Positions 1 through 64,000 of a stretch of DNA of 64,000 bases are shown one piece after another. The stretch comes from a bacterium (lineage in GTDB: Bacteria > DRYD01): contig JAUQQQ010000004.1 of NCBI GenBank assembly GCA_030549815.1, positions 20,038 to 84,037 of the forward strand, in the 5' to 3' direction. Under the pieces are notes generated by a model that ran no database searches, was not told the origin of the DNA, and saw nothing but the letters and a program-made list of their open reading frames with translations. How positions within the stretch are numbered: position 1 is the stretch's first letter; the number at the start of each line of letters is the position of its first letter. Position numbers and translations under genes: made by a program.

Positions 1-420
1 AACATAATCCTTTACTTTATCGTACACATAGAGATTTATTACATTGTAGTTAAAAATTTTAGCTATTTTCCAGTTATTTTGATTATCATATATAGTTGAA
101 TACAAAAAATTTTGTTCAATATTAAAATAAATCTTTCTAACATTATCATACATGAGGAAATTATAAGTTTCGTTTTGGTTTTTATAAATTTTCTCCGCAT
201 TATAAACTGAATTCAAAACTCCACCATTATATACAAAGGCATTAACAATATAAAGTAGCATATCACCCTTCTGCTTTTTTGTAGTTGCATAAATATTTTC
301 TCTTATTTCTTTTGAAATCATAATATATCTTTTATTAGTTAAATAAAGTATGGCAATAATAGTAGTAACAAAAAGAATCATAAATAGGGCAAACAATATT
401 ATACTTCCTCTTTTTTTCAT
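1..420 (-). CDS. Prepilin/PilX-like membrane-anchored protein, partial
   Basis: The reading frame starts with ATG at 420 and runs off the left edge after 140 codons, so the C-terminus is missing. A strong ribosome site (AAGGGGGTG) lies just upstream. The N-terminus MKKRGSIILFALFMILFVTT is a short basic stretch followed by one hydrophobic helix, closely resembling the PilX-like protein at 36795-37622 (MKKGNVLLLALFMVAFIVSI). Minor pseudopilins of this type assist assembly of type IV pili or type II secretion pseudopili. No classical G|FxxxE cleavage motif is visible, as is common for PilX-type proteins. The role is inferred from the N-terminus only. Confidence 0.6.
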   Translation of the reverse strand, partial: MKKRGSIILFALFMILFVTTIIAILYLTNKRYIMISKEIRENIYATTKKQKGDMLLYIVNAFVYNGGVLNSVYNAEKIYKNQNETYNFLMYDNVRKIYFNIEQNFLYSTIYDNQNNWKIAKIFNYNVINLYVYDKVKDYV

Positions 421-581
421 ATGTATCACCCCCTTTGTTTATAATAAAAATTCTTAAAAAACTGTAAAAAATAAATTAAAAAATTTTTAAAATTAAATTA
501 AAATAAACAATAAAAGGGAAAATAAAGTAACCCTAAAAATTATAAAATTAGATAGAAATTAAAAAGAAGGGAGGGGGAAAA

Positions 582-1262
582 TTGACTTACCTAAAACAAG
601 TACTTTACAATTTAGAAAGAAATCCTAAAGTTTTATTTACCATACAAAAGGCAAACTCAAACCTAAAAGCATGGGGATATACAGAACATGGTATTAGACA
701 CGCAAAAATTACATCACAACGAGCTATGTATATCCTTCAAAAACTATCCTATCCTGAAGAAGATATCTATTTGGCAGGTATTGCAGGATTCCTACACGAC
801 ATTGGAAATGTTATCTCCCGATACAACCACGAAATAAGTAGTTCATTCATAACATTTGAAATTCTCAAAGAAATGAATGTTAAATACGAAGACATAATTA
901 AAGTGGTATCAGCAATAGGGTCACATGAAGATAACAGTTTTCTTGATATACCCGATCACATAGCATCCGCTCTCGTTATAGCAGATAAAAGCGATGTTCA
1001 CAGAAGTAGAGTCCAAAATACAGATATGAATACCTTTGATATACACGACAGAGTCAATTATGCAGTCGAAAAAGATAAATTAATCGTTAATAAAAATTCA
1101 TCAAAACACGATATAATATTAGATCTGAAAATAAACACAAATTACTCATCCATAATAGAATACTTTGAAATATTTCTACATCGGATGAAAATGTGCAAAA
1201 GAAGTGCAGAAGTCCTATCGTCCGAATTTTATCTAATCATCAATGGACAAAGAATGGCTTAA
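582..1262 (+). CDS. HD-domain metal-dependent phosphohydrolase
   Basis: This 226-aa protein has an HD-superfamily core: HGIRH near residue 36, the paired LHDIG motif near 71-75, a further NHE and an ADKSD element downstream. HD proteins hydrolyse phosphomonoesters or phosphodiesters such as (d)NTPs, cyclic dinucleotides or 2',3'-cyclic nucleotides; the substrate cannot be told here. The start is TTG, chosen because a strong purine-rich ribosome site (AAGGGAGGGGG) sits directly before it and no ATG follows soon. It leads a + strand run and overlaps the next frame by 20 nt. It is too short to include a sensor or GGDEF partner. Confidence 0.8.
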   Translation: MTYLKQVLYNLERNPKVLFTIQKANSNLKAWGYTEHGIRHAKITSQRAMYILQKLSYPEEDIYLAGIAGFLHDIGNVISRYNHEISSSFITFEILKEMNVKYEDIIKVVSAIGSHEDNSFLDIPDHIASALVIADKSDVHRSRVQNTDMNTFDIHDRVNYAVEKDKLIVNKNSSKHDIILDLKINTNYSSIIEYFEIFLHRMKMCKRSAEVLSSEFYLIINGQRMA

Positions 1263-1683
1263 AAAAATGAAAAAACCTTGCCCCCTAAAACTAAGTCTTA
1301 AACTAATTTCAAAAATAACAAGAATAATCCAAATAATTAAAAGTATTAAAATCTTTATACCATTAATTATATCTATCTTTTCTCTCATTAATATCATTAT
1401 TATCGAAACTAAAAATGATCAATTTAGGCAAAATGAAAATAAACAAAAACTAAAAGAGGATATAAAAAATAACCTGCAAAAACTTGTTGATATTTTAGTT
1501 GAATCATTCTTCTCCTCTTCTCTACCAGCAATGGGATTATCATTAATCGTAAAACCCCAAGAAATAACCAGTAACTTAACAAATATAATAAATAAATATA
1601 CGGATCAAATTTTCGATGAAATACTACCTCAAAAAATAAAGTCAATAATAGCAAATAAAGAAATAAATAATAAAAACCAATAG
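1243..1683 (+). CDS. Hypothetical protein with one membrane segment
   Basis: I do not recognise this 146-aa protein. It begins with a basic region (many Lys, residues 3-30), then one very hydrophobic Ile-rich segment (about residues 38-55), then a polar helical C-terminus. It overlaps the end of the HD-protein gene by 20 nt, which suggests translational coupling and a shared transcript. The composition (Ile, Lys, Asn) follows the AT bias of the window. A peripheral or single-pass inner-membrane protein is the most that can be inferred. Confidence 0.55.
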   Translation: MDKEWLKKMKKPCPLKLSLKLISKITRIIQIIKSIKIFIPLIISIFSLINIIIIETKNDQFRQNENKQKLKEDIKNNLQKLVDILVESFFSSSLPAMGLSLIVKPQEITSNLTNIINKYTDQIFDEILPQKIKSIIANKEINNKNQ

Positions 1684-1693
1684 AAACAAAAAA

Positions 1694-1751
1694 CCGCCTG
1701 TCATACAGGGCGGAATATAAATACCTATGACCCAAAACCTAAAGGTTTTGG
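1694..1751. promoter_or_regulatory. Two hairpins in the leader of the HIT gene
   Basis: Two inverted repeats lie between the preceding stop and the HIT start. The first pairs CCGCCTG (1694-1700) with CAGGGCGG (1706-1713), with one bulged G. The second is a perfect 8-bp stem, CCAAAACC (1732-1739) and GGTTTTGG (1744-1751), with a TAAA loop. Read on the minus strand the first hairpin is followed by a T-rich run, like a terminator facing left, but no minus-strand gene is known here. The only AAAGG near the HIT start is inside the second stem, so the hairpin could hide a ribosome site. Confidence 0.4.
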
Positions 1752-1766
1752 CAAATAGAAAACACA

Positions 1767-2102
1767 ATGGAAAATAACTGCATATTCTGTAAGATAATAA
1801 ACAAAGAAACTAAAGCAGAGATAATTTTTGAAGACGATAAAATTATTGTTTTCAAAGATATATACCCCAAAGCTCCCATTCATTGGCTCTTTGTCCCCAA
1901 AAAACACATACCTACCCATATGGAAATAACCGAAGAAGACAAGGAAATAATGGGACATCTACACATTATCACTCAAAAAGTAGCCAAAGAAAACAATATA
2001 AACCATTACAAATTAATAATGAACTGCGGTTATGAAGCAGGACAAAGAGTATTTCACATACACCTACACCTACTCTCAGGAAAAATAATGGGAGAAGTAT
2101 AA
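1767..2102 (+). CDS. HIT family nucleotide hydrolase (HinT-like)
   Basis: This 111-aa protein has the histidine triad HIHLHL at residues 97-102, the usual HIT nucleophile region, and a CxxC pair (C5, C8) that often binds zinc in bacterial HIT proteins. Its length fits the HinT/PKCI branch, which cleaves adenosine phosphoramidates. It ends directly against the next ATG, so it is co-translated with the FolC gene. No good Shine-Dalgarno sequence lies immediately before its ATG; see the leader hairpins. Identification of the family is secure, the substrate is not. Confidence 0.9.
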   Translation: MENNCIFCKIINKETKAEIIFEDDKIIVFKDIYPKAPIHWLFVPKKHIPTHMEITEEDKEIMGHLHIITQKVAKENNINHYKLIMNCGYEAGQRVFHIHLHLLSGKIMGEV

Positions 2103-3416
2103 ATGGGAAAAATAGAAGTAGAAAAATTCCTAAACATATTGGAACAAAAATATAATCTCCACATTAACTTCGATGTTATACTTGTTACAGGAACAGCAGG
2201 TAAAACCACAACATCACATTACATCAACCTAATCCTACAAAACTCTACAAACCTCAAAATAGGCTTATTTTCTAAACCACACATAACTAACATAACAGAA
2301 AGGATTAGAATAAACTACGTACCAATAAAAGAAAATCAATTTGAACAAATACAAAGTTTTGTTAAATCCATCAACCAAGAGCATAATCTTAATTTCAGTT
2401 GGTTTGACGAATTAGTAAGCATTGCAATCATTTACTTTATAAAAGAAAAAATTGATTTAGCAATATTTGAAATAGGAATTGGAGGTTTGAAAGATTCTAC
2501 AAATGCATTAAAATCAATAATAAATGTCATTACCAATATAGGATTAGAACATACAGATATCCTTGGAAAAACAATAAAAGAAATAGCACAACAAAAAGCA
2601 GGAATAATTAAAAATAAATCAATAGTAGTAACAAACGCAACAAAAGGATTAAAACAAATAAAAGAAAAAGCAAAACAAACTAATTCAAAAATTTATAAAC
2701 CTACAAACTTCTTCAAAATAGAAAAAATAAACTCACAATTCCCTTCTTATACTTACAAAATAAAACTTAAAACAGAAACAAGGAAAACAGACTTATTTAA
2801 TAAAAAAGAACTAACATTAAAGTTTAATACATACTACTTAGTAGAAAATTTTTTAATAGCTTTAACTACGTCACTGTTGTATTGCATGGAAAAAAACATA
2901 AATACCAGATTCGATAATTTGCAAAATTGTGTAGACTCTATGGATGTAAAGCTAAAAACTCAAATTTTTGAATATTACGACAAAAAAATTATAATCGATA
3001 CTGCCAAAGATTACCAATCCCTATTAAAATTATTTAAAGAATTATTTACAAGAATAAATCAAAAATTCGCAGTAATTCTGTCTTTTTCAAAAGGCAAAGA
3101 ATTAAAATTAATAAAAAAATTGCTACTTAATCTACTCGAAAAAAACATAAAATTATACCTTTCTGAGCATTCCATAGAAGAAAAAAAATTAAACCCATAC
3201 CACCTAAAAGAAAAACTAATAGAAAAATCAAAAAAAATGGAAGAAAAAGAAAAATTAAAAAACTTGCAAATAATAACACCATTAAGCCAAATAGAAGAAG
3301 AAATAAAAAAAATAGAAGAGCAAATAATTGTTATAACAGGCTCATTATATTTCTGTGCTGAAATTTATAACAACTTATTAAATAAACGTCCAGAAAACTT
3401 CCAAGTAGCAAAATAA
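2103..3416 (+). CDS. folC: Bifunctional folylpolyglutamate / dihydrofolate synthase
   Basis: This 437-aa Mur-ligase-family enzyme adds glutamate to folates, and in many bacteria also joins dihydropteroate to glutamate. Seen in the sequence: P-loop GTAGKTT at residues 30-36, the FolC-type SKPH..ITERIRIN stretch near 57-71, an EIGIGG..DSTN element (family EVGLGGRLDATN), and GLEHTDILG..IAQQKAGIIK. The second half is Lys-rich and divergent. The start abuts the HIT stop codon. Folate genes folE and folD-like also occur in this window but are not linked. Confidence 0.88.
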   Translation: MGKIEVEKFLNILEQKYNLHINFDVILVTGTAGKTTTSHYINLILQNSTNLKIGLFSKPHITNITERIRINYVPIKENQFEQIQSFVKSINQEHNLNFSWFDELVSIAIIYFIKEKIDLAIFEIGIGGLKDSTNALKSIINVITNIGLEHTDILGKTIKEIAQQKAGIIKNKSIVVTNATKGLKQIKEKAKQTNSKIYKPTNFFKIEKINSQFPSYTYKIKLKTETRKTDLFNKKELTLKFNTYYLVENFLIALTTSLLYCMEKNINTRFDNLQNCVDSMDVKLKTQIFEYYDKKIIIDTAKDYQSLLKLFKELFTRINQKFAVILSFSKGKELKLIKKLLLNLLEKNIKLYLSEHSIEEKKLNPYHLKEKLIEKSKKMEEKEKLKNLQIITPLSQIEEEIKKIEEQIIVITGSLYFCAEIYNNLLNKRPENFQVAK

Positions 3417-3435
3417 AAAGATCCTTTTTTAAAAA

Positions 3436-3485
3436 GTGGAAAACTCCCACAGCAGGAATACCCTATCTTAGGGGAAAGGAGAGAA
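3436..3485 (+). promoter_or_regulatory. Small hairpins and ribosome site before the nfo gene
   Basis: The 74-nt gap before the endonuclease IV gene contains GTGG/CCAC (3436-3439, 3447-3450) and CCCTA-TCT-TAGGG (3461-3473). The second is followed directly by the ribosome site AAAGGAGAG. The arrangement GAATACCC, then TAGGG, then AAAGGA recurs before the MFS gene at about 23797-23817. With only two copies it could be chance. Confidence 0.3.
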
Positions 3486-3490
3486 AGTTA

Positions 3491-4306
3491 ATGTTATTAT
3501 TCGGAACAGCAGGAATCCCAAACTCGGCCAAAAAAGACACCTTCTCAGGAATACTCAGGCTAAGAGAGTTAAATTTAGACGCAATGGAACTTGAATTCGT
3601 CCATGGAGTTAAAATATCACACATAAATGCTCAAAAAATAAATACTTTTGCTAATAAAAATAATATTTCCCTCTCTTCTCATGCCCCGTATTATATAAAC
3701 CTTAATTCATTGGAAAAAGAAAAAATAGAAGCAAGCATATTAAGGATAATAAAAACTGCAGAAATATCACATATTAGTGGTGCCAGGAACATCGTAGTCC
3801 ACCCAGGATACTACCACAATATGGATAAACTGGAAGTTTATAATAATATAAAAAATGCATTAAAAAAAGTAGTCCAAGAAATAGAAAAATATAATGTCGT
3901 TATAAGAATAGAAACAATGGGAAAGATTAGCCAATTCGGTTCTTTAGAAGAAGTTCTCAATCTATCTCAAGACCTGGGACCCAAAATTATGCCATGCATA
4001 GATTTTGCACATCTACACGCAAGAACTATCGGAAAAATAAATTCTTACAATGAATTCTGTAAAGTCATCGATGACATACAACATAAATTAGGAAAAGAAG
4101 CAATAAAAGATGTTCATATACATGTTTCTGGAATAAAATACAATGAAAAAGGAGAACTACATCATCTAAATTTCAAGGAATCAGATTTCAATTATATCGA
4201 TTTAATTAAAGCACTCAAAGATTTAGAAGTAGAAGGAATGGTCATCTGTGAAAGCCCTAATTTAGAAGAAGATGCGCTATTACTTAAAAACCTTTACCAT
4301 AATTAA
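3491..4306 (+). CDS. nfo: Endonuclease IV (AP endonuclease)
   Basis: This 271-aa TIM-barrel enzyme cleaves DNA 5' of abasic sites in base-excision repair, using three zinc ions. The metal-ligand positions of the family can be followed: H64 (SHAPYY), H104 (VHPGYY), E141 (IRIETMG), D171 and H174 (IDFAHLH), H209 (HIHVSG), H224 and E254 (CESPN). At the site corresponding to the family's Asp-x-His, E222-x-H224 appears, a conservative change. Length is typical. It has a strong ribosome site. Its stop lies 2 nt from the stop of the convergent phosphatase gene. Confidence 0.9.
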   Translation: MLLFGTAGIPNSAKKDTFSGILRLRELNLDAMELEFVHGVKISHINAQKINTFANKNNISLSSHAPYYINLNSLEKEKIEASILRIIKTAEISHISGARNIVVHPGYYHNMDKLEVYNNIKNALKKVVQEIEKYNVVIRIETMGKISQFGSLEEVLNLSQDLGPKIMPCIDFAHLHARTIGKINSYNEFCKVIDDIQHKLGKEAIKDVHIHVSGIKYNEKGELHHLNFKESDFNYIDLIKALKDLEVEGMVICESPNLEEDALLLKNLYHN

Positions 4307-4308
4307 CC

Positions 4309-5049
4309 TTATTTTTTATTGAAAGAAACATAATACAATGGATTAGGTAGTTTGAATCCTTTTAAAGAATAACCTCCTAAAAGGTCACTTAATTGATCAC
4401 CAATGTTTGCAATAATGGTATATCCCATACCTACTATTTCTTTTCTTGCTTTTACTTTACTTTCACCTACACTAAGTTCTGGATCCCTAAAAAATATACC
4501 ATCAAAATTGTCAAAACCCTCCTTCTTTAAATTAGAAATAGTAATATCTTTATCAACTTTTTTCCTACCTGTTACAAAAAATACCTTAATTCCCATACTT
4601 TTGCATATTTTATATAATTCTAATACAGGTTTGATAGCAACTGCTTTCTGAGAATACCTCCATTCAATCAGTTTTTCATAAGTAACATTAAAATTATTTT
4701 CCAAATGCAACTGGGCATTAGATAAAGCAGTCTCATCTATATCCAAAACAACAGCAGGATTATTCACTTCTTTATAAGTAGTAACAATGTGTTTCATAGC
4801 AAGTTTTACTACTTTCTCTATGTCTCTTTCATACTCACCGTTATTTAAATAATTAATGATCTTATTTTTCAGTAAACCTAATTCATCAATTTCCTCAGGT
4901 ATATATGTATCATCAAAGTCAAGCATCTTACCATTTTTAGAAACATTTTGAAATTTATGGTTGAGAAAAAGTGAATGACTATCCTCTACAATAGATAAAT
5001 TCATACTAATTCCACTACCCTCCCAATTGCAGATAATTATATATTTCAA
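4309..5049 (-). CDS. HAD-superfamily acid phosphatase (class B / subfamily IIIB)
   Basis: The HAD nucleophile motif DIDET lies at residues 103-107, followed by a threonine motif in FVTGR and the late acidic motif NIGDQLSD. The order and spacing match the acid-phosphatase subfamily that includes lipoprotein e(P4) and plant vegetative storage proteins. No signal peptide or lipobox is visible, so it may be cytoplasmic, unlike e(P4). The long frame begins with TTG at 5049 with a weak AGGT; an ATG at 5004 (codon 16) with an upstream GGGAGGG is a plausible alternative. It converges on nfo. Confidence 0.8.
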   Translation of the reverse strand: MKYIIICNWEGSGISMNLSIVEDSHSLFLNHKFQNVSKNGKMLDFDDTYIPEEIDELGLLKNKIINYLNNGEYERDIEKVVKLAMKHIVTTYKEVNNPAVVLDIDETALSNAQLHLENNFNVTYEKLIEWRYSQKAVAIKPVLELYKICKSMGIKVFFVTGRKKVDKDITISNLKKEGFDNFDGIFFRDPELSVGESKVKARKEIVGMGYTIIANIGDQLSDLLGGYSLKGFKLPNPLYYVSFNKK

Positions 5050-5073
5050 ACAATACCTGAATAAAATAAATAA

Positions 5074-5096
5074 ATGTAAAAAAAATGTAAAAAACT
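5074..5096. promoter_or_regulatory. Phased A-tracts between antiporter and phosphatase genes
   Basis: Two copies of TGTA followed by a run of A lie about 11 bp apart, i.e. in phase with the helix, which usually gives curved DNA. On the phosphatase coding strand this reads TTTTTTACA repeated, with TTTACA also resembling a -35 box. Similar arrays occur at about 21412, 39933, 57365 and 61774. Confidence 0.35.
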
Positions 5097-6286
5097 TAAT
5101 AATATTTTTTATTAATTTGCCTCAAAACAAAAGGAGCAATAAAAGTTGTCAAAAGAACAACAAATATAACAACAGCGTATAATAAATCGTTATATATTTT
5201 GGCTTGCCTACCGAATTCAGCAAATATAAGCCCGACCTCACCACGAGGAAGCATCGAAAAACCAACCATTAACCTCTCCCTAAAACTAACATTAATAAAA
5301 AATCCTGCTAAAACCTTAGAAACAACAGCAACAATAGTTATAATAACAGTTAAAATCCAAAAATCAAGTGAAGCAAAATTTATTGATTTTAAATTAACTT
5401 GCAAACCTATGAAAACAAAAAACACAGGAGTAAAAAGCCAAATTAAGGGAAGTATCGAATGCTCCACCTTCTCCATAGTTTGCTTCTTTGTTGATAAAAA
5501 TTTCAAAAATGGTATGTTAAATCCCCTTGACATAGCCAAACCAACAATAAAAGCACCTAAAATTTCAGGAGAACCAAATTTATAAGCTAAAAACGAAAAA
5601 ATAAAAACTACAGATATAACCGCCGCAGGTATAAAATCCAAATTTTCAAGCTTTTCTGAAAGTATTTCAACCAATTTTGTCATCAATTGAGCTACAAAAG
5701 GTGCAAATATAAAGAAAGTGCCCAAGTAAAGAAATAGTACCAATATGTTATTGAATTCAAAAGACATATTTTGAGATAACTGAACAAGAATAGCCAATAT
5801 AACAACACCTAAGATATCATCCAAAACAGCAGCACCTAATACAATCTGTGCAAAATTTTCTTTCATCTTATCAAGATCTTTTAAAACTCTCACAGTAATT
5901 CCTATACTCGTTGCAGCCATAGTCCCTCCAATGAACAACGAAACGATAAAATCCATCTTTAATAACAAAAAACAAACAAAAAAAGAAAAAATAATAGGCA
6001 AGAAAGCACCCACGAAAGCAACAATTAAAGCATTAATCCCTACCATCCTTAGCTGTCTTATATTAGCTTCCATTCCCACTTGGAATAACAATAATACAAC
6101 ACCAATCTCTGCCACTATCTTTATAACCTCATTAGGTTTAATTAATCCCAAAACACTTTGGCCTAAAATAATACCTACTAATATCTCACCAATAACCGAA
6201 GGATACCCGAATTTAGAAATAGTATCACCAATAATACGAGCCAATAAAACTATTAATCCCAAATACCAAAATATACTGTGATCCAT
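5096..6286 (-). CDS. Cation:proton antiporter, CPA2 (KefB/NapA-like)
   Basis: This 396-aa protein has about 12 hydrophobic segments and the CPA2 pattern: FGYPSVIGEILVGIILG near residues 26-42, the alternating Ala/Gly membrane segments with TMAATSIGITVRVL and LDDILGVVILA, and SMLPRGEVGLIFAEFG near the C-terminus. Members exchange Na+ or K+ for H+ across the inner membrane. There is no C-terminal TrkA-N domain, unlike full KefB/KefC. AGGAG sits only 1 nt before the ATG, unusually close, so the exact start is uncertain. Confidence 0.88.
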   Translation of the reverse strand: MDHSIFWYLGLIVLLARIIGDTISKFGYPSVIGEILVGIILGQSVLGLIKPNEVIKIVAEIGVVLLLFQVGMEANIRQLRMVGINALIVAFVGAFLPIIFSFFVCFLLLKMDFIVSLFIGGTMAATSIGITVRVLKDLDKMKENFAQIVLGAAVLDDILGVVILAILVQLSQNMSFEFNNILVLFLYLGTFFIFAPFVAQLMTKLVEILSEKLENLDFIPAAVISVVFIFSFLAYKFGSPEILGAFIVGLAMSRGFNIPFLKFLSTKKQTMEKVEHSILPLIWLFTPVFFVFIGLQVNLKSINFASLDFWILTVIITIVAVVSKVLAGFFINVSFRERLMVGFSMLPRGEVGLIFAEFGRQAKIYNDLLYAVVIFVVLLTTFIAPFVLRQINKKYY

Positions 6287-6457
6287 ACTCCTATTTTTGT
6301 TTTAACAACAAACTCGGGATTTTCAACCTTACAAAATTATCATACTAGCAAACTGTAGCAGAACGCTTTATTCCCTGCTCTCTATTAAACCACTCTATCT
6401 TCCTTTTCTTCTTGAAAGACGACTACCTTTTAAAACTACGTTCTTTGTTTTTCAAAT

Positions 6458-7471
6458 TTAAACTTTAATTTTATTTTTTACCATGTAATGGAGCAAATCT
6501 GCAACTCTTGCAGAATAACCCATTTCATTATCATACCAAGCAAATATCTTTACCATATTTCCATTTATAACCTGAGTTGATAACCCATCAACGATAGAAG
6601 AATAAGTTGATCCTTTAAAATCCATGGAAACAAGTGGTTCCTCTGTATATGCTAATATCCCTTTTAAATATGTTTCCGAAGCATTTTTTAATGCATTATT
6701 AACATCCTCGACAGTTACATTCCTTTCAGTAAGGACAACAAAATCCACCAGTGAAACTGTAGGAGTTGGGACTCTTATAGAAACACCTGTAAATTTTCCT
6801 TTTAATTGAGGAATAACCTTTTCAACTGCTTTTGCTGCACCAGTCGTAGTTGGGATCATATTCAAAGCAGCAGCTCTTGCTCTTCTCAAATCCTTATGAG
6901 CTATATCAAGTATTCTTTGGTCATTTGTATAAGAATGTATAGTTGTCATATGACCTGCGATAATACCGAATTCCTTGAAAATAACTTTAGCAAGGGGTGC
7001 CAAACAATTTGTTGTACAGGAAGCATTAGAAATAACAAAATGTTTTGATAAATCAAGTGCTTCTTCATTAACTCCCAAAACTACTGTAATATCTTCACCT
7101 TTCGCAGGAGCAGTTATAACAACGTATTTAGCTCCCGCTTTCAAATGTTTTTCAGCTTTGTCTCTATCCGTAAATTTTCCACTTGACTCGACAACTATTT
7201 CGACACCAAGATCTTTCCATGGTAATTTTTCAGGGTCAGCCTCTTGAAAAACTTTTATTTTCCTGCCATCTATTTGAATATAATCTTCTCCACTCCTTAC
7301 TTCACCATCATAAACCCCATAAGTACTATCATATTTAAAAAGAAAAGCATTTGTATGAGGATCAACAAGGTCATTAACAGCAACCACATCAAACTCGGGA
7401 TACTTTTTTAATATACTTTTCAAAGTTAATCTACCAATTCTTCCAAATCCATTTATAGCTACTTTTGTCAT
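6458..7471 (-). CDS. gap: Glyceraldehyde-3-phosphate dehydrogenase, type I
   Basis: This 337-aa glycolytic enzyme oxidises glyceraldehyde-3-phosphate with NAD and phosphate. Seen: the N-terminal Rossmann motif INGFGRIGR at residues 6-14, the catalytic ASCTTNC with the active cysteine at C152, and the C-terminal YDNEMGYS. Length is exactly that of the family. The ribosome site AAAGGGGGG is strong. It begins 13 nt after the 5'-nucleotidase stop, so the two are probably co-transcribed. Confidence 0.96.
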
Positions 7472-7484
7472 TCTTTTCCCCCCT

Positions 7485-8930
7485 TTATTTTGAAGTTAAT
7501 ATCAACCTGCTACTCTTTATCGGAGAATTCTTTTTAATAAAATCAACTATTAATTCCCTGGCATACCCATAATTCTGCAAAACTGGGAACTTAGAGAACT
7601 CAGTATATCCATCTCCACCATAATAAAGAAAATCCACAGTTGCTACAGTATAATATTCATCCTCCTTCAGCTCTTTACCTCTCAAAAACCACTTCCCATT
7701 AATATTCTCCAATGAATCATTGTAGTGAAGCTTTGTTTTCTTTTGATCCATTGAATCAAGTAAGGAAATTAAATCTGAGCCTTTCATCTTAAACTTGACA
7801 ACCGTATTTTCAAAAGGTAAGATGTTAAAAATTTCTCCATATGTTATTTCTCCTTTATTCAATACATCTCTTATTCCACCGTGATTATAAAAAGCTATAT
7901 CACTATTTGTCATATAACTTAAAACATTGGTTATAAACGTTCCTAAATTTTTATCAATATCTTTGGAATCTTTATTAAGTTCAACATCAGAAAAACCTAT
8001 TACTTCAGAAGAATATTTCTCAGCATCCACAATATAATTTTGAACAACTTTATATGCATTTTTATCAGGATTTATTATAGCATTTATCGTTGGATAAAGA
8101 CTATAACTAAAACTTTTTATTTTCTTATTTTCAACGTCCAACTTTATATGCCCAACATACTTTCCATAAGATCCTGCCTGAACAATGTATATTTTCTTAT
8201 TATTATTCTCAACAACTATAGGTTCGAACAATTCCGTATGGCTATGTCCTCCTACTATAAGATCAACAAAATCAACATTTTTTGCAATTCTTTCATCTTC
8301 TTTAACTCCACAATGAGAAAGAACCACAACTAAATCAGGATTTTGAGCTAAAATATCATTTTTGTATTTATTAAGAGTTTCAACAGGATCAATTATATCC
8401 CTATTATTCAAAGCATTTGGCATAGTTATTATTTTTGTTTCTGGCGTTAATAACCCAATAACTGCCACTCTTAAACCATCTTTGTTAATAATAACGAATG
8501 GTTTTGTATTATCAAAAAGAGGATAAGCATTGGCACATAAAACAGGAGCAGATAATCTTCTAACCATATTTTTCATTGCATCATATCCAAAATCAAACTC
8601 ATGATTACCCAAAGCAACAGCATCAAATTTCAAATAGTTATAGAAATCAACAACAGATAATCCATTAGACAAGTTAGAATATATAGTTCCCGCACTAAAA
8701 TCACCTGCATCAAATAACAATACATTCTTCTCCTTTTGTTTAATATTGTTTACTATAGCAGATATATACTCAGCACCTGCAACAGTATAACTGTAATTTT
8801 TATAAATCTTCTGAACCTGCGGCACCAACCTTCCATGAAAATCATTTAAATGAACTATATTAAGTTCTTTCGCAAATACAGATGCAAAAACCAAAATTAA
8901 AATTAAAACAATGGTTATTATTTTTTTCAT
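7485..8930 (-). CDS. Exported 5'-nucleotidase / UDP-sugar hydrolase family
   Basis: A 481-aa secreted metallophosphoesterase. A signal peptide occupies about residues 1-20, with likely cleavage after VFA. The calcineurin-like metal motifs follow: NDFHG (29-33), DAGDF, GNHEF (108-112), a GVKEDE region and GGHSHTE. The C-terminal 5'-nucleotidase domain contains NHGGIR and YGGDGYTEF, which bind the nucleotide. It should dephosphorylate nucleotides or nucleotide sugars outside the inner membrane to salvage nucleosides. The gene follows a structured 178-nt gap (see 8946-9001) and is followed closely by gap. Confidence 0.92.
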
Positions 8931-8945
8931 TGTATTCCTACTTAA

Positions 8946-9001
8946 CTATGCAACAGCATAGGTCAGGTTACTTGTATTCCGCCATAACCTGACAAGCGGA
9001 A
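8946..9001 (-). promoter_or_regulatory. Candidate pseudoknot plus hairpin in the 5'-nucleotidase leader
   Basis: Read on the minus strand, TTCCGC (9001-8996) can pair with GCGGAA (8982-8977), and GTCAGGTTA (8993-8985) with TAACCTGAC (8970-8962). The two stems interlock (a-b-a'-b'), with linkers of 2, 2 and 6 nt, which fits an H-type pseudoknot. A perfect hairpin CTATGC-TGTT-GCATAG (8961-8946) follows, ending 15 nt before the ATG. No T-run follows, so this is not a simple terminator of the upstream gene. I do not recognise it as a known riboswitch class. Confidence 0.5.
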
Positions 9002-9108
9002 AGTAAACTACCACACGTTTTTCATCCTTAATCGCATCCACACACATAATCTACATCCCTTACAACTTGTTTATTTCCACCTTTGAATTAAAACCCACCC
9101 ATATTGCA

Positions 9109-10050
9109 TTAAACCTCAACTCTAATAAATTCCTTCTCATAAACCTTCTCGAAAAACAACCATTCATCATTTCGTTGGTATTTATAAAAATTATCAACAT
9201 TGATATAAGTCATCGTTGCAAAAATACTAATAAAGATAAAATAAAAAAGATTTGGATGAAAAGCGGTTAATGGTAAAATTAGAGTAGAAAAAATAGCAAC
9301 CTTTTTTAAGAAAGGAACACTTTTCTCAATTCTATTAATATCAAAACCCTTTAGGAAAGGTAAAGTAAAAACATGTTTCATTAACCACCAAATTCTTGAA
9401 TAATTATAATGACTTTTACCAAAAAACCTATTAAAATGTTTAACCGGATAATTTGATATCAACTCTTTTTTAGCTTTAGTAATTATAGGTAAGAACCTGT
9501 GATAACCATGCGGCAGTTTTAAACCTTTAACACATTGATCCCTATATACCTTTAATGAACATCCCACATCCTTAACGTCATAGTTTGATACCAGCCTAAT
9601 AATCCAATTGCCTATATTACTTATTTTTACCCTCATTCCTTCATTTCTTTGTTTTCTATATCCGCTAACAGCATCCAAATTTTCATTTATTAATTTTTTT
9701 ATCATATAAACAAGGTCTTCAGGATCATTTTGAAGATCAGAATCTATGGTAGCAACGAATTTTCCTTTAAATTTGGAGAATCCGAGGCTAAGAGCAGCAG
9801 ACTGCCCCTCATTCTTCAAAAACTTATAAATATAAACACTGAGATTAATAGATTCAACAGGGATACTATCAATAGATTTTATAAGTAAATCAGTGCTATT
9901 ATCACTACTACCATCATCTATAAAAATAATTTCAAAATTATTTAACCCTAAATCCTTTTTTATTTTCTCAAAAGTGTTTACGATTTTACTATATAATATT
10001 GGCAAATTTAATTCTTCGTTATGATAAGGGACGATTAAGCTCAAGTCCAT
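9109..10050 (-). CDS. Family 2 glycosyltransferase, dolichol-phosphate-mannose-synthase-like
   Basis: The 313-aa protein starts with the GT-A fold signature SLIVPYHNEELNL, followed by IFIDDGSSD (about residues 42-50) and the DSDLQNDPEDL metal site, as in DPM1/GtrB-type enzymes that transfer a sugar to a polyprenyl phosphate. The C-terminal 60 residues contain hydrophobic segments that probably anchor it to the inner membrane. The first 10 bases overlap the uridine kinase gene, and GAAAGG within that gene acts as the ribosome site. It is the last gene of the long minus-strand train that starts at tRNA-Ala. Confidence 0.85.
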   Translation of the reverse strand: MDLSLIVPYHNEELNLPILYSKIVNTFEKIKKDLGLNNFEIIFIDDGSSDNSTDLLIKSIDSIPVESINLSVYIYKFLKNEGQSAALSLGFSKFKGKFVATIDSDLQNDPEDLVYMIKKLINENLDAVSGYRKQRNEGMRVKISNIGNWIIRLVSNYDVKDVGCSLKVYRDQCVKGLKLPHGYHRFLPIITKAKKELISNYPVKHFNRFFGKSHYNYSRIWWLMKHVFTLPFLKGFDINRIEKSVPFLKKVAIFSTLILPLTAFHPNLFYFIFISIFATMTYINVDNFYKYQRNDEWLFFEKVYEKEFIRVEV

Positions 10051-10658
10051 ATTATATGCCTTTCCGCTAAAGCAGTTAATAATTCGATAGCTGCCTTGAA
10101 ATTCTTCTCATTCTGTATGATTATATCTGCATACTTTTTAGTAGGTTCAATAAATTCAACATACATCGGACGCACAAAATTAACATATTGCTCAATTATA
10201 TCATCAATATCTCTTCCTCTTTCCTTTATATCCCTGTAAATCCTTCTAATCAGCCTTATATCATCCGGCGCTTCGACAAATATCTTTATCTTGCTCATCC
10301 TTCTAATTCTCTCATCATAAAGAGCAAACAAGCCTTCCAAAATAACCACAGAATTTGGGTAAACCAACTCAAACTCCTCTTTTCTTGTATATTCAGTAAA
10401 AGAATAAATCGGTTTTTTTATGGGCTTACCAGAAATTAAACTATCGAGATGGGTATAAAGAAGATCCCAATCTATAGAATTAGGATGATCAAAATTAAAC
10501 TTCTTTCTTTCTTCAAAGCTCAAATGAGAAAGATCAACATAATAAGAATCCATACTTATAAGAGAAACTTTATTACTATTAAGTATTTCAATGATGTTCT
10601 TTGCGATTGTAGTTTTACCCGACGCAGTTCCACCTGCTATAGCAATTAGCAACATCAA
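10041..10658 (-). CDS. udk: Uridine kinase
   Basis: This 205-aa P-loop kinase phosphorylates uridine and cytidine in pyrimidine salvage. The Walker A motif GGTASGKTT lies near residues 9-17, followed by the substrate-binding MDSYY and FDHPNSIDWDLL, and VILEGLFALYD with R(R)IYRDIKERGRD later, all characteristic of Udk. Length is typical. It overlaps the glycosyltransferase gene downstream and follows the ferredoxin gene by 23 nt. Confidence 0.92.
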   Translation of the reverse strand: MMLLIAIAGGTASGKTTIAKNIIEILNSNKVSLISMDSYYVDLSHLSFEERKKFNFDHPNSIDWDLLYTHLDSLISGKPIKKPIYSFTEYTRKEEFELVYPNSVVILEGLFALYDERIRRMSKIKIFVEAPDDIRLIRRIYRDIKERGRDIDDIIEQYVNFVRPMYVEFIEPTKKYADIIIQNEKNFKAAIELLTALAERHIIWT

Positions 10659-10681
10659 TTACACCTTTCCCACACCTTTAA

Positions 10682-10993
10682 CTATTTCGCACCTTTTTGC
10701 TTATAAAAGTTTTCCCACTTTGCTTTAAACTCTTCCTTATTAAGCTTATAGTAATCTTTGTTTATTTCAATATATGTTTTATACTCCTCAGGAACATCCT
10801 CCTCAGGATATATAGCACTAACTGGACATACACTTTCACAAGCACCACAATCTATACAAACATCAGGGTCTATGTATAATTGAAACTCTCCACCATCTTC
10901 AGATTCAGTGGGATGTATACAATCAACAGGACAAACACTTACACAAGACCTATCCTTTGTACCTATGCATTTTTCTGTTATTACTCTTGCCAT
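10682..10993 (-). CDS. Ferredoxin with two Fe-S clusters (FdxA-like)
   Basis: The 103-aa protein carries cysteines C9, C17, C21, C25 and C46, C49, C52, C56. The spacing C-x7-C-x3-CPVDC in the first half and CxxCxxCxxxCP in the second matches seven- or eight-iron ferredoxins of the FdxA type, in which the first cluster may be [3Fe-4S]. The C-terminal 40 residues form a charged extension, also typical. It carries electrons between oxidoreductases in the cytoplasm. A perfect ribosome site (AAAGGAGGT) precedes it. Confidence 0.92.
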   Translation of the reverse strand: MARVITEKCIGTKDRSCVSVCPVDCIHPTESEDGGEFQLYIDPDVCIDCGACESVCPVSAIYPEEDVPEEYKTYIEINKDYYKLNKEEFKAKWENFYKQKGAK

Positions 10994-11013
10994 ACTTTTT
11001 TACCTCCTTTCAA

Positions 11014-12825
11014 TTACTCCATTATAAACTCCGCATCATTATCAACTAAACAATAATATTTACCATCTTTGTTATAGAAATTGATGCTTTCAACAGGGGT
11101 TGGCTGTATCTTAGTATATAAAAAACCACCATTACTTTCAAATTCTAAACCTAACGAATCAACATTGTTAAAATAAATAATTTTATTTTTATAAACACCA
11201 AAATTATCAGAAATAGATAAATTAATTTTAGTTTCAACTATATCAAAGTTTTCCTTATTTAATTTAATCATAACTCCCTCTTTAAGAAGGATCCAAAACC
11301 CATCATTTGCAGCTTCTATTCTTGCAGCCTTAATATTTAATTCCAAAATTTTTTCAACCCCTCCTTCTTTATTTATAATTACTAAATTTTCGCTTTCCAA
11401 AAACAATGTTAAAAAATTGTTAAAAGCAACATCCCTAATATCAACTAAAGTATAATTCAACAAAACCTCAGAATTTTTAACGAAAAAATCAATAGTCTTT
11501 TCCCCTTTAACAACAAAAAATATAGTATCATCCTTTTTCTGAAGTAATAAAATCTTTTCAGCATCAATATCTATATCAAATTCCAATAATAATGTTTCAT
11601 CAATCACATTAGTAGAAAAGTTTTTATCTTGAACCCCAATAAACTCTACTTTTCTTTGATTTTTTTCAATAATTACAGTGAAAAATGAAGTTAAATAGTT
11701 GAAATAAAAAATATATTTATCATCCAGAATTTTAAAATCAACTATTTTTAGGTTATTAATAAACTCAGATATTAATTTCCTTTTTTTGCTTTGATAATCT
11801 ATAAATTCATGCAAAACACTTTCATTTTTCCTTATTTTTTCTATATTTTCCTCATACACTAATTCAATTTTATTTTCATTAAGTTTCAAAATCCTTATAA
11901 ATGAACCATCATAAACAATATTAATAGTTTCATTTTTAACTTTAACTAAATTAGAATTCCTGGAGATTAATTGAAAATCATTGAAATCTTTTGTAAAATA
12001 TAATTCATTTAAATCCTTAAAAATGAATAACACAACAAATCCATCATTAAATTTTTTAATCCTAAAAACATCAGACAAAATAAACTTTAACCAAAAATCC
12101 CTATTAATCATTAGATCTTGAACAGAAACATTATCACCATTATCCAATACTATTTTCCTTAACAAGTTATTGCTATTAGAAATAGCAAAAATCATTATTT
12201 TATTAATTCCTTCTAAAAATACCAACCTAAAATCATTTTTTACAACATCAGAAATATCAATATCTTTTTTCACAAAACTTTTCAATTCAATTGTTTTTAC
12301 TCTTTTATAAACATTAAGCAAATGGTTAGAATTTTTTATCGAATGTAGATAAAAAAACGAATCATCGATTTTAATAAAAACAGGAACAGAGGCACTTTTC
12401 AAAGTTTTTACCTCCTCATAATAATCTAACCCACTAATAATCTCTATAAATTTTCCCTCTTCAAACTTATAAATACTATCACTACTAAAAATAAAATCAC
12501 TACAAATATTCAATACTTCTTTCCTTACTTCATAGATAAAATCAAACGATAAATCAGAATTTAACTTAATCAGTCTTAGAAAATTTTTCTCCAAATTAAT
12601 GACTAATAAATACAAATCCTTGGAATCAAATACCTTAACAAAATCCCAATAATGAGATTTACTTTCCCAAATAGGTAAAAAATATGTTCTAACTTCATTA
12701 TTTTCTACCAAATCAAAAAATAATGAATCTCTTAATAAAATAAACCCGTCGTTCCATCTACTTATGTCATTTACTTTAAAATGCAAGTCAAAATTTTCAG
12801 GGACTTTGGTATAATAAAACAACAT
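11014..12825 (-). CDS. Large hypothetical protein, repetitive beta-rich
   Basis: I do not recognise this protein. The frame is open from 12900, but an AGGAG ribosome site at 12840-12836 and an ATG at 12825 mark the likely start, giving 603 aa and a 7-nt gap after the upstream gene instead of a 68-nt overlap. It is acidic and consists of many short alternating hydrophobic strands with recurring patterns such as FxLIKLN and DxFxxL, as in beta-propellers; that fold is inferred. No signal peptide, membrane segment or metal motif is visible. It sits between a cell-wall 3D-domain protein and ferredoxin. Confidence 0.6.
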   Translation of the reverse strand: MLFYYTKVPENFDLHFKVNDISRWNDGFILLRDSLFFDLVENNEVRTYFLPIWESKSHYWDFVKVFDSKDLYLLVINLEKNFLRLIKLNSDLSFDFIYEVRKEVLNICSDFIFSSDSIYKFEEGKFIEIISGLDYYEEVKTLKSASVPVFIKIDDSFFYLHSIKNSNHLLNVYKRVKTIELKSFVKKDIDISDVVKNDFRLVFLEGINKIMIFAISNSNNLLRKIVLDNGDNVSVQDLMINRDFWLKFILSDVFRIKKFNDGFVVLFIFKDLNELYFTKDFNDFQLISRNSNLVKVKNETINIVYDGSFIRILKLNENKIELVYEENIEKIRKNESVLHEFIDYQSKKRKLISEFINNLKIVDFKILDDKYIFYFNYLTSFFTVIIEKNQRKVEFIGVQDKNFSTNVIDETLLLEFDIDIDAEKILLLQKKDDTIFFVVKGEKTIDFFVKNSEVLLNYTLVDIRDVAFNNFLTLFLESENLVIINKEGGVEKILELNIKAARIEAANDGFWILLKEGVMIKLNKENFDIVETKINLSISDNFGVYKNKIIYFNNVDSLGLEFESNGGFLYTKIQPTPVESINFYNKDGKYYCLVDNDAEFIME

Positions 12826-12832
12826 TCCTTTA

Positions 12833-13996
12833 TCACTCCTTAACCAAATAAACCTTAACCTTTCTTCTGCCCCACCTAATAGCGTCTTGATAACTTTCAA
12901 AATACAAATCTATTTTAAATCCTTTTATTGCTGATCCTGTATCCAAAGCTTGAGCATAACCATACCCCTCAACATACAATTTAGTTCCCAAGGGTATTAT
13001 TGAAGGATCCACAGCTGCAACTCCTCTTCTTACTCTACTTCCTGTAGCAGTGTAATATCCAACTACTCCAACACCAGCAGTATATCCGCTACTTTCCATT
13101 ATATAATAAGGTTTACCTTCTAAACTATAGATAGGGCCAATACCAACTTCAACGATCTCATCAACCTTTTCTTCAATAACATTCTTTCTTAATAATTCAA
13201 TTTCTCTTGTTCCATCATAATTAAGATAAACTAAATATTCTTTAAAAACTTTACCATTTTTCCCTTTTCGAGTAACTCTTATTTCACTTTGCGGTAAACT
13301 ACTGCTATAAAAAACTACCCTCTGATAAGGAATAATCTCCTCTTTCTTGCTAATAAACCTAACATTAACACCTACATGATTATCAACATTTTCTACAGAA
13401 AATGAAGTAAGTTCAAATCCCTCCTTTAAATCAACAAAATCAATTCCTTTTATATTTTCTACCTTTACACCCTTGTTAACAATTATTTTTTTGACTTTAT
13501 CAGATATTATTCTTTTAATCCTTTGACTATCATAAAATGCAAAACAACTAATTTCATATTCTTTAGAATCAAAGACAAAATACATTTTTTGTGGAGTATA
13601 AAATTTAAATTTCTGAGCCAAGACAGAAGAAGTAAGAGGATTAAAACGTCCTACATTACCGTTTCTTAATAAAACAAATAACTCCTTTTTATCAAAACCC
13701 GCTTTAACTAAAACATCTCTTAAACTTTCCGAAAAATTACTTTTTACAACTTTTTTTACATTATCAACACTTAAAACAATATCAAAATTTTCAAAAACAT
13801 CAACCCCATTTTCATTCACAGATAAGGAATATATTTGTTTATCGACATCAAATTTCGGTTTACCTAAAACAATTTTGCTTTTTACAAAACCATCTTTATT
13901 GTAATAATTAACATAGTAAAAATTAATCTTACTGATAAAAACAATAATAAAAATTAAAAAGATTACTAAAAAAAACAAACTACTTCTCATCATCAT
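12833..13996 (-). CDS. Cell-wall protein with DUF348/G5 and C-terminal 3D domain
   Basis: This 387-aa protein has an N-terminal membrane anchor (about residues 6-24), a DUF348-like region (LSVDNVKKVVKSNFSESLRD), a G5-like segment near residues 195-275, and a C-terminal 3D domain. The three aspartates of the last are seen in AVDPSIIPLG, ALDTGSAIKG and IDLYF. This order matches YabE/resuscitation-factor-like proteins, whose 3D domain resembles the MltA lytic transglycosylase barrel, suggesting peptidoglycan cleavage outside the membrane. It overlaps the 66-aa gene upstream by 17 nt. Confidence 0.85.
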   Translation of the reverse strand: MMMRSSLFFLVIFLIFIIVFISKINFYYVNYYNKDGFVKSKIVLGKPKFDVDKQIYSLSVNENGVDVFENFDIVLSVDNVKKVVKSNFSESLRDVLVKAGFDKKELFVLLRNGNVGRFNPLTSSVLAQKFKFYTPQKMYFVFDSKEYEISCFAFYDSQRIKRIISDKVKKIIVNKGVKVENIKGIDFVDLKEGFELTSFSVENVDNHVGVNVRFISKKEEIIPYQRVVFYSSSLPQSEIRVTRKGKNGKVFKEYLVYLNYDGTREIELLRKNVIEEKVDEIVEVGIGPIYSLEGKPYYIMESSGYTAGVGVVGYYTATGSRVRRGVAAVDPSIIPLGTKLYVEGYGYAQALDTGSAIKGFKIDLYFESYQDAIRWGRRKVKVYLVKE

Positions 13997-14180
13997 CTTC
14001 GATTTCTTCTTCGCTTTCTATCAAACCATATTCTTCTAATGTTTTTTCTAACAACTGTATATACAAACTTCTCTCTATATAACCGAGTATATAGAAAGCT
14101 TCTTCTTCATCTAATTTGTATCCAACTAATAAATCCATAACTTCTTGTGCAATATCTTCCAATTTATCAAGTGTTCTCAT
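13980..14180 (-). CDS. Small acidic helical protein
   Basis: A 66-aa protein of unknown function, strongly acidic at the C-terminus (EESEEEIEDDDEK-like tail) with two predicted amphipathic helices before it. It has a good ribosome site (AAAGGGGTG) and overlaps the following 3D-protein gene by 17 nt, so it is very likely a real, co-translated gene. It lies between the GreA-like gene and the cell-wall gene. I see no known motif. Confidence 0.65.
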   Translation of the reverse strand: MRTLDKLEDIAQEVMDLLVGYKLDEEEAFYILGYIERSLYIQLLEKTLEEYGLIESEEEIEDDDEK

Positions 14181-14195
14181 AACAACACCCCTTTA

Positions 14196-14939
14196 TTAAT
14201 TAACATTAATTATTCTATACTTTATGTCTTTTCCCTTAACTTTAACAGAAAATTCCCAATCTTTAATAGCGTTGAATATTTTCGAATTATCGATTTCAAC
14301 ATTCTTTAAAAAACTATCCAATTCTTTTAGTAATTTATTTTTATCCTTGGCTAAACTTTCAAGTTTTTTTGTAAATTTTGAATGATTAACTATAGCTTCC
14401 CATTCGTTCATACTTTGAATATTTTTAATCATTTTTTGCCAATCATCTTCAGAATTAATAATCCTTTCTATCTTTCTTTCAAATTCGGGAATAAATCTTT
14501 CTATCATTTTTTCAATAACTTTAGCCACGGGAGATTCCGTAGTTATTTTGTAATTTTCTCCATCACCCTCTATCTCTTCATACAACGCTACTATTTTTAC
14601 TTTTATTTTTTTATCCCAATTACCACTATCATTAACCAATAATTCAAATTCCCTATCAATAATAGGAACAGAAACAGTTTTCTTCGTTGTCTTTAATCTT
14701 AAAACCTTTTTTTCTTCAGATTCCTCAGATTCCTCTCTTTCTATCTCCTCCAACCTACTTTGCAAATTTGATTTTTCCTGTTTTATCCTAATAAGGGTTT
14801 CCAAGTTAAACTGGTAATCCTGATTATCAGGGCTATCTCCACCTTCCATTTTCGCTTCCTGAATTTTTTCCCGCTTTTCTTTTTCTTCCTCAGATAACTT
14901 CTTCAATCTTTCTAATATTTTCTTTTTCACATCTTCCAT
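14196..14939 (-). CDS. Divergent GreA-like transcript-cleavage-factor homologue
   Basis: The N-terminal half reads like the GreA coiled coil. GreA's IAEAREHGDLKENAEY corresponds to IQEAKMEGGDSPDNQDY (residues 26-42), followed by a second helix ending SRLEEIE. The two tip acids of GreA (D41 and E44 in E. coli) correspond to D35 and D38. The C-terminal domain echo is also present: ESPVAK (135-140) matches GreA NSPIAR, and KVKGKDIKYRIINV matches the final GEVEFEVIKV strand. About 60 extra residues separate these two elements, so the protein is 247 aa instead of about 158. A role at the RNA polymerase secondary channel is inferred. The ribosome site GGGAGGTAAG overlaps the end of the kce gene. 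Confidence 0.55.
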   Translation of the reverse strand: MEDVKKKILERLKKLSEEEKEKREKIQEAKMEGGDSPDNQDYQFNLETLIRIKQEKSNLQSRLEEIEREESEESEEKKVLRLKTTKKTVSVPIIDREFELLVNDSGNWDKKIKVKIVALYEEIEGDGENYKITTESPVAKVIEKMIERFIPEFERKIERIINSEDDWQKMIKNIQSMNEWEAIVNHSKFTKKLESLAKDKNKLLKELDSFLKNVEIDNSKIFNAIKDWEFSVKVKGKDIKYRIINVN

Positions 14940-14945
14940 AAATAC

Positions 14946-15770
14946 TTACCTCCCGATATTTAACAATTTCTTGGTTTGGTTAATATCAGCAATCGGCCTA
15001 CCTAATTCATTAGCCATTCTTACTATTCTTTTTACTAATTCTTGATTTGTAGCTAACACTCCTTTCCTATAATAAATATTATCTTCCAAACCAGTCCTAA
15101 CAAAACCACCAAGAATGATAGAAAGAGTATTTATTAATAATTGATTTTTGCCTACTGCTGCAGCAGACCAAGTAAATTGAATATTCCTTCGCTTCAGATC
15201 ATTAATCATAAATAACAGATTTTCAGGAGTTGCAGCAGCACCCCACCTAACTCCTAAAACAAAATCCACATGCACTGGCTCATCAACAAAACCATTCCTA
15301 ACAAGATACTCAACCATATCCAACATACCCAAATCATAAACCTCTAATTCAGGTTTTATTTCTAACTCCTTCATTTTCAAAGCGAGTCTTTTTATAAAAT
15401 CAGGAGTATTGATAAACAATTCATCTCCGAAATTCATCGTCCCTAAATTCAACGTAGCCATATGGGGTTTCAGTTTCAAAGGTTCCATCCTTTCCTCTTC
15501 AGTCATTCCTACAGCGCCACCCGTTGTAAATTGTATTATCATCGGCACCTCTTTCTCAATTAACTCCTTTACCTTAGCAAAATACTCAACTTTACTTGAT
15601 GGAGTTCCATCTTCTTCTCTAACATGTATATGTGCAACCGTAGCACCCAAATGATAACATTCGATAGCATCACGAGCTATTTCTTCTACCTTAACAGGCA
15701 AATAAGGATTTTTCTCTTTACTAACCTCAGCACCACATAAAGCAACAGTTATTACCAATGGTGTATCCAT
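14946..15770 (-). CDS. kce: 3-keto-5-aminohexanoate cleavage enzyme (BKACE family)
   Basis: This 274-aa zinc TIM-barrel enzyme condenses 3-keto-5-aminohexanoate with acetyl-CoA to give 3-aminobutyryl-CoA and acetoacetate in lysine fermentation. The zinc-binding HIHVRE motif is at residues 47-52, the N-terminal VALCGAEVSKE and the later VRTGLEDN with its metal ligand are typical of Kce. BKACE relatives act on other beta-keto acids, but Kdd, which makes Kce's substrate, is also in this window (48222), which favours the lysine role. It starts 1 nt after the transketolase stop. Confidence 0.87.
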   Translation of the reverse strand: MDTPLVITVALCGAEVSKEKNPYLPVKVEEIARDAIECYHLGATVAHIHVREEDGTPSSKVEYFAKVKELIEKEVPMIIQFTTGGAVGMTEEERMEPLKLKPHMATLNLGTMNFGDELFINTPDFIKRLALKMKELEIKPELEVYDLGMLDMVEYLVRNGFVDEPVHVDFVLGVRWGAAATPENLLFMINDLKRRNIQFTWSAAAVGKNQLLINTLSIILGGFVRTGLEDNIYYRKGVLATNQELVKRIVRMANELGRPIADINQTKKLLNIGR

Positions 15771-15771
15771 A

Positions 15772-17622
15772 CTAAACTACTTGCTTGACTTTATTGTATA
15801 TCGAAAAATAATCCATATTATGATAATTCAACAAATCATTAGCAGGAGCACTCAAAGGAATTTTATCTATTGCGATAATCTCGAAATAATCTAAAACCTT
15901 CCCTTTCTTCAAAAGCAAAGAAGAAACAATTTGCCCCATACCACCATATAAACTATGCTCTTCAAAAATCAAAACTTTCTTAATACCATCCAAAGCTCTA
16001 ACAAGGTAATCCTCATCCAATGGTTTTATACTGTAAATATCAATAACTCTAACATTTATTTCTTCGTCCTTTAGTTTGTTATAGGCCTTAATAACTTCAA
16101 ATAATGGAACACCATTAGATAGAATAGCTATTTCATCGTTTTCTGATTTTCTTAAAACTTTTACTTTACCAATCTCGAATTCTTCATTGATGTCATAAAG
16201 AATAGAAGTAGAAGGTCGAGAAGTCCTGAAATACACGATTCCATTTAACTTACCCTGTAAATGTTGATTAATCACATTAATCAATAATTTCTGAGCACTT
16301 ACGGAATCTGATGGATACAATACAGTGCTTTCGATTAAAGAGCTAAACATAGCCAAATCTTCAAGAGCCATCTGAGAGGGTCCATCTTCCCCTATAGAAA
16401 CTCCAGCATGAGTCCCAACAAAAATAACCAACGGTGGCTTAGAATACATCATCATTCTTACAAAATCAAAAGCACGTGTAAAGAAAGCACCAAAGGTAGA
16501 TAGATAAACTATAAAACCATTTTTTGCTAACCCTAACGCCATCCCCGTCATAACCTGCTCAGCTATATGACATTGAATAAATCTATCTCCATATTCTTTT
16601 TCAAAATATTCAGTATAAGTAGAGTTTTTAACATCTGCATCTAAAACAACCAAATTATTAATATACTTTCCAACTTTGGTTATAGCTTTTGCTACAGCTT
16701 GCCTCGTAGCCATCTCCTTATATTCCACTTCTACAGGAATCAACTTATTCTGAACTGAATTTGAATAGGGATATCTTCTATAACTAACATTTACACTAAC
16801 TTCTTCATTTTGTATATTCAATTCTTGTATTGCTTTATTTAGTTCATCCAGAGTTTGCAGAGGTTTTCCATGCCAGTTTTCCTTATTTTCCAGGAAAGAA
16901 ACCCCTTTGCCTTTAAAAGTTTTAGCAACAATAGCAAACGGTTTATTAACACCGTTAATAAATTTTTGGTAAGCCCCTTCAATTTCTTCTATATTATGTC
17001 CATCAATAACAACATATTCCCATCCAAAAGCATCAAGTCTCTTTACATATTCATCTAAATTATGTTTAAAGAGAGTTTCTTCACTTTGCCCCAACCTATT
17101 AACATCTATTATTAAGCAAAGGTTATTGAGGTTATATTTATATGCTATATTTAATGCTTCAAAGTTGCTTCCTTCTGCAAACTCTCCGTCACCGATCAAA
17201 ACATATACTTTAGAATCTATTTTATGGTATTTTCTGGCCCAAGCTGCACCAACAGCTATAGATAATCCCTGCCCTAATGATCCAGTAGCATACTTAACTC
17301 CATTTAATTTCACGCTTGGATGCCCTTCTAACAAACTTCCCAATTTTCTTAGTGTTTTTAAATCCTCGTTTATTATTCCTACTTTTTTGTATATCGAATA
17401 AAGTAATGGAGCAGCATGACCTTTTGAAAGTATAAATTCATCGTGGTATATTTGTGGATAATTTTCCGGTTCAAAAACAAGGTATTTAAGAAATAAAACT
17501 GTTACTAATTCCACAGAAGAAAGACAAGTAGTAGGGTGTCCAGATTTCGCATAAAAAGTGCTTTCCAATATATCTTTTCTTATCAATTTGCATAGTTCTT
17601 GGCTGTTAGTAGTTGTGATCAT
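15772..17622 (-). CDS. tkt: Transketolase, full length
   Basis: A 616-aa single-chain thiamine-diphosphate enzyme of the pentose-phosphate pathway. Seen: SGHPTTCLSSVE near the N-terminus, the ThDP/Mg motif GDGEFAEGSN at residues 144-153, HGKP, the catalytic-glutamate region HIAEQVMTGMALGLA, and EDGPSQMALEDLA. The C-terminal domain is complete, so N and C halves are fused, unlike the split genes of many archaea and clostridia. The ATG lies 11 nt after the 3' end of tRNA-Ala, and the intervening TTTTTCTCACT holds no Shine-Dalgarno sequence. The gene is probably expressed from the tRNA transcript. Confidence 0.93.
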   Translation of the reverse strand: MITTTNSQELCKLIRKDILESTFYAKSGHPTTCLSSVELVTVLFLKYLVFEPENYPQIYHDEFILSKGHAAPLLYSIYKKVGIINEDLKTLRKLGSLLEGHPSVKLNGVKYATGSLGQGLSIAVGAAWARKYHKIDSKVYVLIGDGEFAEGSNFEALNIAYKYNLNNLCLIIDVNRLGQSEETLFKHNLDEYVKRLDAFGWEYVVIDGHNIEEIEGAYQKFINGVNKPFAIVAKTFKGKGVSFLENKENWHGKPLQTLDELNKAIQELNIQNEEVSVNVSYRRYPYSNSVQNKLIPVEVEYKEMATRQAVAKAITKVGKYINNLVVLDADVKNSTYTEYFEKEYGDRFIQCHIAEQVMTGMALGLAKNGFIVYLSTFGAFFTRAFDFVRMMMYSKPPLVIFVGTHAGVSIGEDGPSQMALEDLAMFSSLIESTVLYPSDSVSAQKLLINVINQHLQGKLNGIVYFRTSRPSTSILYDINEEFEIGKVKVLRKSENDEIAILSNGVPLFEVIKAYNKLKDEEINVRVIDIYSIKPLDEDYLVRALDGIKKVLIFEEHSLYGGMGQIVSSLLLKKGKVLDYFEIIAIDKIPLSAPANDLLNYHNMDYFSIYNKVKQVV

Positions 17623-17633
17623 AGTGAGAAAAA

Positions 17634-17705
17634 TGGAGCCGAGGGGATTTGAACCCCTGACCTTCTCGGTGCAAACGAGACGCTCTCCCGCTGAGCTACG
17701 ACCCC
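17634..17705 (-). tRNA. tRNA-Ala(TGC)
   Basis: On the minus strand a 72-nt cloverleaf folds fully: acceptor GGGGTCG with CGGCTCC, D stem GCTC/GAGC, anticodon stem TCTCG/CGAGA around the loop TTTGCAC (anticodon TGC), and T stem AGGGG/CCCCT with loop TTCAAAT. The discriminator is A and CCA is not encoded. The transketolase start codon lies only 11 nt downstream. A 12-bp palindrome is found 93 nt upstream. Confidence 0.97.
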
Positions 17706-17797
17706 TTCCTTTTTTATTCTATTCCACAAAAAACCCTAACATCCTCTTTTAATTACTCCCTAACCACAGTTCCATAACTTAATGATAAAATAATACA

Positions 17798-17809
17798 TTC
17801 CATATGGAA
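17798..17809. promoter_or_regulatory. 12-bp palindrome upstream of tRNA-Ala
   Basis: TTCCATATGGAA is a perfect palindrome in the 204-nt gap between the oxidoreductase stop and tRNA-Ala. It could be an operator for the tRNA-tkt-kce train, but I recognise no specific regulator. A single copy only was noticed. Confidence 0.25.
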
Positions 17810-17909
17810 GAGTATTTTACATCTTGTAATATTCTATCTAATTGCTGTATTTAGGCACAAAGTGGTATTAAGAACAGAGGGTATAAAGAAAACTTTGTCA
17901 AACAGTTAT

Positions 17910-18491
17910 TTATGTAGAAGTTTTTTGGCTACTTACAAGTAATACTTTTTGAAGCAAGAAAATGAGTTCTTCAATTTTTCCTTTTAAATCAGCACCCTCC
18001 TTAACATCGTAGATAAAAAATTGTTCTAAAACTTCAAAACCACAAAATTCGAATATAACATGCTGATTAATTTTTTTTATTGCAGACTCTAAGGAATTTT
18101 GCTTATAAACTTCTTCTTTTCCTCCAAAGGTAGATATAACAATACATTTTTTACCTTTCAATAAAGGTAAGGTTTGTCCATCTTCATCGATACCATAAGC
18201 AAATCCGTAAGAAAATACTTTATCGATATATCCTTTTAGGATGGCAGGCATAGAGCCCCACCACGTTGGATAAATAAAAATCAATAAATCACTACCTTCG
18301 ATAAATTTTTGTTCTTCTCTTACCTTTTCATCATGCTTATCAAAAAACAAAACAGGGTCAAATTTCTCTTCATATAAATCCCGAATCCTAAAATCAATCC
18401 CTTTATTTTCCAAAAACTCCTTGACTTTTAATAATATTTGATAATTAAAGCTTTTTTTACTTGGATGTGCAAAAATTATTAAAACTTTCAT
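17910..18491 (-). CDS. NAD(P)H:quinone oxidoreductase, flavodoxin-like fold
   Basis: A 193-aa member of the NQO1/MdaB/KefF family (flavodoxin_2). The FMN/FAD-binding N-terminus VLIIFAHPSKKSFNYQI is clear, followed by the diagnostic FIYPTWWGSMPAILKGYID motif near residues 92-110 and a STFGGKEEVY region. Such enzymes transfer two electrons from NAD(P)H to quinones or nitro/azo compounds. KefF-type members activate K+ efflux systems, but the CPA2 antiporter of this window is not adjacent. It is the third gene of the set beginning at 21334. Confidence 0.87.
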   Translation of the reverse strand: MKVLIIFAHPSKKSFNYQILLKVKEFLENKGIDFRIRDLYEEKFDPVLFFDKHDEKVREEQKFIEGSDLLIFIYPTWWGSMPAILKGYIDKVFSYGFAYGIDEDGQTLPLLKGKKCIVISTFGGKEEVYKQNSLESAIKKINQHVIFEFCGFEVLEQFFIYDVKEGADLKGKIEELIFLLQKVLLVSSQKTST

Positions 18492-18501
18492 TATTTATTT
18501 T

Positions 18502-19089
18502 TTACTCTTCTTCCTCAATTGGCCTATTTATATATTTTGTCATTTTATCTATTTCTTCGACTAATTTTTGTTCGTCTCCTTCTCCAATTGCTTCGTTTAT
18601 TTTGGAAATTATACTATCCATGTATTTGTCCCCTGTACTTTCAAGTTCAAAATCTTCTTCCTCATCTTCATAATTTTCGTCATTCATTATTTTCTCAAAT
18701 TCTTCTTCTATGTTGACTTCGTCATTTTCTTCGTCTTCAATTTCAGCAATTTCCATTATGGTTTCCACAGATTCTATTATCTCTTGTAGTTCATTTTCAA
18801 GCTCCTTAAGTTTTTCCAAATCTTGTTCTGATAAACTTCCCATTTCTATAAGCACCAGAAAATTTTGCAAAACACCGTTTATTTTTTCTAAGTAAGGTAT
18901 AAATTGGGCTACGAAAGGGTTTTCAGCATCCGTAGTATATTCTAACTCCTCCTTTATCCCTTTACTTATATTGTTCAATAAGTTTTTTAATTCAACAACT
19001 CCTTGCTTTATTTTATTAAAATCCTTCCCTTCTGCTCCTTTTATTATTATGTTATTAATTTCTTCAATTTTTTGATCCCAACTATTCAT
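18502..19089 (-). CDS. Acidic helical hypothetical protein
   Basis: This 195-aa protein is unrecognised. It is almost entirely helical by composition, with coiled-coil-like heptads around residues 80-115, and extremely rich in Glu and Asp between 115 and 150. No membrane segment or signal is visible. It lies 7 nt after the elastin-like protein gene and 10 nt before the oxidoreductase gene, so all three should form an operon. The strong negative charge could complement the Lys-rich segments of the elastin-like protein, which is a guess from the neighbourhood only. Confidence 0.65.
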   Translation of the reverse strand: MNSWDQKIEEINNIIIKGAEGKDFNKIKQGVVELKNLLNNISKGIKEELEYTTDAENPFVAQFIPYLEKINGVLQNFLVLIEMGSLSEQDLEKLKELENELQEIIESVETIMEIAEIEDEENDEVNIEEEFEKIMNDENYEDEEEDFELESTGDKYMDSIISKINEAIGEGDEQKLVEEIDKMTKYINRPIEEEE

Positions 19090-19096
19090 ACTTTTA

Positions 19097-21334
19097 TTAT
19101 ACCATCACTGACAATCCCATTCCTCCATTTAGGTATCCTGCAAAAATACCGAGATTACCTCCCAATGGCATACCAAAAGTCCCCATATCCCCCATAAATT
19201 TTCCGAGTGCTGCTCCCATAACTCCACCAACCAAAGCTCCACCCAAAGCTCCTGCGATTGCTCCAAATGGTCCTCCCATTAGCATTCCCATACCCATTCC
19301 TAATAAAGCTCCACCGAAAGCTCCACGAGCAGCACCTGCACTTGCAGGTGAAATGTTAGTCAAATTCTCTCCTACTGCCTGAGATACAAGTTGCTTTACT
19401 TCAGGTCTCAAATCTATTTTCTGGGCGATTTGAATATATATCTGCTTAAGTAAAATTTTTGCTTGAGGATTAGGATTATTCATAACATGTTGAGCAAATT
19501 GAGTTAAAGCTTGCTCAGCTTGCTGTTTTATATTAGTTGGTCTGAAAATTCCACCTGTTGCTGCACCCAATGGTCCTCCTAAACCTACACCCATTAAAGA
19601 AGGCATCATTGGATTAAGCGAAAACATTCCTCTATTCATACCCATAATACTGCCGCCCATCAATGTCATAGCACCCATCATCATCATAGACATACCTAAC
19701 ATAGGATTCATCATTGACAACATCATTCCACCCATTAACATCGAAGCACCTAAATTCATCATCATATTTGGCATTTGCATAGGTGGATTAACAATAGGAA
19801 ATCCAACATTTGGCATCCCAATTCCTGGGAAACCTATCCCTGGCATTCCCATTCCTGGGAAACCTACTCCAGGCATCCCCATTCCTGGAAATCCCATGTC
19901 TGGAAAACCTAATCTTGGCATACCTGGAAATCCTATTCCTGGAAAGCCCATACCCGGTAGACCAATTCCTGGGAAACCAATTCCTGGCATCCCCATTCCT
20001 GGTAACATAGGATTCTCACCAAGCATCCTTAATCTCATCATTATCAATTGCATTAACTGCTGATTTGTAATCAAGTTATTAATTGTTTGCTGTTTTCTAT
20101 CCCTAATTTCTGCTAAATTATTTCTTATGTTTTGCAAATGTTGCATAACTTTTTGCTTAAGTTTTTCTAGGAAGTTTATTTTCTTATCCATTAGGTTTTG
20201 CATTTTATTCATGTGGTTAGCTTTGTTTTGCATCAATTTAGCTTTTTGTTGAAGGACTTTAGCAGCTTTTTTAAGCATTTTAGCAACCATTCTTAATGCT
20301 TTTGCAGCCATTCTCAAAGCTGCAGCTATAGCAGGTCCTACCAGGGGGATAGCCTGTGCTGCATTGGCAGCAGCTTCCAAACCTTGAGCAGCTTGTTCCA
20401 TAACAATAGACATCTTATCAACGGCTTTACTAACAGTGTCCAATATTTTAGAAAATCCCTTAAACATTACCTCCTTACCCTTAAAGAACATTTTTCTCAT
20501 TTTGGCAAAAGATTGAGATTGATTAAATTTCATGAGATCCATTTGTAATCTCATCATTTTTTGCATTTCGAAATTTTCTGCCTGATTAAGAATATTAAGC
20601 CTTCCAAGCAAATTTTGATGATTTTGATAAGAAGAATTCAACATGTTAGCCAATTGATTAACATCATGTATTTGCATTACAAAACCCATTTGAGTAGATC
20701 CCAAAAGTTGGTTAGCCATCATTCCAAAGAATGAACCCATTAAAGACCCTACACTAAAATTATTCATAAAAGGATTTTGAGAAATCATATTGTCAGGAAT
20801 AGAGATATTAAAAGCGGTTAGTAAAAATCTGAAATCCCCTTGTAAATTAGGGAATTGAGCCAGTAATTTCGCGCCTTTATTATACAAAGCATCCTTAGCT
20901 TCATTTGAACCAGCAAAAACTCCTAACTGTTGATTTATTCCACTTTCGGTCTTAGATTTCAAATTTAAATGCTTAGATTTCAATTTTTTAAGATTATTTA
21001 AACCTTTGGTATACATTTTTATTTGTTTTTTAATCTGGTTAATTAACCCCCAAGGTTTTTTCTTTTTACTTAATAAGCTACTAAGTTTTTGTTTCAATGA
21101 TGATATTTTATTCGTTAAAGAAGAGATACCACCATCAAATTTTGCAATAGTTTGCGAAAAATTTTGTTGTAAGACATTAGGAGTAGATTCAATTTTAAAA
21201 TTTTCACCAAAACCTAAATCTTCCAAAGGTTTGTCACTTTTTATTCCTTGCTCAACCTGTTTTATATCGTTTTGTGTAACATCACCACTTATTCTACCAA
21301 CACCAAAAAACGAAAAACTATCGTTTATCATCAT
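19097..21334 (-). CDS. Large protein with elastin-like PGxG pentapeptide repeats
   Basis: A 745-aa protein of unknown function. The frame is open from 21367, but AGGAGGTGA (21350-21342) places the start at 21334. Parts in order: a Lys-rich helical region with coiled coil (about 75-135), a long Ala/Lys/Met helical stretch with a hydrophobic centre (about 300-395) recalling pore-forming or translocator-like helices, thirteen pentapeptides P-G-[IMV]-G-[FML] (about 443-513), a Met-rich hydrophobic segment (515-575), and a C-terminal glycine-zipper region (660-725). The pentapeptides match the VPGxG pattern of elastin. No N-terminal signal peptide is visible. First gene of a three-gene set. Confidence 0.75.
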   Translation of the reverse strand: MMINDSFSFFGVGRISGDVTQNDIKQVEQGIKSDKPLEDLGFGENFKIESTPNVLQQNFSQTIAKFDGGISSLTNKISSLKQKLSSLLSKKKKPWGLINQIKKQIKMYTKGLNNLKKLKSKHLNLKSKTESGINQQLGVFAGSNEAKDALYNKGAKLLAQFPNLQGDFRFLLTAFNISIPDNMISQNPFMNNFSVGSLMGSFFGMMANQLLGSTQMGFVMQIHDVNQLANMLNSSYQNHQNLLGRLNILNQAENFEMQKMMRLQMDLMKFNQSQSFAKMRKMFFKGKEVMFKGFSKILDTVSKAVDKMSIVMEQAAQGLEAAANAAQAIPLVGPAIAAALRMAAKALRMVAKMLKKAAKVLQQKAKLMQNKANHMNKMQNLMDKKINFLEKLKQKVMQHLQNIRNNLAEIRDRKQQTINNLITNQQLMQLIMMRLRMLGENPMLPGMGMPGIGFPGIGLPGMGFPGIGFPGMPRLGFPDMGFPGMGMPGVGFPGMGMPGIGFPGIGMPNVGFPIVNPPMQMPNMMMNLGASMLMGGMMLSMMNPMLGMSMMMMGAMTLMGGSIMGMNRGMFSLNPMMPSLMGVGLGGPLGAATGGIFRPTNIKQQAEQALTQFAQHVMNNPNPQAKILLKQIYIQIAQKIDLRPEVKQLVSQAVGENLTNISPASAGAARGAFGGALLGMGMGMLMGGPFGAIAGALGGALVGGVMGAALGKFMGDMGTFGMPLGGNLGIFAGYLNGGMGLSVMV
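19796..20008 (-). repeat. Tandem 15-bp repeat encoding PGxG pentapeptides
   Basis: About thirteen imperfect 15-bp units encode variants of PGIGF, PGMGM and PGVGF, with one longer unit (PGMPRLGF). Variation is partly synonymous, so the array is not a very recent expansion. Such arrays can change length by slippage. Confidence 0.85.
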
Positions 21335-21411
21335 ATAATATTCACCTCCTGCATATTTTCTTACCAATATTTTTTATGTATTTTTTTTTAAAAAATTCAA
21401 TTTTCTTTATC

Positions 21412-21436
21412 ATTTTTTTACAAAATTTTAACAAAG
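21412..21436. promoter_or_regulatory. A/T-tract region between divergent genes
   Basis: The 179-nt gap between the elastin-like gene (-) and ridA (+) contains CATTTTTTTACAAAATTTTAACA. On the plus strand TTTACA is followed 19 nt later by TATAAA, a possible promoter for ridA. On the minus strand the stretch TTTTGTAAAAAAATG resembles the one before the gene at 61709. Promoter assignment is tentative. Confidence 0.35.
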
Positions 21437-21513
21437 TACATTATAAATATAAAGGGAACAAAAAGATTAGGAAAAATTTTATAAATGAAAATTATTATTA
21501 GGAGGTAATAAAA

Positions 21514-21849
21514 GTGTTACCATACAGCCCATACATCCTAAAAGGAAACATTTTATTTATTTCAGGACAATTAGGAATTAATGAAAATAATGAAATAGTA
21601 AGCGATGACGCTACTGAACAATTCAAACAAGCACTTAAAAACCTGAACAATATCCTACTATCAACAGGTTTCTCAAAAGAAGATATAGTTAAAACAACAA
21701 TATTCATAACCGATGAATCCTATTTTTCACAAATAAACGAAGAATTCTCCAAATTTTTTGATAATCATAAACCCACAAGAACAACAATAATCGTGAAAGC
21801 TTTACCAAAATCAGCAAAAGTAGAAATAGAAGCCATCGCTATAAAATAG
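21514..21849 (+). CDS. ridA: RidA family enamine/imine deaminase
   Basis: A 111-aa YjgF/YER057c/UK114 protein that hydrolyses reactive 2-aminoacrylate and related imines released by PLP enzymes. Seen: FISGQLG near residues 17-23, the Arg of PTRTT that contacts the substrate carboxylate in RidA, and the C-terminal KVEIEAIAI signature. The start is GTG with a perfect AGGAGGT site. It is about 15 residues shorter than E. coli RidA at the N-terminus, within the family's range. The prepilin gene follows after 4 nt. Confidence 0.9.
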   Translation: MLPYSPYILKGNILFISGQLGINENNEIVSDDATEQFKQALKNLNNILLSTGFSKEDIVKTTIFITDESYFSQINEEFSKFFDNHKPTRTTIIVKALPKSAKVEIEAIAIK

Positions 21850-21853
21850 GGTT

Positions 21854-22540
21854 ATGAAAAATAAAAAAAATAAAAATAAAGGATTAACGTTAGCAGAAAC
21901 ATTAGTAAGTATCTCCATTATTTCATTATTATTAGCCATAATGTTAGAAATAACATTCATGGTTTCAAAATACAATAAAAAAGTAGGATATGTTCAAGAA
22001 GGAGATATCAAAGCAAAAGAAATAGCAGTAAAAATAGAAAGAGTAATATACAACCAAAATATATTGGCAATTAGGATTATCAATGGTAATGTTCTCTGTA
22101 TATATACTATACAACAAAATCAAATACAACCAAATGAAATAACATTAGTAGAATTTTACTACCTAAAGAACCTAATAAACAGAAAATATTATCGAAGAAT
22201 AAATGTTTTTTTCCCGAAAACAGGGATAAGAAATTTTACCTACGTACCAGATAATGTATTTTGGACAATATACACCACTAACGTTTCAAAGAGAAGAGAA
22301 GTATACAAAACCGCTTACTTATATAATTTCGATTCAATATCCCCAATAAAAATTATAGGATACCAAAATAATATAAACTACAGTGACATATTCTTTCAAA
22401 ATTTATCTATAGGATTCTATGTATACAACGCTGATCCAAAAGGTAGAGAATTTTCAAGGTACGTAAAAGAACCTAATTGGAAAAACTTCGCCAAAGGAAT
22501 GCTAGTATATTTTATAAACATAATAAACTTGCACGAATAA
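21854..22540 (+). CDS. Type IV prepilin-like protein
   Basis: This 228-aa protein has a prepilin leader: a basic start ending in Lys-Gly, cleaved before LTLAETLVS, with the conserved Glu at mature position 5 and a hydrophobic helix of about 20 residues. It resembles the shorter prepilin at 35683-36183, which shares the order leader, helix, Lys-Glu-Ile-Ala and a C-terminal FYVYN motif. A minor pilin or pseudopilin role is inferred. It follows ridA by 4 nt, with no obvious functional link. Confidence 0.85.
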   Translation: MKNKKNKNKGLTLAETLVSISIISLLLAIMLEITFMVSKYNKKVGYVQEGDIKAKEIAVKIERVIYNQNILAIRIINGNVLCIYTIQQNQIQPNEITLVEFYYLKNLINRKYYRRINVFFPKTGIRNFTYVPDNVFWTIYTTNVSKRREVYKTAYLYNFDSISPIKIIGYQNNINYSDIFFQNLSIGFYVYNADPKGREFSRYVKEPNWKNFAKGMLVYFINIINLHE

Positions 22541-22572
22541 TTTTGAAGGTTTTTATTTTATTTTTATAGAAT

Positions 22573-22581
22573 TGGTATAAT
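22573..22581 (+). promoter_or_regulatory. Extended -10 promoter of dnaN
   Basis: TGGTATAAT at 22573-22581 is a perfect -10 hexamer with the extended TGn, about 70 nt before the dnaN ATG. No good -35 is seen at 17 bp, as is common for extended -10 promoters. The -10 lies inside an inverted repeat AATTGG (22570-22575) and CCAATT (22589-22594), which might be an operator. Confidence 0.6.
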
Positions 22582-22651
22582 GTAAAACCCAATTTATTCG
22601 AAGAAAGATGAAATTCTTAGAAAGATAAAATTTAAGGAGGTTTAAAAAAAT

Positions 22652-23788
22652 ATGAAATTTACGATAAAAACAGATATTCTTGAAAAGTCGCTAAATATGG
22701 CAAATTTAATAGTCCCCAAGAAAAGTCCCCTTTTAGCATTGGAAGGGATTAAAATCGAAGTAAATAACTCTAATGTCACTATTTCAACAACAGATTTAGA
22801 AAATGAATACATAGCAGTTTTAGATTGCGAAGTTTTCAAAGAAGGTAAAGCAGTAGTCCCACTTAAAAGTATTCAGCAAATCGTATCTAAGATAGATTAC
22901 CCAGAAGTAACAATTGAATTAGCAGATAATAAACTTTTACTCAGTTCGTTTGGATTTACAGCAGAATTAACAACAATAGACCCTTCAGAATACCCTGAAT
23001 TTACACTATCTTCTTCAAAATTCCAAACGTTGTTAGAAATAAATTCAGAAGAATTAAATGAAGGTATTGAAAGTGTCGTATATTCATCAAGCTACCCCGA
23101 CGATAGTAATCCCGTATTCGCAGGAATATTATTCGAATGCAAAAAGAATGAGCTTAGTTTTGTAGCAACCGATGGAAGTCAATTAGCCGTCAGAAAAATT
23201 AATACCGATTGCCAAGAACAACTAAAAATGATCATTCCTGTTAAAAGCCTAAAAGTTATTCAAAAATACATGGAAGGAAAAATAGAAATACAAGTAGAAA
23301 ATTTTGAAAACCCGCAAACCATATGCTTCAAAAATAGCTCATCTTTTGGAGAAATTAAAGTTGTGTCTAAATTAATTGAAGGTAATTTTCCAGAATACAA
23401 AGAAGTCATACCTGAAGAGTTTGAAATAACAACCGTAGTATCCAGAAAAGTCCTACTGGATGCCATAAAAAGGGTTATGATCCTTAGCAAAAGCAAAGAG
23501 CTAAGCGGCATCGTTATCTTTGAAATCTCCAAAAATAAAATGATAGTCAAATCAATAGAAAGCGAATTAGGTAAAGCAAAAGAAGAAATAGTATTAAAGA
23601 AAAAAGCTTCAAAAGAACTAACCATCACTTTTAATGGTAAATTTTTAGAAAGTATGCTAAGCTCAATAAAGGTAGATGAAATAGAACTTAATTTTATAGA
23701 CGATTCCAGCCCTCTTAAAATCAATTTCGTAGATAATGAAGGATTCCTATACTTGCTCATGCCCGTTAGAATAGCAGCAACAGTATAA
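22652..23788 (+). CDS. dnaN: DNA polymerase III beta subunit (sliding clamp)
   Basis: The 378-aa protein is a full-length three-domain clamp: MKFTIKTDILEKSLN at the start, the ATDGSQLAVRK motif near residue 175, EGNFPEYKEVIP near 250, and the C-terminal ending LMPVRIAATV, like the MPMRL of other clamps. It encircles DNA and tethers polymerase III. In most bacteria it follows dnaA at the origin; here it stands between a prepilin and an MFS gene, and I saw no DnaA-box cluster. It has its own promoter and a strong ribosome site (AAGGAGG). A HolA-like clamp-loader subunit is at 61819. Confidence 0.96.
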   Translation: MKFTIKTDILEKSLNMANLIVPKKSPLLALEGIKIEVNNSNVTISTTDLENEYIAVLDCEVFKEGKAVVPLKSIQQIVSKIDYPEVTIELADNKLLLSSFGFTAELTTIDPSEYPEFTLSSSKFQTLLEINSEELNEGIESVVYSSSYPDDSNPVFAGILFECKKNELSFVATDGSQLAVRKINTDCQEQLKMIIPVKSLKVIQKYMEGKIEIQVENFENPQTICFKNSSSFGEIKVVSKLIEGNFPEYKEVIPEEFEITTVVSRKVLLDAIKRVMILSKSKELSGIVIFEISKNKMIVKSIESELGKAKEEIVLKKKASKELTITFNGKFLESMLSSIKVDEIELNFIDDSSPLKINFVDNEGFLYLLMPVRIAATV

Positions 23789-23829
23789 AAATTTCTGAAT
23801 ACCCCTGTAGGGAAAGGAAATAAAAAAAG

Positions 23830-24963
23830 TTGAGATGGAAAGACATATACTTAGGGCTAAATGTAATGACCTATTTCTCATTCTTTTCTACACTCTATCT
23901 TTATTTACCAATTATAACAAAAGAATTTAACCTTAATAATCAACACATTGGGATAATAGGTTTTTTTTACTCCCTCGGATCTGTTTTTTCAGGTTTCTTA
24001 TTGGCAAATTTTATAGAAAATTCTAAATACAGAAACACGATAATAAAAATAATAATGTTAATAAACTCAATATTGATATTTTCTCTAATTTACATAAAAA
24101 ACTATTTTTTTCTTTTATTTGCTGTATTTCTAATTGGCTACTTTGGAGCATCATTCGTAGGAAGCAATATATCGAGATCAAAAAACAAAGGAATAACAAT
24201 AGGAATATCTTCGATAGGGTTTATAATAGGATACCTAATCGGTGGGATTTTAGAAAACTACAACATTATGTTTATTATCATCTCTTTTCTCTTTCTATTC
24301 TTACTCATTTTAAATTTTTTCACCCCTATATTTGAAGATAAAAATGAAAAAAGAGAAGAAAACAAATTAGTTAACCCAATTACTATAATAAAAAATAATT
24401 GGTTTATATACCTTAGCCTATTCTTGAGGCACATTGGAGCAGCAAGTATCTGGATATACCTATCTTATATTCTTCTTAATTATTACCATTTTAATTTACA
24501 CATCATAGGAATATTAAATGCAATAAACATTCTTGTTCAAACTTTTTCAAATCCCTTAATATATGTATTTTTGAAAAAAGACAACAGAAGTGTTCTAAAA
24601 TTGATTTCACTTGGTTTCTTTTTATCAGCGATCTATTTCCTATTCTTTCCATTAACAAAAAATTTATTAGTCCTTTCACTACTTCAAATCATTCTCGGAT
24701 TATCTTTTACAGCCCTTTATTTAGGAACAATAGAGTATTTATCTGAAAATAACGAAGAGAAAGTAACAGCGATAACCTTAATCTCATCAACATTCTCATT
24801 AGCAAACGCCGTTGGAGCAGCCATATCTGTTTTTCTCATAAAATTAGGCTATACTTGGTTATTTATCAACGGATTCATATTAGCATCAATAAGCTTCTTT
24901 ATTATCCTATCTGTATTGAGGAATAAATTTAGAAGATTGGTCTATTCCGATGTTTATTCCTAA
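23830..24963 (+). CDS. Major facilitator superfamily transporter
   Basis: A 377-aa protein with about 12 hydrophobic segments in two groups of six separated by a charged loop (near residues 170-185, DKNEKREENK), the MFS layout. Loop 2-3 carries only a weak version of the GxLaDrxGrr motif. The substrate cannot be assigned. The start is TTG with GGGAAAGGA upstream; the first codons run directly into the first membrane segment. The last 57 bp overlap the convergent LptD-like gene. Confidence 0.8.
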   Translation: MRWKDIYLGLNVMTYFSFFSTLYLYLPIITKEFNLNNQHIGIIGFFYSLGSVFSGFLLANFIENSKYRNTIIKIIMLINSILIFSLIYIKNYFFLLFAVFLIGYFGASFVGSNISRSKNKGITIGISSIGFIIGYLIGGILENYNIMFIIISFLFLFLLILNFFTPIFEDKNEKREENKLVNPITIIKNNWFIYLSLFLRHIGAASIWIYLSYILLNYYHFNLHIIGILNAINILVQTFSNPLIYVFLKKDNRSVLKLISLGFFLSAIYFLFFPLTKNLLVLSLLQIILGLSFTALYLGTIEYLSENNEEKVTAITLISSTFSLANAVGAAISVFLIKLGYTWLFINGFILASISFFIILSVLRNKFRRLVYSDVYS

Positions 24964-27009
24964 TATAGGTAAAGCCTTAAGGTACGCATATAAATACAAT
25001 TGCTTTATTGAACTCCTATACACCAAATAGCTCACCCAACAGTGGTTATCCTTTACCAAAACAAAGTCTATATAATCTATTTTTTTTGTAAAGGAATTAT
25101 AGTTAAACCAAGCAGTCAATCTCAAATCTTTAGTTATATACCAATCAATATTTGTGTTAATATTAGTCAGTAAGCTTCTTTTAGTATCAAAAGTAGTAAA
25201 AATACTTGCATAAAAATTATTATTAGGGTAGTATTTAAGGTTAATACTAATAGGAGATATTGAACCTAAATTCAAGTTATAATTTGTTGATAAACTTAAG
25301 TCAAAGCTTTTGTTATTAAAAATACTCAGATTTCCAGATAAATTTTGATATTTTCCTGTAAAGTCAGCAAATATAGGAGCAAAACCCTTCCCAAAATTAT
25401 AAGAATAATTAATATTTAACCTAAACCATTTTTTATTCATGTTAAAATTAGTTGTAAATGAATTGACATAGGAAGCATGAAAATTTCTGTCAAAATAGTA
25501 ATTACCAGTATCAAAAAAATTTTGTTTAAAAAAACCAGTTGTTCTCATTGTTATATCTTTACTTTTTATGTGGTCAATAGTGTAGTTCATTAAAAATTGG
25601 TATTTAGTGGTTCTTCTGTTAAAACTCGGTTCTTCGTATTTCCCTAAGAAAAAAGAAGGAGTAATAGTTACAGAATCTTTTATCTTTATAGGTTTATTCA
25701 TTTTCAGCATCAACTCTGGAAGCTTATTTACACCAAAAAAACCATAATTGTTATTAGTATTATCAACTAAAAAAGTTAAAGTATATAAACCATTGGAAAA
25801 CAAATAATCCATATCAAATTTAAAATTTTGGCTTTTCTGTTTAACATTCGTGGAAAAATATTCATTCTCCAAATCATTTACAGTAAGCCTAAAATTAAGG
25901 TTTCGGTAATTACCTGATATGTTTAAAAACTGATTCAAAGAAGAAAAATATTTTTCAGTAGAAGTTTTATTTGCACTATAATTTATACTAATACCCTTAA
26001 CAGAAGTATTAAATCCATAAGAAATGTTCTCATTTAAGGGAGATACAAAATTTCTGTATATCGACCTGTTACTTGAATATCTGAAAAAAGCGCTAAAATT
26101 ACTCATATTAAAATTGAGATCACTTTGCACATTCCTAAAACTATTTCCATATCTCTTATTATTGTTGAAGAAAAAGTAATTGTTTAATCTCAAATTTAAT
26201 TTTCCTATCTGTTTTTGGTAGTAATTAGAAATACCGTAGTAAAGTCCTGTGTATTGTCCATATTTTGTTAAAATCCTTCCATAATTAGTATTACTAAAAT
26301 AGTAATCAAAGTTTTTTGTAACAAAAAAACCATCGGTATTGTTATATCCTATCTTGGGAAAAGCAGAAGTATCTTCACCATGTAATTGAGGTAATTTCTT
26401 TTTTTTCAACGGTATTATTAACTTCTTATATCCAAAAACGTTCTTTTTATACAAATTTAATCTTGAGTTAGTAAGTATCATTTTGTCCTCAGGTATAACT
26501 TCAACTTTTTCGGAAATTAACAAATAATGTTTTTCATCAAAACATTCATATTCACAGATATTACAAGTAGAAAACTTAACGTTATAAAAGATGTAATTAG
26601 ATGAAAAAAGGTTAAGTTTAGAGTAATTAAAAAACAGCTTATCTTTAAATTTAAGTGGTTCTTGACCAAAATTTAGTAAGTATCCTGATCCTTTTCCTCC
26701 AGTTATTTCGCTTATATTGCCATTCTGATCATACCTTATTTCAATATTTTCGGTTAAAAACTCATCTCCGGTTTGAGTGTTTTTTATAAAAGTTTTTTCA
26801 GGTATGATTATTTTTCTTTGTTTTTTGTCAATCAAAGCTCTGTTAGATTTTATCCAATATTGTTGGGAATATATTTCTATCGTTTGATTTATTTCTATTC
26901 TTTCGGGGTTGGAAATAATTTGTGGTGTATATAAAATAATGGTTGTTTCTTGGGCAAAAGATACTTTTAGAAGCAGTATTAAAAAAATTAGTAGAATACA
27001 GAGATTCAC
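24907..27009 (-). CDS. LptD-like outer-membrane beta-barrel protein
   Basis: From the GTG at 27009 this is 700 aa. Its N-terminus is a typical signal peptide (VNLCILLIFLILLLKVSFAQ) that begins only 8 nt after the tRNA-Trp 3' end; reading farther upstream would translate the tRNA. An N-terminal jellyroll-like region (about 20-150) is followed by a CNICEYEC cysteine motif near residue 155, as in the disulfide region of LptD, then many alternating strands rich in Tyr, Asn and Phe typical of a beta-barrel. LptD inserts lipopolysaccharide into the outer membrane. Divergence is high, so the assignment rests on architecture and the cysteine motif. No ribosome site is present. Confidence 0.65.
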   Translation of the reverse strand: MNLCILLIFLILLLKVSFAQETTIILYTPQIISNPERIEINQTIEIYSQQYWIKSNRALIDKKQRKIIIPEKTFIKNTQTGDEFLTENIEIRYDQNGNISEITGGKGSGYLLNFGQEPLKFKDKLFFNYSKLNLFSSNYIFYNVKFSTCNICEYECFDEKHYLLISEKVEVIPEDKMILTNSRLNLYKKNVFGYKKLIIPLKKKKLPQLHGEDTSAFPKIGYNNTDGFFVTKNFDYYFSNTNYGRILTKYGQYTGLYYGISNYYQKQIGKLNLRLNNYFFFNNNKRYGNSFRNVQSDLNFNMSNFSAFFRYSSNRSIYRNFVSPLNENISYGFNTSVKGISINYSANKTSTEKYFSSLNQFLNISGNYRNLNFRLTVNDLENEYFSTNVKQKSQNFKFDMDYLFSNGLYTLTFLVDNTNNNYGFFGVNKLPELMLKMNKPIKIKDSVTITPSFFLGKYEEPSFNRRTTKYQFLMNYTIDHIKSKDITMRTTGFFKQNFFDTGNYYFDRNFHASYVNSFTTNFNMNKKWFRLNINYSYNFGKGFAPIFADFTGKYQNLSGNLSIFNNKSFDLSLSTNYNLNLGSISPISINLKYYPNNNFYASIFTTFDTKRSLLTNINTNIDWYITKDLRLTAWFNYNSFTKKIDYIDFVLVKDNHCWVSYLVYRSSIKQLYLYAYLKALPILGINIGIDQSSKFIPQYR

Positions 27010-27017
27010 GATGAATT

Positions 27018-27091
27018 CAGGGCGGAGAGGATTTGAACCCCCGACCAATGGATTTGGAGTCCACCGCTCTACCGGACTGAGCTACCGCCCT
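27018..27091 (-). tRNA. tRNA-Trp(CCA)
   Basis: A 74-nt cloverleaf on the minus strand: acceptor AGGGCGG/CCGCCCT, D stem GCTC/GAGC, anticodon stem GTGGA/TCCAT with loop CTCCAAA (anticodon CCA), T stem GGGGG/CCTCT with loop TTCAAAT. The discriminator is G, as usual for Trp; CCA is not encoded. A TATAAT box at 27102-27097 lies just before the 5' end, so the primary transcript may have almost no 5' leader. Confidence 0.97.
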
Positions 27092-27119
27092 ATACTATTA
27101 TATTTTGACAACGCAAAAT

Positions 27120-27416
27120 CTAACCCTTCTTTTGATTTCTCTTTAAATAATTAGAGTACCAAATACTAAAAACCCACCTCCATATAAAACTACTAAATAA
27201 CAAATAAACCAGAAAACCTAAACTATAGAAATAAAAATTAGGAAATAGTTTAACAAAAAGAAGAATAATCAAAACAAGAATAGAAAATCTAAAAAAGCTA
27301 TAAAAAACAAAATCAACCTTAAACTTCATCATAAAATACAAAAGTCTTGTAAATCCATCAATGAAAATAAGCAAACACAGAATTAGTATAAATACTACCA
27401 ATTCAAAACTATTCAT
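27120..27416 (-). CDS. Small multi-pass membrane protein
   Basis: A 98-aa hydrophobic protein with three likely membrane helices (about residues 6-25, 42-60 and 64-85) and a basic C-terminus (KRNQKKG). It starts 1 nt after the pilT stop and is followed by tRNA-Trp. I do not recognise the family. Its position suggests co-transcription with pilT. Confidence 0.6.
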   Translation of the reverse strand: MNSFELVVFILILCLLIFIDGFTRLLYFMMKFKVDFVFYSFFRFSILVLIILLFVKLFPNFYFYSLGFLVYLLFSSFIWRWVFSIWYSNYLKRNQKKG

Positions 27417-27417
27417 T

Positions 27418-28467
27418 TTATTCTATCATCCTAGCAATAACTTCTTTGTTTGTAGCATATCGGTATGCAGTTTCCTTAGTAATAACTCCTTGTCTATACA
27501 GATCAGCCAATCTTGCTTCTAATGAAATCATTCCTGCTTCTCTACCCGTATAAAGAACATTATAAAGCTGATGATGTTCCCCTTTTCTTATAAGGTTTCT
27601 AACTGCAGTATTTGCTATTACCATTTCATATGCTACTATTAAATTACCATCAACAGTAGGAATGAGAACTTGTGAAATAGAGCCATTCAATATGTTAGCC
27701 AACTGAGTCCTAACTTGATTTTGCTGAGAAGATGGAAACACATCTACTATTCTATCGATTGTATTGACAATACCAAAAGTATGTAAAGTAGAGAATACGA
27801 GGTGTCCCGTTTCAGCAGCTGTCAAAGCCAAACTTATACTCTCCATATCTCTCATTTCTCCGATTAAGATCACGTCAGGATCTTGCCTTAGAACATGCCT
27901 GAGAGCTTCATTAAAACTGTGGGTATCAACTCCTATTTCCCGCTGGTGTATTATTGATTTCTTATTTATATGAACATACTCTATAGGATCCTCAATTGTT
28001 ATTATATGCTTTGAAAAGTTATTATTTATAAAATCAATCATAGCTGCCAATGTTGTAGATTTACCAACACCCGTTGGTCCAGTTACCAAGAAAAATCCTC
28101 TTTCATAAGATGCCATTTCTGATAAAATATGGGGCAATCCCAATTCCTCCAAATTTTTGATCTTAAAAGGTATAGCCCTGATAGCAGCTGCTATTGTTCC
28201 TTTTTGAAAGTAAAGGTTTCCCCTAAAACGGCCCACATTCTCCAAAGAATATGAAAAATCTAATTCCCTCTTTCTTTCAAACTCCTCTATCTGTTCAGAA
28301 GTAAGCAAAGCAAAAACCATACTCCTAATCATATCGTTAGTTAAAGGGGGAAAATTGAGAGCCTTCAATTTTCCCTTTATCCTAAAAATAGGGGGAGACC
28401 CAACACCTAAGTGCAAATCACTTGCCTCCAATTTATGCATATTTTCTAAAAGCTCAAATATTAGCAT
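27418..28467 (-). CDS. pilT: Twitching-motility ATPase PilT
   Basis: A 349-aa secretion-ATPase that drives type IV pilus retraction from the cytoplasmic face of the inner membrane. Seen: the PAS-like N-domain with ASDLHLGVGSPP (residues 15-26), the AIRAIP motif near 95-100, Walker A GPTGVGKST (130-138), the Asp box, Walker B ILIGEMRD, and the His box STLHT. The C-terminal part ends in a full helical domain. The matching prepilins are scattered (1, 21854, 35683-37622); pilB and pilC are not in the window. It overlaps the SpoIID-like gene by 14 nt. Confidence 0.94.
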   Translation of the reverse strand: MLIFELLENMHKLEASDLHLGVGSPPIFRIKGKLKALNFPPLTNDMIRSMVFALLTSEQIEEFERKRELDFSYSLENVGRFRGNLYFQKGTIAAAIRAIPFKIKNLEELGLPHILSEMASYERGFFLVTGPTGVGKSTTLAAMIDFINNNFSKHIITIEDPIEYVHINKKSIIHQREIGVDTHSFNEALRHVLRQDPDVILIGEMRDMESISLALTAAETGHLVFSTLHTFGIVNTIDRIVDVFPSSQQNQVRTQLANILNGSISQVLIPTVDGNLIVAYEMVIANTAVRNLIRKGEHHQLYNVLYTGREAGMISLEARLADLYRQGVITKETAYRYATNKEVIARMIE

Positions 28468-29716
28468 TTTTCAACCACCTATCCTTATCAACTATTTCTA
28501 CTCCTTTATAATAATATTTTATTATTTCCTCACATTTAAAACCATTTTTAGCTAATACATTTGCTCCAAATTGACATAACCCAACTCCATGACCCAAACC
28601 AATTCCTTTAAAATTAACATAACCACCTTGGATCTTTATTTCTTTTAAATAAGGGCTTTTAACTACACTATAGCCCAAAAATTTTCTTACCTCCCAATTA
28701 TACAAACTATAAATAACTCCTCCATTATAAACAATATAAGTCCTGAAATTATTAGTATAAATATTATCAATAGAATAAACCCTTGTTTTTGTTAATTTTT
28801 CAATTGCTTTTTTTAAAGAGTAAGTTTCTACTTTATTTTCCCACTCCTTACCTTGATATAAGCACTTGACAGAAGTTAAATAATTTTCATTTTTGTTTAA
28901 CCTTGTGGGAAAAACTAATCTTCCATCCAGAGTTTGCCCTCCACAATTGGAATGATAAAGAGCCCATATAGGATAACCTTCATAAACAACGATTAAATTA
29001 TCAGTTTGCTGGACAGCTATATCAGTCCTTGGATTTTCTTTATCAACACCATAATAAGCTTGATCCATAACAGTAGAATACAGATCAAAAACTTCATTCT
29101 TCTTTCTTCTTTCTAAAGCAACTCTTATTGCATAAGTCCTTGCAATTATAGCTTGAGCTTTCAAAGCTTCAATATCCCAAGATACAGGCATCTCTGAAGG
29201 AACAACAGATCGCAAATAATCATCCATCGAGACCAAATTAATCAAATAATATTCATCGTTTTTATTCACAATAAAAAACTTGCCTCTATACTTCCTATCC
29301 CTATACTCAAGATAATTCGTAGATAATATCATTATGTCCTTAAAATTACTTACTTCATTCATCTGTGAATCATTATTATCATAATAAAATTTCAAAACAG
29401 GGTTGAGATTAAGAATAGTTAGCTGATTAGATAAATAAAACCCCCCTTGATATATAGACGGAAATTGATAAGTTGAATACCTCAAACTTATATTAGCTCC
29501 TTTCAAAATTAAATTAGTATTGTAAGGATTTATTCTATCTATTAAAACTCTCAAATTATCAAAATCCTTAAAATCTACATAATTTAAAGTATTTTGTAAA
29601 TTACTTTGATTAGCTTTAGGAAAAAGAATTAAGAACAAAATAAACAAAATAACAATAGTTTTCTTTATCTTTGGTTTAGAAGTTTGTAAAGGTTTATAAC
29701 TGTTGATAAATTGCAT
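28454..29716 (-). CDS. SpoIID/LytB-domain protein
   Basis: This 420-aa exported protein has a signal or anchor sequence (about residues 18-36) and a SpoIID domain: YLRSVVPSEMPVSWDIEALKAQAI, ARTYAIR, STVMDQAYYGVD, HSNCGGQT and the C-terminal GLGHGVGLCQFGA. SpoIID is a lytic transglycosylase acting on peptidoglycan denuded of stem peptides; outside sporulators such proteins serve in cell-wall remodelling. Nothing else here points to sporulation. The ATG lies inside the end of folD (52-nt overlap), and the GGAGGA that encodes folD's PGG motif acts as its ribosome site. Confidence 0.9.
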   Translation of the reverse strand: MQFINSYKPLQTSKPKIKKTIVILFILFLILFPKANQSNLQNTLNYVDFKDFDNLRVLIDRINPYNTNLILKGANISLRYSTYQFPSIYQGGFYLSNQLTILNLNPVLKFYYDNNDSQMNEVSNFKDIMILSTNYLEYRDRKYRGKFFIVNKNDEYYLINLVSMDDYLRSVVPSEMPVSWDIEALKAQAIIARTYAIRVALERRKKNEVFDLYSTVMDQAYYGVDKENPRTDIAVQQTDNLIVVYEGYPIWALYHSNCGGQTLDGRLVFPTRLNKNENYLTSVKCLYQGKEWENKVETYSLKKAIEKLTKTRVYSIDNIYTNNFRTYIVYNGGVIYSLYNWEVRKFLGYSVVKSPYLKEIKIQGGYVNFKGIGLGHGVGLCQFGANVLAKNGFKCEEIIKYYYKGVEIVDKDRWLKNANI

Positions 29717-30516
29717 AATAATCCTACTCCTCCGGGAACAGCAGATACTGCTTTTGCTATTCCTATTAAACTTTCTTTATTAACATCCCCCATTATTTTT
29801 CCATTAACCACTTCAAAACCTACATCTATAACAACAGCACCTTCTTTAACAAAAGAAGAATCTACTAAATTAACTTTGCCCGTAACAGAAATAATAATAT
29901 CCGCCTTTCTGCATTTCTCAGGTATATCGTAAGTGTGTTGATTTATAATTTGAACAGTGGAATCAAATTTTATTAGCAAATGTGCTATAGCTAAACCAGT
30001 GTATAAACTATTACCTAAAATAACAACATCTTTTTTCTGAAAATCTATTTCATAAAAACTCAACATCAGATATACAGCATTAGCAACTGAAGGTATAGCA
30101 ACACTTTCCAAATCCTCTTTCTTCGAAATAAGAAAATAATAATAATTTATAGGGTTTAGACAATCGAGATCTTTTTTAGGGTTTATTAATTCCAAAATTT
30201 TCTTACTAAAATTAAAAGGCAATGGTAATTCTACATTTATACCCAAAACTTTTTCATCATTTGATACTTTTTTTAACAAATTAATAAATTCGCCTTCATC
30301 AAGAGTGTGAATTGAATCAACATTAAACCCAACCTTTTCAAAAATCTTCTTTTGATTTATTGAAAAATAATTGTTATTTTTCATACCAAAATAAAATATA
30401 ACGATTTTATAGTCTTCGGTTTTTATTCTTTTCGTTATTTTTGATTTGTAATCTTCCAAAAGATGTTTATAGAAATCTCCTTTTAGGATAACGGTTTGGA
30501 TTTGGTTTTTCATCAT
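29665..30516 (-). CDS. folD: FolD-like methylenetetrahydrofolate dehydrogenase/cyclohydrolase, divergent
   Basis: The 283-aa protein keeps the FolD frame: ELPLP near residue 98, NPKKDLDCLNP, VVILGNSLYTG (Rossmann loop, usually GrSxivG), KADIIISVTGK, GAVVIDVGFE and SAVPGGVG. Several catalytic positions differ. The Y-x3-K pair that acts in cyclohydrolase appears as FSINQK, where the lysine aligns with Gln, and the PCTP motif is PSVA. It may have lost cyclohydrolase activity or changed substrate. Length is typical. It sits between lepB and the SpoIID-like gene. Confidence 0.75.
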   Translation of the reverse strand: MMKNQIQTVILKGDFYKHLLEDYKSKITKRIKTEDYKIVIFYFGMKNNNYFSINQKKIFEKVGFNVDSIHTLDEGEFINLLKKVSNDEKVLGINVELPLPFNFSKKILELINPKKDLDCLNPINYYYFLISKKEDLESVAIPSVANAVYLMLSFYEIDFQKKDVVILGNSLYTGLAIAHLLIKFDSTVQIINQHTYDIPEKCRKADIIISVTGKVNLVDSSFVKEGAVVIDVGFEVVNGKIMGDVNKESLIGIAKAVSAVPGGVGLLCNLSTVINLYKLLNQR

Positions 30517-31175
30517 TTTTTATTCTCTTCGAAAGGGTTAGAAAGAATTCTTATTCTGTTTGGTGGAAAGATTATAATCAACGCTTTTGCTTTTATATCG
30601 CTTTCTTGGACAAAAGGTTCAGACCATAAATGGCTATCATAACTATTTGGTCTATTGTCTCCCAAGAAAAAGTAGCTTTTTAAAGGAACTTTCACAGGCC
30701 CATAATCATAGTAATCTTTATAAACCACATAATCCTCTTTTATGTATTTGTCATTAACATACAAATTTCCGGAAACTACCATTATCTTTTCATTAGGTAA
30801 TCCTATCAACCTTTTTATATAAAGTTTATTATCTACAGGGGGTTTAAATATAACTATATCTCCTCTTTTTAATTTTAGTTCATTTTTACCAGAAAACCAG
30901 AGTTTGTTTATACCCAAAACAATATCACCAGGCTTAAGAGTCGGTTCCATAGAAGAAGATGGTATTATGTATAATCTTCCTATAAGGAGTATAAATAAAA
31001 ATGCAAAAATACCAGCAGTAAGAGCACTATCAACCCATTCTAAAACAGTCTTTCTACTTACTTTTTTGAGAAAATTGGGTAACCAAAAGCGGGGAAAAGA
31101 AAAAAAATCATTAACAATTCCTAACCTTACCAAAAAAAGCACGATTATTAATACAGCCAAAGCCCATTCACTCAC
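30513..31175 (-). CDS. lepB: Signal peptidase I
   Basis: A 220-aa inner-membrane protease that removes signal peptides from exported proteins. Two hydrophobic helices are present (residues about 4-20 and 50-70), followed by the catalytic serine in SSSMEPTL (S75), the box C region KRGDIVIFKPP, the catalytic lysine in YIKRLIGLP (K121) and the GDNRPNSYDSH box. The order and length match bacterial LepB. It overlaps the nucleotidyltransferase gene upstream by 8 nt and folD by 4 nt. Confidence 0.95.
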   Translation of the reverse strand: MSEWALAVLIIVLFLVRLGIVNDFFSFPRFWLPNFLKKVSRKTVLEWVDSALTAGIFAFLFILLIGRLYIIPSSSMEPTLKPGDIVLGINKLWFSGKNELKLKRGDIVIFKPPVDNKLYIKRLIGLPNEKIMVVSGNLYVNDKYIKEDYVVYKDYYDYGPVKVPLKSYFFLGDNRPNSYDSHLWSEPFVQESDIKAKALIIIFPPNRIRILSNPFEENKK

Positions 31176-31995
31176 TATTAACCACCCTCAATAATCTATT
31201 TTTTACAATTTCTTCATAATCCTTCAAATCTTGCATACTATCAATGTTAAATGCCAAATTAGCAAAATTTGTTAATAATCCATGTGCTTTAATATTAAAA
31301 ATCTCACTTAATTTTCTTTCTAATTCGATAACGGTCATATTTCCAGAAATTAATTTCAGAATAGTAAAAAAGTCGACATTGAGATCTTTTGCAATCTTAA
31401 TAGGATCTTTTCTGTTTTCTAAAATTCCTTTTACTTTGTCCCAAATAGATAAAAAAATGTTTTCCTTTATTACCAATATGCCCGTACCACAAAAACTATC
31501 TTTCTTTAACTTTACAAAAGTCCTTCTTTTTACCAAATTTCCACCAAACTGAACTTTATAAACTTCCTTACTAACAAAAGGAAAGAAAACATCTCCATCT
31601 AACAAAGAAAATCTTTTAAGAATATCATCTAAACTTTCAAAATCAATCAATGGTGTATCTGTTGCAATAAATAATAAATACCTATTTTCTTCTATAGTTT
31701 CTTTTCTCAAATTAACAAAATTAGATACAGTATCTACTAATTTTTCCCCACCTCTTACAAAAATTACATTCCTATCAGGCAATGACAATTTACTTTTAAA
31801 ATCATTCTCATCAATATCAGGAGGGAAAAGAATATAAATACTTTCCAAAATTAACCGATAATCTTGGTAATTTACTTTATCAATTATGTTTAAAATTTCC
31901 TGGATAATAAAATTATTATTGGGGGTCTTAAAAAAGCATTTATATTCATTACTTAGCTTTCCTCCTGCTAATAGAATAGCGATTATTTTTTTCAT
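31168..31995 (-). CDS. MobA-like nucleotidyltransferase
   Basis: The N-terminus AILLAGGKLS is the NTP-binding loop of the MobA/GlmU/IspD-type Rossmann nucleotidyltransferases, and FIATDTPLIDFESLDD contains the metal-binding Asp expected near residue 112. The usual GxGxR..K pattern is degenerate (LAGGKLSNEYKCF). Similar proteins transfer GMP or CMP to cofactors or sugars; the substrate is unknown. The C-terminal 70 residues form an additional helical part. It overlaps the PrmA-like gene by 4 nt and lepB by 8 nt. Confidence 0.75.
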   Translation of the reverse strand: MKKIIAILLAGGKLSNEYKCFFKTPNNNFIIQEILNIIDKVNYQDYRLILESIYILFPPDIDENDFKSKLSLPDRNVIFVRGGEKLVDTVSNFVNLRKETIEENRYLLFIATDTPLIDFESLDDILKRFSLLDGDVFFPFVSKEVYKVQFGGNLVKRRTFVKLKKDSFCGTGILVIKENIFLSIWDKVKGILENRKDPIKIAKDLNVDFFTILKLISGNMTVIELERKLSEIFNIKAHGLLTNFANLAFNIDSMQDLKDYEEIVKNRLLRVVNSE

Positions 31996-32888
31996 ATTTT
32001 CAACCTACCAATCACCACTACCCAATTTTTCAACTGATCATAATTCAAGTCATATTGATCCAAATAGTTATCAAATTCTTTATTAATCTTTTCTACAAAT
32101 TCTTTTAAAGTTTCATGATTACTTTTTTTTACACCTGAAATTATAACAAAATCAAAATAGAAATCTTCTTGTTTAAAATATTGGAAGCAAGAAGATAATA
32201 CAAAGAGAGGGACATTTATAATAAAAACTTTTTTCTCAAAAAAAGATAATTTTTCCAGGTTTATAAATTTGAGGTTAGCAGCACAAACAGAAAACAATTC
32301 CAACTTATTTAACTCATAATTTTTCTTTGCCTCGTTTAAACTTTGAAAATCTATTTCGATAGATAAAACCCAAGAATTAGGTAATATTTTCTTTGAAGCA
32401 ATAGATAATATCCCGCTACCACTGCCGTAGTCAATTATTATCGTTTTATAATCCTCAATTTGCTTTAAAAACAAAGGTAATTTATCAAGGATCAATTTAG
32501 TCGAAGGATGGTCTCCCGTGCCTTCAGCAAAATCAAAACCACGCAAATATATAGGTATCTTCTCATTAACTGATGTATCCAAACGAGGAGTTATAACAAA
32601 ATAATCCGTTTCTATATCTTCCGTAGAATCTATAACCATCTGTTCATATTCGTTTTCATAAAGGGGATAATTAAAAATTTTCACAACCACACTAACTAAA
32701 TTATTCAAAAACAAAAAAGAATACACCGAGTAAAGCACTTTTTTCAAACTTTTTTTAGGTACAACTATTAAAGTGGGTGGGCTAAACGTTTTAAAACCTA
32801 TAAAAACTGTTTCACTTAGATATAAAGAAACCAATAATTTTTGCACTATAGAAATGTCGTTAAAAACTATCTTTAAAGCTCTAATCAT
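31992..32888 (-). CDS. prmA: PrmA-like (ribosomal protein L11) methyltransferase
   Basis: A 298-aa class I SAM methyltransferase. The PrmA signature FAEGTGDHPSTKLILDKL (family AFGTGxHxTT) is clear near residues 114-131, followed by the SAM loop IDYGSGSGILSIA and the acidic end of strand 2 in SIEID. The substrate motif NxLxxx appears as INVPLF, and the SGV near the end matches lilSGi. It probably trimethylates L11, though the N-terminal domain is divergent. The start overlaps nothing; it begins about 100 nt after the sigma gene stop. Confidence 0.8.
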   Translation of the reverse strand: MIRALKIVFNDISIVQKLLVSLYLSETVFIGFKTFSPPTLIVVPKKSLKKVLYSVYSFLFLNNLVSVVVKIFNYPLYENEYEQMVIDSTEDIETDYFVITPRLDTSVNEKIPIYLRGFDFAEGTGDHPSTKLILDKLPLFLKQIEDYKTIIIDYGSGSGILSIASKKILPNSWVLSIEIDFQSLNEAKKNYELNKLELFSVCAANLKFINLEKLSFFEKKVFIINVPLFVLSSCFQYFKQEDFYFDFVIISGVKKSNHETLKEFVEKINKEFDNYLDQYDLNYDQLKNWVVVIGRLKI

Positions 32889-32991
32889 ATAAACACGCTG
32901 TTAATTTTAATTTCTGCAAAAATAAAACCCCTCCTTTAAGTCATCCTAAGATTATACAATCAAGTATGAACTTCCAAAACTTATATACTTC

Positions 32992-33447
32992 CTAATCAAC
33001 AAATTTAGACAACTTCTTTATTGCCTTATTAAATTTAGAAATGACAGTGTTAATATTTTTATTTAGTATTTGTGATATTTCCTTAAAAGTAAGATTATCA
33101 ACAATTTTCATTTTGATTATAAATCTTTCTTCTTCAGATAAATTAGATATAATTCTTTCAAATTCTATTTTACTGTCCAATTCTTCTTTTGTTAATATAT
33201 CATTATTAATAGGGTATACTCGTTTTTTAGTCCTGACCATGTCTATCATTAAATTGCGTGCTATTGAAAAAAGATATGAATTATAATTTTTAACTCTATC
33301 AATATTTTGCATAAATTTAATGAAAACTTGGTGGATAAGATCCTCTACATCAAAAATAAAGTTTTTTTTAATAAAAAAGTTTTTCAATTTATTATAGTTT
33401 TCTTTGTATAATCTCTCAACTTCTGCTTTTCTTTTTGCATCTAACAT
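32992..33447 (-). CDS. ECF-type RNA polymerase sigma factor
   Basis: A 151-aa sigma-70 family protein with only regions 2 and 4. Region 2 includes DVEDLIHQVFIKFMQN and YLFSIARNLMIDMVR (about residues 33-72), and region 4 the helix-turn-helix LTFKEISQILNKNINTVISKFNKAIKKL near the C-terminus. It would direct polymerase to stress- or envelope-related promoters. The ATG has no Shine-Dalgarno sequence; instead a strong hairpin with T-run ends about 10 nt before it. It is the last gene of a set with an anti-sigma factor and a small periplasmic protein. Confidence 0.9.
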   Translation of the reverse strand: MLDAKRKAEVERLYKENYNKLKNFFIKKNFIFDVEDLIHQVFIKFMQNIDRVKNYNSYLFSIARNLMIDMVRTKKRVYPINNDILTKEELDSKIEFERIISNLSEEERFIIKMKIVDNLTFKEISQILNKNINTVISKFNKAIKKLSKFVD

Positions 33448-33456
33448 ATTTATTTC

Positions 33457-33485
33457 AAAAAGGGGGGGGCTTAAAGCCCCCTTTC
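33457..33485 (-). terminator. Terminator-like hairpin directly before the ECF sigma gene
   Basis: On the minus strand AAAGGGGGCTT pairs with AAGCCCCC...TTT, followed by TTTTTG: a GC stem with a T-run, i.e. an intrinsic terminator. It lies between the sensor-protein stop and the sigma ATG, so most transcripts should end before the sigma gene. The 3' arm contains an uninterrupted run of 8 C (plus-strand G at 33462-33469), which could vary in length by slippage. Confidence 0.75.
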
Positions 33486-33494
33486 TACTAATTA

Positions 33495-34136
33495 TTATTT
33501 CTTAGTTTCTTGACTCTTATTTGATTCCATTTTTTTTATATCTTCTTTTACCATTTCTTTAATTCTCTTCAACATACTTTCTACCTTTTCTTCTTTTTTA
33601 GCAACAAACTCCTTTAATTTTATTTCCATTATCTTTGCCACATTATCATGGATAGTAGAAATAATAGGTCTTGCTTGTTTATCAAATTCTTCCTCTTTAA
33701 TTTTACCTTCCTTATAGTCTATAGTCAATTTTGCCAATTTAGTTTCCTCATTTATTTGATCTGTAACAACATTCTTTAATTCTTGGTTATCACTTTTGCT
33801 TATTTGCAAATACATAACCCCAAATTTTTTAACTAACTTTTTATACATTTTTGGATCTTTATTTTTCAGATTGTTTAACAAATCATAAGTTTCAGGATGA
33901 TTACTTTTCAGGTAATTCCAAAATTCTTGATTATTTTCTATATTTTTTACTTCTTTACCAAATGGTAAGCTTTCCTTCTTATTATATTCAACATTATGTG
34001 CTTTTTTATCATCAGCAAATACTTTACCTTCTTTAATATTAGTAAAGTTCAAGATTATACCTGTGATAAACAGAGTAATAATAGCAATGATTATAAATAC
34101 CACTTTAACTTTTCCTTTATTATTCATACTCATCAC
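33495..34136 (-). CDS. Membrane-anchored helical periplasmic protein (CpxP/sensor-like)
   Basis: This 213-aa protein has an N-terminal membrane helix (about residues 10-30) and an otherwise helical, highly charged body ending in a Lys-rich tail (IKKMESNKSQETKK). Its shape recalls CpxP/heavy-metal-sensor (CnrX, ZraP) proteins that work with ECF systems, but I see no defining LTxxQ motif. It overlaps the anti-sigma gene by 17 nt and precedes the sigma gene, so a role in sensing envelope stress is inferred from the neighbours only. Confidence 0.6.
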   Translation of the reverse strand: MMSMNNKGKVKVVFIIIAIITLFITGIILNFTNIKEGKVFADDKKAHNVEYNKKESLPFGKEVKNIENNQEFWNYLKSNHPETYDLLNNLKNKDPKMYKKLVKKFGVMYLQISKSDNQELKNVVTDQINEETKLAKLTIDYKEGKIKEEEFDKQARPIISTIHDNVAKIMEIKLKEFVAKKEEKVESMLKRIKEMVKEDIKKMESNKSQETKK

Positions 34137-34554
34137 CTCCTGTTAATACTACTTGCATAATTTCAAATTCATATATTTTTTCTTCAAAATAATTAATAGA
34201 TAACTCACTCTCCTTTTTAATTAAACCCTTTTTAATTACGCTAATTGAATCAAAATTAGGGAAAAATAAAAACAAAACAATAAAAAGCATTGTGTATATA
34301 GCAAATCTAAAGTATTTAAAAACGTATAAATTATTCTTTTCGTAATCAAACGACCTTTCATTCAATTTTTCCTTATTTTGATTTAATAATTTTATTACTT
34401 TAAGGGCTTTATTTAACTTTTTCTGACAAAGAATACATTCATTCAAATGTTTTTCTATTTTTTCTCTTTCTCCCTTATTCTTGAATTCATTAAAAATGAA
34501 AAAATACAATTGTTCATCTTTTATACATTTTTTATTCATACCAAACCAACCCAT
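34120..34554 (-). CDS. Anti-sigma factor with zinc-finger (ZAS) domain
   Basis: A 144-aa protein with the H-x3-C-x2-C zinc motif HLNECILCQ (H36, C40, C43) in the N-terminal cytoplasmic part, one membrane helix (about residues 83-101), and a short C-terminal periplasmic part. This is the layout of zinc-binding anti-sigma factors, which hold an ECF sigma inactive at the membrane. It is the promoter-proximal gene of the set, ahead of the sensor-like protein and the sigma factor. The order is the reverse of the usual sigma-then-anti-sigma. Confidence 0.85.
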   Translation of the reverse strand: MGWFGMNKKCIKDEQLYFFIFNEFKNKGEREKIEKHLNECILCQKKLNKALKVIKLLNQNKEKLNERSFDYEKNNLYVFKYFRFAIYTMLFIVLFLFFPNFDSISVIKKGLIKKESELSINYFEEKIYEFEIMQVVLTGGDEYE

Positions 34555-34603
34555 TTTTTTACCAACCTTCTTTTTTCAATTTTAATAGACGAAAAAAATG
34601 GAT

Positions 34604-34621
34604 TTTTTATTGCAATAAAAA
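34604..34621. promoter_or_regulatory. 18-bp perfect palindrome between pfkA and the anti-sigma gene
   Basis: TTTTTATTGCAATAAAAA is a perfect 18-bp palindrome centred in the 128-nt gap between divergent starts, 61 nt before the pfkA ATG. It is well placed for a dimeric regulator controlling either or both genes. I cannot name the regulator. A TATAAA at about 34627-34632 on the plus strand may be the pfkA -10. Confidence 0.45.
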
Positions 34622-34682
34622 GGTTTTTATAAATAAAGTAAAGAAAAATATATAAGATAAAAAGAAAAAAGGAGGAAAAGGA

Positions 34683-35657
34683 ATGAAAATAGGTATTTTA
34701 ACAAGTGGTGGGGATAGTCCAGGAATGAATGCTGCAATAAGATCAGTCGTTAGAACAGCTATAGACAACAACATCCAAGTTATCGGTTTTATCAAGGGAC
34801 TAAAAGGAATTTTAGATGATCAATTCATAGAATTAAATGATAGAAGTGTAAGTGGAATAATAGAAAAAGGCGGTACATTCCTACAATCATCACGAGAACC
34901 AAGATTTCTACAAAAAGAATACAGACAAATAGCATACCAAAAGTTAAATGAACTCGGTATAGATTGGCTAATCATCATAGGAGGAAATGGAAGTTTTAAC
35001 GCAGCATACAAAATCTTAACAGAATCCAACATAAAAGTAGTTGGAATTACAGGAACTATAGATAACGATATATATGGGACAGAATACACTTTAGGATATG
35101 ATACAGCACTTAATACAGCAACCGAAGCAATAGACAAAATTAGAGATACTGCTTATTCCTTTGGGAGAATTTTCATCGTTGAAGTAATGGGAAGAGATTA
35201 CGGATTGCTTCCCTTAGATATCGCATTTGCAACAGGTAGCGAATTAGTATTAGTTCCAGAATTCAAAATATCCACAAAAACAATAGCACAAAAAATACAC
35301 GAATACAAGCAAAAAGGTAAAAAGCATGTCATAATTGTCCTGTCCGAAGGATACGCTTCAGCATACGAATTAGAAAAAGAACTAAATCCTATACTAAAAA
35401 GCTATAACCCTGAATATGAGTTAAAAATAGCAGTGCTGGGACATATACAAAGGGGAGGAAGTCCAACAGCTTATGATAGAATTTTTGGTACACTAAGCGG
35501 CCAAAAAGCAGTAGAATTAATTTTAGAAAACAAAAACGGATATTTCGTTGGCCTTAAACACAACCAAATACAACCTGTTGAAATAGAATTAGCTGTCAAA
35601 AACAAGAAAAAAATCGAACATAAATTAATCACTGTATTGGAAGAACTCGCAGTTTGA
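34683..35657 (+). CDS. pfkA: 6-phosphofructokinase
   Basis: A 324-aa enzyme phosphorylating fructose-6-phosphate in glycolysis. Seen: TSGGDSPGMNAAIR at residues 7-20, GTIDNDI with the catalytic aspartates (124-130), EVMGRDYG and LGHIQRGGSPTAYDR. In the nucleotide loop the family GGDGS is GGNGS (N102-G103): Gly at the second position favours ATP over pyrophosphate, but the usual Mg-binding Asp is Asn. It has a strong ribosome site (AGGAGG) and stands alone, divergent from the anti-sigma gene. The stop is TGA. Confidence 0.93.
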   Translation: MKIGILTSGGDSPGMNAAIRSVVRTAIDNNIQVIGFIKGLKGILDDQFIELNDRSVSGIIEKGGTFLQSSREPRFLQKEYRQIAYQKLNELGIDWLIIIGGNGSFNAAYKILTESNIKVVGITGTIDNDIYGTEYTLGYDTALNTATEAIDKIRDTAYSFGRIFIVEVMGRDYGLLPLDIAFATGSELVLVPEFKISTKTIAQKIHEYKQKGKKHVIIVLSEGYASAYELEKELNPILKSYNPEYELKIAVLGHIQRGGSPTAYDRIFGTLSGQKAVELILENKNGYFVGLKHNQIQPVEIELAVKNKKKIEHKLITVLEELAV

Positions 35658-35682
35658 AAAAATAAAAACTATCCAAAAAAAC

Positions 35683-36183
35683 TTATCGCATTCTTTGAAC
35701 CATAATATAATAAACAAGTTTCCTAACTGTTTTGTTTCGGTATTTTTGAGCATATTTGTTATAAACATAAAAACTTATTTCGTAAATGTAAGTAAAACCA
35801 AAATCTCTATACCCAAACTTCCAGTATATTTCATTTTTTACATTTTTCTCCTTTTGTTTACTAACGATAGTATATGGATGACTATAAGTTATTTCTTCGA
35901 TTTTTTTAGGTACATTTTGATTAAGCCTATAAGCAATATTGTCCAACAAAATAGTATAAACCCCAGCACCATTATATCTTACTTTTAATTCTTGCGATGT
36001 AATCATGTTTGTTTCTATTCCAATTGCTATTTCTTTAGCATCCAAAGCAGTAGAACTCAAAAACCCCCATTCCCTACTAAACTTATTGTAAAGCAACGTT
36101 ATTTCAACTATAATACCAATAAATACAGAAAATATAACTATAACAAGCATTAACTCAACCAAACTAAACCCTTTAATCTTCAT
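35683..36183 (-). CDS. Type IV prepilin-like protein
   Basis: A 166-aa protein with the prepilin leader MKIKG cleaved before FSLVELML, including the Glu at mature position 5, and a 20-residue hydrophobic helix. The C-terminal region ending in YEISFYVYN is shared with the prepilin at 21854. It is the last of three adjacent pilin-like genes (36795, 36203, 35683), likely a minor pseudopilin operon whose products prime pilus assembly. Confidence 0.88.
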   Translation of the reverse strand: MKIKGFSLVELMLVIVIFSVFIGIIVEITLLYNKFSREWGFLSSTALDAKEIAIGIETNMITSQELKVRYNGAGVYTILLDNIAYRLNQNVPKKIEEITYSHPYTIVSKQKEKNVKNEIYWKFGYRDFGFTYIYEISFYVYNKYAQKYRNKTVRKLVYYIMVQRMR

Positions 36184-36202
36184 AACCTATATTATAACAC
36201 TT

Positions 36203-36784
36203 TTATAAACTTCCTGTACCTGTCACAGTAGAGTCAGGACCACCACCCCCACCACCGTCTGGTATCGTAGTAGGTTCTCCTTCTAAGAATAGTGGTACTA
36301 AAATTTCAACTCTATCATTTTTTCTTAACGATTTAATATAATATGCAACTTGAATTTTATAGTATGACTTATAAATATTTCTTATCTTATATTTTTCTCC
36401 TTCACTTGTCTGAATTTTTCCTTCATCTACAGTAGCATGTAAATTAAGTAATCCTATGTCCTTAATTTCATCAAAATTACAATTGTATATTCCAATATTT
36501 ACAAAATCAATTTCTTGCAAGTCAGGGTCATTTTTTAAATTGTCCAAAATAAATCTCTGAAGTATATCCAGAAAATCATCATTTTGGTATATATTTATTG
36601 ATTCAAGAACACATAACAATGAATAGTATTCCACTTTTTTAGCCACTGTTTGTCCAAACACTTGTTTATATTGTGCTAATTGTATGTTATAAACAACCAT
36701 AAGCAAACTCATGATAACTAATGAAATAATACCAATAGCAGTAATAATCTCAACCAAGGTAAATCCTCTCTTTTTTCCCTTCAT
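36203..36784 (-). CDS. Prepilin-like protein (PilV/GspI type)
   Basis: A 193-aa protein with a basic leader MKGKKRG, predicted cleavage before FTLVEIITA (Glu at +5), and a hydrophobic helix to about residue 32. The body is mixed, and the C-terminus has a striking run of six glycines (DGGGGGG, about residues 177-183) before a short Thr/Ser/Gly tail. The middle gene of the prepilin trio, 10 nt after the PilX-like gene and 19 nt before the next. Confidence 0.88.
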   Translation of the reverse strand: MKGKKRGFTLVEIITAIGIISLVIMSLLMVVYNIQLAQYKQVFGQTVAKKVEYYSLLCVLESINIYQNDDFLDILQRFILDNLKNDPDLQEIDFVNIGIYNCNFDEIKDIGLLNLHATVDEGKIQTSEGEKYKIRNIYKSYYKIQVAYYIKSLRKNDRVEILVPLFLEGEPTTIPDGGGGGGPDSTVTGTGSL

Positions 36785-36794
36785 AATATACCTC

Positions 36795-37622
36795 CTACTT
36801 AATTTGTTTTATCGATAAACTATCAAAAGTAGCACTAACATTGGTGCTAACATCAATTTGAAAATTAACAGTAGTTGAGCAATTATAAAGTCCATCTTGG
36901 TAACTTGCGTCTGTATAATTCCAATTTCTTGTTGTTTTTGAGTTAGTAGAAAATAATACATTTAAGTTATAGGTAAACGTAACTTCAAACTTCCTGCTAA
37001 AGTCTTTATTTTTGTTTTTACCTTTAATATTTTCCACTTCCACGATATATTTTATTACATAAGTTCCCCTCCTTATATTTCCACTTATTGGTGGATTTGG
37101 TAGAGTTTCATTTTCATCAATTATATGGTAAGTAAAATTTTTAAAACTAATATCTAAAAAATTTCTTGTTTCTTGCTTTACAGCATTCATTATTTGACGT
37201 GCATATTGCTCTCTTCGAGAATAGTAAGGTTTCATCTCATTACTTAAATTAAGTCCAAATATCCCTTGATTAGTATTAATTACAAATCCACCATTATCCG
37301 GATCAGGATCAATCCTATCTATACATAGACCAGATTTTTCAGGACTTGGCCATGTAAAAGATCTGCTCGTCGAAAATTCTCCCAGATATTCTGACGGAAG
37401 AGTAATTAATTTTATATCTATTCCATTTATATTTTGGAATTTTTCAAGCATATAAATATTAAGAATATTTTCCCTAATAGATAAATTAACTTTTCTATAA
37501 TTGTCTTTTTCGTATTGTGACAATATCAGTATCCTTTTATTATAAGAATACATTAGGCCGATAATAGAGACAATAAAAGCAACCATGAAGAGGGCCAAAA
37601 GTAAAACGTTTCCTTTCTTCAT
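36795..37622 (-). CDS. PilX-like minor pilin assembly protein
   Basis: A 275-aa protein with one N-terminal membrane helix (MKKGNVLLLALFMVAFIVSI) lacking the usual Glu at +5, as in PilX/GspK-type components at the tip of pili or pseudopili. It closely resembles the partial protein at the left edge of the window. It is the first gene of the trio with prepilins, supporting a role in type IV pilus assembly. A ribosome site GGTGGGGGTGG precedes the ATG. Confidence 0.75.
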   Translation of the reverse strand: MKKGNVLLLALFMVAFIVSIIGLMYSYNKRILILSQYEKDNYRKVNLSIRENILNIYMLEKFQNINGIDIKLITLPSEYLGEFSTSRSFTWPSPEKSGLCIDRIDPDPDNGGFVINTNQGIFGLNLSNEMKPYYSRREQYARQIMNAVKQETRNFLDISFKNFTYHIIDENETLPNPPISGNIRRGTYVIKYIVEVENIKGKNKNKDFSRKFEVTFTYNLNVLFSTNSKTTRNWNYTDASYQDGLYNCSTTVNFQIDVSTNVSATFDSLSIKQIK

Positions 37623-37716
37623 TTATTCCACCCCCACCAAATATCCCTACTTTATATTTAAATAAAATCTCTTTTACTTCCTAAAAACCAAAACAAATAT
37701 TAACAAATTTTTAACA

Positions 37717-37750
37717 TTCTAAAAAACAAAAATTTACATTTTTTTTAGAA
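37717..37750. other. A/T inverted repeat between rnpA and the prepilin trio
   Basis: TTCTAAAAAA (37717-37726) and TTTTTTAGAA (37741-37750) form a perfect 10-bp stem around a 14-nt loop, in the 178-nt gap. It could weakly terminate the folE-tsaD-rnpA transcript or bind a regulator of the pilin genes. AT-only stems are poor terminators. Confidence 0.35.
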
Positions 37751-37800
37751 TAATTACGATTTTTCAAGTTTTTAGTTTTAACAAAATTCTGGCAAGAAGT

Positions 37801-38157
37801 CTAAAACCTATTAACAACAACAAGGAAAATAAATAAATCCTGTTTAGGTATATTTTTAGAAAGATTTTCAGTTAAAGAAGATTTAATGGAATTTATAATA
37901 AATTCTCTGATTTTTCGTCTTAAAAAATTTCTAACCACCGCTTTGCCAACCTTTCTTGATACGATTATCCCATATTTAATAAAAAATTCCTGTCGAAAAA
38001 ATTTGAAAACTTTCATTTTTACCTTTATCCCGTCTTGCAAAGATAAACTTCCTTCCTTTAGAGGCTTTACTTTTTTTTTATATAACTTATCTATTTCTTT
38101 TGCTTTTAAAGAGACTACCTTTATAATTGTTTTATTTACTTTTATGACATGTTCCAC
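37801..38157 (-). CDS. rnpA: Ribonuclease P protein component
   Basis: A 118-aa basic protein with the RnpA signature KYGIIVSRKVGKAVVRNFLRRKIRE near residues 62-87 (RNR-type RNA-binding helix), the small protein that helps RNase P RNA trim tRNA 5' ends. The N-terminus is more divergent than usual. It overlaps the tsaD gene by 16 nt. The normal partners rpmH, yidD and yidC are not beside it: yidD lies alone at 49950. RNase P matters for the tRNA-headed transcripts described here. Confidence 0.88.
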   Translation of the reverse strand: MEHVIKVNKTIIKVVSLKAKEIDKLYKKKVKPLKEGSLSLQDGIKVKMKVFKFFRQEFFIKYGIIVSRKVGKAVVRNFLRRKIREFIINSIKSSLTENLSKNIPKQDLFIFLVVVNRF

Positions 38158-39188
38158 AATCTATTTCCTTCATCTTCATTTGGAAAAATATCAAAATCAT
38201 TGGGTATATTGGGATAAGAAAGATAGAGAAAAACAGAGGCTATTGCAACCATAACCGCATTATCAGTACAAAGATTAACAGGAGGAATTAAAATTTCTAA
38301 ATTATACTTTTGTTTCAAATCATTAAGTTCATCTCTAAGAAATGAATTAGCAGCTACTCCACCCCCAATTAAAACATTTCCAATTCCAAAATCTATAATT
38401 ATCTTTTCAATCTTTTGAACCAAATGCTTTATTGCAGAATATTGGAAATGATAACAAATCTCCTTAATTTTAGAATTTTCCAATTCTTTATTTTGCTCAA
38501 TATACCTTTTAACTGCAGTTTTTAATCCACTGTAGCTAAAGCTATAATCTGAAGGATTAGGAATAGGGAATATAGGTTTAAAGTCATTTAAATTTGTTTC
38601 CTTTTTGTATTCTTGAGCCATTTTATCTATTATTGGCCCACCAGGAAACCCTAAATTAAGCATCCTTGCAACTTTATCAAAAGACTCACCCACTGCATCA
38701 TCCAATGTTCTCGATATACTTGTTATTTTTAATGGAATTAAACTTTCAATCAAATAACTACTTGTATGTCCTCCTGAAATTACTATCCCCAGATATTTTT
38801 TATTTAATACTTCAGTTATTTCTTTATCAATGAAATTTACCAAAAAATGAGCCCAGAGATGATTCACAGGAATAACAGGTTTATCTAATAAGGAAGCAAT
38901 AGTTTTAGCAGTAGCAACACCTGCGGCCAAAGCACCCAACAAACCAGGGTAAGCACTAACACCAATTATATCGATTTCTTGAATATCAATAACCAGTGCT
39001 TTCTTTAAGACTGGCACCATATTTTCTTGATGCTTCCTAAATGCCTTTTCAGGAAAAACTCCACCAAAAATACTGTGAATGTCCTGGGATAGAACAACAT
39101 TTGAAATTATTTCGAATTTTTGGTTTTCGAATTTAACTAAACTGATAGATGTTTCATCACAAGTTGTTTCTATACCTAAAACAATCAT
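38142..39188 (-). CDS. tsaD: tRNA N6-adenosine threonylcarbamoyltransferase
   Basis: A 348-aa ASKHA-fold enzyme that transfers threonylcarbamoyl to A37 of ANN-decoding tRNAs. Seen: LGIETTCDETSISLV at the N-terminus, SAYPGLLGAL, the metal-binding His pair in VNHLWAH (H110, H114; often HHMEGH), GGHTSSYL, GESFDKVAR, FSYSGLKTAV and GGVAANSFLR. Length fits the family. It lies 6 nt after folE and overlaps rnpA, making a small RNA/cofactor operon. Confidence 0.96.
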   Translation of the reverse strand: MIVLGIETTCDETSISLVKFENQKFEIISNVVLSQDIHSIFGGVFPEKAFRKHQENMVPVLKKALVIDIQEIDIIGVSAYPGLLGALAAGVATAKTIASLLDKPVIPVNHLWAHFLVNFIDKEITEVLNKKYLGIVISGGHTSSYLIESLIPLKITSISRTLDDAVGESFDKVARMLNLGFPGGPIIDKMAQEYKKETNLNDFKPIFPIPNPSDYSFSYSGLKTAVKRYIEQNKELENSKIKEICYHFQYSAIKHLVQKIEKIIIDFGIGNVLIGGGVAANSFLRDELNDLKQKYNLEILIPPVNLCTDNAVMVAIASVFLYLSYPNIPNDFDIFPNEDEGNRLWNMS

Positions 39189-39194
39189 TTTTCA

Positions 39195-39848
39195 TCATCC
39201 AATGAATTTATTTTTCATTTTTATTATTTGCAAGAATTCTTCACGGGTTTTGTAATCTTTCTTAAATACACCTTTCAAAGAACTCGTAATAGTGTGAGAA
39301 TTTTGTTTTTCAACTCCTCTCATCATCATACATAAATGATATCCATCAAGCACAACAGCAAGACCTTTAGGTTGCAAAACATCTTCAATAGCTTTAGCTA
39401 TTTGGTTTGTAATTCTTTCTTGTATTTGTAATCTCCTTGAGTACATTTCTACTATTTTAGCAAATTTTGATAATCCGAGTATTTTTTTGTTTGGTATATA
39501 ACCTATATGAGCAACTCCGAAAAATGGTAATAAATGATGTTCACACATAGAGTAAAACTCTATATTTTTCACAACAATCATATCGCTGCTTTCAGTATCA
39601 AAAACAGCATCATTAACTATGCTTTCTAATTTTTCAAAATATCCTTTTAGTAAAAATCCCCATGCTTTAGCAACCCTGTAAGGAGTCTTTCTTAATCCAT
39701 CACGATTTATATCCTCTCCTACTTCCAACAAAAAAGTTTTATATATTTCTTCAATTTTTTTTAAATTTATCCCAGTTTCATATTTAGTTAATAATTCATC
39801 ATCCACAACTTCAGTTAATTTAATTTTATTATTTAATCTACTTTTCAT
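39195..39848 (-). CDS. folE: GTP cyclohydrolase I
   Basis: The frame is open from 39905, but GGGAAAGGA before the ATG at 39848 marks the likely start, giving 217 aa. The zinc-binding and catalytic residues are seen in [11 protein letters not shown], followed by [23 protein letters not shown], and MMMRGV with the next TSSLKGVF. The enzyme converts GTP to dihydroneopterin triphosphate for folate, or for queuosine when QueD acts next. It heads the folE-tsaD-rnpA set. Confidence 0.95.
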
Positions 39849-39932
39849 TTTTATTTTCCTTTCCCATAACTTCCTTATTAAATTTTTTCTACTTTTCTTT
39901 TTCAATTCCTATTAAAAAAAACTACCTCTTTA

Positions 39933-39954
39933 TTTTAACATTTTTTTTACAATT
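39933..39954. promoter_or_regulatory. A/T-tract motif upstream of the clostripain gene
   Basis: TTTTAACATTTTTTTTACAA lies about 75 nt before the protease ATG, with the same TTTTTTACA element found before several other unusual genes. A second copy in the opposite sense, AATTTTGTAAAA, lies closer to the gene (about 39990-40001). Confidence 0.35.
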
Positions 39955-40022
39955 TAAAAGCATTAATTTTATTTTTTTTATAAATAAAAATTTTGTAAAA
40001 CCACAAAAAGGAGGTAAAAAGT

Positions 40023-41243
40023 ATGATAGACAAGATAACTTTAAACTTAAATAATACAACAGTCCAAAATCCAACAACACAAGTAAAAAGAGAAAATCAA
40101 ACAGCAGAAATAGTAGATAAGGTTGAAAATGGTGGGGAGCCAGAAAAAAAGAAATGGTTAGTTTTACTATACTCTGCAGGAGACAATAACCTATACAGCT
40201 ATCTCTTTGATGACTTAGATGAATTAGAAACTGTAGGTTCGGATAAAAACACTCACATAGTTGCATTAGCAGACCAAGGAAAATATGGAACAAAATGGAA
40301 AGGCGCAAAAACTTTCTATTTGCAACCTGATCAAGAAAAAGGGAAAATAAACTCTCCCGTATTAGAAGATTTAGGGCAAGTTAATTTAGCAGACCCTGAA
40401 TTTATGGGACAAAAAATTGGTGAAATCATCAAAAAATATCCCGCTGATTACGTAACTGTTATTATCTCAGATCATGGAGGAGGATGGGAAGGTGCAGTAG
40501 AAGATGACAGCCCTAATTACAAATTCATGAGTTTAAGTGAAATAAAACAAGCTCTACAAAAAGCAGTAGAAGTTGGTGGTAAAAAGATAGACGTTTTAGG
40601 ATGGGATGCATGCTTAATGGCTATGGCTGAAGTTGGTTATGAATTAAAAGATGTAGCAAAATACATGGTTGCAAGCGAACAATTAGAAGGGGCAGATGGT
40701 TGGCCTTATGGAAGCATATTTGGTAGTACACTTAAAGACGTGTTAAAAACTGCTCAACAAATGATGCTTGTCAATATAGATGTAGAACCTAAAGATTTAG
40801 CAACAATGATGGTTAAAGCAGCACAGAATTTCACTCACTCTATCAAAACATTGTCAGCAGTAGATTTAGAAAAAGCTCAAAATTTAGCAACTAAAACAGA
40901 TGAATTAGCTCAAGCTATACTAAACGATACTTCCTCGTTTAACAAAATAAAAAACGCAATAAGAAATACTGAAAAGTTCTACGGCAGTTTCAGAGATCTT
41001 GGACATTTTGCAAAGTTAGTCCAAAATTTAGATGTAAGTGATGAAATAAAACAAAAAGCTGCAGAATTAGAAAAAGCATTAAACGAATACGTAGTTAAAG
41101 AATTCCATACTTCAGCTCATCCCAATGCTACAGGTGTATCAGTAGAAATGCCAACATGGGGCAGCCCTTCATATTCTTACCAAGATACTTCTTTCGCAAA
41201 AGATACCAAATGGGACGAAATGCTTAGCAAAGTTAGTGGATAA
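40023..41243 (+). CDS. Clostripain-family (C11) cysteine protease
   Basis: A 406-aa protein whose core starts WLVLLYSAGDNNL (about residue 42). The catalytic His lies in SDHGGGWEG and the catalytic Cys in WDACLMAMAE, the paired motifs of peptidase family C11, followed by ASEQLEGADGWPY. C11 proteases cleave after Arg or Lys and usually are secreted. Here no signal peptide is visible; the first 35 residues are a polar Asn/Thr-rich leader. It may be intracellular or leave by another route. A strong terminator follows, so the gene is monocistronic. Confidence 0.88.
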   Translation: MIDKITLNLNNTTVQNPTTQVKRENQTAEIVDKVENGGEPEKKKWLVLLYSAGDNNLYSYLFDDLDELETVGSDKNTHIVALADQGKYGTKWKGAKTFYLQPDQEKGKINSPVLEDLGQVNLADPEFMGQKIGEIIKKYPADYVTVIISDHGGGWEGAVEDDSPNYKFMSLSEIKQALQKAVEVGGKKIDVLGWDACLMAMAEVGYELKDVAKYMVASEQLEGADGWPYGSIFGSTLKDVLKTAQQMMLVNIDVEPKDLATMMVKAAQNFTHSIKTLSAVDLEKAQNLATKTDELAQAILNDTSSFNKIKNAIRNTEKFYGSFRDLGHFAKLVQNLDVSDEIKQKAAELEKALNEYVVKEFHTSAHPNATGVSVEMPTWGSPSYSYQDTSFAKDTKWDEMLSKVSG

Positions 41244-41266
41244 ATAATTAAAAATCTGATTAACAT

Positions 41267-41300
41267 AAAAGGGGGAATAACATTTTCCCCCTTTTATTTT
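41267..41300 (+). terminator. Rho-independent terminator of the protease gene
   Basis: AAAAGGGGGAA pairs with TTTTCCCCCTTTT around a short loop, followed by TTTTATTTTTC. It begins 24 nt after the protease stop. Confidence 0.9.
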
Positions 41301-41507
41301 TCTATCAAAAATTCATAGAAGTCTTTTCTTAATTAACACCCGTTTTTTTGAAACAATCAAAAGAGAACAATACAAGGTGCTAAAAATACTAACTCTGATA
41401 ACCCTATAGATAATACTAATAAAAAATTAAAGAGGCTTTTAAGCTTTTTTATTTAACAAACTAATGAAAATTTCTACAAAGATAAAAACATTAATAAAGA
41501 AAACTTA

Positions 41508-41942
41508 TCAATACCCTCTATAATTTAATATTCCAAATATAGAATTTATAATAGACAATCCGAGTGTTAAAAAATTAATTACAGCACCTATAATTCCCCA
41601 GATTTTGTTATTTTTAGATGTTATTCCAAAAGCAGAAATTCCAAGTCCTATCAGAGACATAGGACAACCACATAGAGGTATAATCCATGAACAAAAATTA
41701 ATAAAGCCCAAAACCATCCCTGCTATTCCCGCATACATTGCATAGTCAGTTGTTTGTGCATCAGGGTATGTAGTACCCACAGGATCATATTGAGGGTTAA
41801 TAGGTGGATTAACTTGCATATTAGGTTGTTGGTATGGTTGTTGATAACCTATTTGATAAGGAGTTTTTAGATTAAAACCACAGTATGGGCAAACGTTTGC
41901 ATTTGGATCTACAAAATTTTTACACTGTGGGCATTGGTTCAT
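41508..41942 (-). CDS. Zinc-ribbon membrane protein, DUF4190-like
   Basis: A 144-aa protein with an N-terminal zinc ribbon (CPQC...CPYCG, residues 4-22), a Gln/Pro/Tyr-rich linker (30-60), and two to three hydrophobic segments with GIAGMVLGFIN and GIIGAVINFLTLGLSI, as in DUF4190-type proteins. Function unknown; such proteins are common small membrane components in diverse bacteria. Its stop leaves a short gap after the terminator region. An AGGAGGT site precedes the start. Confidence 0.75.
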   Translation of the reverse strand: MNQCPQCKNFVDPNANVCPYCGFNLKTPYQIGYQQPYQQPNMQVNPPINPQYDPVGTTYPDAQTTDYAMYAGIAGMVLGFINFCSWIIPLCGCPMSLIGLGISAFGITSKNNKIWGIIGAVINFLTLGLSIINSIFGILNYRGY

Positions 41943-41955
41943 TTCTAATTACCTC

Positions 41956-42813
41956 CTATATAGATTGAGGAATCCAAACTGTTTTTATTTCAACGAATTT
42001 TTCTATCCAGTATAAACCTTCTGATTTTTCATCATCATAAAAGTCTTGGTATTTCATATCTTTTATTTTAATTCTTTTAACGTTAAGAGAAGCTCCTTCT
42101 ATTATTTTTTCAATCAATTCTTGGTTATTTCCTACGTAATCGATAAGGTTAACATCCATGTGCTTTACCAAATGATCAACTATTTCATTTTCGTATTGTG
42201 TTATTATATTGATAACCCCAGGAGGTAGATCAGAAGCAACTAATACTTCAGCAAAGGTAAGAACAGGTAATGGATTTTTATTTAACAAAGCAACAACTGT
42301 GTTACCAGCAACTATTGCAGGTATAACCTGGGTTATAAAGGAAAGTAAAGGAGGAGTATCAGATATAATAGATCCAACAACGCCAACATACTCAGGAACA
42401 GAATAATTAATAAAAGAGGAAGCAACTTTATTAACAGTGCCAAGAATATGAGCATATTTATCTGTCCAACCTGCATAATGGATAAGTCTATCGATAGATT
42501 TTTGGATTTCAATTTCAGGGTTTTCAACATTGTGCTTTTTTAATTCATTTATTATCTCACTTTTCCTATTTTCTAATTCTTCAGCCATTCTATATATTAT
42601 TTGTCCTTTATTATAGTTAGACTTTTTATTCCACACTTTCAGAGCGTTTTTTGCAAATCTTACGGCATCTCTTAAATCCTTTTTAGAACCTCTCGGGATA
42701 TTAGCCAAAAATTTCCCTTCTTTATCAAAAATTTTATAAGTCCTGCCACTTTCACTTCTAACAAACTCGTTATTAATGAACATTTTATAAGTTTTATAAA
42801 CTTCCACCATCAT
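41956..42813 (-). CDS. Half-length aldehyde-dehydrogenase-like protein without catalytic domain
   Basis: The 285-aa protein matches the N-terminal half of ALDH enzymes: FINNEFVRSESGRTYKIFDK, FAKNALKVWNKKSNYNKGQIIYRMAEEL, then the coenzyme-binding stretch PEYVGVVGSI..PPLLSF.. and LPPGVINIIT. It stops where the catalytic Cys domain would begin, and I find no cysteine in the whole protein. It has its own ribosome site and a clean stop, so it looks like a deliberately short gene and not a fresh frameshift. It cannot be a classical ALDH; a scaffold, partner subunit or decaying gene are options. Confidence 0.75.
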   Translation of the reverse strand: MMVEVYKTYKMFINNEFVRSESGRTYKIFDKEGKFLANIPRGSKKDLRDAVRFAKNALKVWNKKSNYNKGQIIYRMAEELENRKSEIINELKKHNVENPEIEIQKSIDRLIHYAGWTDKYAHILGTVNKVASSFINYSVPEYVGVVGSIISDTPPLLSFITQVIPAIVAGNTVVALLNKNPLPVLTFAEVLVASDLPPGVINIITQYENEIVDHLVKHMDVNLIDYVGNNQELIEKIIEGASLNVKRIKIKDMKYQDFYDDEKSEGLYWIEKFVEIKTVWIPQSI

Positions 42814-43060
42814 TAACTACCCCTACTTTTATAAGTTAAAAGTTTATTTTTCATGGAATTCTTTGAATGTTTCAATAATTTTAGCATACACTATTCCACT
42901 TCCCAATAACAAAACCTTTCTATAATATTCTACACTTATTTACTTACTACCTTCAAACTTTGGTATTCTTTTAGACAATTTGTAAATTGGCTACGCTAAT
43001 TAATGTTTATATCAAGTCCTTTAACAAGGAAAAACTAAAAGTTTTATTAAAAATAATAAT

Positions 43061-44329
43061 ATGAACAACATTATATTAAGGATCTTTGTTTTTACTTTTC
43101 TTCCTTACATGATTTCAATTCTTTTCATTTTCACTTTCCAGAACATTCCTAAAGTAAGAAACAATCAAGAAGAAAAAAAAATTATCTACAGTTTCAATTA
43201 CTTTATTCTTCTTGATTTTAGAGGTTTTCTTTCAAAGATAAGGGAATACATAAATAACCAAAATTTATTAACTCTTACCGACCTCTACAATGATTATATT
43301 GTGACGTTTGATATTTATGGAAACCCAGAAATAGCAAAAAAAATAGAAAACAAACATCTAATAAACTTACACACAGATTTGAATAAATTTTATTCATATG
43401 CCATTTTTCAAGAGCAAAACTCAAATATCGAACAAAACAAAGTATGGATAACACTTTTTGATTTTAATCTAAATCCTATTAACTCATCAAAAATCATTTT
43501 TAACAAAAATTTTAAAGAAATATCTTACCTAAGTAATGAAAAAATAGGTTTTTTACTATCTTCAGAATCGTTAAATTATTTGGCATTATATAATTTTCAA
43601 TATTTTAAATCTTCATTTAAATTGCAAAAAAAAGCCGAGTTTAATATCAAACAAAACATATCCTGTAAATATAACCAAGATGCTAAATTTTCTATATTTC
43701 ACATCTTTAATGATACTCAAAACATAGTTATTCTTTTTGATAATGATACTTATAATCAATACTATTTATCCGATACATACCCACAAAACATAACAACAAA
43801 CGATAATAATATCTTTATATTAGCAAAAAAAATAATAGATAATCAACAATATTTAGTAAAAATCCCAAAAAATAATATAAAATACGCTTTCTTTTACAAA
43901 ATAGATAATAACTGGAATTATAGCCTTAATTATTATAATAGCTATTTAATCATACTAAAAGAAAACAGCAAGAGTAATGACATCTACTTTTTGAGTGAAG
44001 AACTTAATATTTCAAAAAAAATAAAAATTTCATACACCGGGGACAACTTTAAATTATTTACCAACATAAACGGAATATTCTTAAATTTTAATTATCAATC
44101 ATTTCCATTTATCGTAAAAATAGACCAAACAATTGCACAAAAAAGTAATCCTTACTTTTCAATCACAACAGATAATAACTTCGATTTAGATATAAAATTT
44201 TCTTTTCAACAAAAATCAGATAATTTTAATATTTTTACTAAATCAAATGATATAGAAATTCAAGAGGAAAAAGAAAATTTGGAAACTCAAGAATATGATT
44301 TATTTATAAAGTTTTACCAAACATTTTAA
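43061..44329 (+). CDS. Hypothetical membrane-anchored protein, beta-rich
   Basis: I do not recognise this 422-aa protein. One N-terminal hydrophobic helix (about residues 7-25) would serve as signal or anchor; the remainder is rich in Asn, Phe, Tyr and Lys with alternating strands (FDFNLNPIN, LLSSESLNYLALYNF) suggesting a beta-propeller-like fold outside the inner membrane. The style is similar to the 603-aa protein at 11014, but I cannot show homology. No ribosome site is evident. It is flanked by gaps of 247 and 189 nt in which I see no genes. Confidence 0.55.
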   Translation: MNNIILRIFVFTFLPYMISILFIFTFQNIPKVRNNQEEKKIIYSFNYFILLDFRGFLSKIREYINNQNLLTLTDLYNDYIVTFDIYGNPEIAKKIENKHLINLHTDLNKFYSYAIFQEQNSNIEQNKVWITLFDFNLNPINSSKIIFNKNFKEISYLSNEKIGFLLSSESLNYLALYNFQYFKSSFKLQKKAEFNIKQNISCKYNQDAKFSIFHIFNDTQNIVILFDNDTYNQYYLSDTYPQNITTNDNNIFILAKKIIDNQQYLVKIPKNNIKYAFFYKIDNNWNYSLNYYNSYLIILKENSKSNDIYFLSEELNISKKIKISYTGDNFKLFTNINGIFLNFNYQSFPFIVKIDQTIAQKSNPYFSITTDNNFDLDIKFSFQQKSDNFNIFTKSNDIEIQEEKENLETQEYDLFIKFYQTF

Positions 44330-44518
44330 TTTAACAGAGATTAGCAAGAAGTATCCTGGTAGAAAACAAATCACATACTCCACATATCGACAAATCTTTA
44401 GTTTTGGTAAGAAAATACAATTTGATACTAATAACAATTCAGTTTTCCAACTTTACTATCATCTAATCCTGGTAGTTAAACATTTGAACAGTTTAATAAC
44501 TATATCCCCCAAAGCTAA

Positions 44519-45673
44519 CTATTTTTCGAGTATTTTATTTTTATATGCAAAAAATGTGTAAGGTTTTCCTCGTAAATTGTAATCAGACATCATCGTTTCA
44601 CCATAAGCTCCTGCACTTCTTATGATCAAATAATCTCCCCTTTCTGTAAAGGGAAGCAAAATATTTTTAGCAAAACAATCCGTGCTTTCACATATAGGAC
44701 CATGAACATCATACAAAAACTCACTTTTCTCTTCTATTTTTGATAAATTTTGGATTAAATGAAAAGCCTCATATAAAGCAGGCCTGATTAAATGATTCAT
44801 ACCTGTGTCTATTATTAAAATTTCTTTACCCACAGTCTCCTTTTTAAACAATACCTTGGAAATAAGAGTTCCACATTGCCCAACAACAGCTCTTCCAGGT
44901 TCAACACAAATTTTAGAATGCACTTTAACAAATTTTCTTATAGTCTCAAAATAAGATTTAAAATTTGGTATAGAATCAGGATTATGATAATCTATTCCCA
45001 ATCCTCCTCCTAAATTTAACAATTTAACATCAAAATTCCTTTCCATAACATATTCGTAGATTTCATTAACCCTGATAACCAAATTTTTAAAGACTGACAT
45101 ACTTGTTATTTGAGATCCTATATGAAAATGTAAGCCAACAAATTCAAGATATTCAGATTTTCTGATTAGATCCAAAGCTTTGTCAAGATGTTCAAAATTT
45201 ATACCAAACTTGTTTTCACTTAAACCAGTGGTTATAGCCTTATGGGTAAGTGGATCCACATTGGGATTAATTCTGAGAGAAACCTTTGCTTTCCTTCTCA
45301 AATTTTTTGCTATTTCATTAACTACCTGTATTTCTTGGATACTTTCGATATTGATTGAATCAATATTATGAATGATTGCTTTTTCTATTTGTTCATCAGT
45401 TTTTCCGACACCTGACATAACTATTTTCTTGAAACCCAAATCAAGTGCCAGGTTTAGTTCCCCAATACTAACCACTTCTGCTCCCAAACCCTTATCCCTT
45501 ATAAACTTTAGAATTTCAACATTACTATTTGCCTTAAAAGAATAAAAAACATCAATTTCTTGTTTATTAGTAACTATCTCGTCTATAGTTTCTTCTAAAA
45601 CATCAAGATCATAAAAAAAAGACGGGGTAGGTAATTTTAATAAATCTTCTTTTAATCTCACTATTCTATTCAT
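44519..45673 (-). CDS. lysA: Diaminopimelate decarboxylase
   Basis: A 384-aa PLP enzyme making lysine from meso-diaminopimelate. Seen: the PLP lysine in VFYSFKANSN (near residue 48), the alanine-racemase-type barrel with HFHIGSQI, LNLGGGLGIDY, EPGRAVVGQCG, and the second-domain CESTDCFA motif supplied by the neighbouring subunit in dimers, ending AGAYGETMMSDYN. It follows lysC by 5 nt. Confidence 0.94.
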   Translation of the reverse strand: MNRIVRLKEDLLKLPTPSFFYDLDVLEETIDEIVTNKQEIDVFYSFKANSNVEILKFIRDKGLGAEVVSIGELNLALDLGFKKIVMSGVGKTDEQIEKAIIHNIDSINIESIQEIQVVNEIAKNLRRKAKVSLRINPNVDPLTHKAITTGLSENKFGINFEHLDKALDLIRKSEYLEFVGLHFHIGSQITSMSVFKNLVIRVNEIYEYVMERNFDVKLLNLGGGLGIDYHNPDSIPNFKSYFETIRKFVKVHSKICVEPGRAVVGQCGTLISKVLFKKETVGKEILIIDTGMNHLIRPALYEAFHLIQNLSKIEEKSEFLYDVHGPICESTDCFAKNILLPFTERGDYLIIRSAGAYGETMMSDYNLRGKPYTFFAYKNKILEK

Positions 45674-45678
45674 TTGGA

Positions 45679-46992
45679 TTATATAAATAGTTTATTTAAT
45701 CTATTTAGTGCTTCCCTTTTATAGAAAGAATCTAAAACCAAAGTTATGCTATAATCACTGCTTCCATAAGATAGCATCCTAATAGGTATTCCATCAAGTA
45801 AATCAAGGACCCTTTTTAAATATCCAGGTTTGTTCTTAGGAATGTAACCAACACATGCAATAACAGAATTGTTTTTTATAACTTCAACACTTGCAAAACT
45901 TGATAGTTCTTGGACAATATCATCCAGTTTTGTATCATCATCTATTGTTAAAGATACCGAAACCTCAGAAGTAGTAATAACATCGACAGGCACTTTATAC
46001 TGTTCAAAAACTTCGAAAATTTTCCTTAAGAAACCATAAGCCATAAGCATCCTGTAACTTTTTATTTGAACGATCGTTATATTATCCTTAGCAGCAACTG
46101 CTTTAAATCCTTCAGATAGAATTAAATTTGTTATAACCGTGCCTGCTGAATATGGGTTGAATGTGTTTTTCAGTATAACTGGTATAGATTTTTTCTGAGC
46201 TGGTAAGACAGTTGACGGATGAAGAACCTTAGCACCAAAATATGCTAATTCAGCAGCTTCTTCAAATGTTATGTAATTGACGGTATAAGTTTCTTGCACA
46301 AATCGAGGATCATTGTTATATATACCACTAACATCGGACCATATTTGTATTTCTTTAGCATTCAAAACTGCTCCTATTATTGAAGCTGTATAGTCACTGC
46401 CTCCTCTACCCAAATTATCTATTTGACCGTTTTCGTCTCTACATATGTACCCTTGAGTAATGTACAAATTACCAGGTTTAAAAAGTTGAGAGCACATAGA
46501 GGAGATATATTCGTAATCGGGTTCTCTTTCTTGGTTTATTTTCATAAAATCCAACGCACTAACCAAAATATTATCTATTCCTTCCTGAAGAAGGTAATTA
46601 TGAAAAATAAAAGAAGTAATGATCTCTCCCTGGGCAACTATTATTTTTTCTTCTCTTTTGGTTATATTATTACTCTCATTCTTTACATTAACAATTGTAT
46701 TTATTATTTGATTCAAAAAATCAATAGAAACTTTTTTAAAATTACCTTCTAATAACTCTTCTATAATTTCGGAAAATTTATCTTTAAAGGTTTTTATTTC
46801 ATTTTCAATACCTTTGTTGTTTTTAAGATTTTCGGAGATTTGAAAAAGCAAGTTAGTTATTCCAAAAACAGCAGATAAGACAACGATAAGTTCATTTCCA
46901 TTTGATTTTATTTCATTAACTATAATATCCTTAACTTTTTTCATATTAGTGGAATTAGCAACACTGCTTCCACCAAATTTGAATACTTTCAT
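45679..46992 (-). CDS. lysC: Aspartokinase
   Basis: A 437-aa enzyme phosphorylating aspartate, the first step towards lysine, threonine and methionine. Seen: KFGGSSVAN at residues 5-13, the catalytic domain with GRGGSDYTASIIGAVL and DVSGIYNNDPR, then two C-terminal ACT domains (about 305-437) that normally bind inhibitory lysine. It is monofunctional, with no homoserine dehydrogenase. It overlaps the kinase gene upstream by 4 nt and precedes lysA. Confidence 0.94.
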   Translation of the reverse strand: MKVFKFGGSSVANSTNMKKVKDIIVNEIKSNGNELIVVLSAVFGITNLLFQISENLKNNKGIENEIKTFKDKFSEIIEELLEGNFKKVSIDFLNQIINTIVNVKNESNNITKREEKIIVAQGEIITSFIFHNYLLQEGIDNILVSALDFMKINQEREPDYEYISSMCSQLFKPGNLYITQGYICRDENGQIDNLGRGGSDYTASIIGAVLNAKEIQIWSDVSGIYNNDPRFVQETYTVNYITFEEAAELAYFGAKVLHPSTVLPAQKKSIPVILKNTFNPYSAGTVITNLILSEGFKAVAAKDNITIVQIKSYRMLMAYGFLRKIFEVFEQYKVPVDVITTSEVSVSLTIDDDTKLDDIVQELSSFASVEVIKNNSVIACVGYIPKNKPGYLKRVLDLLDGIPIRMLSYGSSDYSITLVLDSFYKREALNRLNKLFI

Positions 46993-48122
46993 ACCAGTCC
47001 CCCTATTTCCATGGCTTTTAAAATAACATTTGCTTCCAATCTATCGATTTCTTGTTCCTCCACTAACACAGATTTTCCCAAAAGTGGCACAAGATAAACC
47101 ATCAACTTCTTTCCTTCAAAGAAAAGGAAAACAGAAAAATCGACAGTATCTACCACTTTTATAATCATCATATCAATCGCCCTCTGTATTTCATTACCTA
47201 TAAATTTTTTACCAAAATAGTCTTTAAACAAATTTTCTACTTTATCAAAAAAAGATTCTACTTTACTTATGTAATCGTAAAAATCAACAATATAAGAGTT
47301 ATCTATTTTAAAGTTATAGTTAGCAAGTTTAGATATTATTTCTTGTGTATTTTGAAATCTTTTAGGTGGATTATAGTCTATTTCGACACATTTTCTCAAA
47401 ATATCTAAGAACAGTGGAGATACTTTATCTTTTGATTTATTTACTGCCATTTCAACATACTTTTGGTGAGATAATATATCAAAACCGTTTTTATGATTTT
47501 CAGGTTTAATTCCAGATATCAATTCCAAAAAAGTCATTCCTAAAGAAAATATATCGTTAAATGGTTGGGGAGAAAGTTTTTGATATTGTTCAGGAGGTGA
47601 ATAACCAGGACTTACAAAAACTACCTGACTACTCAACAAATTAGATATACCAAAATCAATTACCTTTATCATATCAGTTTCATAATCTATCAGAATGTTA
47701 GATGGTTTTATATCTCTGTGAATTATAGATTTAGAATGAAGGTAATCTATAGCATTCAAGGACATAATAAAGTATTTATATATCTTTTCTTCATTGACAT
47801 CGTTTTTTTTAAAAAAATCCCTAATATCTGTTCCTTCAATAAATTCCATAACATAAAAAAAATTATTGTTGTAATAAAAACTATCGTAGAATTTAGCAAT
47901 ATTCGGATGTTTTAGAAATTTTAAGATTGATATTTCAGAGATAAAACTTTCTATAAAAACATTTCTGTATTGTTCTACCTTTAGTTGTTTAAGGGCAAAA
48001 AATTTGGGTATTTTCAAGTGCTTAACCTTATAAACATTACCCATGCCCCCAGAATTAAGAAGTTCCACAACTTCATAAGTATTGAAAATTATTTCTCCTT
48101 CTTTGAAAATCTTTTCTTTCAT
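46989..48122 (-). CDS. Hanks-type serine/threonine protein kinase
   Basis: A 377-aa kinase with all main motifs: glycine loop NSGGMGNVYKV (23-33), ATP lysine in FALKQL (K45), catalytic loop HRDIKPSN (135-142, D137), DFG (156-158) and a shortened activation segment ending SPPEQ. The kinase domain ends near 270; the remaining 100 residues form a soluble C-terminal domain without PASTA repeats or membrane helix, so it is a cytoplasmic kinase. It overlaps lysC, an unusual neighbour. Confidence 0.9.
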   Translation of the reverse strand: MKEKIFKEGEIIFNTYEVVELLNSGGMGNVYKVKHLKIPKFFALKQLKVEQYRNVFIESFISEISILKFLKHPNIAKFYDSFYYNNNFFYVMEFIEGTDIRDFFKKNDVNEEKIYKYFIMSLNAIDYLHSKSIIHRDIKPSNILIDYETDMIKVIDFGISNLLSSQVVFVSPGYSPPEQYQKLSPQPFNDIFSLGMTFLELISGIKPENHKNGFDILSHQKYVEMAVNKSKDKVSPLFLDILRKCVEIDYNPPKRFQNTQEIISKLANYNFKIDNSYIVDFYDYISKVESFFDKVENLFKDYFGKKFIGNEIQRAIDMMIIKVVDTVDFSVFLFFEGKKLMVYLVPLLGKSVLVEEQEIDRLEANVILKAMEIGGLV

Positions 48123-48221
48123 AATTCCCTTTTATTAAGTATTCTTCGATTTATTACACATTACCTTCAAAGGATTTTCTTGAATTTCCTTAAAAGTTAT
48201 TAATATAAGGAGGGTAAAAGG

Positions 48222-49262
48222 ATGGAAAAAACGTTTGAATTTTTAGGGATACACCGCTCAAAAGAACCTAAATTTGTTTTGCCTCAAGCTGCAAAAACAG
48301 TTGATAATTCTCTACCAATAAAAGATTCTGAAATACTCTTTGAAGTTGATGCTCTAAACATCGACTCAGCAAGTTTTAATAATCTAAAACAATTATCAAA
48401 CAATCAAAAAGAAGAAATAAAAAAACTGATATTGGAAATCGTAAAAGAGAGAGGAAAAATGCACAATCCCTATACAAACTCGGGAGGAGTTTTCAAGGGA
48501 AAAATAAAAGAAATTGGAAAATATTTTAATGAATATCACAACAACAAATACAAAGTAGGTTCCAAAGTAGTTTCACTAACTTCCCTTTCTTTCACTCCTT
48601 TGCATGTTGAAAAAATTGAAGACATTGATATAAACAGTAATACGGTATTTATCAAAGGGTATGCTATATTGTTTTTGTACAGTCCATTTGCAGTTATCGA
48701 TGAATTTGAATTTGAAGAAGATGTTATAATGAAGGTTTTAGATGTTTGTGGAGCTCCTGCACAAGTTGCAAAATACTCTAAAATATCAGATTATGTAGTC
48801 ATTTTAGGAGCAGGTAAATCGGCAATACTTTCTGCACATGAAGCTTACAAACGAGTCAAACCTACAGGTAAAGTGTTCATAATTTCAAAATACGAAGAAG
48901 AATTAGAATGGTTTAGGAAAGGTCAAATATGTGATTACACAATACAAGCGGACGCTACAGATCCGATTGAAGTATATTCAAAATACATAAAAGTTAGTGA
49001 TAGATTAGCAGATTTAGTAGTAAATTGCACAAATGTAGAGAATACAGAAACATCAGCAATATTGCTAACAAAAGAAGGAGGAATTTGCTACTTTTTCTCA
49101 ATGGCAACATCATTCCAAAAAGCAGCCCTGCAAGCAGAAGGATTAGCTAAAAATATAGAACTAATCATAGGAAATGGATACTATCCAGAACACTACCGAA
49201 TAGCAATCAACTGCCTAAAAGAAAATAATGTTATCTATGATTTCTTTAAACATAAAAAATAA
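48222..49262 (+). CDS. kdd: L-erythro-3,5-diaminohexanoate dehydrogenase
   Basis: A 346-aa NAD(P)-dependent oxidoreductase that deaminates 3,5-diaminohexanoate to 3-keto-5-aminohexanoate in lysine fermentation. The N-terminal half carries RGKMHNPYTNSGGVF, a Kdd hallmark, then the Rossmann part VVILGAGKSAILSAHEAYK near residues 189-207 and the later NCTNVENTETSAIL and MATSFQKAAL. Its product is the substrate of Kce, encoded at 14946. It has a perfect AAGGAGGG site and its own divergent promoter region; no other lysine-pathway gene adjoins it. Confidence 0.9.
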   Translation: MEKTFEFLGIHRSKEPKFVLPQAAKTVDNSLPIKDSEILFEVDALNIDSASFNNLKQLSNNQKEEIKKLILEIVKERGKMHNPYTNSGGVFKGKIKEIGKYFNEYHNNKYKVGSKVVSLTSLSFTPLHVEKIEDIDINSNTVFIKGYAILFLYSPFAVIDEFEFEEDVIMKVLDVCGAPAQVAKYSKISDYVVILGAGKSAILSAHEAYKRVKPTGKVFIISKYEEELEWFRKGQICDYTIQADATDPIEVYSKYIKVSDRLADLVVNCTNVENTETSAILLTKEGGICYFFSMATSFQKAALQAEGLAKNIELIIGNGYYPEHYRIAINCLKENNVIYDFFKHKK

Positions 49263-49496
49263 TTCAAAATTTTTAACCCAAAAGAAATCTCCATCATTTG
49301 ATAGAAATGAATGAATAAGTTTTAAGTATTTGTTTAGCCATAAATACACTGGCATAATTTGGGAAAGTAAAATATGCAGAGGCTAACATTGTTAAAATAG
49401 TATTAAAGAGGGTAAAATAAAAAACTGTTGAAGTATATGAGTGGGTGTTTATCAAATAAATCTCGAATAAAGTGGTTTAAAATAAAATTTAAAATA

Positions 49497-49512
49497 AAAG
49501 GGTTTAACCTTT
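49497..49512 (+). promoter_or_regulatory. Candidate RNA thermometer hairpin before the small heat-shock gene
   Basis: AAAGG (49497-49501) pairs with CCTTT (49508-49512) around a 6-nt loop, ending 3 nt before the ATG at 49516. AAAGGG is the only ribosome-site-like sequence upstream, so the hairpin would hide it, as in ROSE/fourU thermometers before other small heat-shock genes. It is short and weak, suited to melting at modest temperature. Just upstream, TTTAAAATAAAA is repeated in tandem (about 49477-49499). Confidence 0.4.
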
Positions 49513-49515
49513 AAG

Positions 49516-49959
49516 ATGTCTGTAGAAAAGGAAAAGCCTTTCTTAGAGTTATCTAAAATCAAAGATATAACTTCAGAAATACTCGATGTAGTTTTCGTCA
49601 AAAATTACGGAATAAAGAGAGAATACAAAGTAGAAACAGATATATTTTTTATTAATGAAAACGGAAAAGAGTATTTTATATTAATTATATCATTGCCAGG
49701 AGCTAATAAGAACTCAATAGACATTTCCATCGAAGAAGACACGGTAATAATCAATGCAAAAAGAGAATTGTTCTTTCCTGCAGATATAATCAATATAACA
49801 GAAGATACATTAAAATTTATATTAGAAAACTCAATTTCAATAGAAAACTATTATGGGAACATTTATAGAAAGATAAGATTACCTAAAAAAGTAAAGAAAA
49901 AAGAAGAAAAAGCTCTGTATTTAAAAGGATTACTTTTTGTAAAACTTGAATGCGAATAA
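49516..49959 (+). CDS. Small heat-shock protein, Hsp20 family
   Basis: A 147-aa protein with an alpha-crystallin domain (about residues 45-147): [31 protein letters not shown], then [13 protein letters not shown] and a final strand [12 protein letters not shown]. Such proteins hold unfolding proteins for refolding. The C-terminal IxI tail is missing. It leads a nine-gene plus-strand train and overlaps yidD by 10 nt. Confidence 0.85.
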
Positions 49960-50159
49960 AAGAATTAATAATTAAAATTATTAATTTATACAAAAAATAC
50001 AAATTTAGGAGCTATCCTGTTTGCAGATTTTATCCCTCGTGTTCAGACTATGCATTAATGAGTATAGAAAAATACGGAGTTATAAAAGGGTTATTTAAGT
50101 CAATATGGAGAATACTCAGATGCAATCCATTTAGTAAAGGGGGTATAGATTTACCTTAA
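49950..50159 (+). CDS. yidD: YidD, membrane protein insertion efficiency factor
   Basis: The 69-aa protein has the YidD core: [19 protein letters not shown] (C25, C31) and [13 protein letters not shown] (C58). It is amphipathic and helps YidC insert membrane proteins at the inner membrane. In most genomes yidD lies between rnpA and yidC; here it is between hsp20 and a TPR gene, while rnpA is 12 kb away. It overlaps hsp20 by 10 nt. Confidence 0.93.
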
Positions 50160-50173
50160 CAGGGGGGAGTTAA

Positions 50174-51094
50174 TTGAACAAAATAAGATGTCTAAATTGT
50201 GGAACTGAAAACCAAGAATATTATAACTACTGTTACAATTGTGCTTACCCACTAAAAGAACATATAAAAAACAAAGAGATAACCAAACTTTTAGGAATAG
50301 CGTTAGGTTATGAAATGGTTAATATTCTCGATAAAGTAATAGAAATTTATGAACGAATACTAAAGGAAAAGCCACATTATGCTGATGTAAGATACAGGCT
50401 CGCATTAGTTTATGAAGTGCAAGGACAGTATGATAAAGCTATAAAACATCTTCAAGAAGCACTTAACATCAACCCCGATTACATACAAGCAAGAAATAAA
50501 TTAGCGGATATATTTATAATTCTTGGAAAATATCAGGAAGCATTAATAGAATACAAGACATTGTTATCAACAAAAGTAAAGTATAGTTTTGCGGATGTTT
50601 ATAATAATATCGGAGTTATTTACGAAAAGATGGGTAATTTAAAACAAGCAAAATCTTATTATACAAAAGCTATCTCGATTAATCCCCGTTTTGCTAAACC
50701 ATATTATAACCTGGGTAATATAATGTTTAGTAAGGGTAATTATGATGCAGCAATTGCAAACTACAAAAAGGCAATAGCTTTAAAGCTTAATATACCAGAA
50801 GTATATAATAATTTAGCATTAGCGTTATACAAGCAAGGTAACATAAAAGAAGCAGAAGAAAACTTTAAAAAATCTACTTTATTGGATCCCCTTTTTTTTG
50901 ACGCACATTACAACTTAGCTCTTTTCTACATACAAAATAATCAACTTGAAAAAGCACAAGAATTAATAAACAAAATAAAAGGAAATTTTCCCTACAACTA
51001 CGATATTAACTACTTAGAAAAAAGCATAGAAAAAAGATATAAGGAAAGGTCCAAAAAAGAGCAAATTAATAATATAGAGAGCAACATAGAATGA
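50174..51094 (+). CDS. Zinc-ribbon and TPR-repeat protein
   Basis: A 306-aa protein starting with a zinc ribbon (C6, C9, C20, C23), followed by about six TPR repeats (residues 48-285), e.g. ALVYEVQGQYDKAIKHLQEAL and NLGNIMFSKGNYDAAIANYKKA. TPRs mediate protein-protein contacts. The start is TTG after a GGGGGGA site. Its neighbours (a second TPR-like protein and a J-domain/TPR protein) suggest a chaperone-like or complex-assembly module. Confidence 0.85.
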   Translation: MNKIRCLNCGTENQEYYNYCYNCAYPLKEHIKNKEITKLLGIALGYEMVNILDKVIEIYERILKEKPHYADVRYRLALVYEVQGQYDKAIKHLQEALNINPDYIQARNKLADIFIILGKYQEALIEYKTLLSTKVKYSFADVYNNIGVIYEKMGNLKQAKSYYTKAISINPRFAKPYYNLGNIMFSKGNYDAAIANYKKAIALKLNIPEVYNNLALALYKQGNIKEAEENFKKSTLLDPLFFDAHYNLALFYIQNNQLEKAQELINKIKGNFPYNYDINYLEKSIEKRYKERSKKEQINNIESNIE

Positions 51095-51678
51095 GAAGAA
51101 ATTTTGAAAAATTACAATCAAAAATAGAATACTACAAAAAGATAATAGACAAAGATCCTTTCATTTTTTTAAACATAATACCTTTAGAATTTCTTTACTC
51201 AAAAATAGATAATTTATCTGACGATAAATATAGTAATTTTATAAAAAATCATGGTAAAGAATATCTTAAAAACATAATCGATTCTTTTTGTGACATGCCT
51301 TTAGTATATTCAGAAATTTTGAAAGAAGCAAAAGAAAAAGAAGAAGAATTAAACAGAAACAGGGGTTTTAAAATCTCAGATGCCAAAGTTGAAATTTCCC
51401 TTAACATCCTTGCAAAAGGAATATTTGATAAAGAAGGACAACATAAACTAAAAGCAGCATACAACTACAAAATAGGTCTTTCCTTTTACAAAGAAAAAAA
51501 TTACAACGAAGCAAGAAAAGCATTCGAAGAAGCATGGAATTATGATCAAAATAATCCCGAAATAATCAATAACCTTTTTATTACGAACTACTTATTAGGC
51601 AATTTTAATAAGCTCTCTGAAATACTAAAAATAATGGCTATTTTAGGGTTTAAAGAAATCGAATTCTTCACAAAATAG
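51091..51678 (+). CDS. Hypothetical TPR-like protein
   Basis: A 195-aa helical protein. A TPR-like pair is visible at the C-terminus (about residues 128-185: YKIGLSFYKEKNYNEARKAFEEA). The N-terminal part is not recognised. It overlaps the preceding TPR gene by 4 nt (ATGA), so the two are co-translated. Confidence 0.65.
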   Translation: MRRNFEKLQSKIEYYKKIIDKDPFIFLNIIPLEFLYSKIDNLSDDKYSNFIKNHGKEYLKNIIDSFCDMPLVYSEILKEAKEKEEELNRNRGFKISDAKVEISLNILAKGIFDKEGQHKLKAAYNYKIGLSFYKEKNYNEARKAFEEAWNYDQNNPEIINNLFITNYLLGNFNKLSEILKIMAILGFKEIEFFTK

Positions 51679-51698
51679 AAAGGAAAGGTGGAATAGTT

Positions 51699-52310
51699 AT
51701 GAAACTTCCTCAAAAAGATTATTATAAACTGCTTGAGGTAAGTCCTTTAGCCTCATCCGAAGAAATTCAACAAGCTTTCAGGAAATTAGCAAGAAAATAC
51801 CATCCTGATACCACTCAAAATCCCGTAGAAAAAAAGAGATTACAAGAAATATACCAACAATTAGTAGATGCACATCAATTCCTAAGAGATGAAGAAAAAA
51901 GAAAAGAATACGACAATAACGTAATATTTAAATTCAGGACAATTAGTAAAAGTCAAGTAAAAACAAAAATACAAGTAATAGGAAAAGAAGAACCTTGGTG
52001 GAAAAAACTACTATCTTTCGGTAAAAAAGAAAAAGAAAAAGAAGATCCAATTAAGAAAGCAGAACAGTTGTTTTTCTTAGGAATGAGTATGACAGCAAGA
52101 CCAGATCCAAAAATGATACAAAGTGCAGTATCATATTTTGAGCAAGCATATAAAACTAATCCCCAGTTATTGGAAGCGCTCTTTAACACAGCTTTAGGAT
52201 ACTATAAACTGGGGGAATTCGAAAAAGCCAAAAATTTATTAAAAGAGTATTTGAACAAAAGACCGTCAGATCAAGCAGCTGAAATACTATATAGATTAAT
52301 AAACTGGTAA
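51699..52310 (+). CDS. J-domain protein with TPR repeats
   Basis: The 203-aa protein has an N-terminal J domain (residues 7-70) with the essential HPD (35-37), which stimulates Hsp70/DnaK ATPase. A basic linker (about 80-115, many Lys and Trp-Trp) is followed by TPR-like helices (120-203), including ALFNTALGYYKLGEFEKAKNLL. It lacks the zinc and C-terminal domains of DnaJ, so it is a specialised co-chaperone. It sits with hsp20 and the TPR proteins. Confidence 0.88.
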   Translation: MKLPQKDYYKLLEVSPLASSEEIQQAFRKLARKYHPDTTQNPVEKKRLQEIYQQLVDAHQFLRDEEKRKEYDNNVIFKFRTISKSQVKTKIQVIGKEEPWWKKLLSFGKKEKEKEDPIKKAEQLFFLGMSMTARPDPKMIQSAVSYFEQAYKTNPQLLEALFNTALGYYKLGEFEKAKNLLKEYLNKRPSDQAAEILYRLINW

Positions 52311-53213
52311 GTGATAATCTTAATTACAGGTCCAACAGCAGTAGGAAAAACAAAACTATCTTTGTTATTAGCTCAAAAAATACCCCATACATTCATTGTT
52401 TCTGTAGATAGTAGACAAGTTTACAGAATGATGGATATAGGAACAGATAAAGTTTCATTGCAAGATAGAAAAAAAATACCTCACTACCTAATAGATATTC
52501 TAAATCCCAACCATGATTTTTCATTAGGATGTTTCATGGAGAAAGCAAAAAAAATCATAGATTTCGGGATACAAAAAAAAATAAACCTAATATTTGTCGG
52601 AGGAACAGTTTTATACGCTTTGGCATTAGTAAAAGGATACACCTTATTACCAACTAATACAAATATTAGAAAAAAACTTGAAAGTAAATCTACAGAAGAG
52701 TTGAAGGAATTGCTTTCTAACTTAGATAAAAAGTTTAACACCAATTTCTTAGAAAAATATAAAGATAGAAGGAGAATAATAAGGTTGTTAGAAGCTTATG
52801 AAATAACCAAAACTAATCCTGCGAATTTATGGGAAAATAACAAGAAATTTCCAATAAACAAGATATTCATCCTTACCAATAACCGGCAAATAATCTACGA
52901 AAACATAAATAAAAGAGTAGATCGGCAAATCAGAGAAGGTTTAATAGATGAAGTCAAATTTATCCTTAAAAAATTTCCCGAGGCACCAAGTTTTAAAAGC
53001 ATGAAAACCTTTGGATATTATGAAGTAATCCAATACTTACAAGGAAATATAGAATTTAATTCAATGATAGAAATGATAAAGAAAAATACGAGGCACTTTG
53101 CAAAACGACAGTTCTCATTCTTAAAAAAAATAGACGGTGAAGTTATTAATTTACAAGATTTCAATCAAAGTATAGAAAAGGCTTGTGATTACCTATGCCA
53201 AAAATTGATATAA
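52311..53213 (+). CDS. miaA: tRNA dimethylallyltransferase
   Basis: A 300-aa enzyme adding a dimethylallyl group to A37 of tRNAs reading U-starting codons. Seen: Walker-type GPTAVGKTKLS (7-17), VSVDSRQVYRMMDIGTDK, and FVGGTVLYALALVKG, plus the C-terminal TKKNTRHFAKRQFSF-type motif (KKNTRHFAKRQFSFLKK). The start is GTG immediately after the previous stop (TAAGTG) with no ribosome site, implying translational coupling. Confidence 0.95.
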   Translation: MIILITGPTAVGKTKLSLLLAQKIPHTFIVSVDSRQVYRMMDIGTDKVSLQDRKKIPHYLIDILNPNHDFSLGCFMEKAKKIIDFGIQKKINLIFVGGTVLYALALVKGYTLLPTNTNIRKKLESKSTEELKELLSNLDKKFNTNFLEKYKDRRRIIRLLEAYEITKTNPANLWENNKKFPINKIFILTNNRQIIYENINKRVDRQIREGLIDEVKFILKKFPEAPSFKSMKTFGYYEVIQYLQGNIEFNSMIEMIKKNTRHFAKRQFSFLKKIDGEVINLQDFNQSIEKACDYLCQKLI

Positions 53214-54100
53214 TTGAAAAAGATGAATACTATGATATAGATGAAACTGAGGTTTTAATTCCAGAAAATATTTTTATATTTGATGCAGTTAAGAAAGTCA
53301 TAAAAGATAATCCTTATCTGTTTTGGATTACAGTAATCGGTGGCGTAAAATTACTGCCAGAACCATCCTTTACAAAAACTTTTTCTTTTTATATCAAATC
53401 TACCTTGCAAGAAGACAAAAATTCTAATGAAAATTATGACCCTACTTTTGAAAAACTCAGAAAATTTGGTTTAGAATTTTCTTCAATATTTGAAAATTAT
53501 AAACCATTAGAAAATTTTCTACTAAATTTAAACAATTTTGAAAATGATTATGTAATAGGATTGATATCAAAGATAAAGGATATTGATGAATATGAAATAA
53601 GAGATTTTGTTGAAAAATATACGAATAATTTTATGTCTTTACTCGAAAGCTTAGTAGTATACAGTTTTTGCAAAAACGATATAAAAAAAAGTGCGTTCGT
53701 TATATCTGATGGAAGTTTAGTAAAGTTCAAAAGATTTAGAAAATTAGATAATGTAAAAATGTTTGGTTTAATAAAAGAAGTAGAAAGGAACTATTTGTAT
53801 CAATTCGGTAATAGTTATTTATACAACTTGCCTTTTTTAAAGAGAAGTGCAGCTTTTTACTTAGTTTATGATGATATTAAATTTCTAAGCTTTTACATGA
53901 ATATTGGGAAAATCATAAGGTTGGAAGTATTAGATGGAAAAATAGAAGAATTATTATTGATTGCTAAAATATTGAAATCCATTTCACATGTGCCGCATCT
54001 TTATTATAGAATGCCACAAAATAATCTAATACTTACAAAATTAGAAAGAAATTTAAAAAATTATATAATGAATGATGTTCTGTTTGATAGATTTATATGA
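53195..54100 (+). CDS. NurA-like nuclease-domain protein (tentative)
   Basis: A 301-aa protein not securely recognised. The stretch VISDGSLVKF (about residues 168-177), followed by a FGLIKEVERNY element, resembles the second acidic motif (DGSL) and K/R motif of NurA nucleases, 5'-3' exonucleases that act with HerA in archaea and some bacteria. The first NurA Asp motif near the N-terminus and a herA gene are not seen here. It overlaps miaA by 19 nt and pcm by 4 nt. Treat the assignment as a hint. Confidence 0.4.
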   Translation: MPKIDIIEKDEYYDIDETEVLIPENIFIFDAVKKVIKDNPYLFWITVIGGVKLLPEPSFTKTFSFYIKSTLQEDKNSNENYDPTFEKLRKFGLEFSSIFENYKPLENFLLNLNNFENDYVIGLISKIKDIDEYEIRDFVEKYTNNFMSLLESLVVYSFCKNDIKKSAFVISDGSLVKFKRFRKLDNVKMFGLIKEVERNYLYQFGNSYLYNLPFLKRSAAFYLVYDDIKFLSFYMNIGKIIRLEVLDGKIEELLLIAKILKSISHVPHLYYRMPQNNLILTKLERNLKNYIMNDVLFDRFI

Positions 54101-54729
54101 CTTTGGAAGAATTAATAAAAGAGTTAGCAAAATATAAAGTTAGTTCTAAGACATTGGAGGCAATGAAAATAATAAAAAGAGAGTACTTTGTTGAAGACAA
54201 GAAAAAAGCATATTTAAATGAAGCTTTACCATTTTACAGCCAAACGACATCTCAACCATTGGTAATTGCAAATGTGATAGATAATTTGGAACTTAACAAA
54301 GAGGACGTGGTGATAGAAGCTGGGACAGGATCGGGATTCCAAACATGCTTACTTGCCTTCTTTTCAAAAAAAGTATTCTCATTTGAAATAGATGAAATAA
54401 TATTTAATGCAGCACAGAAAAATATCCAAAATTTTATGGAAATAAACAAAGATCTTGATCTCAAAATAGAATTAATAAAAGGCAATATATTTAAATCTGA
54501 AAAATTAATAAATCAAATAATAGAAACAGAAGGTAAGATTGACAAAGTTGTATTTAGCTTCGCTATAAAGAAAATACCTGATATTTTTGTCAAAAATGCC
54601 AAAATAATTATTGCTCCAATAGAAGAAAATAATAATTACCAAAAATTAAAAAAAATAGTAATAAAAGACGGAAAGATATTTGAAAAAGACTTAGGCTTAG
54701 TTTCTTTTGTAAAACAAAGAGAAGAATGA
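54097..54729 (+). CDS. pcm: Protein-L-isoaspartate O-methyltransferase
   Basis: A 210-aa SAM methyltransferase that initiates repair of isoaspartyl residues in aged proteins. Seen: AYLNEALPFYSQTTSQP near residues 39-55 (family AYxDxaLpIgxgqTiSqP), then the SAM loop VIEAGTGSGFQTCLLA and SFEIDE. The C-terminal half is divergent. It sits near hsp20 and the J-protein, a natural protein-repair neighbourhood. Confidence 0.85.
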   Translation: MTLEELIKELAKYKVSSKTLEAMKIIKREYFVEDKKKAYLNEALPFYSQTTSQPLVIANVIDNLELNKEDVVIEAGTGSGFQTCLLAFFSKKVFSFEIDEIIFNAAQKNIQNFMEINKDLDLKIELIKGNIFKSEKLINQIIETEGKIDKVVFSFAIKKIPDIFVKNAKIIIAPIEENNNYQKLKKIVIKDGKIFEKDLGLVSFVKQREE

Positions 54730-55925
54730 TAAAAATTCAGAAAGCTGATATAAAACATAAAAAATCTATAAAAAATCTATATCAAAAGGTTTATGGCAGT
54801 TTTTACTCTTTACCCGAAGTCCAAGACGATGAATTAATGGAAGAAATATTGAGTGGAGTATCAAAGCTAAGTAAGGAGAAAACCGATGATTTATGGGTAA
54901 TAGCAATTGATAATAAAGAAATTGTTGGATCATTAATATTTAGAGTAAATAAAGATATTTCATTATGTAAAGCCATGGGAGCAATAGTTTTGCCAGAATA
55001 CAGAGGTAAAGGGATTTTTAAAGAAATGTTTGAATATGGTTTAAATAATATAGATGTTGATATTATATATGCTCTTACTCGCACGATTTCCCCTGAACCA
55101 CAAAAACTTTTAATCAAATATGATTTCATTCCTTTAGGTGTTTTTCCAAATGTAAGAAGAGTATATGCTTATGAAAATCATGGACTGTATGCTTTAATAA
55201 AAGCAACCGCCTTCAACAAAAGGAAAAAAGTTGAAAAAATGCTACCTGAAATAAAAAATCTTTCTAACATCTTGAAAGACCTAATGATAAGAAAATTTCT
55301 TTTGGGAATTTTTAAACAAGAAAAAAAAGATTATTCCTATTTAGAATCATTCATATCCGAAAAATTAATTATAGTATATAGAGAAAAATTCAACATAAAA
55401 ATAAGGGAAGCAAAAAAAATAGATATAAAAGTCATAAACGTTGAAAAAGAATACATTAATAGTATTGATAACTTAAGATTTAAATTTTTTCCATTTCATA
55501 AACCTAATTTTAAAATAACAACAGAATTTGGAAGTGTTTTTTTACACCTTAACATGATAGACAAACACTGTGCAATAATGGGCATAGATTGCCCCAAAGA
55601 AGATGTTGAAAAACTTTATAATTTATTTTTCAATATTCCTTACATTGTTGACAAATTAGACGCTCGATATTTGGAGATAATTTCAATTGCTTTAAATCAC
55701 ACAAATCATTCTATATTACTTGACAATGGTTTTATTCCTGCAGCCTATTTTCCTTGCCTTATTCCTGAAAAAAACCAGAGAGCAGATGCTGTAGTATTTT
55801 TTTATCCATACAATTTGCCACATTTTAAAAACATGTTCGTACCAGATGATTTCAAACCGTACATAAAATATGTTTACTCTATGATAATTAGAAAAATAAA
55901 CGAAGAACTGGAGACAAACTTATAA
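54726..55925 (+). CDS. GNAT-family N-acetyltransferase, possibly two tandem domains
   Basis: This 399-aa protein has an N-terminal GNAT domain (about residues 1-150) with the acetyl-CoA loop [18 protein letters not shown] (93-110). The end of that domain, [16 protein letters not shown], is echoed near residue 335-350 by [15 protein letters not shown], so the second half may be a decayed GNAT copy that has lost its CoA loop. The substrate is unknown. It is the last gene of the plus-strand train and its stop overlaps the Nudix stop by 6 nt. Confidence 0.8.
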
Positions 55926-56330
55926 CCATCTTTTCTCAATAATTTTAACCAATTTATTAGTGTATTTATTCATTTTGATCCTTCTAAAATCTTCTTTTTT
56001 AAGCCATACAAAATCCACTATTTCTTCGTTAAAAGATAAAAAATCTATATTATTAACTTTGACCAAATAGTTAAAAAGTATCATATGTATTGGTTTATAA
56101 AATTCTTCATCGAAAATTGCTTCAAAAAAAGTGATAAATTGGCAATTATTTTTTCGCACATCCAAATTAGTTTCTTCTTTTATTTCTCTAATAAGTGCTT
56201 GAATTAGAGTTTCTCCAGCATTTACTTTTCCTCCAGGAATACCCCATTTCCCTTTCCATTTTAAAGTTTTAACAAATAAGTATAAATCCTTATATTTTAT
56301 AAGTCCTCCAACAGTTGGTATTATATTCAT
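55920..56330 (-). CDS. Nudix hydrolase
   Basis: The 136-aa protein has the complete Nudix box (GX5EX7REUXEEXGU) at about residues 34-56, with the REIKEET core, which binds Mg and hydrolyses nucleoside diphosphates linked to another moiety. The length suits MutT-like or NUDT-type enzymes; the substrate is not predictable. It overlaps the pseudokinase gene by 4 nt, suggesting one transcript. Confidence 0.92.
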
Positions 56331-57292
56331 AGCAGAAACAAGAAATAATAAATTAAGAGGATAACAAAAAATAACAATTGGATAAAGATGATGATAGCAA
56401 TAACAAAGAAAGCTTTATTCTTTAGGATATTTAAAAATAAGTTAGGCCTAATTGATTCTTCATATTCAGTTTCATACTTCAGTATCGATTGCAATTTTTT
56501 TTCAAATTCTTTAAAAGTTTTTATTCTATTATTTTGGTTGTACGACAAGCATTTTTCAAGTAATGAGCTTAATTGATTAGGTATTATGGGAGACAGTGAA
56601 GAAGGGGGTGGAAAAAAAAAAGGATCCTCCCGATAATAAGGACTTAATTTAGTAAAATACTCATAGACTATTGCCGAAATTATATAGATATAACTACTTT
56701 GGTTGATAGTATTTTTGTCATCATCAAGCATTTCCGGTGGTACATATCCAAAAGTTCCAATATACTTGTTTTCCTCAACTCCCTTCTCTGTAACTATTGC
56801 AGGTATTTTAGGGATAGAAAAACTAATTATTTTAACTACTCCTTGTTTATCAACGATGATGTTTTCAGGGTTAAGGTCAATGAAATTTATGATGTTTTTC
56901 TCATACAAAAACTTGACAATCTCTAACAACTGCAAAGCCAATTTTATACCTTTAATAACAGTTGGATTTGAAGAGTATATTATTTCACTTAGCAGCGTTC
57001 CATGTAATTCCTCACATACAACAATAAGATATCCTCTTTCCAAAAAATAATCAACAATTTTTCCAACTTTATCATATATAACTTTCGATAAGAAAGAAAA
57101 AACAGAAAATAAATTATTGATGTATGAATGAGAATTAAGATTTTCAGATATATCTATTTGATAGAGAAACCAAGTTGATCCAATAAATCTTATATCTTCT
57201 GCTCTATAAATAATACATCCACCCTCGATTTTGTAAGACGCTACTATTTTATACCTATTATTAAAAACTGTCCCAATAGGAAATTTTTCCAT
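56327..57292 (-). CDS. Membrane-anchored protein pseudokinase
   Basis: The 321-aa protein has the fold of a Hanks kinase ([44 protein letters not shown]) but lacks key residues: the VAIK lysine is replaced (WFLYQID), the HRD motif is FID with the next Lys as Asn, and DFG is ISF. Without the ATP lysine and the metal-binding DFG Asp it is probably inactive. One membrane helix at the very C-terminus (about 292-318) anchors it with the domain in the cytoplasm. A regulatory or scaffold role is inferred; the active kinase at 46989 is a possible partner. Confidence 0.8.
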
Positions 57293-57364
57293 TACTTCGT
57301 AAATAATTTTACTTACAAGAAAGAAAAATCCTCCTTATTTGGACTCAACTTTCAAATTTTCAAA

Positions 57365-57398
57365 ATTTTTACAAAAAATTTACTTTTTTTACAAAAAA
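57365..57398. promoter_or_regulatory. Phased A-tracts upstream of the EF-hand gene
   Basis: TTTTTACAAAAAATTTACTTTTTTTACAAAAAA lies about 70-100 nt before the ATG. The second TTTACA is followed after 17 nt by TAAAGA (or TATTAA), a weak -35/-10 candidate. A-tracts repeat with near-helical spacing. Confidence 0.35.
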
Positions 57399-57465
57399 TA
57401 CCTTTTTTATTAAAGAATCTTTCTCAATAATTTAATTAGAAATTAAAAAAAAGGAGGGTGGTAAT

Positions 57466-58326
57466 ATGAACATAGGGTTAAATACAAGCTCATATTTATA
57501 CCACTATAATTCTTTATCAGTAGAACAAAAATCACAGGTTAATATGATAGCTTCTTCATTGGGAATTAGTATTGAAGAACTATCATTTTACTTTGGAATG
57601 ATTAGCTTCAATTTAGGCAACATTAGCTTTTTTGCTTTTGTTTTTTTAATTTACCAAAAGCCACAGATATTAAATAATCTAAGAATGATATATGCTAACA
57701 TGCAAGCACAAGCAAATTTCAATATAGGTTTTATTGGAGGATTCAATAATACTCCTCAACCTTATCCACTGCCGTCTAATCCAGAACTACCTACACCATT
57801 ACCATCAAATCCAGGGGAATCAAACTGTGTAAAATCGCAAATTGGGGACGCATTCCTAACAGCATTCTCTCCACAAGATTTAGCTAAATTGCAAAATGGA
57901 GAAAAAATAGATCTAAAAAATGGGATTATCTCAAGCATAAACAACCTTAAAGAATTTGATAAAAACAATGATGGAAAATTGACAGGCGATGAACTAAAAG
58001 ATCTTCAAGTTGCAGTAGATAAAAATAAAGACGGGCAAATAGAAAAAGGAGAATTAGCTAAAGCATTAGAAGCAGGAGTTAAAGAAATAGATATTAATAG
58101 TGGAAAGGTAACAACAAATGATGGAAAAGAATTTAACATAAACCAAGGAAACGTAAATGTAGGTAAAGATGGGAAAACAGATAATAAACCTGCAATAACC
58201 ATAGATACAGATAAAAATGCAGGACAATCAAAAGATGGAAATAATAGATTAGAACCAGCACCATCTCCACAGTTAGGAAACAGCCCAAATAGCACAAATA
58301 GTAGCAGTGGTAGCGGTGGTAAATAG
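57466..58326 (+). CDS. EF-hand calcium-binding protein with Pro-rich and disordered parts
   Basis: A 286-aa protein: a helical, partly hydrophobic N-terminus (about 30-65), a Pro-rich linker (95-118, repeating PLPSNP), then two consecutive EF-hand loops, DKNNDGKLTGDE (165-176) and DKNKDGQIEKGE (185-196), with all Ca ligands. The C-terminal 90 residues are Gly/Asn/Asp/Ser-rich and probably disordered. No signal peptide is visible. The pairing recalls calmodulin or dockerins, but dockerin surroundings are absent. It has a strong ribosome site (AAGGAGGG). Confidence 0.85.
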   Translation: MNIGLNTSSYLYHYNSLSVEQKSQVNMIASSLGISIEELSFYFGMISFNLGNISFFAFVFLIYQKPQILNNLRMIYANMQAQANFNIGFIGGFNNTPQPYPLPSNPELPTPLPSNPGESNCVKSQIGDAFLTAFSPQDLAKLQNGEKIDLKNGIISSINNLKEFDKNNDGKLTGDELKDLQVAVDKNKDGQIEKGELAKALEAGVKEIDINSGKVTTNDGKEFNINQGNVNVGKDGKTDNKPAITIDTDKNAGQSKDGNNRLEPAPSPQLGNSPNSTNSSSGSGGK

Positions 58327-58340
58327 CAACCTATCAGCAC

Positions 58341-59180
58341 TTACATTGTAAGAACCATTATTTTTTCAATATCACCGTTTATATCGTAGAGTAAATCGGA
58401 TATAAGTGATAAGTTTGATATATCCTCTTCCTTTAGTTTTTCCAATTTCTCTACTACCTTATGCAAAATTTCGATACCTCCCAATTTAGCCTTGAAATAT
58501 AAAGGTATATTTTGATCAAATTTTATATTATCCAAAATAGAATAAAATCTATTATCTTCTTTTAAAGAAACTTTTGTTAAACCAACTATGGATAAGTCAA
58601 TTAGTTGTACAAATAAATCAGAATTTTTTAAAAGCGCAGCCTGGAATAAATTCCTTATAAAAGGTACTTTAGTTTCCAAATCGACAAAAACTATATTACA
58701 ATTCTGGCATACATTATTATTTAACTCTAATCCACAGCATGGACAAAATAATGTAAAATTCATTTTTAATGTCAGAATATAATCATAAACATATCTTACA
58801 TCTACATATAAATCATGTATTTTTTCAAAGTTTTCTAAATTGATAATTATTTGAGAAATAATTTCTGAAGTAGTTTCTCTTAGATAAAATAATTCCTCTT
58901 TTTGTAGATATTCAACAGATGACAATATTTCTAATTCCAAATCCAAAAATAACCATTCAATAAACTCTTTGTCTACCATTTTAAAATTCAAATAATCTGA
59001 TAAAAAGTAATCTATAAAAATAGGCTGCTTAATCCTTCTTAAAAAATCAATTTTATTTTCTAAGAAATATGGTTTAACATCAAGTTTTAGAGAGTTATAT
59101 ATATTCCAAGCTGCTAATTTAAGCTGATTAAAAGAGGAAGAGATAAGATTCCATAATTCATTATTCTCGATTAAATTCAA
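58341..59180 (-). CDS. Zinc-ribbon helical protein, 3' part of an interrupted frame
   Basis: From the TTG at 59180, preceded by AAAGGGG, this is 279 aa: helical N-terminal region, a zinc ribbon CPCC...CQNC (C146, C149, C158, C161) and a C-terminal helical domain. The segment after the ribbon (TKVPFIRNLFQAAL) parallels the protein at 60796 (NSPFVNEILFLAE), so the two are paralogues. The frame continues open upstream for 64 codons to an in-frame TAA (59373-59375) and beyond it into the 77-codon frame from 59606. Initiation at the TTG, readthrough or a broken gene are all possible. Function unknown. Confidence 0.7.
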   Translation of the reverse strand: MNLIENNELWNLISSSFNQLKLAAWNIYNSLKLDVKPYFLENKIDFLRRIKQPIFIDYFLSDYLNFKMVDKEFIEWLFLDLELEILSSVEYLQKEELFYLRETTSEIISQIIINLENFEKIHDLYVDVRYVYDYILTLKMNFTLFCPCCGLELNNNVCQNCNIVFVDLETKVPFIRNLFQAALLKNSDLFVQLIDLSIVGLTKVSLKEDNRFYSILDNIKFDQNIPLYFKAKLGGIEILHKVVEKLEKLKEEDISNLSLISDLLYDINGDIEKIMVLTM

Positions 59181-59372
59181 TTTTTCTTCCCCTTTATAGA
59201 TATAAATTTGATCCGATTCAAAAGATATTCTATTGATTACAGAAGATAAAGTATCTGCTAAGATATTAGTTTGGTTTATTTCTTCACAAACTTGTTCCTC
59301 TTCTAAAACTTTATCTTCTAAAGAACTTATATAAGAAAGGAAATTATTTATAAGTTGAATCTTTGAGTTAAT

Positions 59373-59606
59373 TTAATTCAGTAAAATTTGTATCTTTTGT
59401 ATAGATTGTTCTCCTTGATTTTTTATTAAATCTTCAATTACATCAACTTCATTAGCCCATAAACTTTTTTTTATTACTTGTTGATAATACAAAGATATAG
59501 CTGTGGGAGAATCTGCATCTAAGTTGTATAATTCATTAATTATTTTAACAGTTGGCAAGGAAAAAAGGTCTATGAATAGGAAGCTACTTACATTTGGTTC
59601 GTACAT
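59373..59606 (-). CDS. 77-codon frame behind tRNA-Gln, 5' part of the interrupted gene
   Basis: The ATG at 59606 lies 23 nt after the tRNA-Gln 3' end, with no ribosome site. The 77 aa are helical and acidic (SLWANEVDVIEDLIKNQGEQ). The TAA at its end is in the same frame as the 64 open codons and the 279-aa frame that follow, so without it one protein of about 421 residues would be made. As a standalone gene it resembles nothing I know. Confidence 0.5.
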   Translation of the reverse strand: MYEPNVSSFLFIDLFSLPTVKIINELYNLDADSPTAISLYYQQVIKKSLWANEVDVIEDLIKNQGEQSIQKIQILLN

Positions 59607-59629
59607 TAATAATTGGTTATTTTTAGGAG

Positions 59630-59700
59630 CTGGCGGGGAAGGATTCGAACCCTCGCCACGGGATCCAAAGTCCCATGTCCTACCACTAGACGACCCGCCA
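59630..59700 (-). tRNA. tRNA-Gln(TTG)
   Basis: A 71-nt cloverleaf on the minus strand: acceptor TGGCGGG/CCCGCCA, D stem GTCT/GGAC, anticodon stem TGGGA/TCCCG with loop CTTTGGA (anticodon TTG), T stem GAGGG/CCTTC with loop TTCGAAT. The first base pair U-A and discriminator G are typical for bacterial tRNA-Gln. CCA is not encoded. TATAGT at 59715-59710 is a likely -10; a similar TATwATAGTrTAGGG stretch precedes tRNA-Trp. Confidence 0.96.
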
Positions 59701-59806
59701 ATACCCTACACTATAATATTACTACCTTCAAATCATTATTCCTTTCTGAAGGATAAAAATAAAAAAATAGAGAAAAATATAACTAATCAACAAAGATTTT
59801 GGAAAA

Positions 59807-60721
59807 ATGAGAAAGGGAATAGTTATATTTGCAGATGCGGATGACGAAAATGCACAGTTTCTCTTTAATCAAGCTAAATCTTTATCCGCAAATCCAATAT
59901 TTATCGATACAAAAAAATTAGCACTCTCTTACGATCTATACATAGATCTGGAAAATCAAGATATAAAGTTTTTACACACAAATGCTAAAAAATTCAATTT
60001 CTTCGTCAGAGCAGTGAATCTAATCCCATTAAATCCTTTTTCCTTTTCATCCTCCCAGAAATATAACGAATACAGAAACTACTATTCTCTTATGTTTTCT
60101 TTTCTTGAAACTTTAAAATCCGAAGGTCTAAAAGTAGTCAATCCTCCCTCCACCTTCTGGTGCCATTACTTTAAACCCTATACATATTACTTAGCACAAA
60201 AAGTAGGACTAAAAATACCTACAACAATAATAACACCGTCATTTAGACAAATTTACAAAACATATAAAAAATTTCAAAACCAAAAACTAATAATTAAACC
60301 AATAGCAGGAGGAGAAACAGTTAAAGAACTTAATGAAGAAATACTTGAAAAAATTAAACTATCAACAACTGTCTATATATTACAAGAAAAAATCCAAGGA
60401 ACAAATATAAGAATTTTCACCTTAGGCAATAAATTCCTGTGTGCATTTAGTATCGAATATGATACAAATAAATCCATAGATTACAGAGATTTAAATCCTA
60501 AAGAATTAAAAATAAAAACGACTAAAGTTAGCAATGAAATAAAAAAACTTTCTTTAAAATTAGCAAAAGAGATAGGATTACTCTTTTCAGGGATTGATTT
60601 TATAGTAAAAAATAATGATTACTATTTTCTTGACATAAATCCTGCACCTATGTTTGAAGGCTTTGAATTTTACTCATCTTTTCCTATTTCCAAGCAAATA
60701 ATAAAATATCTTTCCGATTAA
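59807..60721 (+). CDS. ATP-grasp ligase, RimK-like
   Basis: A 304-aa protein with an ATP-grasp fold: the nucleotide lysine near LIIKPIAGGETVKEL (about residues 164-178), YILQEKIQGTNIRIFTLGNKF, and the metal site GIDFIVKNNDYYFLDINPAPMF (E/D..N pattern). RimK-like enzymes add amino acids to peptides or cofactors; the substrate is unknown. It is divergent from tRNA-Gln and single. A weak ribosome site (TTGGAAAA) precedes the ATG. Confidence 0.82.
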   Translation: MRKGIVIFADADDENAQFLFNQAKSLSANPIFIDTKKLALSYDLYIDLENQDIKFLHTNAKKFNFFVRAVNLIPLNPFSFSSSQKYNEYRNYYSLMFSFLETLKSEGLKVVNPPSTFWCHYFKPYTYYLAQKVGLKIPTTIITPSFRQIYKTYKKFQNQKLIIKPIAGGETVKELNEEILEKIKLSTTVYILQEKIQGTNIRIFTLGNKFLCAFSIEYDTNKSIDYRDLNPKELKIKTTKVSNEIKKLSLKLAKEIGLLFSGIDFIVKNNDYYFLDINPAPMFEGFEFYSSFPISKQIIKYLSD

Positions 60722-60795
60722 TACCTACAAACTTACAAATAGGATTTACTAAAGCCTTCCTTCAACAAAAGGAATGCTTCAGTCATCAATTTTTC

Positions 60796-61281
60796 TTAAA
60801 AACCTTGCTTATACTTTTCAACTATATATTCTAATTCTATTCCTTTTGTTTTCAGGTCATTTCGTACAAATTCTTCATCCTGAACCTTAATTTTTATATC
60901 ATCCAATAACTTTTTCACTTCTTTAAATTCTATGTCCTTTATTTTTAATTTTTCAAGAAGATCACTATAAGGTTGATTTTCTTCGACACGTTGTGCAATA
61001 TTGATTAGTAAATCCTTTATTTCTTTCATTTTTTCATCAATAATCATAAAGGTATCGTCAACAAAAGGTACATGCAGATTAGGAGTAGATGAGATCGAGA
61101 TATCTATTTCATCTATAAAATTATTAAGAGCAGTAAGGAGTAGATGTTCTCCATTCTCTGCCAAGAATAAAATTTCATTAACGAAAGGTGAGTTCTCCGG
61201 AAAATCAAATCTATATTCTATTCTACAATCATTACAAGCATCCCCTTCCATTACTTGACCACATAGTATGCATCTATACAT
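60796..61281 (-). CDS. Zinc-ribbon helical protein (paralogue of 58341)
   Basis: A 161-aa protein beginning with a zinc ribbon (C4, C7, C16, C19) directly followed by ENSPFVNEILFLAENG and a helical C-terminus with coiled-coil character. It matches the second half of the 279-aa protein at 58341, lacking that protein's N-terminal helical region. Function unknown. It follows the 132-aa gene by 29 nt. Confidence 0.7.
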   Translation of the reverse strand: MYRCILCGQVMEGDACNDCRIEYRFDFPENSPFVNEILFLAENGEHLLLTALNNFIDEIDISISSTPNLHVPFVDDTFMIIDEKMKEIKDLLINIAQRVEENQPYSDLLEKLKIKDIEFKEVKKLLDDIKIKVQDEEFVRNDLKTKGIELEYIVEKYKQGF

Positions 61282-61310
61282 TCTATTCCTCCAGATTAAA
61301 GATTATTCTT

Positions 61311-61709
61311 TTATTCTTCAATTTTACCTTCCTGAGTATTTTCTATCTTACTTTCCTCAGTTTTAGGATTTTCTATTTTACCTTCCTCAACTTTGCCAAA
61401 AGCAACGTCTGTATCAGTCTTTTTATTTACAATCTCTTCCAAGATTTTCTTAATAATTTCTTTAAGGTCAAGAATTTTTGGATTTTCTGTTTGTATAACA
61501 GAACCATCTTCTCCTACAGCATGAGTAAAAGCCTTTGGTACTTCCTTATTTACATCAGTAGTCCTATCAGCTTCCCCTACAGAAAGAGTTATAATTTTTG
61601 GCCTTTCTTCAATAACATTATCAGGAAGTTTTATCTGCGAAGGTCCATCAACAGATTCCATAAATTGATTAGTAATTATCTTGGTATCACCTCTTATTCC
61701 TTCTGTCAT
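61311..61709 (-). CDS. Hypothetical protein with C-terminal charged repeats
   Basis: A 132-aa polar protein with no membrane segment. It ends in three short repeats (GKIENPKTEE, SKIENTQE, GKIEE), and residues 75-100 contain an amphipathic helix LDLKEIIKKILEEIV. It has a perfect ribosome site (AAGGAGGTGA) and an A-tract promoter region like that of the elastin-like gene. I recognise no family. Confidence 0.65.
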   Translation of the reverse strand: MTEGIRGDTKIITNQFMESVDGPSQIKLPDNVIEERPKIITLSVGEADRTTDVNKEVPKAFTHAVGEDGSVIQTENPKILDLKEIIKKILEEIVNKKTDTDVAFGKVEEGKIENPKTEESKIENTQEGKIEE

Positions 61710-61773
61710 TTTTAATCACCTCCTTTACTTTAAGTAATATAGTTTAGAAATAAAAAAGTTAAAATAAAAATCA

Positions 61774-61803
61774 ATTTTTTTTACATTTTTTTTACAAAAA
61801 AAA
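61774..61803. promoter_or_regulatory. Phased A-tracts upstream of the 132-aa gene
   Basis: On the plus strand TTTTTTTTACA occurs twice, 11 bp apart, followed by a run of A, so on the coding strand TTTTTGTAAAAAAAATGTAAAAAAAATTGA precedes the gene by about 70 nt. The minus-strand sequence before the elastin-like gene (TTTTGTAAAAAAATGATAAAG) is very similar. Confidence 0.4.
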
Positions 61804-61818
61804 TATTGTCTGCATGAT

Positions 61819-62817
61819 TCAGCTCACAAGCCCTTCTATTTCCTTAATATAAGTGCTAAATCCACTTTTTATTCTTATTTCCCATTCTAAGAAAGATGAA
61901 AGTAAATGAGAAATAGAAAAATCTTTGTGTTTTATCAAATAATCCAAATTCTTTACAAATCTCATCAACATCATAACCCTATAACTATTCATCTTTAAGT
62001 TATTTGCGATAACTTGCACCTTATCTCCAAATTTACAATACTGATCATAAATCTTTATCAATGCCACTATTTGAGAAAAAATTAATCCCCATAATTCATC
62101 AATTTTATCATCTAATTCCATCATCTCTAAATATCTTAAAATCAATTCTCTATTCCTATTAACTCTCTTTATATCTTCAAAATCATTGGTTTCTTTTCTC
62201 AGCAATAATTCAAGAAAAAGGTTAGCTACTACAAATTGATTAATTTCCTTATATATTGAAACAAAATATTCAATCATCCCTTCATCAATATTTTCCCATT
62301 CTACAGCCCCATTCTCTACTTGATCAAAAAATATTTCATCCAATACCTTCTCCGCAGTAATTAAATTATTTCCAACTTTTTTTACTACTAATTCTATCAC
62401 TTTTTCTACCGTTTCATTCTTCTCTATTCCATACTTTGATAAAAAAGCATCCACAAAATCTTTCAATCTTTCTTTTTTAATAGGCGCCTTTGATAAATCA
62501 ATAATTTCAAAATTATCCTTAAAAAATTGCTTTAAAGATTCATCTTTTATTTGGTTAATACCGTTTAACATGTTAATAATCAAGAGGCTATTTCCTGCTC
62601 TCTTCAAAAACATTAAGATTTTCTTAGAATTATTCTTTTCTAATAACTCATCAAAATTATAAAGTAAAAAAAGAACATTTTTCGAAAACAAATTTTGTTG
62701 AGTAACAATTTCCTCTATTTCTTCTATTTTATATTCTGCACAATTTATTTTCTTTACCTTTGCCCCTTTTGGTAAATCAGAACTATCAAATACCCCATTT
62801 ATATACAATTTCTTCAT
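61819..62817 (-). CDS. holA: DNA polymerase III delta subunit (HolA-like)
   Basis: A 332-aa helical protein with HolA-like features: an N-terminal domain with VLFLLYNFDELL (degenerate, no P-loop), the middle LVVKKVGNNLITAEKVLDEIFF (family LaxxxgNdLxxLxxElekL), and a C-terminal collar-like domain ending SSFLEWEIRIKSG, where HolA typically has LLxxDxxiKtG. Delta opens the DnaN clamp during loading. Similarity is weak, so this is a family-level guess. It overlaps the next upstream gene by 4 nt. Confidence 0.55.
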   Translation of the reverse strand: MKKLYINGVFDSSDLPKGAKVKKINCAEYKIEEIEEIVTQQNLFSKNVLFLLYNFDELLEKNNSKKILMFLKRAGNSLLIINMLNGINQIKDESLKQFFKDNFEIIDLSKAPIKKERLKDFVDAFLSKYGIEKNETVEKVIELVVKKVGNNLITAEKVLDEIFFDQVENGAVEWENIDEGMIEYFVSIYKEINQFVVANLFLELLLRKETNDFEDIKRVNRNRELILRYLEMMELDDKIDELWGLIFSQIVALIKIYDQYCKFGDKVQVIANNLKMNSYRVMMLMRFVKNLDYLIKHKDFSISHLLSSFLEWEIRIKSGFSTYIKEIEGLVS

Positions 62818-63785
62818 ATCTTTTCCTTTATTAATATGCTCTCAAATATTTTCAAAAATCTATCAAAATTATCATTATTTCTTAAATTAACTGAATTAAA
62901 GTAATTCAATCCTTCAGAATTAAGATTGTCATATAGATCTTCTACAACAGCGACAGGTAATCCTTTTGCCAATTCAGAGATAGAGAAAATAATCTCGTTA
63001 TCTATGTATTCACTAATTTCTCCTTCAAATTTATTACCAGATAACAAAGATAAAGCTAATCTTTCCAATTCAATATACTTTAATTCCATTTCATACCTTA
63101 AATAAAGCATTTCCTTTATTTTTCTTAGACTAATCCCAATTCTTTTATTCTTAACAAAACCATACCTATTTATTACCCACACAAAAGAATTAACTTCTGC
63201 TATATAGATATTAACCATTTTGGGATAAAAAATATAAAAAAACTCCCAGAAAGGTAAAACATAAAACTCCATTTTCCAATACCTAAAAACATCTTTTAAA
63301 AATTTCATCTGATTAATGAAATAGGGGGAATTGTTAGGTATAAAACTTATCCATCTGACTAATTTAGTTTGACGCAAAAAATTATAAAAATCGTCCAATT
63401 CAATAAAATAAGGAATAGAATATTTCTCGTAATCTTCCATTAAAGTTAAATTGTAGAACCTTTCTAAATCGTTTGAAAAAACTGAATTTAATATTTGCCA
63501 AAAATCTTTGTAATTCTGTATAATATTATTATCAATCAATCTTATAACAATGAAATCAAAGTGTTTATTATCTTTCCTATTTGAAATACTTAAAGGGTAA
63601 TCGTAAATTTTGTAAAGTTGCTTTAAAATTATATATTGAAGAAAAGAATAAGGTCCAAACGATGTAATTTTTCCATCCTTATTGATTGTGATATAAGAAG
63701 GTATAACAAAAACCTTTAATATCTTCTGATTCTCAACAAATACAAAAAACATATTTTGATTACCTATCTTCAAAAACAGCTCCAT
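62814..63785 (-). CDS. Hypothetical protein
   Basis: A 323-aa protein I do not recognise. It is rich in aromatic residues (Phe, Tyr, Trp), with several strand-like segments, for example WVINRYGFVKNKRIGISLRKI. The sequence SELAKGLPVAVVEDLYDNL near the C-terminus hints at an actin-like or PilM-type fold, but no nucleotide motif is visible. No signal peptide. It is coupled to the HolA-like gene by an ATGA overlap. The 215 nt beyond its start to the window edge hold no gene or tRNA that I can see. Confidence 0.5.
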   Translation of the reverse strand: MELFLKIGNQNMFFVFVENQKILKVFVIPSYITINKDGKITSFGPYSFLQYIILKQLYKIYDYPLSISNRKDNKHFDFIVIRLIDNNIIQNYKDFWQILNSVFSNDLERFYNLTLMEDYEKYSIPYFIELDDFYNFLRQTKLVRWISFIPNNSPYFINQMKFLKDVFRYWKMEFYVLPFWEFFYIFYPKMVNIYIAEVNSFVWVINRYGFVKNKRIGISLRKIKEMLYLRYEMELKYIELERLALSLLSGNKFEGEISEYIDNEIIFSISELAKGLPVAVVEDLYDNLNSEGLNYFNSVNLRNNDNFDRFLKIFESILIKEKI

Positions 63786-64000
63786 AACTTTACAACATTT
63801 TGTCTTCTCTTTATTAAAATTAAACCGATAAAATACTTTTACCTTCCTTCAACCAAGCACTTTTTACTTCTCCTCAAAAATAGAAAGCACAGTAAGTTTT
63901 CCCCATTCCTGTATGAAGAATTTCACAGAGATAGAATAACTACTTTATCTATCACTGCTACTTTCAAATTATTTTTAGACTCCGCTTTTACAAGATATTT

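Follow-up and report, generated by a model that had tools for sequence, protein, structure and literature searches.

The window, a 64,000-nucleotide stretch of DNA, belongs to a Candidatus Calescibacterium-like MAG (1.59 Mb, 90% complete; phylum Calescibacteriota), whose relatives inhabit hot springs near 80 °C (PMC4791363). Its minus strand carries a gene for a leaderless protein of 745 residues (P0001), a gene for an acidic protein of 195 residues (P0002), and a gene for an NAD(P)H oxidoreductase in close succession (Table 1). The open reading frame of P0001 proposed in the original prediction was borne out, stop codon included, and the Shine-Dalgarno sequence AGGAGGTGA lies 5′ of it. No signal peptide was seen in P0001 by inspection. 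The net charge of P0001 is +38 to +39, according to the choice of start codon. A promoter and terminator scan returned counts equal to those of shuffled sequences and was uninformative. The oxidoreductase gene is probably co-transcribed with the pair in the window and at locus L015, as judged from the gene arrangement.

Table 1 Features of the P0001–P0002 locus and flagellar-type genes of the window genome G000. Positions are those of the window unless a contig is given.
Feature	Position	Strand	Remarks
P0001 CDS, leaderless, 745 aa + stop	19097-21334	-	Predicted pI 10.2, net charge +38
Shine-Dalgarno AGGAGGTGA of P0001	21342-21350	-	7 nt 5′ of ATG; direct sequence reading
Basic helical hairpin, P0001 residues 53-136	20927-21178	-	AF2 pLDDT ~76-89 over most; kept in ortholog alignment
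Long two-helix hairpin, P0001 residues 225-438, Ala/Lys/Met-rich	20021-20662	-	AF2 pLDDT ~65-84
Hydrophobic apical turn, P0001 residues 327-338, around IPLVGPAIAA	20321-20356	-	Near-invariant in ortholog alignment; turn in AF2 model
PG array, P0001 residues 445-512, 10 strict + 3 degenerate pentads	19799-20002	-	AF2 pLDDT ~25
Met-rich hydrophobic stretch, P0001 residues 517-580	19595-19786	-	Helices in AF2 model, low confidence
Conserved helical block, P0001 residues 599-664	19343-19540	-	Conserved in orthologs reaching that far
Glycine-zipper tail, P0001 residues 669-715	19190-19330	-	Helices in AF2 model, low confidence
P0002 CDS, 195 aa	18502-19089	-	pI 4.05, net charge -39; 7 bp after P0001 stop
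NAD(P)H oxidoreductase (Flavodoxin_2)	17910-18491	-	Pfam PF02525, E 6.7e-45; 10 bp after P0002
Flagellar-type export, rod, and C-ring genes of G000	C6:59763-61784, C9:94835, C22:10520, C7:131075, C1:10112

The composition of P0001 follows the predicted order of an Ala/Lys-rich helical part, a PG block, a Met-rich part, and a glycine-zipper tail. Met accounts for 24% of residues 523–620 and Gly for 34% of residues 681–745; the highest 19-residue hydropathy of the zipper tail is 1.82. Two parts had been overlooked, namely the upstream hairpin (residues 53–136), which AF2 predicts with confidence, and the conserved helical block (residues 599–664) that separates the zipper tail from the Met-rich part.

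Predicted fold of P0001 and similarity searches

We modeled P0001 with AF2 from a three-sequence alignment (mean pLDDT 53, pTM 0.31). Two helical hairpins were predicted. The longer one consists of helices 225–326 and 333–438, with arms of ~100 residues and the hydrophobic IPLVGPAIAA sequence at their turn. The array was modeled as unstructured.

Against Pfam, NCBIfam, PHROGs, and the sequences of the PDB we obtained solely weak coiled-coil or low-complexity matches, none of them convincing, and no enzymatic domain was recognized in P0001 by scans of Pfam and the other libraries. A fold search of the PDB gave no match at E ≤ 0.001. The earlier statement that no described bacterial system has this architecture agrees with the sequence-library searches; by the libraries used, the pair lies outside described families. 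Our literature search found no paper on P0001 and no report of a natural bacterial elastin-like polypeptide (ELP), which is weak evidence. P0001 resembles known kinds of protein, namely those with xPGxG arrays and leaderless, helical ones that act on membranes and have a dedicated acidic chaperone, in a combination for which we found no report.

In its model, P0001 has in common with alpha pore-forming toxins (SmhB/AhlB/MakA) a long antiparallel helical hairpin. In VIA-align, SmhB reached a Z of 13.7 over 209 residues (rmsd 4.3; identity of matches 4–7%). Unrelated coiled coils tied with it, Z being 13.9 for an SMC arm and 13.7 for a chemoreceptor. The arrangement is generic; matches of the modeled long hairpin are not diagnostic and give no evidence of a toxin. 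Among phage tape measure proteins, PHROG 33360 matched residues 329–503 (E 7.5e-7), which are coiled-coil and low-complexity sequence. No tail genes were recognized by eye in the list of window ORFs, and the neighbors look like housekeeping genes. A viral origin of P0001 was rejected, as no relative was found in viral contigs.

P0001 might also be the coat of a storage granule in the manner of phasins or oleosins, a reading suggested by its Ala/Lys amphipathic helices and hydrophobic P/M-rich segment. However, Pfam contained no phasin family matching P0001, and we regard this reading as extremely improbable. A coat of PHA granules in particular was rejected, since PHA synthase (PhaC_N) was found in 0 of 7 genomes (71–90% complete).

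Conservation of P0001 and variation of the PG array

Each of the other five family genomes (G001–G005) has an ortholog of P0001, with 55–71% identity. In a profile search of 386 genomes, a full-length relative was absent from the other 380, where matches covered the array only, so that full-length orthologs are confined to the five family members among the genomes searched. The matches in six unrelated genomes (G058, G063, G126, G277, G279, and G378) span the array alone (profile positions ~445–518) and were rejected as compositional.

Between P0001 and the ortholog at L015, the hairpins are 74–78% identical (the long hairpin 78%) and the helical block of residues 599–664 is 80% identical. For the close pair L015/L016, dN/dS was 0.06 for each hairpin, a mark of strong purifying selection, against weaker constraint in the array (0.13) and the Met-rich part (0.22). 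Because these values range from 0.06 to 0.22, the P0001 gene is, on codon evidence, under purifying selection. The tail had a dN/dS of 0.54 in a more distant comparison and was the weakest-constrained part there. By identity and alignment, the conserved part of P0001 is the hairpins, not the array.

The array had been described as thirteen P-G-[IMV]-G-[FML] pentads. The block is real, while the number applies only when the three degenerate pentads (PRLGF, PDMGF, and PNVGF) are added to the ten strict ones. When the residues of P0001 were shuffled 20,000 times, strict pentads averaged 0.03 per trial and never exceeded 2, and TRF detected the array at the DNA level (19811–20002).

Repeat number among relatives ranged from 8 to 21 units per ortholog, and the motif was variable. 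P-x-h-G units numbered 13, 8, 9, 10, 13, and 21 in the six orthologs, and x was Gly in 10, 3, 6, 3, 12, and 21 of them, respectively. Pro-Gly was kept in 3/8 units at L015 and 3/10 units at L004, so the elastin motif is not maintained across orthologs. The arrays of G001 and G003 have not maintained Pro-Gly, and Pro-Pro is the commonest unit in G001. The arrays of G004 and G005 contain 12 and 21 PG units with lag-15 DNA identities of 0.90 and 0.77, the pattern of arrays homogenized and expanded through tandem duplication. Array length was 63–121 residues among orthologs, with the flanks retained. Across these orthologs, the period and the hydrophobic/Gly/Pro composition of the array persist but the elastin-type Pro-Gly turn does not; in repeat number and motif, no other feature of P0001 is as loosely constrained. 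Such variation looks like that of a length-tolerant linker selected for composition, without disproving an elastic role.

Like elastin and ELPs (VPGXG), P0001 has near-tandem strict xPGhG pentads (ten of them), predicted disorder, and hydrophobic guest residues. In contrast, the residue preceding Pro-Gly is F, M, or L in P0001 and V in elastin and ELPs. Also unlike elastin and ELPs, the array of the P0001 family occupies only 63–121 residues of a mainly helical protein of 745–832 aa, that of P0001 is devoid of cross-link lysines, and Pro-Gly has been lost from most units in two orthologs. Hydrophobic guest residues lower the transition temperature of elastin as a general trend (PMC8125372). 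Since the guest residues of the P0001 array are all hydrophobic and its relatives live at ~80 °C, the array would probably be permanently collapsed and not a switch.

The putative acidic partner and neighboring genes

The acidic 195-aa neighbor named in the original prediction is present, and its AF2 model is helical (mean pLDDT 65). Among the 68 ORFs of the window, P0001 is the most basic (+38 to +39) and P0002 the most acidic (-39), the next acidic being -17. An acidic helical protein with 24–53% identity to P0002 is encoded 3′ of the ortholog in G001, G003, G004, and G005. As the contig of G002 ends within the ortholog gene, five pairs are readable, including that of the window. Net charges are opposite in all five: +38/-39, +58/-49, +37 (partial)/-45, +36/-33, and +27/-34. 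In the stretches of G004 and G005 that were read, the orthologous pair again stands at or near the charge extremes. The proposal that the neighbor is a partner of P0001 thus gains support from five kept pairs with opposite computed charges, and the case for a physical partnership is circumstantial but consistent. It counts against a partnership that coiled coils, like acidic disordered tails, are widespread.

The Flavodoxin_2 gene was not found adjoining the pair in the ortholog neighborhoods of G001, G004, or G005. In the latter two genomes, the pair clusters with genes for a leaderless coiled-coil protein of 413–416 aa, an EF-hand protein, and a Zn-ribbon-like helical protein. The coiled-coil protein is weakly similar to the P0001 hairpin (BLASTP E 4e-6, a value subject to low complexity). 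In the window, homologs of the EF-hand and Zn-ribbon-like genes are found at 57466–58326 (+) and 58341–59600 (-), where a leaderless EF-hand protein lies beside a Zn-ribbon-like helical protein; the Zn-ribbon-like gene of the window has an in-frame stop near the N-terminus that is absent from the copies of relatives. The window also encodes a clostripain-family (Peptidase_C11) protein with an Asn-rich N-terminus and no evident signal peptide at 40023–41243 (+).

We tentatively favor, at rather less than an even chance, the reading that P0001 is a leaderless cationic helical protein active at membranes or other surfaces, which is kept soluble by its acidic partner and whose PG array serves as a tether. 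P0002, whose gene apparently shares a transcript with that of P0001, would neutralize the positive charge of P0001 and, like a dedicated chaperone, may keep it soluble until use. The long hairpin would project its hydrophobic tip for binding or insertion, the tail would insert into, or oligomerize on, a membrane or another hydrophobic surface, and the PG array would be a flexible, length-tolerant tether joining the tail and the hairpins. We infer binding of P0001 to P0002, solubilization, membrane association, and the tether role from the opposite charges in 5/5 readable pairs, the 7-bp spacing of the window's two charge extremes, the hairpins being the most conserved part, the modeled long hairpin with its hydrophobic apex, an array modeled as unstructured and variable in length between kept flanks, and the absence of a recognized enzymatic domain. 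Transmembrane substrates of type III systems have an intermediate hydrophobicity and stay soluble until delivered (PMC9993115). The hydrophobicity of the P0001 tail (19-residue maximum of 1.82) is likewise intermediate by calculation and fits such soluble-until-delivered proteins. On the other hand, the fold model draws on three sequences and has low scores (mean pLDDT 53, pTM 0.31), and the putative membrane insertion is at odds with a tail that is rich in Gly and Met and lacks strong hydrophobicity.

The opposite charges suit complex coacervation equally well. Cationic P0001 and acidic P0002 would then form a complex coacervate, to which the XPGXG array would add elastin-like hydrophobic cohesion. 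The extreme and opposite charges, the excess of pentads over chance (10 against a shuffle maximum of 2), and the homogenized, expanded arrays of G004 and G005 (12 and 21 PG units) argue for such a condensate. However, the arrays are short, Pro-Gly is not maintained in G001 and G003, conservation falls on the hairpins rather than the array, and a segment with hydrophobic guest residues should be permanently collapsed at ~80 °C. We consider the condensate rather unlikely. The idea of an elastic or phase-separating assembly, from which the study of this gene started, is weakened by an array that is the least constrained in repeat number and motif and has hydrophobic guests at that temperature; an elastic or coacervate function of the array is possible but not favored.

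Alternatively, the cationic hairpins could bind DNA or RNA, with the acidic partner as a nucleic-acid mimic or antagonist. The pI of ~10, the Lys-rich helices, the acidic partner, and an hfq-like gene adjoining the pair in G004 and G005 are consistent with this. However, a hydrophobic array, a Met-rich part, and a zipper tail would be unexpected in a nucleic-acid-binding protein, and the library scans matched no family of that kind; this alternative is very unlikely.

Flagellar-type export genes and implications

In a further reading, P0001 would be exported by a flagellar apparatus that lacks flagellin, either as a surface protein or as one resembling translocators, and P0002 would act as its chaperone. 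FlhA was found in 7/7 genomes, FliG in 5/7, and the stretches read contain FlhB, FliH, FliI, FliJ, FliE, rod proteins of the FlgB/C and FlgF/G types, and a weak FliK. Flagellin (Flagellin_N) was detected in the control genomes but in 0 of 7 genomes here (G000–G006), the seven being 71–90% complete and a divergent flagellin being able to escape such a search. The search revealed no long protein of the FlgE/FlgK type; a short hook protein (~270 aa) may be present.

Leaderless glycine-zipper proteins adjoin other flagellar genes, as at L072:12438–13549 and L073:4596–5216, beside flgB-flgC-fliE and a transglycosylase-fliK-flgF-flgG cluster. A conserved 100-aa protein with a W-L...RQQQ.EP N-terminus and a GGGG C-terminus is encoded directly upstream of fliH-fliI-fliJ, and longer relatives with its C-terminal part (ORFs of ~240–370 aa) occur in 7/7 genomes. 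The family genomes also encode a second family of 229–245 aa with a P/G-rich linker and a zipper tail, whose N-terminus in G000 agrees with that of the 100-aa protein at 18/34 positions (score 102, against at most 39 for shuffles). The two proteins concerned, of 100 aa and 241 aa, are encoded at L071:18182–18484 (-) and L032:5712–6437 (-). A 177-aa G/I/L/M-rich protein of G004 with a long glycine-zipper run (L036:3517–4050, -) has a similar compositional style.

These zipper proteins, the N-terminus common to the 241-aa and 100-aa proteins, the export genes found without flagellin, and the leaderless nature of P0001 favor export. However, P0001 is distant from the flagellar genes, has no N-terminus of the 100-aa protein type, and its first 62 residues gave no convincing match in the seven genomes; a shared N-terminal export segment was rejected, none being found among their other proteins. 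Compared with SctE translocators (YopB/IpaB/AopB) and their class II chaperones, P0001 is likewise a leaderless coiled coil with moderately hydrophobic segments and an adjoining gene for a helical partner, in a genome with a flagellar-type export apparatus. Unlike SctE, P0001 is unlinked to export genes and was not matched by SseC (PF04888) in a Pfam scan that listed matches to E = 1, P0002 has no match to TPR or type III chaperones in the Pfam and library scans, and no injectisome was seen. Export of P0001 by a flagellar-type route is speculation, which we judge unlikely. Still less probable, in our estimate, is the wider proposal that Calescibacteriota retain a flagellin-less machine (FlhA/FlhB, FliH/I/J, FliE, rod, and FliG) for exporting leaderless glycine-zipper or Pro/Gly-rich hydrophobic proteins, including P0001 with its chaperone P0002, and not for swimming. 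Flagellar motility has been inferred from basal-body and export genes (PMC4791363), and the view that these bacteria swim would change if the export lead were true.

P0001 and P0002 constitute an uncharacterized conserved two-gene family of an uncultivated phylum. The natural XPGXG array of P0001 varies in length and motif between close species while the rest of the protein is held, which provides a natural test of how much of such an array is required for function.
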